This document shows positions 1 to 42,371 of a stretch of 42,371 bases of DNA, in pieces (positions within the stretch are counted from its first letter, which is position 1; every line of letters begins with the position of its first letter). Origin of the DNA: Halopseudomonas salina. GTDB taxonomy: Bacteria > Pseudomonadota > Gammaproteobacteria > Pseudomonadales > Pseudomonadaceae. The notes under the pieces are model-generated. The model saw only the letters and a list, made by a program, of their open reading frames with translations. It did no database searches and had not been told where the DNA came from. A program made the translations under genes and the position numbers. The stretch lies in assembly GCF_008641105.1 (NCBI RefSeq), contig NZ_VTTI01000012.1, positions 97,536 through 139,906 on the forward strand, written 5' to 3'.

Positions 1-1180
1 GCAGATCGAGCAGTTCAAGGGCGGTCTTGCGCTCCTCTTCGGTTTCCAGGGTCTCGGTATCATCGAACAGGCGTGCAGCGTAGAGGCCCAGATCGAACGC
101 GCCTTCCACATAGGCTTTCTGGGTCAGCAGCAGGCGCTTGATGTCAGTGTGCTGGATGATCGACACCTGTGGCGAAGACGGGTCCTTGCCATCGGGTAGC
201 CGGCCCTGGGGACGATCACGAGCATATTCCAGGGAGTACAGGTAGCCGGCATAGCCGAGCATGACCGCGCCCATACCCACACCGATACGTGCTTCGTTCA
301 TCATCTGGAACATGTACGACAGCCCGTTGTGCGGCTTGCCTACCAGATAGCCCACGCACTCGCCTTTTTCGCCAAAGTTCAACGCGGTTGAGGTGGTGCC
401 GCGCCAGCCCATCTTGTGGAACAGACCGGCCAGGGCAACGTCGTTGCGCTCGCCGACGGTGCCGTCATCATTGACCAGAAACTTGGGCACGATGAACAGC
501 GAAATGCCTTTCACACCGGGGGGAGCATCGGGCAGCTTGGCCAGCACCATGTGCACGATGTTTTCCGAAAGCGGATGGTCGCCACCGGAAATATAGATCT
601 TGTTGCCCTTGAGGCGATAGCTGCCGTCCTCGGCAGGTTCTGCCTTGGTGCGGATATCCGACAGCGACGAGCCGGCATGCGGCTCGGTCAGCGCCATGGT
701 GCCGAAGAAGCGACCCTCGATCATAGGCTGCAGGAAGCGCTCCTTCTGCTCTTCGCTACCAAAGTTCTCGATCAGGTTGGCTGCGCCCATTGTCAGCATT
801 GCATAAGAGGAGGTGGCGGCATTGGCTGACTGGAAATGCGCAAAGCAGGCCTGGGACAGCAGGTTGGGCATCTGCATGCCGCCCTGCTCGAAGGTGCGCG
901 TTGCATTCAGAAAGCCGGCTTCGAGGAAGGCGTCGACGGCCGGTTTCACTTCCGGGATGAGCTCGGCCGCACCATCGACGTACTTGGGCTCGTTCTCGTC
1001 GCTCTTGCGGTTGTGCGGCGCGAAATACTTGTCGGCAATGGTGCGCGCAGTATTGATAGCCGCGTCAAAGGTCTCACGGTTGTGATCGGCGAAGCGAGGG
1101 CGCTCGGTCAGGCCTTCGGCATCCAGCACTTCGTAGAGTTCGAAGGCCAGGTTGCGTGAATCAAGTAGGGTATCGGACAT
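1..1180 (-). CDS. Acyl-CoA dehydrogenase, partial (C-terminal part outside window)
   Basis: The gene is read on the minus strand from ATG at 1180 (protein start [19 protein letters not shown]) and stays open to the window edge, giving 393 codons. The family oxidises acyl-CoA to trans-2-enoyl-CoA with FAD in beta-oxidation. The N-terminal helical domain is followed near residues 160-180 by the FAD/substrate motif [17 protein letters not shown], then by [13 protein letters not shown] and [12 protein letters not shown], all typical of the roughly 600-residue bacterial acyl-CoA dehydrogenases. It resembles the second dehydrogenase at 9178-10983 in these blocks, so the two are paralogues. The catalytic base region and C-terminal extension lie outside the window. 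No PsrA-like palindrome is visible in 1181-1266. The chain-length preference cannot be told from sequence. Confidence 0.9.
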
Positions 1181-1266
1181 GCTCGGTGCCTCTGTGAAAA
1201 GTGCGTGCAGTGTATGCAGTCAAAAGGTGACTGAAAACGGCCATTGATATCTCTTATGCCGTCTGA

Positions 1267-2247
1267 TCAGAACAGCCGAAGCAGCGGCTCATCAAGCGCC
1301 GCGCGCTGCTCGCGCAGGGTCAAGACCTGGTCTGCCCAGTACCGCTCGCTGGCAAACCAGGGAAAGTGCCGCGGAAAGGCCGGATCGTCCCAGCGACGTG
1401 CCAACCAGGCGCTGTAATGTACCAGACGCAATGTTCTCAGCGATTCTATCAGAGCCAACTGGCGTGGATCGAAGTCGTGAAACTCGTTGTAACCTTCTAC
1501 CAGCTCGGCCAGTTGGGCCTGACGCTGGTTATGGTCACCAGACAGCATCATCCACAGATCCTGAATTGCCGGGCCCTGCCGGCAGTCGTCCATGTCGACC
1601 ATATACAGGCTTTCGTCTCGCCAGAGCAGGTTGCCTACATGCAGATCGCCGTGAAGCCGGATCGTTTTGTACGGGACTGCTTGCATGCGCTGGTCGATCA
1701 CCTGCATCAGGTCGTCGGCAACGGAGAAGTACGCCGGACGCAGATTCTCGGGTACTACGCCAGAGTCGCGCAGCCAGGCAATACTGTCGTGGCCGAAGCT
1801 CTGCACAGTGAGCGATGGTCGGTGTTCGAAGGGGCGCATCGCTCCCACCGCATGCAGGCGACCAACCAGACGGCCAAGCATCAACAGGTGGTCGGGATTA
1901 TCCAGTTCCGGTGCGCGTCCACCAAAGCGCTTGAACAGGCTGAAGCGAAAGCCGGCAAACTCGAACAGCGTGCGGCCTTCGACCTGCATCGGCGGAATGA
2001 CTGGAATGTCCCTGTCAGCCAATTCGAGCGAATAGGCATGCTCCTCGAGTATGGCTTCATCGCTCCAGCGCACAGGGCGGTAGAATTTGGCAATCAGTGG
2101 CTGTGCGCCCTCAATACCTATCTGAAAAACCCGGTTCTCGTAGCTGTTCAACGTTAGAGTGCGTGCATCACTGAGAAAGCCAAGGGACTCCACCGCATCG
2201 AGCACGGTGTCGGGTGTCAGTAGAGCAAAGGGGTGTTGCGAGTCCAT
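1267..2247 (-). CDS. srkA: Stress response serine/threonine kinase SrkA (YihE/RdoA family)
   Basis: A 326-residue aminoglycoside-phosphotransferase-fold kinase. In Escherichia coli SrkA phosphorylates Ser/Thr and protects against stress-induced death, including the MazF and Cpx/ROS-linked pathways. Visible family marks are the N-terminal LTLNSYENRVFQIG (nucleotide loop region, residues about 31-44), the catalytic-loop LHGDLHVGNLLW with its HGD near residue 200, and the metal-binding MVDMDDCRQGP that follows. Length matches the family (about 325). It lies downstream of comF in the same direction, with a gap (2248-2355) holding a solo arm of the heptamer repeat. The start ATG at 2247 gives MDSQHPFALLTPDTVLDAV, in line with homologues. 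Function is assigned by family only. Confidence 0.9.
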   Translation of the reverse strand: MDSQHPFALLTPDTVLDAVESLGFLSDARTLTLNSYENRVFQIGIEGAQPLIAKFYRPVRWSDEAILEEHAYSLELADRDIPVIPPMQVEGRTLFEFAGFRFSLFKRFGGRAPELDNPDHLLMLGRLVGRLHAVGAMRPFEHRPSLTVQSFGHDSIAWLRDSGVVPENLRPAYFSVADDLMQVIDQRMQAVPYKTIRLHGDLHVGNLLWRDESLYMVDMDDCRQGPAIQDLWMMLSGDHNQRQAQLAELVEGYNEFHDFDPRQLALIESLRTLRLVHYSAWLARRWDDPAFPRHFPWFASERYWADQVLTLREQRAALDEPLLRLF

Positions 2248-2293
2248 GGTTGAGCAGCCAGCAAGAATAGACGGTCATGTTCGCGCTTATGAC

Positions 2294-2322
2294 CGCAAGC
2301 CGCAAGCTTCAAGCGACAGAGC
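2294..2322 (+). repeat. Heptamer repeat, solo arm (copy A)
   Basis: CGCAAGC, CGCAAGC, TTCAAGC and GACAGAGC follow one another without break, giving three clean NNCAAGC heptamers and a decayed fourth. No facing GCTTGNN arm is found in the rest of the gap between comF and srkA, so this looks like a half-deleted copy of the elements at 4213, 13108, 27213, 31583 and 34447. Confidence 0.6.
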
Positions 2323-2355
2323 TAGGGTGCCGGTGGAGATTTGCCGGGGGATGGC

Positions 2356-3075
2356 TCAGGGGGTTCTGGCTATGCACCAGATGCTCACGCTGGCAGCGCC
2401 GGCCTCTATCAATGTCTGACTGGCTGCGTCGGCGGTGGTACCGGTAGTCACCACGTCATCGACAAGAGCCAGATGCAGGCCGGTAACCGCCGCCGTTGGC
2501 GGAGATTGAAAAGCGTTGGCCAGATTGCGTTTGCGATCATTGGCACTTAGCCCCTGTTGTGCCGCGGTGTGGCGCACCCGCCGCAGGCTATGCCTGCACA
2601 GTGGGAGCTGCAGATATCTGGCCACCGGACCGGCGATTTCCTGGGCCTGATTGAAACCGCGTCTGGCCTGGCGCTTTGGATGCAGCGGCATAGGCAGCAC
2701 CCGGTCGGGCAACGATTGATCATGTTCGCTGTAGTGAAAATGAACTGCCTCAGCCAGTAGGCGCGCCAGGAGTCTGCCGTAGATCAGTTGGTCGTGATAT
2801 TTGAAGGCTGGAATCAGGCTGTCGATGGGGAAGCGGTACAGCAGGGGGCTGACCACCTGTGCAAAGGTGGGGTTGCGCAGCTGACACTTGCCGCACAGCT
2901 GGTTGTCTACGGGGAGCGGCAGGGCGCAGCGTCGGCATTGGCTGTGCAGCCAGGGCAGATCTGTGCGGCAGGCGTCGCAGATTCCGCTAGTGGTCTGGGC
3001 GCCGTCGCCCAGGCACAACAGGCAACGGCTCGGATGGCTATTAATTAACCACTTGTAAACCTGCGATATGTTCAA
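2356..3075 (-). CDS. comF: ComF family phosphoribosyltransferase-like protein
   Basis: A 239-residue ComF/GntX-type protein. The N-terminus has a zinc-ribbon-like Cys set (CLLC near residues 18-21, CDAC, CRRC, CGKC). The C-terminal half is a phosphoribosyltransferase fold with the PRPP-binding motif LALVDDVVTTGTT near residues 203-215 and the family segment RRGFNQAQEIA. Relatives are linked to DNA uptake in competent bacteria, or to use of DNA as nutrient; the biochemical reaction is unsettled. The most upstream in-frame start is TTG at 3075, preceded by AAGGAGG (minus strand of 3086-3092) at 10 bases. No ATG lies nearby, so the start is uncertain. The start codon lies inside the BirA-type operator shared with bioB, so biotin repressor could also affect this gene. 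Confidence 0.85.
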   Translation of the reverse strand: MNISQVYKWLINSHPSRCLLCLGDGAQTTSGICDACRTDLPWLHSQCRRCALPLPVDNQLCGKCQLRNPTFAQVVSPLLYRFPIDSLIPAFKYHDQLIYGRLLARLLAEAVHFHYSEHDQSLPDRVLPMPLHPKRQARRGFNQAQEIAGPVARYLQLPLCRHSLRRVRHTAAQQGLSANDRKRNLANAFQSPPTAAVTGLHLALVDDVVTTGTTADAASQTLIEAGAASVSIWCIARTP

Positions 3076-3085
3076 TGGTTGACAG
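3053..3085. promoter_or_regulatory. BirA-type biotin operator between comF and bioB
   Basis: TTGTAAACC, then 15 bases, then GGTTGACAG. The gammaproteobacterial BirA box is TTGTAAACC-N14/15-GGTTTACAA, so the left half-site is perfect and the right differs at two positions. It overlaps the likely -35 of bioB (TTGACA, 3079-3084) and the TTG start of comF (3075). Repression by BirA with biotinyl-AMP is inferred from this match and the position; birA itself is not in the window. Confidence 0.8.
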
Positions 3086-3106
3086 CCTCCTTGCCGCCGT
3101 TATCAT
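3079..3106 (+). promoter_or_regulatory. Candidate sigma-70 promoter of bioB
   Basis: TTGACA at 3079-3084, 16-base spacer, TATCAT at 3101-3106, about 55 bases ahead of the bioB ATG. The -35 sits in the right half of the BirA box. On the other strand TTGGTT (3122-3127) and GATAAC (3099-3104) at 17 bases could serve comF. Confidence 0.55.
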
Positions 3107-3161
3107 GCGACTCATAGCTTCAACCAACTCCGTTTTCCGTGCAACCGCCAGGATCTAATTC

Positions 3162-4208
3162 ATGACAGCCTCAGTAACCCGCCACAACTGGACACCGGCA
3201 GACGTGCTGGCCCTGTTCCGTCAGCCTTTCAACGACCTGCTGTTCCAGGCCCAGACCGTTCACCGCCAGCATTTCGATGCCAACCGGGTGCAGGTCTCAA
3301 CGTTGCTGTCGATCAAGACCGGTTCTTGCCCAGAGGATTGCAAGTATTGCCCCCAGTCCGGCCACTACAACACTGGCCTGGAAAAGGAAAAGCTGCTGGA
3401 AGTGCAAAAAGTGCTGGATGAGGCCGCTGCAGCCAAGGCGATTGGCGCAACCCGCTTCTGTATGGGCGCGGCATGGAAGCATCCTTCCGAGAAGGACATG
3501 CCCTACGTTCTGGAGATGGTCAAGGGTGTACGCAAGTTGGGTCTGGAAACCTGCATGACCCTGGGCAAGCTGACCAAGGAGCAGACAGCTGCACTGGCCG
3601 ACGCCGGGCTGGACTACTACAACCACAACCTGGACACCTCCCCCGAATTCTATAGCAGTATCATCACCACTCGCACATTCGGTGATCGCTTGGAAACGCT
3701 TTCCTATGTGCGTGATGCGGGCATGAAGATCTGCTCCGGCGGTATTCTGGGTATGGGTGAATCCATTGAGGATCGCGCTGGTCTGCTGATCCAGTTGGCC
3801 AACCTGCCAGAGCATCCCGAGAGTGTGCCGATCAACATGCTGGTCAAGGTCAAGGGCACGCCGCTGGAAAACGAAGAGGATGTTGATCCCTTTGATTTTA
3901 TCCGCACCCTGGCCGTAGCGCGCATCATGATGCCCAAGTCCCATGTGCGTCTGTCTGCAGGTCGCGAACAGATGAACGAGCAGACCCAGGCCCTGGCATT
4001 TTTCGCTGGCGCCAACTCGATCTTCTACGGTGACCGGCTGCTGACCACCTCCAATCCGCAGGCCGAGAAAGACATGCGTCTGTTCGAGCGTCTGGGCATC
4101 AAGCCCGAAGAGCGCCAGGAGCACGACGACGAAGTGCACCAGGCCGCGATCGAGCAAGCCCTGGTCGAGCAGCGTGATAGCGAAATGTTTGTTAACGCGG
4201 CAGGCTGA
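3162..4208 (+). CDS. bioB: Biotin synthase
   Basis: A radical-SAM enzyme of 348 residues that inserts sulfur into dethiobiotin, the last step of biotin synthesis. The radical-SAM cluster motif is CPEDCKYC near residues 58-65, inside [18 protein letters not shown]. Further family segments are [23 protein letters not shown] and [12 protein letters not shown], with RLSAGREQM carrying the conserved Arg ligand of the [2Fe-2S] cluster. Length equals that of Pseudomonas BioB. It is the first gene of bioB-F-H-C-D, downstream of a BirA-type operator. A heptamer inverted-repeat element (copy B) separates it from bioF, so expression of the two may not be simply coupled. The start ATG at 3162 is the only reasonable one. 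Confidence 0.98.
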
Positions 4209-4212
4209 TAAA

Positions 4213-4343
4213 CAGCAGCCGCAAGCTTCAAGCTTCAAGTGACAAGCTGCGGGTGCTCTCGGCACCCTCAGGGTGTCCCCGATCAATTCGACTATCAGTG
4301 CGCACGGTCAGCTTGCTGCTTGAAGCTTGCCGCTTGCAGCTGT
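4213..4343. repeat. Heptamer inverted-repeat element, copy B (bioB-bioF)
   Basis: The left arm 4213-4252 is made of NNCAAGC units (CGCAAGC, TTCAAGC, TTCAAGT, GACAAGC). The right arm 4308-4343 is the facing series (CAGCTTG, CTGCTTG, AAGCTTG, CCGCTTG). The 55-base core has no gene. The right inner edge reads GCACGGTCAGCTTG (4302-4315), the motif shared with copies D, E and F. It fills nearly the whole gap between the bioB stop and the bioF start, so its transcript would form a long hairpin just before the bioF ribosome-binding region. Confidence 0.8.
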
Positions 4344-4352
4344 GTGAGCCAT

Positions 4353-5528
4353 ATGTCCTTCGACCTGTCGTCCCGTCTTGCCGAGCGCCGTGCCGCTCAC
4401 CTGTATCGTCAGCGTCCGCTGCTCGAGTCGCCCCAGGGCGTTAGGGTGACGGTGGACGGGCAGGCATTATTGGCATTTTGTAGTAACGATTACCTGGGGC
4501 TGGCCAACCACCCGGAAGTGATCGATGCATTCACCCGGGGTGCGCGCCAGTGGGGTGTCGGTGGCGGCGCCTCGCATCTGGTGGTCGGTCACAGCGAACC
4601 ACATCATCAGCTGGAAGAAGCCCTGGCGCACTTTACCGGTCGGCCGCGAGCACTGCTGATGTCCAGCGGTTATATGGCCAATATCGGCGCGGTGACGGCG
4701 CTGGTCGGCAAGGGCGATACCATTTTGCAGGACCGTCTCAATCACGCATCTCTCCTGGATGCGGGCCTGCTCAGTGGCGCGCGGTTCTCGCGTTATCTGC
4801 ACAATGACCCGGTCAGCCTGGCATCCCGGCTGGAAAAGGCCGTGGGAAATACGCTGGTTGTGACTGACGGGGTGTTCAGTATGGACGGCGATCTTGCCGA
4901 CCTGCCTTCCCTGTGTGCGACCGCACGAGCCAAGGATGCCTGGGTCATGGTGGATGATGCCCACGGTTTCGGCTGCCTGGGCAGGAACGGCGGCGGCATT
5001 GTCGAGCATTTCGGCCTGGGCATGGGGGATGTCCCGGTATTGATAGGTACCTTGGGCAAGGGTTTTGGTACCGCGGGCGCCTTTATTGCTGGCAGTGAGG
5101 AGTTGATCGAGACATTGATTCAATTCGCCCGACCATACATATACACCACTAGCCAGCCACCCGCAGTGGCATGCGCCACACTGGCCAGTCTGCAGTTGCT
5201 GCGCGATGAACACTGGCGCCGCGATCACCTGCAGCAACTGATTACACAGTTTCGCGCCGGCGTTGCCGAGCTCGGGCTGGAGCTGATGGACAGCCCTAGC
5301 CCCATTCAGCCTATTCTGGTGGGTAGCAGCGCCCGCGCGCTGGCATTGTCTGCCGCGCTGCGTGAGCAGGGGATTCTGGTTACCGCGATTCGTCCGCCGA
5401 CTGTACCCCAAGGCACCGCCAGATTGCGCGTCACCCTGTGCGCCGCTCATAGCGAGGATGACGTGGGGCAACTGATAGCCGCCCTGAAGCATGCGCTGAC
5501 CAAACTGCCGGAGCAGACACATGACTGA
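4353..5528 (+). CDS. bioF: 8-amino-7-oxononanoate synthase
   Basis: A PLP-dependent enzyme joining pimeloyl-ACP (or -CoA) with alanine to give 8-amino-7-oxononanoate. The ATG at 4353 starts [20 protein letters not shown], as in other Pseudomonas BioF, and gives 391 residues; upstream in-frame codons run into repeat copy B and are not likely used. Visible motifs are [27 protein letters not shown], the PLP-contacting DDAHGFG, and [12 protein letters not shown] with the Schiff-base lysine near residue 237. No strong Shine-Dalgarno is seen before the start; the repeat arm ends 9 bases upstream of it. The gene overlaps bioH by 8 bases, which suggests coupled translation. Confidence 0.97.
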
Positions 5529-6243
5529 TATCAGCTTGCTGCCTGGCTGGGCGATGGCCCCAACAACAATGCAGTCGCTGCGTGATGCCCTGCTGGAGCG
5601 CTTGCCAGCCAGCCGAGTGGGGTGTCATGCGCTGCCAGCAATCCAGCTTTCCAGCATGGAGCCGGATTTGACCGCGCTGGCTGAGAGCCTGAAGCCGGGC
5701 GTGCTGGTTGGCTGGTCACTCGGAGGCATGCTCGCACTACAGCTGCAGCGTCGTTTTCCCGAGCGCTTCAGCGCGGTAGTTACTATCGCCACTAATGCCT
5801 GTTTTGTCGCGAGAGCCGACTGGCCGACCGCGATGCCGTCTGACACTTTCAAGCAGTTCTTCGCGGATATGCGCAGCGAGCCAGAGAAAACGCTGAAGCG
5901 TTTCGCACTGTTGGTGACGCAAGGCAGTGCGCAGCGTCGCAGTCTGGGTAAGTTGCTGGAGTGGGACCGAGCCGATCACCAGCAACGCCTCAATGGTCTG
6001 GCGTTACTGGCGGTTGTGGACAATCGTGTGCCGCTATCGCGCAGTGTAGCGCCGATGCTGCATTGCCTGGGCGCTAACGATGCTCTGGTGCCCGCTGATG
6101 CGGCTGGGCCGCTGGAACGCCTGGCTGAGCCAGGCGTGGCGCGGGTGGTTGTACATCCAGAGGCCAGCCATGCGATCGTGCTCGAGCAACCCCTCTGGCT
6201 GGCCGATCAGATCGCCGGTTTCCTGGAGACCGCCAATGTCTGA
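5521..6243 (+). CDS. bioH: Pimeloyl-ACP methyl ester carboxylesterase
   Basis: An alpha/beta hydrolase of 240 residues that removes the methyl group from pimeloyl-ACP methyl ester, closing the BioC-BioH route to the pimeloyl moiety. The nucleophile elbow GWSLGGM is near residues 63-69, an acid residue is in GANDALVP, and the catalytic His is in EASHAIVL near residue 221. The length (240) is slightly shorter than E. coli BioH (256). It overlaps bioF upstream and bioC downstream by 8 bases each, so bioF-H-C are probably translated in a coupled way. Confidence 0.92.
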
Positions 6244-7045
6244 GACAGCGATAGACAAGCAACGGGTCGCGGATTCATTCAGTCGCGCCGCAGCTACTTA
6301 CGATCAGGCGGCAGCCTTTCAGCGGAGTGCGGGGAGTAACCTGCTGGCACGCATACCCGCCCAGCTGCAGGCGCATGAGATCGTTGATCTGGGTGCGGGC
6401 ACGGGTTATTTCACCCGAGCTCTGACGCAGCGTTTTGCGGTTGCCGCAGCAGGTCTGGATCTGGCCGAGGGCATGCTACGTTTTGCCCGCCAGTGCAATG
6501 GTTCCGAACATGCCCTGCTCGACAGGCAACCGCGCTGGGTAGTGGCTGATGCAGAGGCTCTTCCTCTGCGCCCGGCCTCCCAGGATCTGATTTTTTCCAG
6601 TCTGGCGCTGCAGTGGTGTCCCGACCTTGCGCGGGCAATCGCAGAAGCGCGGCAGGCGCTGCGCCCGGGCGGTTGTCTTGCTTTTAACACTCTGGTTGAA
6701 GGGACGTTGTTCGAGTTGCAACGTGCCTGGCAGTCGGTGGATGCTTTCGTGCACGTCAACCGATTTATGCCTTCTGACGAGCTTCGACAGATTCTGGCCG
6801 CATCCGGTTTTTCGCATTGGCGTTGTGACTTAGAGACCCACGTGCTGCGGTATGGCCAGCTAGGCGAACTGACCCGCGAGCTCAAGGCATTGGGCGCGCA
6901 CAATATCAATCAGGGCAGGCCGGGAGGCCTCACCGGGCGCGCGCGACTGCGCGCTCTGACCCAGGCTTATGAAGCGTTCCGCCAACCCGAAGGGCTGCCC
7001 GCTACCTATCAGGTCGCGCAAATTCTCATGTTCAAGGAGTCATGA
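6236..7045 (+). CDS. bioC: Malonyl-ACP O-methyltransferase
   Basis: A SAM-dependent methyltransferase of 269 residues that methylates malonyl-ACP and so disguises it as a primer for fatty acid synthesis, the first step of pimelate formation. The SAM-binding motif DLGAGTGYFTR is near residues 44-54, followed by the acidic residue in AAGLDLAEGML and the post-motif segments VVADAEALPL and FSSLALQWCPDL. The N-terminus VADSFSRAAATYDQAA is the BioC signature. The ATG at 6236 lies inside the bioH end (overlap of 8 bases); longer in-frame options upstream lie within bioH and were rejected. bioD follows after 1 base. Confidence 0.95.
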   Translation: MSETAIDKQRVADSFSRAAATYDQAAAFQRSAGSNLLARIPAQLQAHEIVDLGAGTGYFTRALTQRFAVAAAGLDLAEGMLRFARQCNGSEHALLDRQPRWVVADAEALPLRPASQDLIFSSLALQWCPDLARAIAEARQALRPGGCLAFNTLVEGTLFELQRAWQSVDAFVHVNRFMPSDELRQILAASGFSHWRCDLETHVLRYGQLGELTRELKALGAHNINQGRPGGLTGRARLRALTQAYEAFRQPEGLPATYQVAQILMFKES

Positions 7046-7046
7046 C

Positions 7047-7727
7047 ATGCTCAAGCGTTATTTTGTGACTGGCACCGACACTGAAATCGGCAAGACCACC
7101 ATCGCCTGTGGCTTGTTGTGTGCAGCTCGACGCACAGGGCTTACCACTGCAGCGGCCAAGCCTGTCGCGGCTGGCTGCGAGCGTACCAGCGAGGGCCTGC
7201 GCAATGAAGATGCCTTGGCCCTGCAGGCCCAGTGCGATCCGGCATTGGCCTACGAGCTGATCAATCCAGTCACACTGGAGGCGGCTATCGCACCGCATAT
7301 TGCAGCGAATGAAGAGGGTGCGAATCTGACGGTCGAACTCCTCGCCGGTGGTTGCCTGCAGGTATTTGATCGCAAGGCCGAATTTACCCTGGTTGAGGGC
7401 GCGGGTGGCTGGCGCGTTCCTCTCAATCCGGAGCAGACCCTGGCTGATTTGGCACGCGAACTCCGGGTACCGGTCATCATGGTTGTGGGTATGCGCCTGG
7501 GCTGTATCAACCACGCTATTCTTACGGCTGAAGCGATCGCGGCGGATGGCATCGAGCTGGCCGGCTGGGTTGCAAACCAGGTGGACCCTGACATGAGTCG
7601 TCCACAGGAGAATCTGGCTACACTGAAAAAGTTGATACAGGCGCCTTATCTGGGCTATGTGCCCTGGTTGGAAGATGCTACCGCGGATCTTGTGGCGGAT
7701 TTTCTGGATATAACACCGCTGGTCTGA
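7047..7727 (+). CDS. bioD: Dethiobiotin synthetase
   Basis: An ATP-dependent carboxylase of 226 residues that closes the ureido ring of dethiobiotin from 7,8-diaminononanoate and CO2. The P-loop GTDTEIGKTT is at residues 8-17, the substrate lysine is in AAKPVAAG, and VEGAGGWRVPL near residue 115 is the family's second motif. The ATG at 7047 has AAGGAG (7034-7039) seven bases upstream; the overlapping ATG at 7042 is out of frame. It is the last biotin gene of the cluster. bioA is not in the window, as in other pseudomonads where it lies elsewhere. Confidence 0.97.
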   Translation: MLKRYFVTGTDTEIGKTTIACGLLCAARRTGLTTAAAKPVAAGCERTSEGLRNEDALALQAQCDPALAYELINPVTLEAAIAPHIAANEEGANLTVELLAGGCLQVFDRKAEFTLVEGAGGWRVPLNPEQTLADLARELRVPVIMVVGMRLGCINHAILTAEAIAADGIELAGWVANQVDPDMSRPQENLATLKKLIQAPYLGYVPWLEDATADLVADFLDITPLV

Positions 7728-7804
7728 AAGCGGTAGCGGGCCGGTATTCCAGGTAGTGGCTTTGTGCTTCAATAGCAGTGTTAACACACCAAGGAGTTAT
7801 GCTC

Positions 7805-8113
7805 ATGGCTAGTCTCGATTTGATGTCAGCCGGCATGAACAGTGTCCGTCAGGGTCAGTACCGTGCGTCGACTGCCGCAGCAGAAATTGCGCGCGTGGGC
7901 GTCCCTGCCGATCCGGCTGCCTCTCAGGCTGTACCGCTGCAGCCTGCCATCGACAAGCCCGCGGCTACTACCGCAGTGGACAGCAACCGCCCGGTCAATC
8001 TGGTAGACAGCCTGGTCGAAATGCGACAGGGTCAGCGCGAGGTCGAGGCGGGTTCTTCCGTTATCGATACTGCTTCTGAAGTGCTTGGCACTCTTCTGGA
8101 CGTGAAGGCCTGA
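7805..8113 (+). CDS. Small protein with flagellar rod/hook-like C-terminal tail
   Basis: 102 residues, not assigned to a named family. The ATG at 7805 is eight bases after AAGGAG (7791-7796); an ATG at 7799 in the same frame is only two bases from it and less likely. The middle is Ala/Pro-rich and probably disordered. The C-terminal 40 residues (NLVDSLVEMRQGQREVEAG, then DTASEVLGTLLDVKA) follow the amphipathic pattern of the C-termini of FlgC/FlgE/FlgG rod and hook proteins, where such a helix packs in the axial core. Whether it joins the flagellum is unknown; no flagellar gene is nearby. It sits between bioD and a SprA-related gene 24 bases downstream, probably one transcript with that gene. 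Confidence 0.75.
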   Translation: MASLDLMSAGMNSVRQGQYRASTAAAEIARVGVPADPAASQAVPLQPAIDKPAATTAVDSNRPVNLVDSLVEMRQGQREVEAGSSVIDTASEVLGTLLDVKA

Positions 8114-8125
8114 TTTAATCAGGCC
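8107..8125. other. Perfect palindrome overlapping a stop codon
   Basis: GGCCTGAT, TTA, ATCAGGCC: an 8-base perfect stem with a 3-base loop that includes the TGA stop at 8111-8113. There is no T-run after it, so it is not a convincing terminator. It may act as an mRNA hairpin between the two small genes. Confidence 0.5.
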
Positions 8126-8137
8126 ATTGGAACGCCC

Positions 8138-8944
8138 GTGAGCAGCATTGGCTCGTATTCTCCTTTTCCATCCTACATACCGCCGTCCGCTCGTGCGGAG
8201 CCCGCGCGCGGTTTTTCTGCGGGTGATCAGTTTCCCGTAGCAGTTTCCGCAGGTATGGCAACTGCCGCCCCTGGTGAGGGGGAGAATCCGCCAAGTGGAC
8301 AATCTGCCGGTATCCGTAACGATCTGCCGGGTTCCCTAGTCGGAGAGGGCGGCGTTGCGAAAGAGTCGGACGATAGCTCGCAGCGCGAGGCGCAAGTTCG
8401 CCAGGAGCTGGCGAGCAGAGAAGCCAGGCTGGAAATGATCGAGCAGGCCGAGATTCAGGACCTGGCAGCCAGGGATCGTGAGGTTCGCGCCCACGAGCAG
8501 GCGCACATGGCCGTCGGTGGTCAGTACGCGGGTGGCGTCAGTTACGATTACAGTCGTGGACCCGATGGGCGTCTTTACGCGACGGGTGGTTCGGTCTCGA
8601 TTGACATATCCCCTGTCTCAGGTGATCCGGCAGCGACCATCAACAAGATGCAACAGGTGCAGCGTGCCGCGCTGGCACCGGCCGAGCCCTCCGGACAGGA
8701 CCGGGTAGTCGCCGCCCAGGCGGCGCAACTGATTGCCCAGGCGCGCTCAGAAATCGCTTCCAGCACCGTGGAAGCTGAACCGCGGTCTGCTGCCTCCGGG
8801 AATGAGTCCGGTGAGGCAGAAACTGATGTCATAGAGCAGCCGGATGCCGCACCGGTGGTGTCCGGCTCCCGGGAGCTGGCCACCTATCGCCAGATAGATT
8901 CCTCGTCACAGTATGCACAGGCAACCTTCAGCGCCAGCGCCTGA
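8138..8944 (+). CDS. SprA-related putative metalloprotease-like protein
   Basis: 268 residues from GTG at 8138. The middle carries REVRAHEQAHMAVGGQYAGG (near residues 113-132), followed by YDYSRGPDGRLYATGGSVSI and a DPAATINKMQQVQRAAL segment. This is the core of the SprA-related family, noted as putative metalloproteases because of the HEQAH (HExxH) motif. Activity is inferred from the motif only. The first 85 residues and the C-terminal 70 are low-complexity and rich in Ser, Ala, Glu and Gly. No signal peptide or membrane segment is visible. It follows the small flagellar-tail-like gene; the pairing lies between the biotin cluster and the acyl-CoA dehydrogenase. No clear Shine-Dalgarno precedes the GTG. 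Confidence 0.8.
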   Translation: MSSIGSYSPFPSYIPPSARAEPARGFSAGDQFPVAVSAGMATAAPGEGENPPSGQSAGIRNDLPGSLVGEGGVAKESDDSSQREAQVRQELASREARLEMIEQAEIQDLAARDREVRAHEQAHMAVGGQYAGGVSYDYSRGPDGRLYATGGSVSIDISPVSGDPAATINKMQQVQRAALAPAEPSGQDRVVAAQAAQLIAQARSEIASSTVEAEPRSAASGNESGEAETDVIEQPDAAPVVSGSRELATYRQIDSSSQYAQATFSASA

Positions 8945-9066
8945 ATCTGCCGTATCTTTCTGCTTCCCTTCCTTCGTACTTCAGCCGTTGTTTTGTGCAT
9001 TGCAAGTAATGGTGCGTGGGCGCGGGCAGGTTACAAATAATTCCCGGGCCAGCGGATGACTGGGGC

Positions 9067-9095
9067 TTGACATATCTAAGGTCTAAACGTATGTT
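9067..9095 (+). promoter_or_regulatory. Strong sigma-70 promoter of the acyl-CoA dehydrogenase
   Basis: TTGACA at 9067-9072, exactly 17 bases, TATGTT at 9090-9095, leaving a leader of about 75 bases before the ATG at 9178. It is the best-matching promoter in the window. Its -10 lies inside the first of two tandem palindromes. Confidence 0.75.
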
Positions 9096-9112
9096 TCAAA
9101 CGTCTGTTTGAA
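9085..9112. promoter_or_regulatory. Tandem PsrA-like (TetR family) operators
   Basis: Two abutting palindromes: AAAC-GTAT-GTTT (9085-9096), which covers the -10, and TTCAAAC-GTCT-GTTTGAA (9095-9112, 7-base perfect arms), around the expected start site. The pattern CAAAC-N4-GTTTG matches the described PsrA target in pseudomonads, a TetR-family repressor released by long-chain fatty acids that controls beta-oxidation genes. Position and target gene fit. That PsrA is the actual regulator is inference. Confidence 0.7.
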
Positions 9113-9177
9113 TCAGCACCTAGTCCGCAGCCAACAGCTGCTCTTGAATCCCGTTTCAACCGTTGAGGTCAAGTACC

Positions 9178-10983
9178 ATGCCAGATTACAAGGCTCCCCT
9201 GCGTGACATCCGCTTCGTCCGTGACGAAGTCCTGGGATATGAAGAACACTACAAGAGCCTGCCCGGCTGCGAAGACGCGACGCCGGACATGGTTAACGCC
9301 ATTCTCGAAGAGGGCGCCAAATTCTGTGAGCAGGTGATTGCCCCCCTGAATCGCGTGGGCGATACCGAGGGCTGTACCTGGAGCGCGGAGGGCGTCAAGA
9401 CCCCGACCGGTTTCAAGGAAGCCTACGCTCAGTACGTTGAAGGCGGCTGGCCTAGTCTGGCCCATGATGTTGATCATGGCGGCCAGGGTCTGCCCGAGTC
9501 ACTGGGTCTGGCAGTCAGCGAAATGGTTGGTCAGGCAAACTGGTCCTGGGGTATGTACCCTGGCCTGTCACATGGTTGCATGAACACCATCGCGCAGCAC
9601 GGCACTGACGAGCACAAGCACACTTACCTGACCAAGCTTGTTTCTGGTCAGTGGACAGGCACCATGTGCCTGACCGAATCCCATTGTGGAACGGATCTGG
9701 GCATGCTGCGTACCAAGGCAGAGCCCCAGGCTGACGGAAGCTACAAGCTCAGCGGTACCAAGATCTTCATCTCTTCCGGTGAGCACGACATGGCCGAGAA
9801 TATCGTCCACATCGTTCTGGCCCGCCTGCCCGACGCACCGGCTGGCACCAAGGGTATCTCGCTGTTTATCGTTCCCAAGTTCCTGCCTGACGCGAATGGC
9901 GAGAAGGGTGAGCGTAACGGCGTGAACTGCGGTTCCCTTGAGCACAAGATGGGTATCCACGGTAACGCTACCTGCGTGATGAACTTTGACGGCGCTACCG
10001 GCTTTTTGATCGGGCCACCGAACAAGGGTCTGAACGCCATGTTCACCTTTATGAACACTGCCCGCCTGGGTACTGCTCTGCAGGGGCTGGCCCATGCTGA
10101 AGTCGGCTTCCAGGGTGGCATCCAGTACGCCCGTGATCGTCTGCAGATGCGTTCGCTGACTGGTCCGAAGGCGCCTGAGAAGGCGGCTGACCCGATCATC
10201 GTGCACCCTGATGTACGTCGTATGCTATTGACCATGAAGGCCTTTGCCGAAGGCAGCCGCGCCATGGTGTACTTCACTGCCCAGCAGGTGGACATCGTCA
10301 AGAACAGCCAGGACGAAGCACAGAAGAAGCAAGCTGACGCGCTCTTGGCCTTCCTGACTCCTATCGCCAAGGCGTTCATGACTGAAGTCGGTTTTGAAGC
10401 GGCTAACCATGGCGTACAGATCTACGGTGGCCACGGTTTCATCGCCGAGTGGGGCATGGAGCAGAACGTGCGTGATGCCCGTATCTCCATGCTGTATGAA
10501 GGCACTACCGGTATTCAGGCACTGGACCTGCTGGGTCGCAAGGTACTGATGACCCAGGGCGAAGCGCTCAAGTGCTTCACCAAGATCGTGCACAAGTTCT
10601 GTCAAACCGAAGAAGGCAACGAAGCTATTTCCGAGTTTGTAGCGCCGCTTAACGCGTTGAACAAGGAATGGGGCGAGCTGACCATGAAGATCGGCATGGC
10701 AGCGATGAAGGACCGTGAGATGGTTGGCGCGGCATCTGTCGATTATTGCATGTATTCCGGTTACGCCTGTCTGGCCTACTTCTGGGCTGACATGGCTCGG
10801 GTTGCTGCAGCCAAGCTGGCTGAAGGCACCTCCGATGCCGCTTTCTACCAGGCCAAGCTGCAGACTGCGCGTTTCTACTTCCAGCGCATCTTGCCGCGTA
10901 CCCGCACGCATGTAGATGCGATGCTGTCGGGTGCTGACAACCTGATGGATATGCCGGAAGAGAACTTCGCACTGGGCTATTGA
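9178..10983 (+). CDS. Acyl-CoA dehydrogenase (long C-terminal type, FadE-like)
   Basis: 601 residues. It performs FAD-linked alpha,beta-dehydrogenation of acyl-CoA in fatty acid beta-oxidation. The start ATG at 9178 is preceded by GAGGT (9165-9169) at 8 bases; an upstream TTG would include the ribosome site and was rejected. Motifs in order are [19 protein letters not shown] near residue 165, [44 protein letters not shown] near residue 420, and [12 protein letters not shown], in which the Glu is the usual catalytic base of this subclass. A C-terminal extension of about 130 residues follows. It has its own promoter with tandem PsrA-like operators and ends at a strong terminator, so it is likely monocistronic and fatty-acid induced. 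It corresponds in place to the dehydrogenase after bioD in P. aeruginosa. Confidence 0.95.
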
Positions 10984-11046
10984 TAGATCTGGAGGGATAG
11001 ATCTGGCCGGATAAGTCCTGCCGGGTTGACCCGATTGGCAAGATAG

Positions 11047-11079
11047 AAGGCCGCTCCCGAAAGGGCGCGGCCTTTTTTT
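11047..11079 (+). terminator. Rho-independent terminator after the acyl-CoA dehydrogenase
   Basis: AAGGCCGC pairs with GCGGCCTT, with an inner CCC-GAAA-GGG stem-loop after one mismatch, followed by seven T (11073-11079). It ends transcription from 9178-10983. The stem is symmetrical but there is no equal T-run on the minus strand for darP. Confidence 0.9.
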
Positions 11080-11103
11080 GCGTGCGGCGCGGAGGTGAGT
11101 GGC

Positions 11104-11619
11104 TCAGAGGTCCTGTTCGACGGTCTCGCGCACCAGTTTGAAAATCTTCCGCGATGCCGCTGGTGGTTTGTTCTCGGCAGCTTCCTTGGCGGCCTGGCGT
11201 ATCAGCTGGCGTAATTGCTGACGATCAGTCTGAGGGTAGGCAGCCATGAACGCTTCCTGGTCCTCGGCATTACCTGTGAGTAGCCGGTCACGCCAACGTT
11301 CGATCTGATGGAAATGTTGGGCATGGGCTTGGCTGCTGCTGTCGAGCCGATCCAGATAAGCGCGAATGGCATCGATATCCTGATCGGGCATCTGTTTGCC
11401 AACAAAGCTCAAATGCCGTTTCAGCGCACCGCGGGCGGTGTGACGCGGCGCCTCTTCCAGAGCGGCGAGCAGTTTGTCGGTCAGGTTAAGCTTGGCCAAC
11501 TGGGCAGGTTTGAGGTCAATCAGTCGGCGCCCAAGGGCGCGCAGCTCATCGCGCTCACGTTTGAGCTGCGATCTGCTGACGCCCTCGTCATCCTGTTCCT
11601 CGTCGTAGAAGTCTGTCAT
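11104..11619 (-). CDS. darP: Ribosome maturation factor DarP (YjgA)
   Basis: 171 residues, highly charged and mostly helical. DarP/YjgA binds late precursors of the 50S subunit and helps form the peptidyl transferase centre. Family marks are the acidic N-terminus (DFYDEEQDDEG), SRSQLKRERDELRALGRRL, the HLSFVGKQMPDQDIDAIRAYL segment in the middle, and RKIFKLVRE near the C-terminus. The ATG at 11619 was chosen because GAGGTGA lies just before it; a GTG two codons earlier would be part of that ribosome site. It is divergent from pmbA with a gap of 116 bases. In P. aeruginosa the homologue also neighbours pmbA. Confidence 0.93.
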   Translation of the reverse strand: MTDFYDEEQDDEGVSRSQLKRERDELRALGRRLIDLKPAQLAKLNLTDKLLAALEEAPRHTARGALKRHLSFVGKQMPDQDIDAIRAYLDRLDSSSQAHAQHFHQIERWRDRLLTGNAEDQEAFMAAYPQTDRQQLRQLIRQAAKEAAENKPPAASRKIFKLVRETVEQDL

Positions 11620-11735
11620 GGTCACCTCGTTGCGGCCCGCCTCTGGTTACTACATGCGGTTACTTTTCAATGCGCCATGATACCCGTTCACAGCGGGGCT
11701 GTCCGCGGTACAATGCCCGCCTGAGAGGAGATTAC

Positions 11736-13106
11736 ATGACCGATTACCAGCCCACCCGACAGGAAGATCCCCATGCGCTGCGCCAGGATACCCTGCGTCA
11801 GGAACTAGAACAGCGAGTTGCCTTTATTCTTGAAGAGTCACGTCGCCAGGGTGCGACTGCCTGTGAGGTAGGCGTAAGCCAGAACACCGGACTGTCGGTT
11901 GCGGTGCGTCAGGGCGAAGTGGAAACCGTCGAATTCAATCGCGACCAGGGTTTTGCGATCAGTCTTCACGTTGGGCAGCGCAAGGGCTCGGCTAGCACTT
12001 CCGATACCTCCGACGAGGCGATCAGTGCGGCGATCAAGGCAGCCCTGGGTATTGCCCAGCATGCTTCAGAAGACAGCTTTGCAGGTCTCGCTGATCCTGA
12101 GCTTATGGCCCAAGACCTGCCTGACCTGGACCTGTACCACCCCTGGAATCTGGACGCCAGCGAGGCCATCGAGCGAGCGCTTGCCTGCGAGGCTGCTGCC
12201 CTGGAAACCGACCCTCGGCTCACCAGCGACAGCGCTAACGTGAGCACTCAGAAGGGTTGCCGTGTCTATGGCAACAGCAACGGTTTTATCGGTAGTTCCA
12301 TGGGTACCCGGCACAGTGCTTCTGCAGTGATGATTGTCGCGTCCGACCAGGGCATGCAGCGCGATTACTGGTACGACGTAGACCGTCAGGCGGGCAATCT
12401 GCCGAGTCCGCAAGCGCTTGGACGCAAGGCCGCGCAACGCACGCTGGCTCGGCTCGGCTCAAGACCGATCAAAACGGCCAAGGTCCCGGTATTGTTCGCC
12501 GCGGACCAGGCTGCAGGCCTGCTGGGGCACCTGATTGGCGCGATCGCCGGCGGCGCGGTTTATCGTCAGTCCACCTTTTTACTTGATGCATTGGGTCAGC
12601 CTATCTTCCCAACCTGGGTGAGCATTGATGAGCGGCCCTATATGCCGCGTGCACTTGGCAGCTCGACGTTCGATGGCGATGGTCTGGCCACCCGCGAGCA
12701 GGCATTTGTCGATCAGGGCAGGTTGATCAGTTGGGTACTCAGCACCTACTCCGGCCGCAAGCTTGGACTGCCCAGTACCGCTAACGCTGGTGGCGTACAT
12801 AATTTGCACATCACCAGTAACGCTGGCGATCTCGAAGCTTTGCTGCAGGAGATGGGTACGGGGCTGCTGGTCACCGAACTGATGGGGCAGGGCGTCAATG
12901 GCGTTACCGGAGACTATTCTCGCGGAGCCGGTGGGTTCTGGGTGGAGAATGGCCAGATTCAGCACCCGGTTCAGGAAGTGACCATAGCTGGCAACCTGAA
13001 GGATATGTTCGCTAATCTGCGTTGTGTGGGATCGGACATCGAGCGACGCGGGAATAATCTGACCGGGAGCTGGCTGGTGGACGGGATGACGGTGGGAGGG
13101 GAGTAA
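11736..13106 (+). CDS. pmbA: Metalloprotease subunit PmbA/TldE
   Basis: 456 residues. With TldD it forms a heterodimeric metallopeptidase that processes modified peptides such as microcin B17 and helps degrade unstructured peptides, including the CcdA antitoxin. PmbA itself is the subunit without the HExxH motif, and none is seen here. Family segments include AISLHVGQRKGSASTSD, GCRVYGNSNGFIG, PVLFAADQAAGLLGHLIGAI and GVNGVTGDYSRGAGGFWVEN. The ATG at 11736 has AGAGGAG (11724-11730) five bases upstream; the longer frame to 11670 lacks a ribosome site. tldD is not in the window. The heptamer element copy C begins directly after the stop. Confidence 0.95.
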   Translation: MTDYQPTRQEDPHALRQDTLRQELEQRVAFILEESRRQGATACEVGVSQNTGLSVAVRQGEVETVEFNRDQGFAISLHVGQRKGSASTSDTSDEAISAAIKAALGIAQHASEDSFAGLADPELMAQDLPDLDLYHPWNLDASEAIERALACEAAALETDPRLTSDSANVSTQKGCRVYGNSNGFIGSSMGTRHSASAVMIVASDQGMQRDYWYDVDRQAGNLPSPQALGRKAAQRTLARLGSRPIKTAKVPVLFAADQAAGLLGHLIGAIAGGAVYRQSTFLLDALGQPIFPTWVSIDERPYMPRALGSSTFDGDGLATREQAFVDQGRLISWVLSTYSGRKLGLPSTANAGGVHNLHITSNAGDLEALLQEMGTGLLVTELMGQGVNGVTGDYSRGAGGFWVENGQIQHPVQEVTIAGNLKDMFANLRCVGSDIERRGNNLTGSWLVDGMTVGGE

Positions 13107-13107
13107 A

Positions 13108-13368
13108 GCAGCGGCAAGCGGCAAGCTACAAGCTACAAGCGGCAAGCGGGAGTCTGGCTGAGTTGAGGTTCAGGTTTGTATCGAAAGAATCCGCCTGGAT
13201 TCCCGCCGAGGGTATGACGGAATCAGTTGGGTGCTGAAGACAATGGAGCAGGTGTTGCAGGGAGCGCACCATTAGAGTTAACAGGCCGCAGCGTGGCTTT
13301 GGCTTTGGCTTTTAGCTTGAGGCTTGCCGCTTGTAGCTTGCCGCTTGAGCCTAGCGGCTTGCCGCTTT
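13108..13368. repeat. Heptamer inverted-repeat element, copy C (pmbA-ptsO)
   Basis: The left arm 13108-13150 has GGCAAGC, GGCAAGC, TACAAGC, TACAAGC and GGCAAGC. The right arm about 13293-13368 has TGGCTTT repeats followed by TAGCTTG, AGGCTTG, CCGCTTG, TAGCTTG and CCGCTTG, running up to the ptsO stop codon. The core, about 142 bases, has no convincing gene. The directional motif found in copies B, D, E and F is not evident, so this copy may be older. It lies between convergent genes and fills the whole gap. Confidence 0.75.
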
Positions 13369-13640
13369 CACTCCCCCTCTTCGAAATAATCCTCAATCAA
13401 TGCCAGCAGTTCCTGCATCGCCTGTTCAGCGTCGTCACCTTGGCAGGTGATGCAGACTTCGCTGCCCTTGCCGGCTGCCAGCATCATGACCTGCATGATG
13501 CTTTTGCCATTGACCTGATCTTCTTCTGTTGAGCCGATACGTACTTCACAGCCGTGTCGATTGGCTACGCCAACGAACTTGGCTGCAGCTCGGGCATGCA
13601 GGCCGAGCTTGTTGATAATCAGCGTGCGCCTGGTGAGCAT
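13368..13640 (-). CDS. ptsO: Phosphocarrier protein NPr of the nitrogen PTS
   Basis: An HPr-family protein of 90 residues. In the PTS-Ntr chain, PtsP passes phosphate to NPr and NPr to EIIA-Ntr (ptsN, 3 genes upstream in the same run). The phosphorylated His is in GLHARAAAKFVGVA, at residue 15. The second site region NGKSIMQVMML, around residues 44-54, carries the usual regulatory Ser of HPr relatives. The tail is acidic (EDYFEEGE). The start ATG at 13640 lies 2 bases after the rapZ stop, so the genes are likely coupled. Its last codons touch repeat copy C. Confidence 0.95.
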   Translation of the reverse strand: MLTRRTLIINKLGLHARAAAKFVGVANRHGCEVRIGSTEEDQVNGKSIMQVMMLAAGKGSEVCITCQGDDAEQAMQELLALIEDYFEEGE

Positions 13641-13642
13641 GG

Positions 13643-14497
13643 TCAGGGAATATCCCTGTGGCGGATAAGCATGTTGGCTGTTTTGCTGCCCAGAGCCTGC
13701 AAAAGTCGTTCGGCAATATAGACCGAACGGTGGTGCCCTCCGGTGCAGCCAATCGCAATGGTCATGTAGCTGCGTTCACCAGCGGCGTAGCGCGGCAGCC
13801 ACTTGCTCAGAAATCGATGTATGTCCTCGAACATTTCCTGGGCGTCGGGTTGGGCGTCGAGAAAGTCGCGAACAGGTTGATCCTTGCCGGAGAACTGCCT
13901 CAGTTCGGGTTTCCAGTAAGGGTTGGGCAGGCATCGCACATCAAACACCAGATCCGCATCAACGGGTACGCCCCGCTTGAATCCGAAGGACTGGATCAGA
14001 ACGGACGGCGCACTACCCTGGCTACCCAGCAGACGCTGCTTCAGGGTGTCGCGTAGCTGGTAGAGATTGAGATGGCTGGTATCGATCTTCAGGTTGGCTA
14101 GGTCGATGATAGGCTCAAGCAGACGGAGCTCGGCCGCTATTGCTTCGGCCAGGGAGTGGCTCTGGTCGGTGAGCGGATGCTTGCGGCGGGTCTCTGAAAA
14201 ACGCTTGATCAGCACTTCATCGGTGGCAGCAAGAAAAATCACGTCACAGGTAATGCCACTATCACGTACCTGCGCCAACAGCTCGGGAAACCGCTGCAAG
14301 TCACTGCGCAGATTTCTTGCATCGATGCTGATGGCGACCTTGGGTAATTGCATGCCTGATTTGTTGGCCTGCCGTGCCAGGTCTGGCAGCAGCCCCGCGG
14401 GTAGATTGTCGATGCAATAAAACCCGTTATCTTCCAGCAGGTGCAGCGCGGTACTTTTGCCGGACCCGGAACGACCACTGACTACAACAAGATGCAT
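13643..14497 (-). CDS. rapZ: RNase adapter protein RapZ
   Basis: 284 residues. In enteric bacteria RapZ binds small RNAs and guides RNase E, controlling glucosamine-6-phosphate synthase; in other groups it is known as the YvcJ-type nucleotide-binding protein. The Walker A motif [16 protein letters not shown] is at residues 8-23, with [16 protein letters not shown] after it. The C-terminal RNA-binding domain includes [19 protein letters not shown] and [19 protein letters not shown]. The position between ptsN and ptsO is conserved across gammaproteobacteria. Whether the GlmZ/GlmY system exists in this organism cannot be told here. Confidence 0.95.
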
Positions 14498-14502
14498 GGC
14501 GC

Positions 14503-14961
14503 TCAGGTATCCGAGTCTGTAACGGTCATGATGCGATAAAGCTCATCGGCATCGTCCGCTTCGCGCAAGGCTTCACGCAGGCTAGCCTGGTCAAGCTTTT
14601 CGGCAAGCATCTTGAGTATCTGTAAATGCTGTTCGGTGGCTTCCTGTGGGACCAGCAGCACAAAGATAAGGTCCACCGGTTCTCCGTCCAGTGCATCAAA
14701 ATCAATTTTCGATTGCAGCTGGAACAGCGCGCCTACCGGTTTATGGCAATCCTCCAGCCGACAGTGGGGTATGGCTATACCGTTACCAAAACCGGTTGAG
14801 CCAAGTTTCTCCCTGGCTATCAGGTTCTGGTAAATGCTGTCGGGATCAAGATGACTATGTTGGGCGATCATCTTGCCGATCAGCTCGAGCATCTTTTTCT
14901 TGGAGCCCCCCTGCACACCGGCAAAGGTGCGCTGGGGGGTCAGTATGTGATCAATTTGCAT
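14503..14961 (-). CDS. ptsN: Nitrogen-regulatory PTS EIIA component
   Basis: An EIIA-Ntr of 152 residues that receives phosphate from NPr and regulates potassium transport, nitrogen genes and, in pseudomonads, polyhydroxyalkanoate and alginate metabolism. The phosphorylated His is in [14 protein letters not shown], near residue 67. The PTS EIIA type-2 fold is further shown by [15 protein letters not shown] and [12 protein letters not shown]. It lies between hpf (27-base gap) and rapZ (5-base gap), the standard rpoN-cluster order. Confidence 0.96.
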
Positions 14962-14988
14962 GGGTTTTGGCTACGGTTGCCTTAGCGG

Positions 14989-15297
14989 TTAGCGGTCGTT
15001 GACGCCTTGCTGGCGATTGAGGTTTTTTTCCTTGTGCTTTATCAGCTGCCGATCAAGTTTGTCGGTCATCAGGTCAATGGCGGCGTACATGTCTGTGTGC
15101 TCTGCGTTGGCGACTACCTCGCCGCCGGCTACATGCAGGATAGCTTCAGCTTTCTGTCGGAAGTTCTCGACTTCGAGTATGACCTGAACATTGGTAATCT
15201 TGTCGAAATGTCGCTCCAGGCGGGACATTTTCTCGTTCACGTAATTGCGCAGTGGATCGGTAATGTCGAGCTGATGACCGCTTAGGTTCAGTTGCAT
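14989..15297 (-). CDS. hpf: Ribosome hibernation promoting factor (short form)
   Basis: 102 residues, a short HPF/YhbH protein that binds the 30S decoding region and supports 100S ribosome dimers in stationary phase. The start MQLNLSGHQLDITDPLRNYV and the segment VQVILEVENFRQKAEAILHV are typical, as is the C-terminal DLMTDKLDRQLIKHKEK. It lacks the extra C-terminal dimer domain of long HPF, as expected in gammaproteobacteria. AGGAG lies seven bases before the ATG. It lies 91 bases downstream of rpoN. Confidence 0.95.
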   Translation of the reverse strand: MQLNLSGHQLDITDPLRNYVNEKMSRLERHFDKITNVQVILEVENFRQKAEAILHVAGGEVVANAEHTDMYAAIDLMTDKLDRQLIKHKEKNLNRQQGVNDR

Positions 15298-15388
15298 ATG
15301 ACTTCTCCTGATTGGCTTGATGAAGCAGGGAAACGAAGTCGATTCCCCATAATGCCGTATTTCGTGCTCTGCGTATCAGGCCCGCCGG

Positions 15389-16888
15389 TCAGACAATCCG
15401 CTTACGTTCGCTCGACGGAGCGATATTGAGCGATTCGCGGTACTTGGCGATGGTACGACGGGCTACATCAATTCCCTGCTCTTCCAGTAAACCAGCGATC
15501 TTGCTGTCGCTCAATGGTTTCTTCGGGTTTTCTGTCGAGACCAGTTTCTTGATCAGCGCGCGGATCGCCGTGGAGGAAAATTCGCCGCCTTCAGAGGTGC
15601 CGACATGGCTGGAAAAAAAGTACTTAAGCTCGAAGATACCCCGAGGCGTGTGCATGAATTTCTGCGTAGTTACCCGCGAGATCGTTGATTCATGCATACC
15701 TACGGCTTCGGCTATGTCGTGCAGCACCAGGGGCTTCATTGCTTCTTCACCGTACTCGAGAAACTCGCGCTGGTGCTCGACAATCTGAGTGGCCACTTTC
15801 ATCAATGTTTCGTTGCGGCTTTGCAGGCTCTTAATGAACCAGCGTGCTTCCTGCAGGTTATTGCGCAGGTAGGTGTTGTCTGTGCTGGAGTCGGCACGCC
15901 GTACCATGGAGGCGTATTGGCTGTTGACCCGGATCTTGGGAACAGATTCCTGATTCAGCTCGACAATCCAGCGGTTGCTGTCGCGGCGCACAATAACATC
16001 GGGGATCACATATTCGGGTTCACCCGAAGCTATTTCCGAGCCGGGGCGGGGGTTGAGCGTCTGGATCAACGCGATAACGCGACCCAGCTGGTCTTCCTTG
16101 AGCCGTGTGCGACGCATCAGCTGACTGAAATCGCGACTGCCAAGCAAGCCCAGATGATCGCGCACGACCTTCTGTGCCTGCTCCAGCAGCGGGGTGTCGG
16201 CCGGCAGCTGGCGCAGTTGCAGCAGCAGGCACTCGCTCAGATCACGTGCCCCTACACCCACGGGTTCGAACTGCTGGATTCGGTGCAGCACCATTTCGAT
16301 TTCGTCGAGCTCCACTTCGCGCTCCGGGTCGATGGAGGCAAGGATCTCTTCGAGAGACTCCTCCAGATAGCCGTCTGCATTGATTGCATCAATGATCGAT
16401 AGTGCAATGAGCTGGTCGGTTTCCGAAAGAGGAATCAGGTTCAGCTGCCATTCCAGGTGGCTTTGCAGCGTTTCACCGGTACCGGTGCGGGAAGTGAAAT
16501 CCCAGTCATCATCATCGCCGCTGGGGAGCGAGCTTGCCGATGTCTGATAGACATCTTCCCACTGGGTATCTACGGGCAAATCGCTAGGAATCTGTTCATT
16601 CCAGTTGCCTTCCTCGGCGGCCTGGGAGTGCTGATCAATGGCGTCCATTTCAACCGGCTCGGGTACGGAGACGGCGGGGGCATCGTCGTTGTCGGCTCCA
16701 TCTGATCCCGAGCCGCCATGATCATCGTCAGCCTCGTCAGCCATTTCCAGCATCGGATTAGCTTCAAGGGCCTCCTGAACCTCCTGTTGGAGGTCGAGAC
16801 TCGACAGTTGGAGCAGTCTGATGGCCTGCTGCAGCTGCGGCGTCATGGTCAGCTGCTGCCCCATCTTGAGGACGAGCGTAGGTTTCAT
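15389..16888 (-). CDS. rpoN: RNA polymerase sigma-54 factor
   Basis: 499 residues. It recognises -24/-12 promoters and needs enhancer-binding ATPases; it controls nitrogen use, motility and more. Region I starts [19 protein letters not shown] and is rich in Gln/Leu. Region II (about 50-120) is acidic. The core-binding domain includes [20 protein letters not shown]. The DNA-binding part has the HTH around [15 protein letters not shown], and the RpoN box [10 protein letters not shown] is near residue 481. Length is usual for Pseudomonas. It sits between lptB and hpf in the conserved order. Confidence 0.98.
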
Positions 16889-16971
16889 TATCGGACGTAT
16901 TACCTTATGCGCTATTACTGGCGTTGGTGCGAGGCTGGCCTGAGGCTAGCATGCCTGAATCGACCCTGTTT

Positions 16972-17727
16972 TTATAGCCGGAACTCTTGGCCCAGATACA
17001 CATCCTTGACCAGCTGATTGTCGAGTACGGCCTGCGCGTTTCCCTCGGCGATAATATGCCCATCGCTGACGATGTAGGCCTTGTCGCAGATGTCGAGTGT
17101 CTCGCGCACATTGTGATCGGTGATCAGCACGCCAATGCCCTTGTCCCTGAGATGCTGAATGATCTGTTTTATATCGTTTACCGAGATCGGATCCACACCG
17201 GCAAAGGGCTCATCGAGCAGAATGAACTTGGGGTCACTTGCCAGCGCGCGAGCTATCTCAGCACGACGGCGCTCGCCGCCGGACAGACTCATGCCCTTGC
17301 TGTCGGCCAGATGATGGATATGAAATTCGTGCATCAGGGAGCTCAGCTTGTCGAGCCGGCCCTGCCGGTCCAGATCCTTGCGAGTCTGGAGTATCGCCAT
17401 GATATTGTCGGCCACACTCAGCTTGCGGAAAATGGATGCCTCCTGGGGGAGGTAGCCGATGCCCTGGCGAGCCCGTCCATGCATGGGCAGATGGGTGACG
17501 TCGAGGCCGTCTACCAGTATGTGACCATGGTCGGCCTTCACCAGCCCGACAATCATGTAGAAGCAGGTGGTCTTGCCAGCGCCATTAGGGCCAAGCAGGC
17601 CAACTACTTCGCCACTGCGGATGGACAGGGACACATCCTCAACGACCTTTCTCGTCTTGTAGGCCTTGGCCAGATGGCGTGCTTCGAGGACGGTTGCAGC
17701 AGATTCGGTCATGGCGGGCCCGGTCAT
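16972..17727 (-). CDS. lptB: LPS export ABC transporter ATP-binding protein
   Basis: ATPase of the LptB2FGC complex that extracts LPS from the inner membrane and pushes it along the LptA bridge. Walker A is GPNGAGKTT near residues 45-53, the Q-loop is [12 protein letters not shown], the signature is [15 protein letters not shown], Walker B is [12 protein letters not shown], and the switch His is in ITDHNVRET. The ATG at 17727 overlaps the lptA stop (ATGA) and gives 251 residues; an internal ATG at 17712 (246 residues) is closer to homologues in length. Neither has a strong ribosome site. lptF and lptG are not in the window. Confidence 0.97.
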
Positions 17728-18254
17728 GGATTGGCGGCTTCATCGCGTTGGCGGGGCTGGATCACGATTTCGATGCGCCCCGGTTCGCCCGAGTCACCCG
17801 CCGCCGGTCGTCCCGCGTCTACCACCTGTTCATTGATGTCGTAGCTGACGAAGTCACCCTGAAAGGTGTTGCCGCGCTGCTCCAGGCGTGCCTGGTCGAT
17901 CAGTACTACGCGTTCGCTGTCGGCAAAGTACTCGATGGTCTGCGCGCGGGCGTTCACTTCGCCGTCGTTTTCGCCGGGGGTCTGAGTGTAGGTAGCGGGG
18001 TTTCCCGTGCTGGTGATCTTGCTCACCGCACCGGCACTGTCGGTAGCCAGCGTGACCTGGTTTCCAGTGAGGCGCATGCTGCCCTGGGTAATAATGACGT
18101 TGCCCCGGTAGACCGCAGTGTTGCGGCGCTCATCCAGGGTGGCACTGTTGGCCTGGATTCGGATCGGCTGGTTGCTGTCCTGAGGTAATGCCATTGCCGG
18201 CAGGCTGGCAACCAGCAGCAGTGCGACCACCGGCAGGAATTTATTGAAGCTCAT
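17724..18254 (-). CDS. lptA: LPS transport periplasmic protein LptA
   Basis: 176 residues. LptA forms the periplasmic bridge that carries LPS from LptC to LptD. The ATG at 18254 gives [20 protein letters not shown], a signal peptide with a likely cut after AMA. The OstA-like beta-jellyroll follows, with [19 protein letters not shown], the family segment [16 protein letters not shown] and [16 protein letters not shown]. The longer reading frame to 18380 lies inside lptC and lacks a signal peptide, so it was rejected. The start overlaps the end of lptC by 14 bases and the stop overlaps the lptB start, so translation of the three is probably coupled. Confidence 0.95.
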
Positions 18255-18819
18255 GCTGACCTCGTACGTTGGACAGCAGCTCCAGGCGGCCGTCATCAAG
18301 AAAAACCTGCATGCCGTCAGCAGTGGTGACGCTGCCAGCGGTCTCGATTCTAACGCTTTGTGCCGTTTCGGCATAATCACGCTCGGGAAACAGCGTCAGA
18401 GCCTGCGTGGTCATGCGTGCCGAGGGCTCAGTGGGATCCTGCCGCTGCAGCAGTACATCGGTGTTCAATTGCACTTGATTGCCGCCTTTGGTTACGGCGC
18501 CCTGTTGCGCCTGCAGCAACCAGGGGTGCTCTTCGCCGGGGCGATAGTACAACAGGTTTGGCTGTTCAAGCTGCGTACTGTCATCGGTGCGTTGATGCGT
18601 TGCCCGGGTGCTACGCAGCTGGTATGCCGGTGTCCCCTGTCCGTTGAACATGAGTATCTGCGTATTTTCCATGAAAAAATCCGGTTGCAGCGGGTCGGTC
18701 ACCAGCGGCTCCTGGTCGAAGGAGGAGGGCCGAATATTGAAATACCCCACGGCCAGTGCCAGGGCTACTGCCAGGCCTATCAGTCCGGCAGTGCGTAAGT
18801 AGCGTGGGATAGCAAACAT
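18241..18819 (-). CDS. lptC: LPS export protein LptC
   Basis: 192 residues. It is a bitopic inner-membrane protein that passes LPS from LptB2FG to LptA. The ATG at 18819 overlaps the kdsC stop (ATGA). Residues about 9-26 (LRTAGLIGLAVALALAVGYF) form the single membrane segment. The periplasmic part starts with PDFFMENTQILMFNGQGTPA, the LptC signature region, and continues with ATHQRTDDSTQLEQPNLLYY. Codons upstream to 18924 lie inside kdsC and were not used. Homology to LptA in fold is known, though not visible by eye. Confidence 0.94.
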   Translation of the reverse strand: MFAIPRYLRTAGLIGLAVALALAVGYFNIRPSSFDQEPLVTDPLQPDFFMENTQILMFNGQGTPAYQLRSTRATHQRTDDSTQLEQPNLLYYRPGEEHPWLLQAQQGAVTKGGNQVQLNTDVLLQRQDPTEPSARMTTQALTLFPERDYAETAQSVRIETAGSVTTADGMQVFLDDGRLELLSNVRGQHELQ

Positions 18820-19364
18820 CAGAGATAAGCCTCGCGTGCTTTGCCAAGTGTGCCCTGCGCGCCCATTATCATTTCGCAGAATTCCCGGGCTGCTCCAGCG
18901 CCGCCTGCTGCACGGGTGACGCAATGGGCCTGCTCGCGCACAAAGCTGTCAGCCGTGGCCACCGCCACACCCAGTCCGACGCGGCGCATGACCGGAAGGT
19001 CTGGAAGATCATCGCCCAGGAAAGCGATCTGCTCGAGCTCGAAGGGCAATATCTCGCGTAGCTCGGCAAGTGCGTTGAGTTTGTCTTCGCGCCCCTGAAT
19101 CAAATGCTTGATGCCCAGATTTGCTGCGCGGTTTTCCACCAGCGGTGACTTGCGACCACTGATAATCGCCACTTCAACGCCCGAAGCCATCAGCATCTTG
19201 ATGCCGTGGCCGTCCAGGGTATTGAAGGATTTGAATTCGGTGCCGTCAGGCATGAAGAACAACCGGCCATCGGTAAGCACTCCATCGACATCGAAAATCG
19301 CCAGTCGGATGCCGGCTGCGCGGCGGCTCAGGTCAGCACTCATGCCTGATTCGATCGAGCTCAT
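18819..19364 (-). CDS. kdsC: 3-deoxy-D-manno-octulosonate 8-phosphate phosphatase
   Basis: A HAD-family phosphatase of 181 residues that turns Kdo-8-phosphate into Kdo for LPS inner core. HAD motif I is IFDVDGVLTDG near residues 23-33, motif II is AIISGRKS, and motif III/IV is IAFLGDDLPDLPVMRRVG. The glycine-rich tail AAGGAGAAREF matches KdsC enzymes, where it closes over the active site. It overlaps kdsD upstream (ATGA at 19361-19364) and lptC downstream. With kdsD it supplies two steps of Kdo synthesis next to LPS transport genes. Confidence 0.96.
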   Translation of the reverse strand: MSSIESGMSADLSRRAAGIRLAIFDVDGVLTDGRLFFMPDGTEFKSFNTLDGHGIKMLMASGVEVAIISGRKSPLVENRAANLGIKHLIQGREDKLNALAELREILPFELEQIAFLGDDLPDLPVMRRVGLGVAVATADSFVREQAHCVTRAAGGAGAAREFCEMIMGAQGTLGKAREAYL

Positions 19365-20332
19365 ACTACCCCCGCGCGCAACAGGTCGTGCATATTCAAT
19401 GCGCCCACCGGTCGGCCATCCGGGTCAACTACAAAAAGCCCGTTGATCTTGGCGTCTTCCATGATCTTCAATGCCTCGGCAGCAAGGGCGCCCTGGCTCA
19501 CTGTCTTGCACTGCGGGGTCATCACCAGGGAGATGCTCGAGGTGTGGATATCCAGGTTCTGATCCAGTGTGCGACGCAGGTCGCCGTCGGTGAATATGCC
19601 AGCGAGCCTGCCCTGTTGATCGGTAATCCCTGTGAGACCCAGGCCCTTGCGGGTCATCTCCAGGAGCGCGTCGCGCAGTGATGTTTGCGGGGTAACCATG
19701 GGCATCCGCTCACCGTCGTGCATTATATCGTCAACCAGCAGCAGTAATCGGCGTCCCAGTGTGCCCCCGGGGTGAGAGAAGGCAAAATCCTCGGCGCTGA
19801 AGCCGCGGGCTTCGAGCAATGCAATAGCCAGGGCGTCGCCCATGACCAGCGCAGTAGTAGTACTGGATGTCGGCGCCAGATTCAACGGGCAGGCTTCCTG
19901 CTCAACACCGGTATGCAGGTTGGCCAGAGCCGCCTTGGCCAAGACCGAGTCGGGATTGCCGGTAATACTGATCAGCGGTACCCCGAGACGCTTGAGCAGC
20001 GGCAGCAATGTGACGACTTCGGCAGTGTTGCCGGAGTTGGACAAGGCGATGACCACGTCCTGCCGGGTGATCATGCCCATGTCGCCGTGACTGGCTTCGC
20101 CCGGATGCACAAAAAAAGCAGGGGAGCCAGTGCTGGCCAGAGTGGCCGCAATTTTCTTGCCTATATGTCCGGACTTGCCCATGCCGGTTACAACAATGCG
20201 TCCTGTACATGACAGCAGGGCATCACAGGCTTTGACGAAGCCCTCGTCAAGGCGCTCAAGTAGGCTGTGAACCGCGTCGCGCTCCATCTCGATGCTACGC
20301 CGCGCGGAAGCGGTAAAATCAAAATCAGGCAT
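19361..20332 (-). CDS. kdsD: Arabinose-5-phosphate isomerase
   Basis: 323 residues. It converts ribulose-5-phosphate to arabinose-5-phosphate, the precursor of Kdo. An N-terminal SIS domain (GRIVVTGMGKSGHIGKKIAA near residues 45-64, ALSNSGNTAEV near 97) is followed by two CBS domains (from about residue 205, with MVTPQTSLRDAL and INGLFVVDPDGRPVGAL). The ATG at 20332 gives MPDFDFTASARRSIEMERDA; a GTG two codons earlier is possible. It begins the run kdsD-kdsC-lptC-lptA-lptB-rpoN. A TATACT (minus strand of 20363-20368) may be its -10, but no good -35 was seen. Confidence 0.95.
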   Translation of the reverse strand: MPDFDFTASARRSIEMERDAVHSLLERLDEGFVKACDALLSCTGRIVVTGMGKSGHIGKKIAATLASTGSPAFFVHPGEASHGDMGMITRQDVVIALSNSGNTAEVVTLLPLLKRLGVPLISITGNPDSVLAKAALANLHTGVEQEACPLNLAPTSSTTTALVMGDALAIALLEARGFSAEDFAFSHPGGTLGRRLLLLVDDIMHDGERMPMVTPQTSLRDALLEMTRKGLGLTGITDQQGRLAGIFTDGDLRRTLDQNLDIHTSSISLVMTPQCKTVSQGALAAEALKIMEDAKINGLFVVDPDGRPVGALNMHDLLRAGVV

Positions 20333-20483
20333 ATGCACACTTCGTCTGTTGGCAAGCGTGAGAGTATAGCGCCTTGTCTCCTTTAACTCATCCGTTGCCA
20401 GTCTTGCCGCCGCTGTTAAGTCCGCACAAGGGTGGCATTGTGTTGGCGAATATTGCGCGGCGGTTTTATTGTGCAGCCCTCAC

Positions 20484-20512
20484 TTGGGCTGGATACACCA
20501 AACTGTTATATT
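20484..20512 (+). promoter_or_regulatory. Candidate promoter of the mla operon
   Basis: TTGGGC at 20484-20489, 17 bases, TATATT at 20507-20512, about 50 bases before the mlaF ATG. It lies in the 233-base gap between divergent kdsD and mlaF. The rest of that gap shows no repeat or gene. Confidence 0.5.
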
Positions 20513-20565
20513 AGCGCGTTCATTTTGCCCGCCTTGCGCCGGTAGCCAGGAAGCCCGATTTTTTT

Positions 20566-21384
20566 ATGACCGACGATTCAGAATTCATCGTTGACCTCAA
20601 ACAGGTCACCTTCAAGCGCAGCGGACGCACCATTTTTGATGGTGTGGATATCCGTATTCCGCGCGGCAAGGTGACCGGGATCATGGGGCCTTCAGGCTGC
20701 GGCAAGACCACCTTGCTGCGGTTGATTGGCGCGCAGCTGCGGCCCGAAAGCGGCGCAGTACTGGTCAACGGACAGGATATTCCCAAGCTCAAACGAGGCG
20801 ATCTTTTCCGCGCCCGGCAGAACATGGGCATGTTGTTTCAGAGTGGCGCGTTGTTCACAGACCTGAGTGTGTTTGAAAACGTGGCTTTTCCTTTGAGGGT
20901 GCACACCGAGCTCAGCGAGGACATGATCGGCGATATCGTCAAGCTCAAGCTGCAGGCTGTGGGTTTGCGCGGCGCGCACACATTGATGCCCGACGAGCTG
21001 TCCGGCGGAATGAAGCGGCGTGTAGCGCTGGCGCGCGCCATCGCACTCGACCCGCAATTGTTGATGTACGACGAACCCTTCGTAGGTCAGGACCCAATCT
21101 CAATGGGTGTGCTGGTGCGTCTGATCCGGTTGCTCAATGATGCGCTGGGGCTGACCAGTATTGTGGTGTCCCACGACCTGACCGAAACCGCCAGTATTGC
21201 CGACTATTTATACGTGATTGCTGATGGACAGGTATTGGGCCACGGGGCGCCGGGCGAGCTGATGGAGTCCAGTAACCCGCGCATCCGGCAGTTCATGCGC
21301 GGCGAGCCAGATGGACCGGTACCTTTCCATTATCCGGCTGACGAATTGACCAGCGATCTGTTGCAGCGGGGTGAGCATAAATGA
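20566..21384 (+). CDS. mlaF: Phospholipid ABC transporter ATP-binding protein MlaF
   Basis: ATPase of MlaFEDB, which moves phospholipids between inner and outer membrane to keep lipid asymmetry; 272 residues. Walker A is [15 protein letters not shown] near residues 43-57, the signature is [18 protein letters not shown], Walker B is [13 protein letters not shown], and the His switch is in VVSHDLTE. The C-terminal extension ending in [10 protein letters not shown] is usual for MlaF and contacts MlaB. It begins mlaFEDCB-ibaG-murA-hisGDC and overlaps mlaE by 4 bases (ATGA). Confidence 0.97.
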
Positions 21385-22163
21385 AGACCCTCGCTGATCG
21401 CCTGGCGTTGATGGGTGCCTCCGGGCTGGACGTGATCGCAGCCATCGGCCGGTCCGGCGTGTTTCTATTCCATGCCATCACTGGTCGTTCAAACTTTGGC
21501 AGTGGCTGGAGCCTGTTCATCAAACAGCTCTATGCCGTGGGCGTACTGTCTCTGGCAATCATCATCGTATCCGGACTCTTTATCGGGATGGTGCTGGCCC
21601 TGCAGGGCTACAATATTCTCAGTACCTACGGTTCCGAGCAGGCAGTGGGGCAGATGGTAGCTTTGACCCTGCTGCGTGAACTTGGGCCGGTTGTGACTGC
21701 TCTATTGTTTGCAGGCCGTGCGGGTTCCGCGCTGACTGCCGAAATTGGCTTGATGAAAGCGACTGAGCAGTTATCCGGCCTGGAGATGATTGGCGTCGAT
21801 CCGCTCAAGTATGTGATTGCGCCGCGATTGTGGGCTGGCTTCGTGTCCATGCCACTGCTGGCAATGATCTTCTGCGTTGTCGGGATTTGGGGCGGAGCCA
21901 TGGTTGCGGTCGACTGGCTCGGCGTTTATTCAGGCTCATACTGGGCCAATATGCAAAACTCCGTGGAGTTTGGCAGCGATATCATCAACGGCCTCATAAA
22001 GGCAGTGGCCTTCGCGTTTGTGGTTACCTGGATCGCGGTATTCCAGGGTTATGATTGCGAGCCCACCTCGGAAGGTATCAGCCGGGCAACCACCCGTACC
22101 GTTGTTTATGCCTCCCTTGCCGTACTCGGCCTGGACTTTATCCTCACAGCTTTGATGTTCTGA
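21381..22163 (+). CDS. mlaE: Phospholipid ABC transporter permease MlaE
   Basis: 260 residues, with about five hydrophobic segments. It is the membrane subunit of MlaFEDB. Family segments are [45 protein letters not shown] being the coupling region, and [20 protein letters not shown]. The C-terminal [19 protein letters not shown] is also typical. Translation is probably coupled to mlaF through the ATGA overlap. mlaD begins 18 bases after the stop. Confidence 0.97.
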
Positions 22164-22181
22164 TCAGCAAGGAAACCGAAC

Positions 22182-22646
22182 ATGCGTACCCGTACTTTAG
22201 AGTTGACCGTCGGCCTGTTCATACTGGTTGGCATCATGGCACTGCTGGTTCTGGCGCTGCGGGTCAGCGGGCTGAGCGTCAGCCCGGGAGCTGATACCTA
22301 TAAGGTTCATGCCCATTTTGACAATATTGCCGGCCTGACTCCCCGTGCCAAGGTCACCATGTCCGGTGTAACCATCGGCCAGGTGACGGCCATCGAGTTC
22401 GACAAGACCCGTTACACAGCGCGGGTCGAAATGGCGATCGACGGCAGCGTCAACACCTTGCCTTCTGATAGTGCAGCCTCGATCCTTACAGCGGGTTTGC
22501 TCGGTGAAAAATATGTCGGCATCAGCGTGGGTGGTGAGGACACCATGCTCAAGGATGGCGATCGAATTGTGGACACTCAATCGGCACTGGTACTGGAAGA
22601 GCTGATTGGTCGTTTCCTCCTCAGCACCGTCAGTAAAGAAGACTAA
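22182..22646 (+). CDS. mlaD: MCE-domain protein MlaD
   Basis: 154 residues. It forms a hexameric periplasmic ring on MlaFE through which lipids pass. Residues about 5-25 (TLELTVGLFILVGIMALLVL) are the membrane anchor. The MCE domain follows: YKVHAHFDNIAGLTPRAKVT, GVTIGQVTAIEFD, and LTAGLLGEKYVGISVGG near residues 104-120. The length fits pseudomonad MlaD (about 150), which lacks the longer tail of E. coli MlaD. AAGGAAACC precedes the ATG. Confidence 0.97.
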   Translation: MRTRTLELTVGLFILVGIMALLVLALRVSGLSVSPGADTYKVHAHFDNIAGLTPRAKVTMSGVTIGQVTAIEFDKTRYTARVEMAIDGSVNTLPSDSAASILTAGLLGEKYVGISVGGEDTMLKDGDRIVDTQSALVLEELIGRFLLSTVSKED

Positions 22647-22660
22647 TACGGAGAATGATT

Positions 22661-23305
22661 ATGCGAGCCATGTTCAAAGCACTGCTGGTACTGGCCCTTG
22701 CTGCTCCGCTTGCGGTGCACGCGGCGCTTACGCCCCATGAAGTGGTCGAAGACACTTCCGTACGGGTAATGGAAGTTCTGGACGCCAACCGCGAGACCTA
22801 CAAACAGGACACGGACGCCTTCCTTGACGGACTCAACGAGATCATGAATCCGGTGGTCGACTTCCGTGGGATTGCGCGCAGCGTGATGACGGTGCGTTAC
22901 AGCGGCCGTGCTACCGACGAGCAGATGGACCGCTTTATCGAGACTTTCAAGCGCAGCATGGTGCAGTTTTACGGTAACGCCCTGCTGGAATTCGATAGCG
23001 GTATGATCAAGGTGTTGCCACCCACAGGTCGGGGCAAATACGGTGATGACCGCACTAGTGTCGACATGGAGATTCGTACCTCCAATGGCATGGTATACCC
23101 CGTTACCTACACCATGGTTCTTATTGACGACCAGTGGAAGGTGCGCAACGTCATAGTGGAAGGTATCAACATGGGCTTGCTGTTCCGTGATCAGTTCGCC
23201 CAGGCAATGCAGTCCCACCGTGGCGATCTGGATGCCGTTATCGACAATTGGGGGACCGTGGTTGCCCAGTCCGCCAAGACAGTAGAAAAAGAGGTAGAGA
23301 ATTGA
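22661..23305 (+). CDS. mlaC: Periplasmic phospholipid-binding protein MlaC
   Basis: 214 residues. It shuttles phospholipids between the outer-membrane MlaA complex and MlaFEDB. The ATG at 22661 was chosen because GGAG (22650-22653) is seven bases upstream; an ATG at 22655 in frame is only one base from it. The signal peptide MRAMFKALLVLALAAPLAVH is followed by a likely cut after AHA or HAA. The mature part includes NPVVDFRGIARSVMTVRY, GKYGDDRTSVDMEIRT and NMGLLFRDQFA, standard for the Ttg2D/MlaC family. It overlaps the mlaB start by 4 bases. Confidence 0.96.
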   Translation: MRAMFKALLVLALAAPLAVHAALTPHEVVEDTSVRVMEVLDANRETYKQDTDAFLDGLNEIMNPVVDFRGIARSVMTVRYSGRATDEQMDRFIETFKRSMVQFYGNALLEFDSGMIKVLPPTGRGKYGDDRTSVDMEIRTSNGMVYPVTYTMVLIDDQWKVRNVIVEGINMGLLFRDQFAQAMQSHRGDLDAVIDNWGTVVAQSAKTVEKEVEN

Positions 23306-23607
23306 GCGCCAGTATTGTCAGTGACAACAACGGCCTGATTCGGCTCGAGGGTGTGTTGGACTTTACCACTGCGGTGAGTCTGCGCTCCGATATCGAGGAG
23401 GCAGTCAAGGCACAGTCCAGCGATATTACACTTGATTTTGCCGGCGTCACCTTGACCAACAGCGTCGGACTGTCACTCATACTGGTTGCTGCGCGGGCCC
23501 TGGAAGGGCGTGAAGGCAGCCTGCGTTTACAGAGTGTGCCCGACGGACTACGGAGTATTGCCCGGGTCTGCGAGCTGGAAGACTGGCTGGGCACACTGAC
23601 AGTCTGA
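23302..23607 (+). CDS. mlaB: STAS-domain protein MlaB
   Basis: 101 residues from a TTG start at 23302 that overlaps the mlaC stop (TTGA); GAGGT (23291-23295) lies six bases upstream, inside mlaC. A start further upstream would place coding sequence deep within mlaC and was rejected. The protein is one STAS domain, with GLIRLEGVLDFTTAVSLRSD near the start and LDFAGVTLTNSVGLSLIL, in which the Ser/Thr at the helix start is conserved. MlaB binds MlaF and stabilises the transporter. The sequence is divergent, as usual for this subunit. Confidence 0.92.
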   Translation: MSASIVSDNNGLIRLEGVLDFTTAVSLRSDIEEAVKAQSSDITLDFAGVTLTNSVGLSLILVAARALEGREGSLRLQSVPDGLRSIARVCELEDWLGTLTV

Positions 23608-23635
23608 AAATTATTTTTTAACGGATGGGAAATAC

Positions 23636-23875
23636 ATGCAGTCCGAACAGGTTAAACAATTGATAGAGCCGCAATTGCCCGACACTGAAGTGCTGGTGGA
23701 AGGCGAGGGCTGCAATTTTCAGCTGAATGTGATCAGCGATACCCTGGCGGCAATGAGTCCGGTCAAGCGTCAACAGCAGATCTACGCGCTACTGGGTGAC
23801 CAGATAGCGGATGGCAGCATTCATGCCGTCACCATGAAATTCTTTACCCGTGACGCCTGGAATCAGCGCGCCTGA
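23636..23875 (+). CDS. ibaG: BolA family protein IbaG
   Basis: 79 residues, a small BolA-type protein (IbaG/YrbA), acid-inducible in E. coli, which pairs with monothiol glutaredoxin around an iron-sulfur cluster. The BolA fold is visible from VKQLIEPQLPDTEVLVEGEG, the conserved FQLNVISD and MSPVKRQQQIYALLGDQI. The C-terminal region SIHAVTMKFFTRDAW holds the invariant His. It always lies between mlaB and murA in gammaproteobacteria, as here. Confidence 0.95.
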   Translation: MQSEQVKQLIEPQLPDTEVLVEGEGCNFQLNVISDTLAAMSPVKRQQQIYALLGDQIADGSIHAVTMKFFTRDAWNQRA

Positions 23876-23921
23876 AGCGGTAACACGTCAAAGCCACACT
23901 TACCTGGCGTCCTGCGCCTGA

Positions 23922-25202
<1,281 letters not shown>

Positions 25203-25221
25203 GCCAAACAAGGGATCACGC

Positions 25222-25863
25222 ATGACCCAGAGTCTGACTATCGCCCTGTCCAAGGGTCGCATTCTTGACGATACGCTGCCGCTGCTGAAGCTGGCTGGCA
25301 TCGAGCCGCTCGAGGATCTGGACAAAAGTCGCAAACTGATTTTCGAAACCACTGATCCTGATGTGCGTTTGCTGATCATCCGCGCCACCGATGTGCCGAC
25401 CTATGTGGAGCTGGGTGCAGCGGACATGGGCGTGGCTGGCAAGGATGTGCTGATGGAATATGGCAGTCAGGGGCTCTATGAGCCACTGGACCTGAAAATT
25501 GCCAATTGCCGACTGATGACTGCCGGGCCGGTGAATACCCCAGAGCCCAAGGGGCGTCTGCGGGTGGCCACCAAGTTCGTCAACGTGGCGCGTCGCTACT
25601 ACGCCGAACAAGGCCGTCAGGTCGAGGTCATCAAACTGTACGGCTCCATGGAGCTCGCACCTCTGGTTGGTCTGGCAGACAAGATCATCGACGTGGTCGA
25701 CACCGGCAACACCCTGCGGGCCAACGGCCTCGAGGCGCAGGAACTGATTGCCACCATCAGCTCCAGGCTGGTGGTCAACAAGGCCGCAATGAAAATGAAG
25801 CACGCCCGGATCAAGGCACTGATTGAATTGCTGGCTGCTGCGGTAGAGCAGCGCTCCGCCTGA
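25222..25863 (+). CDS. hisG: ATP phosphoribosyltransferase catalytic subunit (short form)
   Basis: 213 residues. It is the first step of histidine synthesis (ATP + PRPP). It is the short form without the regulatory C-terminal domain, so it needs HisZ, which is not in the window. Typical segments are [18 protein letters not shown] at the N-terminus, the [20 protein letters not shown] region, and the PRPP loop [16 protein letters not shown] near residues 155-170. The linkage murA-hisG-hisD-hisC is shared by pseudomonads. Confidence 0.97.
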
Positions 25864-25904
25864 AAGCCCCTTACGAACCCACTTATTCTGAAAAGGTGAA
25901 TGTG

Positions 25905-27215
25905 ATGAATGCACCGCTGAAAATTGCCCGTCTGGACGCCAGTCAGTCTGACTTCAGCCAGCATCTCGACACGTTGCTGGCCTGGGAAGGGGTATCGGAT
26001 AAAGGCGTCAACCAGCGTGTTGAAGAGATCATTGCTGCCGTGCGCGCACGGGGTGATGCTGCGCTGATCGAATATACCGCCCGTTTTGATGGGTTGGATG
26101 TCAGCTCCATGGCAGACCTGACCCTCGACCGTGCTCGGCTGGAGCTGGCGCTGGAGCGTATTACTCCAGAACAGCGAACGGCTCTCGAGTTTGCCGCCGA
26201 GCGAATTCGTGTGTATCACGAGCATCAGGTACAGCCTTCCTGGCGCTACACCGAGCCGGACGGCACCATTCTTGGCCAGCAGATTACACCGCTGGACCGC
26301 GCCGGCCTCTATGTGCCGGGTGGTAAAGCGTCTTACCCTTCGTCAGTGTTGATGAACGCGATTCCCGCCAAGGTAGCCGGTGTACGGGAAGTGGTCATGG
26401 TCGTGCCCACGCCCCGTGGCGAGATCAACGAGCTGGTGCTTGCCGCTGCTTGCCTGGCGGGCGTAGACCGCGTGTTTACCCTGGGTGGTGCTCAGGCGGT
26501 GGCGGCAATGGCCTACGGCACCGAGACCGTTCCGCGGGTGGACAAGATCGTCGGCCCAGGCAATATCTATGTAGCCACAGCCAAACGCTCGGTGTTCGGC
26601 CAGGTGGGAATCGACATGATTGCCGGCCCTTCCGAGATTCTGGTGGTGTGTGACGGTCAGACTGACCCGGACTGGATTGCGATGGATCTGTTCTCCCAGG
26701 CCGAACACGATGAGGATGCGCAGTCGATCCTGCTATCGCCGGATGCGGATTTTCTCGACGCCGTTGAAGCCAGTCTCAATCGTCTGCTTGACGGTCTTGA
26801 GCGGGCCGATATCGCCCGTGTTTCCCTGGAGAATCGCGGTGCGCTGATCAAGGTAGACAATCTGGAACACGCCTGCGAGGTGTCCAACCGCATCGCTCCA
26901 GAGCACCTGGAATTATCGGTAGCCGACCCGGAAAGCCTGTTGTCGCAGATTCGCCACGCAGGCGCCATCTTCATGGGCCGCTACACCCCCGAGGCAGTAG
27001 GCGATTATTGCGCCGGCCCGAACCACGTATTGCCTACCTCAGGCACGGCGCGCTTCTCCTCACCTCTGGGTGTCTATGACTTCCAGAAGCGCTCCTCGGT
27101 GATCTTCTGCTCACCCGAGGGTGCTTCCGAGCTGGGCAAAACAGCATCGGTACTGGCCCGCGGTGAAAGCCTGACAGCGCACGCGCGCAGTGCGGAATAC
27201 CGTATAAAGCCCTAG
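25905..27215 (+). CDS. hisD: Histidinol dehydrogenase
   Basis: 436 residues. A zinc enzyme that oxidises histidinol to histidine in two NAD-linked steps. The ATG at 25905 has AAAAGGTGA (25891-25899) upstream; a GTG at 25896 is part of that site. Motifs are [20 protein letters not shown] near residue 130, [28 protein letters not shown], and [13 protein letters not shown]. The zinc and catalytic residues are in [13 protein letters not shown] (Gln and His) and IAPEHLEL. The stop codon TAG is also the first bases of repeat copy D. Confidence 0.98.
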
Positions 27216-27360
27216 CTGCAAGCTGCAAGCTGCAAGCTACAAGCTACAAGCCAAAAGCCAAAAGCAGCAAGCTACAAGCACCAATAACCGTTCCGACGCT
27301 CGTCGCTGCAGTATGCACGGACGGCTTGCCGCTTGAAGCTTGCAGCTTGCAGCTTGAGGC
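27213..27360. repeat. Heptamer inverted-repeat element, copy D (hisD-hisC)
   Basis: The left arm 27213-27280 is the longest: CTGCAAG/CTACAAG heptamers, then two CCAAAAG units and CAGCAAGC, TACAAGC. The right arm 27321-27360 has CGGCTTG, CCGCTTG, AAGCTTG, CAGCTTG, CAGCTTG and AGGC. The core is 40 bases without a gene. The right inner edge is GCACGGACGGCTTG (27315-27328). The element begins in the hisD stop codon and ends 21 bases before the hisC start, so it fills the gap and probably sits inside the his transcript. Confidence 0.82.
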
Positions 27361-27381
27361 TATTTTATTGAGGATTGATCT

Positions 27382-28437
27382 GTGAGCCGATTCTGGAGCC
27401 CGTTCGTTGCCAGCCTGGTGCCCTATGTGCCCGGCGAGCAGCCCAAGCTGGACAATCTGGTCAAGCTGAACACCAATGAAAACCCCTACGGGCCCTCGCC
27501 CAGGGCGATTGAAGCCATTCGCGCAGTGCCTGATGACAGCCTGCGGCTTTACCCGGCGCCTGACGCCGAGGGTTTGAAGGGCGCTATCGCCGATTACTAT
27601 GGCGTACAGAGCAACCAGGTATTTGTCGGCAATGGTTCAGACGAGGTGTTGGCCCATGTGTTTCATGGGCTGTTCCAGCATGGCAAGCCCTTGTTGTTCC
27701 CTGATATCAGCTACAGCTTTTATCCGGTCTACTGCGGTCTCTACGGAATACAGGCACAGACCATACCCCTGACCGACGACTTTCGGATCAATGTAGACGA
27801 TTACCTGCAGCCCAATGGCGGCATTATCTTCCCCAATCCCAACGCGCCTACGGGTATTGCACTGGGGTTGAGTGCAATCGAACAGCTGCTCAAAGCCAAT
27901 GCAGATTCGGTCGTGGTAGTGGATGAAGCCTACGTGGATTTTGGCGGCCAGACCGCTATCAGCCTGATCGATCAGTATCCCAACCTGCTGGTAACCCAGA
28001 GTCTGTCCAAGTCACGCTCCCTGGCGGGGCTGCGGGTTGGGCTTGCCGTGGGTCATGCTGATCTCATTGAGGCGCTGGAGCGAATCAAGAACAGCTTCAA
28101 TTCCTACCCGCTGGACCGACTGGCGCTCGCTGGAGCCGAGGCGGCATTTGTTGATACGGCGTACTTTGAAGATACTCGGCAAAAGGTCATCCAGAGTCGG
28201 GAGCATCTTGCTGAGACACTTCAAGACATGGGGTTTGAGGTACTACCTTCGGCGGCAAACTTCGTATTCGTTCGCCATCCTGACCATGATGCAGCTGCGC
28301 TGGCGAAAGGCCTCAGGGATCAGCGTGTGATCGTGCGCCACTTTGCGAAGCCGCGTATCGATCAGTTTCTGCGCATCACCGTGGGGACCGAGGAGCAGAA
28401 CAGCAAGCTCATCGCCGTTCTGCGCGACCTGCTCTAA
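27382..28437 (+). CDS. hisC: Histidinol-phosphate aminotransferase
   Basis: 351 residues from GTG at 27382, with GAGG (27370-27373) eight bases upstream. A PLP enzyme of aminotransferase fold type I that converts imidazole-acetol phosphate to histidinol phosphate. Segments are [61 protein letters not shown], and the Schiff-base lysine in [19 protein letters not shown] near residue 212. It converges with algW, leaving only 11 bases between stops and no evident terminator. Confidence 0.97.
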
Positions 28438-28448
28438 GATTCTAGCGC

Positions 28449-29588
28449 TCAGGGGCGGAAGTTGGGCCGCACGCCCACTGCCGCCTCGAAGCTTATTGCC
28501 TTGCCCTCACGCAGCACTTCAAGGGTTACAGTTTCACCGGGGTCGGCTCTGGCCACCTGGTTCATTGCCTGTCGACCGGTAATCGCAGGTTCGTTTTCAA
28601 TCCGCAATATCACGTCACCCGGCATCAGGCCCGCCAGGGACGCAGGTCCGTCACGGTACAGTCCGGAAATGACCAGGCCCGTGCCTGCGTCCACGTTGAG
28701 CGCTTCGGCCAGTTCAGCGGTGAGGGGTTGCACTTCCACCCCCAGCCAGCCACGCACCACCCGGCCGTTCTTGATGATTTCCTGCATCACCTCTGCTGCC
28801 AGCTTCACCGGAATCGCAAAACCGATGCCCTGAGATCCGCCCGATTGGGAGAAAATCGCCGTATTGATTCCCACCAGATTGCCGGCGGTATCGATCAGTG
28901 CGCCGCCCGAGTTGCCCTGGTTGATCGCCGCATCCGTCTGGATGAAGTCTTCGTAGGTGTTGAGTCCCAGCTGGTTGCGACCCGTGGCGCTGACGATCCC
29001 CATGGTCACCGTCTGACCAAGACCAAACGGATTGCCGATGGCCAGCACCACGTCGCCCACCTGCTGTTCACCGGCGCCGCTGATCGAGATGGATGGCAGA
29101 TCGCCGAGTTTGATCTTGAGAACCGCCAGATCAGTTTCGGGATCGGTCCCCACCAGGGTCGCAATGGCTTCGCGCCCATCGCGCAGGCCAACCAGGATCT
29201 GCTCCGCACCGGCAATCACATGATTGTTGGTAAGCAGGTAGCCATCTGGGCTGAGAATTACCGCAGAGCCCAGACTCGAGTCGCGTCTTGTGGGTGCGGG
29301 TAAGGCGTCTGAGTAATCACCGGTGGCAGGGTTGGGGAGTAAAGGCTGCCCAATCTGATTGGCTACGCGCTTGGTTGTGTATACATTGGCTACTGCTGGC
29401 GCTGCACGCTGCACAGCTATACGGTAAGACCCTTGCCCAGACTTCTCATCCTTATCGGGTGGGGCTATCTCGATAACCGGATCACTCGCCGGCATGCCCA
29501 GAGGTTGTGGGTAATACTGCAGCAAGACGAGTGCCAGCAGCACGCCGCAGGTCACTGGCCAGCCCCAGTCGCGCATCAATTCATTCAT
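28449..29588 (-). CDS. algW: Periplasmic serine protease AlgW (DegS-type)
   Basis: 379 residues. A membrane-anchored HtrA protease that cleaves the anti-sigma factor MucA when misfolded envelope proteins bind its PDZ domain, releasing AlgU (sigma-22). The ATG at 29588 gives MNELMRDWGWPVTCGVLLAL with one N-terminal membrane segment. The catalytic triad is His in LLTNNHVIAG, Asp in DPETDLAVLKI and Ser in NQGNSGGALIDTAG. One PDZ domain occupies about the last 90 residues (VEVQPLTAELAEALNVDAG onward). Position between hisC and the NIF3 gene matches P. aeruginosa. Codons upstream to 29708 lack family similarity. Confidence 0.95.
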   Translation of the reverse strand: MNELMRDWGWPVTCGVLLALVLLQYYPQPLGMPASDPVIEIAPPDKDEKSGQGSYRIAVQRAAPAVANVYTTKRVANQIGQPLLPNPATGDYSDALPAPTRRDSSLGSAVILSPDGYLLTNNHVIAGAEQILVGLRDGREAIATLVGTDPETDLAVLKIKLGDLPSISISGAGEQQVGDVVLAIGNPFGLGQTVTMGIVSATGRNQLGLNTYEDFIQTDAAINQGNSGGALIDTAGNLVGINTAIFSQSGGSQGIGFAIPVKLAAEVMQEIIKNGRVVRGWLGVEVQPLTAELAEALNVDAGTGLVISGLYRDGPASLAGLMPGDVILRIENEPAITGRQAMNQVARADPGETVTLEVLREGKAISFEAAVGVRPNFRP

Positions 29589-29762
29589 CAAACAGTCCCG
29601 ATCCCGCCCGCAGCCAATGGCCGTTAGTGCTGCATAGTATAAGGGGATCAAACCCATAAATGCAGGTATTGCGCCGGGGAGTGGCCGGGTAGGTGCAGAA
29701 CTGGCCAAACAGGTTCACAGCGCAGACAATACGCGCAGGTTCTATACACAGGAGGCTCCCCC

Positions 29763-30521
29763 ATGGTGGAAAGGTCAACGCTGGTCGATTACTGCAACAA
29801 CCTGCTGGAATCAGATGCGTTCCAGGATTACTGCCCCAATGGGCTACAGGTGGAAGGAGCAGGCCAGGTACAGCGGCTGGTGACTGGCGTAACCGCCAGT
29901 CAGGCATTGGTAGATGCTGCCGTGGCCACCGGCGCGCAGATGCTGCTAGTGCACCATGGGTACTTCTGGAAAGGTGAGCCTGCGGCAGTGACCGGTATCA
30001 AGTATCGTCGCCTCAAGGCGCTGCTTGGCGCAGACGTCAATCTGCTCGCCTACCATCTGCCGCTGGATGTGCATGGCGAACTGGGCAACAACGTGCAACT
30101 GGCAAAACTGCTGGGCTGGAAGGTGCTTGGCGGGCTTGAACCGGACAACCCCCGTTCGGTAGGGCTTTACGGCGAATTGCCCGAAGCAATGGAGGGTGGC
30201 GCGCTGGCACGTCATATGGCCGACGTGCTGCAGCGCGAGCCTTTGCATATCGCCGGTAATGACCGCCCCATCAAACGTATTGCCTGGTGTACTGGTGCAG
30301 CCCAGGGCTATATCGAACGGGCTATCGCCCTAGGCGCCGACGCTTATGTGACCGGGGAAGTGTCCGAGCCCACGGTTCACGCAGCGCGGGAGAATGGCAT
30401 CCACTTTTTTGCTGCCGGACACCATGCGACAGAGCGGTATGGCGTCAAGGCTCTGGGCGAGCATCTGGCCGAGCGCTTTGGCCTGCACCACGAATTTATC
30501 GATATCGACAACCCGGTTTGA
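29763..30521 (+). CDS. NIF3/YbgI family dinuclear metal protein
   Basis: 252 residues, a hexameric-ring protein family sometimes labelled GTP cyclohydrolase 1 type 2; the in-cell role is unclear. Metal ligands are visible as MLLVHHGYFWKGEP near residues 60-73 (His pair), the Asp in LPLDVHGELGNN, and the His/Glu near the end in FFAAGHHATERYGVKALG. AGGAGG lies seven bases before the ATG. It is divergent from algW and codirectional with cysD, 142 bases upstream of it. Confidence 0.92.
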   Translation: MVERSTLVDYCNNLLESDAFQDYCPNGLQVEGAGQVQRLVTGVTASQALVDAAVATGAQMLLVHHGYFWKGEPAAVTGIKYRRLKALLGADVNLLAYHLPLDVHGELGNNVQLAKLLGWKVLGGLEPDNPRSVGLYGELPEAMEGGALARHMADVLQREPLHIAGNDRPIKRIAWCTGAAQGYIERAIALGADAYVTGEVSEPTVHAARENGIHFFAAGHHATERYGVKALGEHLAERFGLHHEFIDIDNPV

Positions 30522-30663
30522 GCGGTAACCGGCAGGCGACCCGAGCTATATTGATATGCTTTAAAGGTATTAAAACACGCCTTATTAGATTGCTTGGCGT
30601 TTGATACAATGCCGTCAACTGAATACGGGATGCGCCTCGTCCCCTTGATATCGCGAGTACGCC

Positions 30664-31569
30664 ATGCTGGAAAAACTGACTCATCTCAAGCAACTGGAAG
30701 CGGAAAGCATCCACATCATTCGTGAAGTGGCTGCGGAGTTTCAGAATCCGGTGATGCTCTACTCGATCGGCAAGGACTCCGCTGTAATGCTCCACCTGGC
30801 GCGCAAGGCCTTCTATCCTGGTCGCCTGCCGTTCCCGGTCCTGCACGTGGATACCGGCTGGAAGTTCCGCGAAATGTACAAGTTCCGCGAGCGCATGGTC
30901 GAAGAAATGGATCTCGACCTGCTGGTGCATCAGAACGCTGAAGGCCTGGCCCAGGGCGTAGGCCCCTTCACCCATGGCAGCGCCGTGCATACCGACGTGA
31001 TGAAGACCCAGGCGCTGAAGCAGGCCCTGGACAAGTACGGTTTTGACGCGGCCTTCGGTGGTGCCCGCCGTGACGAGGAAAAGTCCCGCGCCAAGGAGCG
31101 CGTCTACTCATTCCGCGACAAGCATCACCGCTGGGATCCCAAGAACCAGCGTCCCGAGCTGTGGAACGTCTATAACGGCAAAGTACACAAGGGCGAAAGC
31201 ATTCGCGTATTCCCCCTGTCCAACTGGACCGAACTCGACATCTGGCAATACATCTACCTGGAAAGCATCCCGATTGTGCCTCTGTACTTTGCCGCCGAAC
31301 GTCCGGTAGTCGAGCACAACGGCTCATTGATCATGGTCGATGACGAGCGCATGCCCATGGAAGAAGGTCAGAAGCCGGAAATGAAAATGGTTCGTTTCCG
31401 TACCCTGGGCTGTTACCCCCTCACCGGCGCCGTCGAATCCACCGCCGCCACGCTCCCGGAAATCATCCAGGAAATGCTCCTGACCCGTACATCCGAACGC
31501 CAGGGCCGCATGATCGATCATGATCAAGCCGGATCGATGGAAGAGAAGAAGAGGCAGGGCTATTTCTAG
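30664..31569 (+). CDS. cysD: Sulfate adenylyltransferase subunit 2
   Basis: 301 residues. The small, catalytic subunit of ATP sulfurylase, which with CysN makes APS from sulfate and ATP in assimilatory sulfate reduction. The PP-loop motif [18 protein letters not shown] is near residues 36-53, with [16 protein letters not shown] after it, [16 protein letters not shown] near 131, and [15 protein letters not shown]. Length is usual (about 300). The leader 30522-30663 is AT-rich around 30550-30620, but no convincing promoter or CysB site was identified. Normally cysN follows closely; here a 471-base repeat-bounded insert with its own gene separates them. Confidence 0.98.
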
Positions 31570-31582
31570 CGGTAGCTAAAAA

Positions 31583-32053
31583 AGCGGCAAGCCTCAAGCT
31601 GCAAGCGACAAGCAGATTGGAGCAGTCGCCGTATTTACGATTTATAACGGCAACATGGAGGTTGCTGATGGATTTTGAAAAGCTTGAGGTCTGGCATCGC
31701 AGCAAAGCGCTTTCGGTTGCCATGTATCGAGCGCTGGCAGACTGCCCGGATTATGGCTTCCGGAATCAACTGACGCGGTCTGCTCTATCCGTTCCAAGCA
31801 ATATCGCCGAGGGAATGGAGAGAGCTGGCAATGCAGAGAAGCGTTACTTTCTCAGCGTTGCCAAAGGGTCTTGCGCAGAAGTGCGCACGCAGCTGATGGT
31901 AGGACAAGAGATTGATTACGTGGAGCAGGCGTTTGCCGCGCATTGGATCCATGAAACACGCGAGCTGTCGCGAATGCTGACAGGCTTGATTAATAGAATT
32001 ACTGAATAATTGCACGGACAGCTTGCCGCTTGTCGCTTGCAGCTTGGAGCTTG
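31583..32053. mobile_element. Repeat-bounded element carrying a four-helix-bundle gene (copy E, cysD-cysNC)
   Basis: The left arm 31583-31613 has GGCAAGC, CTCAAGC, TGCAAGC and GACAAGC. The right arm 32019-32053 has CAGCTTG, CCGCTTG, TCGCTTG, CAGCTTG and GAGCTTG. Read inward, GGCAAGC, GACAAGC and TGCAAGC of one arm are mirrored in the other, so they can pair. The core of 405 bases is filled by one gene (31668-32009) whose stop is two bases before the inner motif GCACGGACAGCTTG (32012-32025). The start of cysNC lies four bases after the right arm. GCCGT...ACGGC (31628-31651) may form a small hairpin ahead of the gene. Mobility is inferred from dispersal of gene-free copies and from insertion in a normally tight operon. 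Confidence 0.65.
31668..32009 (+). CDS. Four-helix-bundle protein (S23 / 23S rRNA intervening-sequence protein family)
   Basis: 113 residues from ATG at 31668, with GGAGG (31657-31661) six bases upstream; the longer frame to 31617 has no ribosome site. The sequence starts MDFEKLEVWHRSKALSVAMY and includes DYGFRNQLTRSALSVPSNIA, EGMERAGNAEKRYFLSVAKG and CAEVRTQLMVGQEIDY, the classic run of this family. Members occur in intervening sequences of 23S rRNA genes and resemble bAvd, the accessory RNA-binding protein of diversity-generating retroelements. Structures are pentameric barrels with a basic surface. The exact function is not known. Here the gene is the only content of an inverted-repeat element inside the cys operon. 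No reverse transcriptase lies in the window. Confidence 0.92.
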   Translation: MDFEKLEVWHRSKALSVAMYRALADCPDYGFRNQLTRSALSVPSNIAEGMERAGNAEKRYFLSVAKGSCAEVRTQLMVGQEIDYVEQAFAAHWIHETRELSRMLTGLINRITE

Positions 32054-32057
32054 GAAC

Positions 32058-33965
32058 ATGAGTCACCAATCAGAACTGATCAGCGAAGATATCCTGGCGT
32101 ACCTCGGCCAGCACGAACGCAAGGAACTGCTGCGTTTTCTTACCTGCGGTAACGTCGACGACGGCAAGAGCACGCTGATCGGGCGTTTGCTGCATGATTC
32201 CAAGATGATCTACGAAGATCATATGGAAGCCATTACCCGCGACTCCAAGAAGTCTGGCACCACCGGTGAAGAGGTCGATCTGGCGCTGCTGGTCGATGGT
32301 CTGCAGGCCGAGCGCGAGCAGGGCATCACCATTGACGTTGCCTACCGCTATTTCTCGACCGCCAAGCGCAAGTTCATCATCGCCGATACCCCCGGCCATG
32401 AGCAGTACACCCGCAACATGGCCACCGGTGCCTCGACCTGTGATCTGGCGATCATCCTGATCGACGCCCGTTACGGCGTGCAGACCCAGACCAAGCGCCA
32501 CAGCTTTATCGCCTCCTTGCTGGGTATCAAGCATATCGTTGTTGCAGTAAACAAGATGGATCTGAAGGACTTCGATGAAGGCGTCTTCAATCAGATCTGT
32601 GACGACTACCGCGAGTTTGCCAAGGGCTTGGAAATGCTCGACGGCAATAGCGTACATTTCGTGCCGATGTCTGCACTCAAGGGCGACAACGTCGTCAACC
32701 GTAGCGAGCGCAGCCCCTGGTATACCGGCCAGACCCTGATGGAGATCCTCGAGACCGTTGAAGTCGCCGCCGATCGCAACCTCAAGGATCTGCGTTTCCC
32801 GGTCCAGCTGGTTACCCGGCCGAACCTTAACTTCCGCGGCTTTGCCGGCACCCTGGCATCCGGTGTCGTGCACAAGGGTGATGAGTTGGTCGTATTGCCA
32901 TCGGGCAAGAGCAGTCGGGTCAAATCCATTGTCACCTTCGACGGAGAGCTGGAAAGCGCCGGTCCTGGTCAGGCAGTGACGCTGACCCTGGAAGACGAAA
33001 TCGACATCTCCCGTGGCGACGTGCTCGCGCATATCGACAACCGCCCCCTGATCGGCGATCTGTTTGAAGCCAATCTGGTGTGGATGGCCGACCAGCCGAT
33101 GCAGCCGGGCCGCAAGTACGATATCAAGCGAGCAACCAGCAACAGCCCGGGCTCCTTTACCCGGATCGTACACCGCATCGACGTCAATACGCTGGAAAAA
33201 CAGGATGCGCCCGAACTGGGTCTGAACGAGATCGGCCGCGTCGAGTTATCCCTTGAGCGTCCGATTGCCTATGACGACTACCGGGCCAACCGCACCAGCG
33301 GCTCGTTTATCGTCATCGACCGCATGACCAATGGCACCGTTGGCGCCGGCATGATTGTCGCCAAGGGCCTGTTGGGTCAGAACACCACCGGTAGCCGCCA
33401 TGGCGGGTTCGCCCATGTGACTGCCAGCGAACGCGCGCAGCGTTTCGGCCAGGAGCCGGTTACTCTGCTGTTTACCGGTCTTTCCGGTGCCGGCAAGAGC
33501 ACCCTGGCCTATGCGGTTGAACGCAAACTGTTCGACAGCGGCCGTGCCTGCTACGTGCTCGATGGCAAGGAGTTGCGTCAGGATCTGAGCAAGGGGCTGA
33601 CACAGGATGCCGCTGGCCGCGCCGAGAATCTGCACAAGGGCGCACGTATTGCCCGGCAGATGAACGAAGCCGGACTGATCGCGCTGGGAGCCTTCGTGGC
33701 TCCGACCGCGGAAAGCCGCGCTCAGGCCCGTTACATTCTGGGTGAGCGCTGCTTGATGGTGTATCTGGATACACCCATGGACGTCTGCCAGGAACGTGAT
33801 CCTTCCGGTCTGTATGCAGCTAATGCCGAAGGCACCATACCGGGCGTTTCCTATCCGTACGAAGCTCCGGCTGATGCGGATCTGGTGTTGGACACCAGCA
33901 AGCAGAATCTGGAGACCTGCGTTGCCGAGGTGATAGAGCTGCTCAGAACCCGCAAGTTGATCTGA
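32058..33965 (+). CDS. cysNC: Bifunctional sulfate adenylyltransferase subunit 1 / adenylylsulfate kinase
   Basis: 635 residues. A fusion of the GTPase subunit of ATP sulfurylase (CysN) and APS kinase (CysC), giving APS and then PAPS. The CysN part has [19 protein letters not shown] near residue 30, [17 protein letters not shown] and VNKMDLKDF. Elongation-factor-like beta barrels follow to about residue 440. The kinase part has [20 protein letters not shown] near 472-491 and [14 protein letters not shown]. The ATG at 32058 gives [20 protein letters not shown]; upstream in-frame codons lie in the repeat arm of copy E. GGAG at 32046-32049 may be the ribosome site and is part of that arm, so the insertion may have supplied or replaced it. 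Confidence 0.97.
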
Positions 33966-33977
33966 GCGCGACCGCCG

Positions 33978-34430
33978 ATGAAGCCCGCCGACATCGACTT
34001 TATGCGCCTGGCCCTGGCCGAGGCGCATCTTGCCGCGGAGCTAGGCGAGGTGCCGGTGGGCGCGGTACTGGTGCACCAGGGCCGGGTGATCGGCAAGGGC
34101 TTCAATCAACCGATCAGCAGTAACGACCCCAGTGCCCATGCCGAGATGGTTGCCCTGCGCCAGGCCGCCCTGGCCCAAAGCAACTACCGCCTGCCGGACA
34201 CCACCCTGTACGTCACCCTCGAACCCTGCACCATGTGCGCGGGCCTGCTGATTCACAGCCGCGTCTCGAGGCTGGTGTTCGGCGCCAGCGAACCCCGCGC
34301 CGGCGCCGTGATCAGCCGCGCGCAGATCTTCGACCAGCCCTGGATGAACCACCGAATTGAAGTGGAAGGCGGGGTTTTGGCGGAGGAGTGCGGGGAAGTG
34401 CTCAGGGCGTTTTTTAAAGGGCGGAGGTGA
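33978..34430 (+). CDS. tadA: tRNA-specific adenosine deaminase
   Basis: 150 residues. It deaminates adenosine 34 to inosine in tRNA-Arg(ACG). The zinc-binding and catalytic residues are HAE in DPSAHAEMVALRQA near residue 56 and PCTMC in TLEPCTMCAGLLIHSRVSRL near residue 86. The C-terminal VEGGVLAEECGEVLRAFFK is usual. It begins 12 bases after cysNC and may share its transcript, although the two are not functionally linked. In P. aeruginosa tadA lies near mltF and purL, as here, so the junction between cysNC and tadA is where two otherwise separate blocks meet. Confidence 0.96.
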   Translation: MKPADIDFMRLALAEAHLAAELGEVPVGAVLVHQGRVIGKGFNQPISSNDPSAHAEMVALRQAALAQSNYRLPDTTLYVTLEPCTMCAGLLIHSRVSRLVFGASEPRAGAVISRAQIFDQPWMNHRIEVEGGVLAEECGEVLRAFFKGRR

Positions 34431-34446
34431 AGCCCCAAGCCCAAAC

Positions 34447-34552
34447 ACAGCGGCAAGCGGCAAGCGGCAAGCTGTCCCTGCCCACTCAGATCCAGGGGTA
34501 GAGGTTTGGTCTAGGGTTTTCTTGCAGCTTGCCGCTTGAAGCTTGCAGCTGG
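34447..34552. repeat. Heptamer inverted-repeat element, copy F (tadA-mltF), reversed
   Basis: The left arm 34447-34474 has GGCAAGC three times. The right arm 34519-34552 has CAGCTTG, CCGCTTG, AAGCTTG and CAGCTGG. The core is 44 bases. The inner motif is on the left here: CAAGCTGTCCCTGC (34468-34481), the reverse complement of GCAGGGACAGCTTG and one base from that of copy E. So this copy lies in the opposite orientation. It sits between convergent genes, directly next to the long hairpin at 34556-34589. Confidence 0.8.
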
Positions 34553-34555
34553 ACT

Positions 34556-34589
34556 AACTCCCGCAAGACTTAAAAGTTTTGCGGGAGTT
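34556..34589. other. Long hairpin overlapping the mltF stop codon
   Basis: The 16-base arms 34556-34571 and 34574-34589 pair except for one position that is a G-U pair in the + strand transcript, so the stem is nearly perfect (AACTCCCGCAA against TTGCGGGAGTT at its base). The last seven codons of mltF and its stop are part of it. There is no T-run on either side, so it is not a standard terminator; it could stop or protect transcripts from both convergent genes. Confidence 0.7.
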
Positions 34590-36015
34590 GGTCCAGGATT
34601 CCCGGCGCATGATATTGCTCGGCATCCGCCTGGGCCATTTCGGCCTGTGGCTGGGTCACCCATTGCAGGATCTCGTGGTAGCGGCGGATGTTCTGCACGT
34701 AGTGCACCGGCTCGGCGCCGCGGGCATAGCCGTAGCGGGTCTTGGTGTACCACTCCTTTTTCGATAGCAACGGCAGGTGGTCCTTTACGTCGACCCAGCG
34801 ATTGGGGTCGCGGCCGTTGCTGCGGGTCAGGTTGCGTGCGTCATCCAGGTGACCTATGCCCACGTTATAGGCGGCCATAGCAAACCAGGTGCGATCAGGC
34901 TCGGGGATGTCTTCGGGTAACTGGTCGCGCACCCAGATCAGATACCGGGCGCCGCCAAAAATACTCTGCTTTGGATCGATACGGTTGGTCACGCCGACGA
35001 ATTTGGCGGTGGGCAGCGTCAACATCATGATCCCACGCACGCCGGTGAACGACACGGCATCCGGATCCCATAAGGACTCCTGGTAGCCCATTGCTGCCAA
35101 CAGGCGCCAGTCCAGTCCGTACTGATCACCGGCTTGACGGAACAGAGTCTCATAGCGTGGCAAGCGTTGCAGCGTGTGCTGGGCGAACCAGCGGGCTCCC
35201 ACGTAGTCGAGCACGTCGGCATGGCCGTAGAACCGTTCAACCAATTGATCCAGCGTGCCATCGGCGCGTATGCCGGCAAAGAACACATCCACTGCCTGTT
35301 GCAGGCTGTCATCCTCGCCGGGGGGTAAGGCCCAGGCCATAGGTTGGGGTTCGGACAAATCAAAACCCACCCGCACTGCCGGATAGAACGCCTGGTTTAC
35401 CACCAGCTCGTTGGAATACACCACCGCATGGTCTATCTCGTTGTCATTGACCAGGCGCAGCAGGTCAACCACCTCGACCCGGTCGGACTCTTCAAATACC
35501 AGGTCTGGATGCTCGGTCTGCAAATCACGTAGTTGGTCCGCCAGGGTGCTGCCCTTGAGCACCATGATGCGCTTGCCGTAAAGATCTTCGAGCGTACGCG
35601 GCTGCGACTCGCCATGGCGATAGACCACCTGGGGGGTGACATCCATGTAAGGTGTGGAGAAGCGCACCTGGTCAGAACGTTGCGGGTTGACGGTAATGCC
35701 GGCCGCGCCGATATGAGGACCGGTGGGCTCCGACATCTGCTCGAACAGCTCATCCAGGGTGTCGATGGTTTCCACTTCCAGGTCCAGCTGAAGACTGTCG
35801 GCAAAGCGCTTGCTCAGCTCGTATTCCAACCCGGTATTACCGTGGCGGTCCTGGTAAAAAGTGGTGGGTGTGTTGCGGGTAGCCATGCGAACTACACCCT
35901 GGTCGCGCATTTGCTCCAGGTGGGTAGTGGGTTGCTCGCAGCCCGACAACAATGCAGTAAAAAGCACTATGGTCGAAAACGGCAGCAGAGCTAATCGAGT
36001 CAGTTTTGCTGGCAT
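34570..36015 (-). CDS. mltF: Membrane-bound lytic murein transglycosylase F
   Basis: 481 residues from ATG at 36015. It cleaves the glycan strand of peptidoglycan to 1,6-anhydromuramic products at the outer membrane. The start MPAKLTRLALLPFSTIVLFT is followed by the lipobox LLSGC, so it is a lipoprotein. An N-terminal domain of the solute-binding type 3 family (MATRNTPTTFYQDRHGNTGL, GLEYELSKRFADSL, GKRIMVLKGSTLADQL) is followed by the SLT domain, with the catalytic Glu in LLAAMGYQESLWDPDA near residue 313 and AAYNVGIGHLDDARNL. Starts at 36078 or 36195 are possible but would push the lipobox inward. It is divergent from purL. Confidence 0.93.
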   Translation of the reverse strand: MPAKLTRLALLPFSTIVLFTALLSGCEQPTTHLEQMRDQGVVRMATRNTPTTFYQDRHGNTGLEYELSKRFADSLQLDLEVETIDTLDELFEQMSEPTGPHIGAAGITVNPQRSDQVRFSTPYMDVTPQVVYRHGESQPRTLEDLYGKRIMVLKGSTLADQLRDLQTEHPDLVFEESDRVEVVDLLRLVNDNEIDHAVVYSNELVVNQAFYPAVRVGFDLSEPQPMAWALPPGEDDSLQQAVDVFFAGIRADGTLDQLVERFYGHADVLDYVGARWFAQHTLQRLPRYETLFRQAGDQYGLDWRLLAAMGYQESLWDPDAVSFTGVRGIMMLTLPTAKFVGVTNRIDPKQSIFGGARYLIWVRDQLPEDIPEPDRTWFAMAAYNVGIGHLDDARNLTRSNGRDPNRWVDVKDHLPLLSKKEWYTKTRYGYARGAEPVHYVQNIRRYHEILQWVTQPQAEMAQADAEQYHAPGILDQLPQNF

Positions 36016-36158
36016 GGGAGTGAGTATATGCAAAAGCGCAGGGCGGACATAGCTGCCAGCTGTTCGACTATGTGTCATCAGCCTGCCATGGCCCCCAACG
36101 CCAGCTTGGGGTATCCTATGTGCCTTCTTTTTTACACTTCTCCGAGGCCGTAACCAGC

Positions 36159-39100
36159 ATGCATACACTGCGTGGCGCCCCAGCCCTTTCCCCATTCCGT
36201 CGTGACAAGCTCCTGGCCCGATTGCAGGAGCGTGTTCCCGGCGTGAGCGCCGTTTACGCCGAGTTCATGCACTTTGCCGAGCTGCGCGAAGCACTCGATG
36301 AGGCGCAGCTGGAAGTGCTCGAGCGTATTCTGCGTTACGGCCCCTCGGTTCCTGCCGAAGAGCCGCGGGGCAGCCAGTTTCTGGTCGTGCCGCGGTTTGG
36401 CACCATTTCTCCCTGGTCCAGCAAGGCGACCGACATCGCACATAACTGCGGCCTGGAGTCTGTTGTCCGTCTGGAGCGAGGTATCGCCTATCACGTGACC
36501 AGCGCGGATGGGGAGCTGAGCGCCGCCGATCACAAGCAGGTCGCAGCACTGCTGCACGACCGCATGACCGAGCGTGTACTGGACAACGTCGAGGCCGCAG
36601 CCGACCTGTTCCGCCATGCTGAGCCGCAACCCTTCCAGCGCGTCGACATTCTCGGCGGTGGCCGCAAGGCACTGGAGCAGGCGAATATCAGCCTCGGTCT
36701 GGCGCTGGCGGATGACGAGATCGACTACCTGGTCGACAGCTTCAAGGAGCTGGAGCGTAATCCCAGTGACGTCGAACTGATGATGTTCGCGCAAGCGAAC
36801 TCCGAGCATTGCCGCCACAAGATCTTCAATGCCACCTGGGACATTGACGGTGAAGCGCAGGACAAGAGCCTGTTCGGCATGATCAAGAACACCTACCAAC
36901 TGCACAGCGAAGGCGTGCTGTCTGCCTACAAGGACAACGCCGCAGTCATTGAAGGCTTTGTCGCCGGGCGTTTCTTCCCGGTTGCCGGCAGCGGCGAATA
37001 CCGCGCCCATGAAGAGCCTGTGCACATCCTGATGAAGGTCGAGACGCACAACCACCCCACAGCGATTGCACCTTTCCCCGGTGCTGCCACCGGCTCCGGC
37101 GGCGAGATTCGTGACGAGGGCGCCACCGGTCGCGGCGGTAAGCCCAAGGCGGGTCTGGCCGGTTTTACCGTCTCCAACCTGCGCATCCCAGGCTTCGTTC
37201 AGCCCTGGGAAGAAGATAACGGCAAGCCCGAGCGTATTGTCACGCCGCTGCAGATCATGATCGATGGTCCGCTGGGCGCCGCTGCCTTCAACAACGAATT
37301 CGGCCGGCCAAACCTGACCGGTTACTTCCGTACCTGGGAGCAGACCGTCAACTCCCCGCGCGGCCCTGAGATCCGTGGCTATCACAAGCCAATCATGATC
37401 GCCGGTGGCATGGGTAACATCCGTGCCAACCACGTGGAAAAGGCCGAAATCACTGTTGGTGCCAGGCTGATCGTTCTCGGCGGACCGGCGATGCTGATCG
37501 GTCTCGGTGGCGGTGCTGCCTCCTCTATGGATACCGGCAGCAGCGCTGAAGATCTTGATTTTGCTTCGGTACAGCGCGAAAACCCGGAAATGGAACGCCG
37601 CTGTCAGGAAGTGATCGATCGCTGCTGGCAGCTGGGCGACAAGAACCCGATCGCCTTCATCCACGATGTGGGTGCCGGTGGCCTGTCCAACGCCTTCCCG
37701 GAACTGGTGAATGATGGTGGTCGCGGAGGTCGTTTCGAACTGCGCAACGTCCCCAACGATGAGCCGGGCATGAGCCCATTGGCAATCTGGTCCAACGAAT
37801 CTCAGGAACGTTATGTCATGGCCGTGGATAACAGCGATTTCGATCGCTTCCAGGCTATCTGCGAGCGCGAGCGCTGCCCCTTCGCTGTCGTCGGTGAAGC
37901 TACAGAAGAGCAGTTGTTGACTCTGAGCGACAGCCATTTTGAGAACAATCCGGTCGACATGCCCCTGTCGGTATTGCTCGGCAAGCCGCCACGCATGCAC
38001 CGCAGTGTTGAGCGTGAAGCCGAGCCCGCGGATGACTTTGACGCCAGTGCACTGCCCTTGGAAGAAGCAGTGAACCGCGTGTTGCGTCTGCCCTCGGTGG
38101 CGAGCAAGGGCTTTCTGATCACCATTGGTGATCGTAGCATTACCGGTCTGGTTGCCCGTGATCAGATGGTTGGACCCTGGCAGGTACCGGTCGCCGATTG
38201 CGCCGTGACTGCCAGCAGTTTTGATGTGCACACCGGTGAAGCCATGGCCATGGGCGAGCGTACACCGCTGGCATTGCTCGATGCGCCTGCATCCGGCCGC
38301 ATGGCCGTCGCCGAGGCCATTACCAACCTGGCCGCCTCACGCATCGACAGCATTTCCGATATTCGCCTGTCCGCCAACTGGATGGCTGCCGCCGGCCACC
38401 CCGGGGAAGACGCTCGCCTGTATGACACCGTGCGCGCCGTCGGCATGGAACTGTGCCCGGCACTCGGCATCACCGTGCCGGTGGGCAAGGATTCCATGTC
38501 CATGAAAACCCGCTGGGATGATGCCGGCGAAGACCGCAGCGTGACCTCGCCGATGTCCCTGGTGGTCACCGGCTTTGCACCGGTACAGGACGTGCGCGCC
38601 ACGCTCACACCACAATTGCATCTCGACCAGGGCGATACTGATCTGATCCTGATCGACCTGGGCCGTGGCCAGAACCGCCTCGGCGGCTCTGCGCTGGCGC
38701 AGGTATACAACAGCATCGGCCAGACCGCACCGGACCTGGACGACGCCGAAGACCTCAAAGCCTTCTTTGCTGTGATTCAGGGTCTGAATCAGGATGAGCT
38801 GCTGCTGGCTTATCACGACCGGTCCGACGGGGGTCTGCTGACCACCTTGGCCGAGATGGCCTTTGCCGGTCACTGCGGCTTGAAAATCCAGCTCGACGTA
38901 CTGGCCGACGCCGCGAGCGAGTTGCCTGCTGCCTTGTTCAATGAAGAACTGGGCGCCGTGATTCAGGTACGCCAGAGCGATACCGAAGCCGTTCTCAGCC
39001 AGCTTTCAGCCGCTGGCCTGGGTGACTGCAGCGCTGTGATCGGCCAGCCGCAAGGGCCGCAGGACTTCTGGTTTAGCTTTGCCGGCGAAGACGTACTCAC

Positions 39101-40064
39101 CGGCACTCGGGCAAGCTGGCAGCGGGCCTGGAGCGAAACCAGCTGGCACATCCAACGGATGCGCGACAACCCCGATTGTGCGGATCAGGAGTTCGAGCTG
39201 CTGGCCGACGACGCCAACCCCGGGCTGCAAGCCATGCTCAGCTTCGACATCAACGAAGATGTGGCTGCGCCATTCATCAGTGGCAGTGCGCGCCCGCGCA
39301 TCGCCATACTGCGCGAGCAGGGCGTTAACGGTCAGGTAGAAATGGCCGCCGCCTTTACCCGCGCCGGGTTCACCGCCGTTGACGTGCACATGAGCGACAT
39401 ACTCAGCGGCCGGGTGCATCTGGAAGACTTCCGCGGGCTGGTCGCCTGTGGCGGCTTCTCCTACGGTGACGTGCTCGGAGCCGGCGAAGGCTGGGCCAAG
39501 TCGATTCTGTTCAATGCCCAGGCCCGTGAGGATTTCAGCGCCTTCTTTGCCCGCCCCGATACCTTCACCCTGGGTGTGTGCAACGGCTGCCAGATGCTCT
39601 CCAACCTGCGAGAACTGATTCCCGGCAGTGAGCATTGGCCACACTTTGTGCGTAACCGCTCCGAGCAGTTTGAAGCGCGGGTCGCCATGGTCGAAATCCA
39701 GCCATCGCCCTCGATCTTCCTCAGCGGCATGGTCGGCTCGCAACTGCCCATTGCCATCGCCCACGGTGAAGGCCACGCCGAGTTCGCTGATAGCGCAGCC
39801 GTGGACGCCTGTGAAGCAAGCAATAGCGTCGCAATGCGCTACGTGGACAACCGCGGCCGCATGACCGAACGCTACCCGGCCAACCCCAACGGCTCGCCGC
39901 GCGGTATCACCGGCCTGACCACCCGTGACGGCCGAGTCACCATCATGATGCCCCACCCGGAACGCGTATTCCGCGCCTCGCAAAACTCCTGGCACCCCAG
40001 TGAGTGGAGCGAAGACGGTGCCTGGATGCGCATGTTCCGCAATGCCCGAGTCTGGGTCGGCTGA
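36159..40064 (+). CDS. purL: Phosphoribosylformylglycinamidine synthase
   Basis: 1301 residues, the large one-chain form found in gammaproteobacteria. It makes FGAM from FGAR, glutamine and ATP, the fourth step of purine synthesis. The ATG at 36159 gives [24 protein letters not shown] synthase domains include [17 protein letters not shown] near residue 212, [20 protein letters not shown] near 292, and [20 protein letters not shown]. The C-terminal glutaminase has the nucleophile Cys in [19 protein letters not shown] near residue 1143 and the His/Glu pair in [16 protein letters not shown] (36144-36147) lies 11 bases upstream. A terminator follows the stop, then the integron. Confidence 0.98.
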
Positions 40065-40087
40065 CGCCACCCAGAGCAGTAACCAAC

Positions 40088-40110
40088 ACCCCGGCGCCCG
40101 CCGGGGTTTT
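40088..40110 (+). terminator. Rho-independent terminator after purL
   Basis: ACCCCGGC pairs with GCCGGGGT around a GCCC loop, followed by TTTT, and by a second T-run at 40113-40117. It ends the purL transcript and marks the edge between core genome and integron. The 200 bases from here to the integrase stop show no gene or repeat. Confidence 0.88.
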
Positions 40111-40312
40111 GCTTTTTGGTCGCAACTCACAACCAGCGAAAATCCCTTTGGACAATTCCCGCTGCTCTGGATTACTCTCAGGGTACGCAACGGAATGCGA
40201 GCTCCATCCCGCCTCCAGGCAAGGACAGCCTGCACTCCTTTCAAACCAAATATAACGAGCTTCTTCCACTTGTCCGGGAACAGGATAGGGCGGTAGCGTG
40301 CCTGAACACAGT

Positions 40313-41278
40313 TCAGCCCAAAGGGCTCTGCACACCCGCAAAGCCCTGGCCGAGCACATGGGTGTATATCTGCGTAGTGCGCACGTCCGCATGGCCAAGC
40401 AGGGTCTGTACGGTGCGAATGTCGCTACCGCGGCGCAGCAGCTCGGTAGCGAACGTATGTCGAAAGGTGTGGCACCCAGCCGGTTTGCCAACACCCGCTT
40501 CGCCGACGGCGATCTTCACCGCTCGCTGGATACTGCTGACATGCACGTGATGACGAACACTGTTTCCGTCCTCATCCAGACAGATATTGTTGGATGGGAA
40601 AAGCCATTGCCACTCAAGAGATCGCGAAGCTGAGGGATATTTCCGACGTAACGCAAAAGGCAGGGAAACCGGGACGGCAAAAAAACCGTCCTGGCTTTTC
40701 CAGTCGGAAAAAATGCGCTGATTGCGGTGATGTAAAGCTTGAATAAGCGCCGTAGGGAGTAACGTAGTGCGATCTTTGCCACCCTTACCATCTCTCACGG
40801 TGATGATTTGCCGATCAAAATCGATATCCTTGATACGCAAGCGCGACGTTTCCACAACGCGCAAGCCGGCGCCATACATCAGCGAGGCCATCAGTTTGTA
40901 GGGTTCGGCCAACCGATCAATGATGCTCATCGCTTCTGCATGGGTCAGCACCACAGGCAAGCGGGGAGGGCGTTTGACCCTCACCGTTTCACCAATGTCT
41001 CCAAGGGGATGCTCAAGCACTCGCGCATACAGAAATACAATCGCGTTCAGCGCAAGGTTCTGGGTCGCCGCAGCCACTTGCCGATCAGTTGCCAGCCAGC
41101 TGAGAAAGGCGTTTACCTCGGCCGGGCCAAGCTCAAGCGGGTGACGCATCTGATGAAAGCGAATGAAGTAACGGATCCAGTACCAGTAGCTTTTCTCTGT
41201 TCGAATGCTGTAATGGTTTACACGAATCACCGCGCGAAACTGATCGCGCAGGCGCGGCTTGGGAGAGGGGCTGTCCAT
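40313..41278 (-). CDS. intI: Integron integrase (tyrosine recombinase)
   Basis: 321 residues. It recombines attI with attC sites to insert or release gene cassettes. The core-binding domain opens with LRDQFRAVIRVNHYSIRTEK. The catalytic residues are Arg in YGAGLRVVETSRLRIKDID near residue 140, Lys in RDGKGGKDRTTLLP, His-x-x-Arg in CHTFRHTFATELL, His in TLLGHADVRTTQIYTHV, and the nucleophile Tyr in that same segment. The segment RRKYPSASRSLEWQWLFPS, near 212-230, is the extra patch found only in integron integrases. It has a sigma-70 promoter and a LexA box directly upstream, and GGAG (minus strand of 41284-41287) five bases before the ATG. Confidence 0.97.
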   Translation of the reverse strand: MDSPSPKPRLRDQFRAVIRVNHYSIRTEKSYWYWIRYFIRFHQMRHPLELGPAEVNAFLSWLATDRQVAAATQNLALNAIVFLYARVLEHPLGDIGETVRVKRPPRLPVVLTHAEAMSIIDRLAEPYKLMASLMYGAGLRVVETSRLRIKDIDFDRQIITVRDGKGGKDRTTLLPTALIQALHHRNQRIFSDWKSQDGFFAVPVSLPFALRRKYPSASRSLEWQWLFPSNNICLDEDGNSVRHHVHVSSIQRAVKIAVGEAGVGKPAGCHTFRHTFATELLRRGSDIRTVQTLLGHADVRTTQIYTHVLGQGFAGVQSPLG

Positions 41279-41291
41279 GCTGACTCCAATG

Positions 41292-41307
41292 CTGTGTATT
41301 TATACAG
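41292..41307. promoter_or_regulatory. LexA (SOS) box of intI
   Basis: CTGTGTATTTATACAG fits CTGT-N8-ACAG with an AT-rich middle, the gammaproteobacterial LexA consensus. It lies 13 bases before the intI start codon and just after the predicted -10, where bound LexA would block transcription. SOS control of integron integrases is established for class 1 and Vibrio integrons; here it is inferred from the site. Confidence 0.88.
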
Positions 41308-41309
41308 TA

Positions 41310-41338
41310 GTAATAGGTTCATAGAATGTCGAAGTCAA
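41310..41338 (-). promoter_or_regulatory. Promoter of intI
   Basis: On the minus strand TTGACT (41338-41333), 17 bases, TATTAC (41315-41310). The transcript would start within or just before the LexA box. A plus-strand promoter for the cassettes (Pc) could not be identified with confidence between here and 41477. Confidence 0.6.
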
Positions 41339-41442
41339 GCGAATACGAGCTGGAAGCATCGCGTAGGTGCTAAAACGTTGTTATAGCTAGGAAAAGGCTT
41401 CCGGTGCCCTCGAAGGAGTCCCGGAGTTATATCGAACCATCC

Positions 41443-41483
41443 GTTATGCATTAACACCGCATGCGGTCTAATCACTGTTATGT
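41443..41483 (+). other. attI recombination site (limits approximate)
   Basis: The region carries GTTATGC (41443-41449), the perfect palindrome ACCGCATGCGGT (41456-41467) and GTTATGT (41477-41483). Further GTTAT motifs are at 41380 and 41426. Cassette 1's attC begins with ACATAAC, the exact complement of GTTATGT, which argues that cassette 1 starts at 41478 and that the GTTATGC at 41443 belongs to attI. The extent to the left is unknown. Confidence 0.6.
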
Positions 41484-41497
41484 TTCCTAGGGTCATC

Positions 41498-41791
41498 ATG
41501 GAATATCAAGAAATTATTGAACTCGATGGCGGAAACCGGATGGCACTAATTTATGTAGCCGGTGATAAGACTATTCCAATCAAAGAGGCTAATTCAAATA
41601 TCGTCTGCTTTGATAACAATATGAATATAATTTGGCGAGTATCTGCGCCGGCTACTGGTTTTGAAAGAGACTCCTTCGTAGAGCTTAATAAAGAGAGCAA
41701 TGGCATAATTACCGGTCGCCGTTTCTTTGGTAACACATACACAATAAATCCATCCACAGGTGAGGCAACGCAATCAGGGTGGCAGAAATGA
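41498..41791 (+). CDS. Cassette 1 protein, hypothetical
   Basis: 97 residues from ATG at 41498, with AGGG (41489-41492) five bases upstream. An in-frame ATG at 41480 lies inside the GTTATG recombination core and is less likely. No family was recognised. The protein begins MEYQEIIELDGGNRMALIYV and contains SNIVCFDNNMNIIWRV and a C-terminal GRRFFGNTYTINPSTGEATQ. The alternating strands and the NNIIW / TINPSTGE pieces resemble short beta-propeller-like or all-beta proteins that read out values, but this is only an impression. There is no signal peptide or membrane segment. The stop lies one base before attC 1, as usual in cassettes. Base composition is clearly AT-richer than the core genes. Confidence 0.8.
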   Translation: MEYQEIIELDGGNRMALIYVAGDKTIPIKEANSNIVCFDNNMNIIWRVSAPATGFERDSFVELNKESNGIITGRRFFGNTYTINPSTGEATQSGWQK

Positions 41792-41792
41792 A

Positions 41793-41867
41793 ACATAACA
41801 AGCGGCAGCAGCATCGCCCCTTCGGGGCTGGACTCGCTGACGCTCGCCGCTGTGCCGGACGTTATGC
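41793..41867 (+). other. attC site of cassette 1
   Basis: 75 bases from ACATAAC (R'', 41793-41799) to GTTATGC (R', 41861-41867). Inner arms include GCGGCAGC on the left and GCTGTGCCG on the right, with a small GCCCC-TTC-GGGGC hairpin (41816-41828) in the middle. Recombination is expected after the G at 41861. Confidence 0.88.
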
Positions 41868-41873
41868 ATATTT

Positions 41874-42230
41874 ATGAAATGGCATCCGAGCAAGAAGAAG
41901 CGCGCACGAAATGAAGAATCGGTCAAAGCATCGCGCGTGTCCGGACTCTCCATGCTAAGCGATGTTTTTGAGAGCTTGATGCGTTCCAGAAAGCAAGGCT
42001 GGCTCTATTTTTGTATTTTCGTTTTTCTCGTAATCTTTTTGGGAGCCCATTTAGCTCAAGCAGCAACGACCTTATCAGTACCCAACATTCGAACTACAGA
42101 ATCAGTGCATTTTGGCACTAGGCCGGCATGGTTCACTTTTGTCGTGTTTTTCAAGCTTGCGGCCTGGCTGTTCAGCGCTACCTATATGGCCATCTTCATC
42201 AAGAGCCTTCTGTGGCGTAAAAATGCATAA
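41874..42230 (+). CDS. Cassette 2 protein, small membrane protein of unknown function
   Basis: 118 residues. The ATG at 41874 is 12 bases into the cassette; no strong ribosome site precedes it, and internal ATG codons (for example at MLSDVFESLMRS) are possible starts. The first 20 residues are very basic (KWHPSKKKRARNEE). Two hydrophobic segments follow, about residues 43-63 (WLYFCIFVFLVIFLGAHLAQ) and 85-108 (AWFTFVVFFKLAAWLFSATY), with a short loop between. The protein ends KSLLWRKNA, basic again, so both ends are probably cytoplasmic. The TAA stop lies inside the attC R'' box GCATAAC. No family was recognised. Confidence 0.78.
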   Translation: MKWHPSKKKRARNEESVKASRVSGLSMLSDVFESLMRSRKQGWLYFCIFVFLVIFLGAHLAQAATTLSVPNIRTTESVHFGTRPAWFTFVVFFKLAAWLFSATYMAIFIKSLLWRKNA

Positions 42231-42302
42231 CCAATCACTGCATGGGACCGCTTCTCCGCCGCTTCGCGGCTACAAACCGGCCCATGAGTTCACACGTTAG
42301 CA
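42225..42302 (+). other. attC site of cassette 2
   Basis: 78 bases from GCATAAC (42225-42231) to GTTAGCA (42296-42302). The inner arms ACTGCATGGG and CCCATGAGT pair with a single unpaired G on the left, the extrahelical base expected for attC. In the excised circle the G at 42296 would join TTATGC at 41862, restoring GTTATGC, the exact complement of GCATAAC. Confidence 0.9.
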
Positions 42303-42306
42303 CTCT

Positions 42307-42371
42307 ATGAAATACATCGACAGTAGAAGCCATATTGGCTATGGAATGTACAAAAATGTATCTGAACTGAA
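42307..42371 (+). CDS. Cassette 3 protein, start only
   Basis: An ATG ten bases inside the third cassette opens a frame that runs to the window end for 21 codons (MKYIDSRSHIGYGMYKNVSE and on). The spacing from the boundary matches cassette 2. Too short to assign. Confidence 0.5.
   Translation, partial: MKYIDSRSHIGYGMYKNVSEL

Follow-up and report, generated by a model that had tools for sequence, protein, structure and literature searches.

An S23-family gene within facing heptamer arms between cysD and cysNC and its relation to dispersed heptamer arrays

Why should a small gene of the S23 family, enclosed by facing repeats of seven-base period, lie between cysD and cysNC, which encode two subunits of one enzyme? 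We examined this locus in a 42,371-nt stretch of Halopseudomonas salina DNA (the window). An earlier note, made from the letters alone, had described facing heptamer arms around one S23 gene, a stop codon two bases from an inner-edge motif and the separation of cysD from cysNC by this gene. Profile matches, a repeat search and a check of the letters bore out all three points and gave the following features:

30664..31569, + strand: cysD (sulfate adenylyltransferase small subunit), left neighbour (NF009214/TIGR02039, 542/538 bits)
31581..31613, + strand: left (5′) arm, five period-7 cores, AAAGC and then four CAAGC (letters, repeat search)
31657..31661, + strand: GGAGG, probably the site at which ribosomes bind for S23 translation (letters; putative role)
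31668..32009, + strand: gene of an S23-family four-helix-bundle protein, 113 aa, ATG at 31668, TAA at 32007-32009 (PF05635, NF008912)
32012..32020, + strand: GCACGGACA, inner-edge motif between stop codon and right arm (letters)
32021..32053, - strand: right (3′) arm, which faces the left one and has five GCTTG cores (letters, repeat search)
32046..32049, + strand: GGAG, likely ribosome-binding site of cysNC (putative role), within the right arm (letters, fold)
32058..33965, + strand: cysNC, right neighbour (NF004035, 965 bits)

The perfect CAAGC cores of the left arm start at 31588, 31595, 31602 and 31609, after AAAGC at 31581, and positions 31588-31613 and 32028-32053 are 92% complementary. 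The element is located between cysD and cysNC and not within a 23S rRNA gene; hence it is not itself a 23S rRNA intervening sequence (IVS). Among 52 right and 52 left inner edges, 6 and 1, respectively, carry GCACGGACA with at most one mismatch; some of the scored edges are orthologous, and the background is about 0.00085 per edge. In the window, motifs of this kind are seen just inside right arms at 32012-32020, 27315-27323 and 4302-4310.

The S23 protein of the window matched PF05635 with 101.9 bits (cut-off 33.8) and NF008912 with 155.7 bits. Its predicted model (pLDDT 94) has four helices and resembles 2gsc and 2rld, with TM scores (query) of 0.89 and 0.81; both entries contain five chains and carry titles of unknown function. 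The next fold was that of Avd (PDB 4dwl and 8ub7; TM about 0.75, about 15% identity). Avd of diversity-generating retroelements is a pentamer that acts with RNA and reverse transcriptase; the likeness of S23 to it is one of fold, the only aspect compared. According to the excerpted text of PMC4990558, XCC0516 (2gsc) is a toroidal homopentamer. Family profiles and fold comparison matched the window protein to no transposase, nuclease or other catalytic family. Between the window and L001, the S23 gene gave dN 0.065 and dS 2.0, the latter near saturation, and the intact pairs tested had dN/dS ratios of about 0.03-0.09, which places the gene under purifying selection there; in some lineages it is decaying. 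An in-frame stop was seen in the S23 copy of G003 (L084/L003) and split matches in G004 (L086), G144 (L101) and G139 (L102); all four genomes retain arrays.

We then considered the transcript. For the RNA of 31567-32070 the predicted structure, in which the two arms pair, has an energy of -205.9 kcal/mol (z -5.35); in the same prediction none of 100 shuffles was as stable. In the predicted RNA the complementary termini pair around the S23 ORF in a 25-bp stem (31588-31592/32049-32053 plus 31594-31613/32028-32047). Three of the four bases of the GGAG at 32046-32049 are paired in this predicted stem and the AUG at 32058 is unpaired; as modelled, the arm stem likely covers the putative ribosome-binding site of cysNC.

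A comparable arrangement is described for the 23S rRNA IVS of Coxiella burnetii in the extracts of PMC4990558 used here: an S23 ORF lies within complementary termini that form a 28-bp stem, the 5′ arm carries tandem GACAGAT heptamers in varying number upstream of the ORF, and RNase III cuts the stem at the first GACAGAT heptamer. In the same extracts the authors consider the RNA more important than the S23 protein, which they think is not made in Coxiella. Like this IVS, as far as the excerpted text describes it, the window element encloses an S23 ORF in complementary, heptamer-bearing termini; unlike a 23S rRNA IVS, it stands between protein-coding genes and its heptamer is common to many gene-less arrays in related genomes. 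The Coxiella heptamers fit the S23-heptamer pattern reported below, and the extracts treat this one case and draw no general link between S23 and heptamers.

Is the S23 gene a fixed part of the cys operon? A profile search of genome contigs gave 185 confirmed loci, and among the best 80 of them cysD and cysN were both matched around S23 in 72, with facing CAAGC doublets within 200 nt of S23 in 56; other loci at the cysD-cysN site bear other heptamers. In the 148-genome family of G001 (the genome of L001), PF05635 was matched above cut-off in 22 genomes, one match per genome, and 125 genomes had no match. cysD was present in all 30 of the S23-negative genomes searched (30 of the 125, 21 of them chosen for having arrays). 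The empty sites that the earlier note had proposed to look for in relatives were found in 29 of these 30, where the cysD-cysN gap measured 4-39 bp. In G086 (L131), in which S23 is absent and 67 CAAGC triplets are present, the gap is 158 bp and the leftover ends in an array-like stretch, probably a trace of S23 loss. At least 15 changes of S23 state are needed on a 51-genome tree of CysD-CysN, and a single origin of the cysDN-type S23 was not rejected (p-AU 0.37; 85 S23 proteins, 33 cysDN against 52). The genomes G002 and G003 are only 84% identical where aligned, too little to place a clean border or to recognise a target duplication; the comparison for a target duplication as a whole met flanks too diverged to define one.

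These observations bear on the idea that S23 is a dedicated gene of the cys operon, for instance a regulator of CysDN. The 72 of the best 80 loci and the single origin not rejected for cysDN-type copies speak for it. Against it stand the 125 of 148 family genomes without PF05635, with cysD in 30 of 30 searched, and the recurrence of the same layout in other operons, such as L192. We consider this explanation very unlikely. At L192 (G423 C17), S23 with GGGATTC arms lies between genes read by eye as accB and accC; if so, two subunits of one enzyme are split again.

We therefore examined S23 genes elsewhere, the loci tested for arms being mostly the best-scoring ones of each search. In the phylum of G001, 48 of 299 genomes have a PF05635 match above cut-off; in that of L079's genome (record titled Verrucomicrobia) the figure is 71 of 115. 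In the latter phylum up to 18 matches per genome were seen (G441, G472, G499, G495), some of them maybe split. At the flanks of 142 S23 loci the mean period-7 score was 0.69, compared with 0.44 at 358 control ORFs drawn from the same loci, and periods 5, 6 and 8-11 scored 0.41-0.48 in the same test. The control 95th percentile for period 7 was exceeded in 91.5% of the 142 loci, and the median inverted-repeat score was 15 at S23 flanks and 8 at controls. This set, namely 148 loci minus L103, L204 and L205 (no S23 match) and three with a short flank or N runs, contains many orthologous Pseudomonas cysDN copies that are not independent.

A set of 71 diverse loci was examined for matching between the two arms. 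The match of a locus to its own opposite arm was 16.8, against 8.6 with shuffled partners (largest of 2000 shuffles 10.1), and the inverted match beat the direct one in 57 of 71 loci, the direct being better in 14. The 71 loci represent 70 distinct places, since L071 and L201 are identical; L173 and L174 have a common left flank, and the left flanks of L186 and L230 coincide over their last 60 bases. In a set of 30 loci from L079's phylum, one of which (L246) overlaps L220 of the 71-locus set, own arms scored 16.6 against 8.6 for shuffled ones (largest shuffle 10.6) and the period-7 score was 0.68 against 0.44 elsewhere in the same loci, with 73% of the 30 above the control 95th percentile. 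Both arms exceeded the array threshold in 42/71 and 20/30 loci, at least one arm in 61/71 and 24/30, and neither in 10/71 and 6/30; arms are thus weak or absent in a minority of S23 genes. The heptamers vary widely (TAGGCAG, GTGAGGC, GGGATTC, GGCGAAT, GGAGAAC, AGTGGCT and others), and among above-threshold arms 46 of 49 left ones were purine-rich and 43 of 54 right ones pyrimidine-rich. To the question raised in the earlier note, whether family members elsewhere carry such arms, the answer in the two phyla tested is mostly yes for facing period-7 arms, the heptamers themselves differing. A restriction of the arms to cysDN was rejected, S23 loci elsewhere in both phyla being mostly armed too.

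Orientation was counted at 70 loci: S23 shares the strand of its two neighbours in 53, opposes the two of them in 4 and has one on each strand in 13, neighbours being the longest ORFs and not curated genes, and one place being counted twice. Such a sense bias does not fit strand-blind insertion and points to action at the level of RNA or to dependence on the host promoter. A search of 16 S23 loci, mostly weak-armed, for RNA families showed no rRNA and one JUMPstart element, in L099. No recent S23 duplicates were found among 13 multi-copy genomes compared. Apparent duplicates, namely identical S23 pairs in G360 and an identical stretch of L169 and L239 in G268, were discarded as the same places taken twice.

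The CAAGC heptamer is not confined to the S23 arms: the window contains 34 copies of CAAGCNNCAAGC, where 0.17 would be expected, and the repeat search located arrays at the following places:

2296..2314, + strand: single CAAGC array of three cores
4222..4336, no strand assigned: gene-less facing array pair
13115..13347, no strand assigned: gene-less facing array pair
27212..27356, no strand assigned: gene-less facing array pair
34454..34552, no strand assigned: gene-less facing array pair, between a tadA-like ORF and a convergent ORF

At the place in G005 that is syntenic to 34454..34552 there is no CAAGC array. Period-7 arrays are present in many places, their position outside genes having been read for the window. 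In genome counts, which are of overlapping triplets so that long arrays weigh more, the median number of CAAGC triplets was 60 in the 22 S23-positive and 1 in the 125 S23-negative genomes of the 148-genome family. At least ten CAAGC triplets on both strands were found in 15 of the 22 but in only 3 of the 125 (G009, G086, G142).

Is the prevailing motif that of the genome's own S23 arms? In 20 of 21 S23-positive genomes the arm motif outnumbered the other three motifs counted genome-wide, a value reached in none of 20000 shuffles; G052 (match below cut-off) and G069 (L099, with no cysD, cysN or S23 match) were left out. For ten genomes with arms other than CAAGC, the arm motifs were written down before the genome counts: GAAGC in G068, G140, G084, G045, G111 and G006, CAGGC in G064 and G144, and GAGGC in G033 and G027. 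The prediction held in nine of the ten, the miss in G027 being 61 against 62; the GAGGC result of G033 rests on six matches within 130 bp. For G026, G125, G139 and G141 the CAAGC type was assigned only once the counts were known.

Other heptamers gave related results in the 299 genomes. TAGGCAG triplets were found in 9 of 52 S23-positive genomes (lenient threshold) versus 1 of 247 others, and each of the nine has, among the places listed, some away from S23 arms. GGGANTC triplets were found in five of the 299 (Fisher p 0.04): G423, whose S23 arms are GGGATTC, has 242, with 219 on one strand and a long array among them; the S23-positive G296 and G234 have 8 and 1, and G266 and G043, both without S23, have 8 and 3.

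The association is not absolute. Eight genomes are array-rich with no detectable S23 (G112, G131, G086, G009, G122, G072, G107 and G142), and a family profile search for a hidden S23 in 12 array-bearing, PF05635-negative genomes found none at E values up to 1; arrays therefore need no present-day S23 gene. In the 51-genome tree, for which S23-negative genomes had been picked as array-rich, at least 20 triplets in all were present in 19 of 21 S23-positive and 10 of 30 S23-negative genomes. Phylogeny-corrected pairs, of which only four were supported, gave 2.0 the same way and 0.1 the opposite way; shared ancestry may therefore account for some of the association.

We next analyzed array size in a survey of 2.2 Mb (the window plus parts of six related genomes). 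With the outer cap left uncounted, three cores were seen in 10 of 125 CAAGC arrays, four in 52, five in 41 and six in only 4. An outer AGCNN cap beyond the outermost core was present in 59 of 104 arms of facing pairs; 35 of the 59 capped arms have four CAAGC-type cores and 29 of the 45 uncapped ones five, so that with the cap counted exactly five cores are found in 64 of the 104, arms that come from 24 sites and are read by a cap rule noticed in the data before being counted. Once the cap had been noticed, five as the mode took the place of our initial "four or five" cores. At one element per site (48 arms), 25 arms have five cores and 11 have four; six cores are found in 5 arms and larger numbers in 7. 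The S23 arms of all motifs likewise peak at a length of 30-31 nt in both S23-arm sets (arrays of 28-34 nt: 40/103 and 29/44), which is the length of five short cores at period seven. The recount by site weakens, and the published homopentamer strengthens, the match of five cores to five subunits; together they leave our estimate where it was. A 14-core CAAGC array was observed in G001 (L114:4212-4307).

Neighbouring arrays less than 700 bp apart comprised 52 facing pairs, 2 and 1 in the two same-way arrangements and no diverging pair. The 52 facing pairs occupy 24 sites, and clustering of the inserts showed no sharing between these distinct sites beyond one weak stretch. Across 107 pair comparisons, reciprocals being counted twice, the insert was kept in 46, inverted in 2 (one site), unrelated in 8 and unclassed in 51. 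Further site comparisons showed half an array pair in 34 and no CAAGC array in 32, and at one CAAGC-less site the other genome bears a facing array of another motif. The inverted insert, with arms and flanks kept, was seen in G003 C1:258632-258774 (L303) relative to G002 C12 (position 68146 of the joined survey piece); facing arrays may support inversion.

What, then, is the element at 31581-32053? On balance we think it probable that an S23 intervening element lies here within an mRNA, with arms that would be read by a pentamer of S23. The cysD, S23 and cysNC genes would be co-transcribed and the arm stem would loop out the S23 gene, as an rRNA IVS loops out of 23S rRNA. S23 would form a five-subunit ring, each subunit reading one core, and such a ring could bind its own arms and also the dispersed gene-less arrays of the same heptamer, altering the pairing, processing or translation of array-bearing transcripts. 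At the cys operon this would influence whether the RNA between cysD and cysNC pairs or is cut, and how accessible the cysNC start is. The one-core-per-subunit scheme is suggested by TRAP, an eleven-subunit ring in which each subunit binds one triplet repeat, with variable spacers, and which hides or frees a ribosome-binding site. TRAP is unrelated to S23 and differs in having eleven subunits and triplets; the likeness is a proposal resting on the match of numbers. The earlier note had imagined a protein-coding analogue of an IVS in an mRNA, its hairpin or protein acting on spread or on processing. The analogy has gained from the predicted arm pairing, the sense placement and, in the excerpted text, the Coxiella heptamers; a simple transposon-like spread has lost ground, the inserts being unshared.

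That spread would be expected if the S23 unit were an autonomous DNA transposon and the gene-less facing arrays its MITE- or REPIN-like derivatives. Terminal repeats that face each other, and array sites present or absent between relatives, are what transposition would give. Moreover, REPIN/RAYT systems combine a single gene, the RAYT transposase, with many dispersed paired repeats per genome, and here too one S23 gene per genome accompanies many dispersed paired repeats of matching sequence. Unlike RAYT, S23 is a plain four-helix bundle resembling XCC0516 and Avd that matches no nuclease, transposase or other catalytic family, and the array inserts are site-specific. The MITE reading was dropped as the lead because gene-less inserts are unshared between the 24 sites (one weak match); the sense bias of 53 against 4 also argues against transposition, as does the comparison of 13 multi-copy genomes, which showed no identical copies of recent origin. 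The flanks are too diverged to define a target duplication. We regard this explanation as quite improbable. A different objection is that the arrays are products of host slippage or recombination, S23 merely adopting the prevailing heptamer and the co-occurrence reflecting shared ancestry. Array triplets that persist in S23-negative genomes, turnover in place (the same site bearing different motifs and inserts in relatives), the insert inverted between its arms and a phylogenetic test underpowered at four supported pairs all agree with this. Slippage, however, predicts a falling length distribution, whereas core numbers peak at four to five (five with the cap) and the commonest length of S23 arms, which differ widely in motif, is 30-31 nt in each of the two sets. 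Neighbouring arrays, moreover, face each other in 52 cases and diverge in none. We hold it to be unlikely.

The arms could also be mere terminator-like or mRNA-stabilising hairpins whose sequence has no specific meaning. One pair in the window does lie between convergent ORFs and the predicted stem is stable, but a period of seven, a typical core number and a motif that is particular to the genome and recurs in its S23 arms are not needed for a plain hairpin. We find this explanation hardly credible. The recurrence of this layout at many S23 genes of the two phyla sampled, with arm motifs that match repeats dispersed through the genomes, suggests that the orphan S23 family and the dispersed heptamer repeats belong together.

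Dispersed heptamers have been reported from other bacteria. Cyanobacteria carry dispersed heptamer repeats known as STRR. The excerpted text of Rehm et al. describes Xanthomonas GGGAATC arrays, mostly of four units, with 70 and 75 convergent pairs (PMC4692102), that of PMC4679880 the TAACTGA heptamer repeats of Beggiatoaceae, and that of PMC4853749, in which 'four helix' and 'IVP' do not occur, 1175 TAACTGA copies in Thiomargarita. As in these extracts on Xanthomonas and Beggiatoaceae, where the repeats are mostly intergenic, the arrays here have a period of seven and are many per genome. The same extracts propose G-quadruplex or regulatory roles (PMC4692102, PMC4679880); unlike in those reports, the motif here goes with the arms that flank S23 in the same genome. 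The terms 'four-helix', 'S23', 'intervening' and 'IVS' are absent from the main texts of PMC4692102 and PMC4679880, and none of the papers listed in a search of open-licence PMC papers links S23 genes to dispersed heptamer arrays.

More broadly, S23 proteins could be the missing partner of bacterial dispersed heptamer repeats in general, a pentamer reading five cores in a code private to each genome. We offer this tentatively, as a possibility a little short of what we would call probable; it would extend to CAAGCNN, TAGGCAG and GGGANTC and perhaps to TAACTGA and the cyanobacterial repeats. If it is true, protein and repeat change jointly in each genome's private code, first met as an oddity of fragmented 23S rRNA. 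Two puzzles, the role of the S23 protein and the origin of bacterial heptamer repeats, would then become a single testable question. The family would also offer new rings that recognise RNA or DNA sequences with a fixed number of repeats, and would account for a class of stem-loops within operons that may set the expression of one enzyme subunit apart from that of another. Very long arrays were seen as well: in G002, from C2:243467 onward, one run makes up the listed part of the 104 forward GAGGC triplets.
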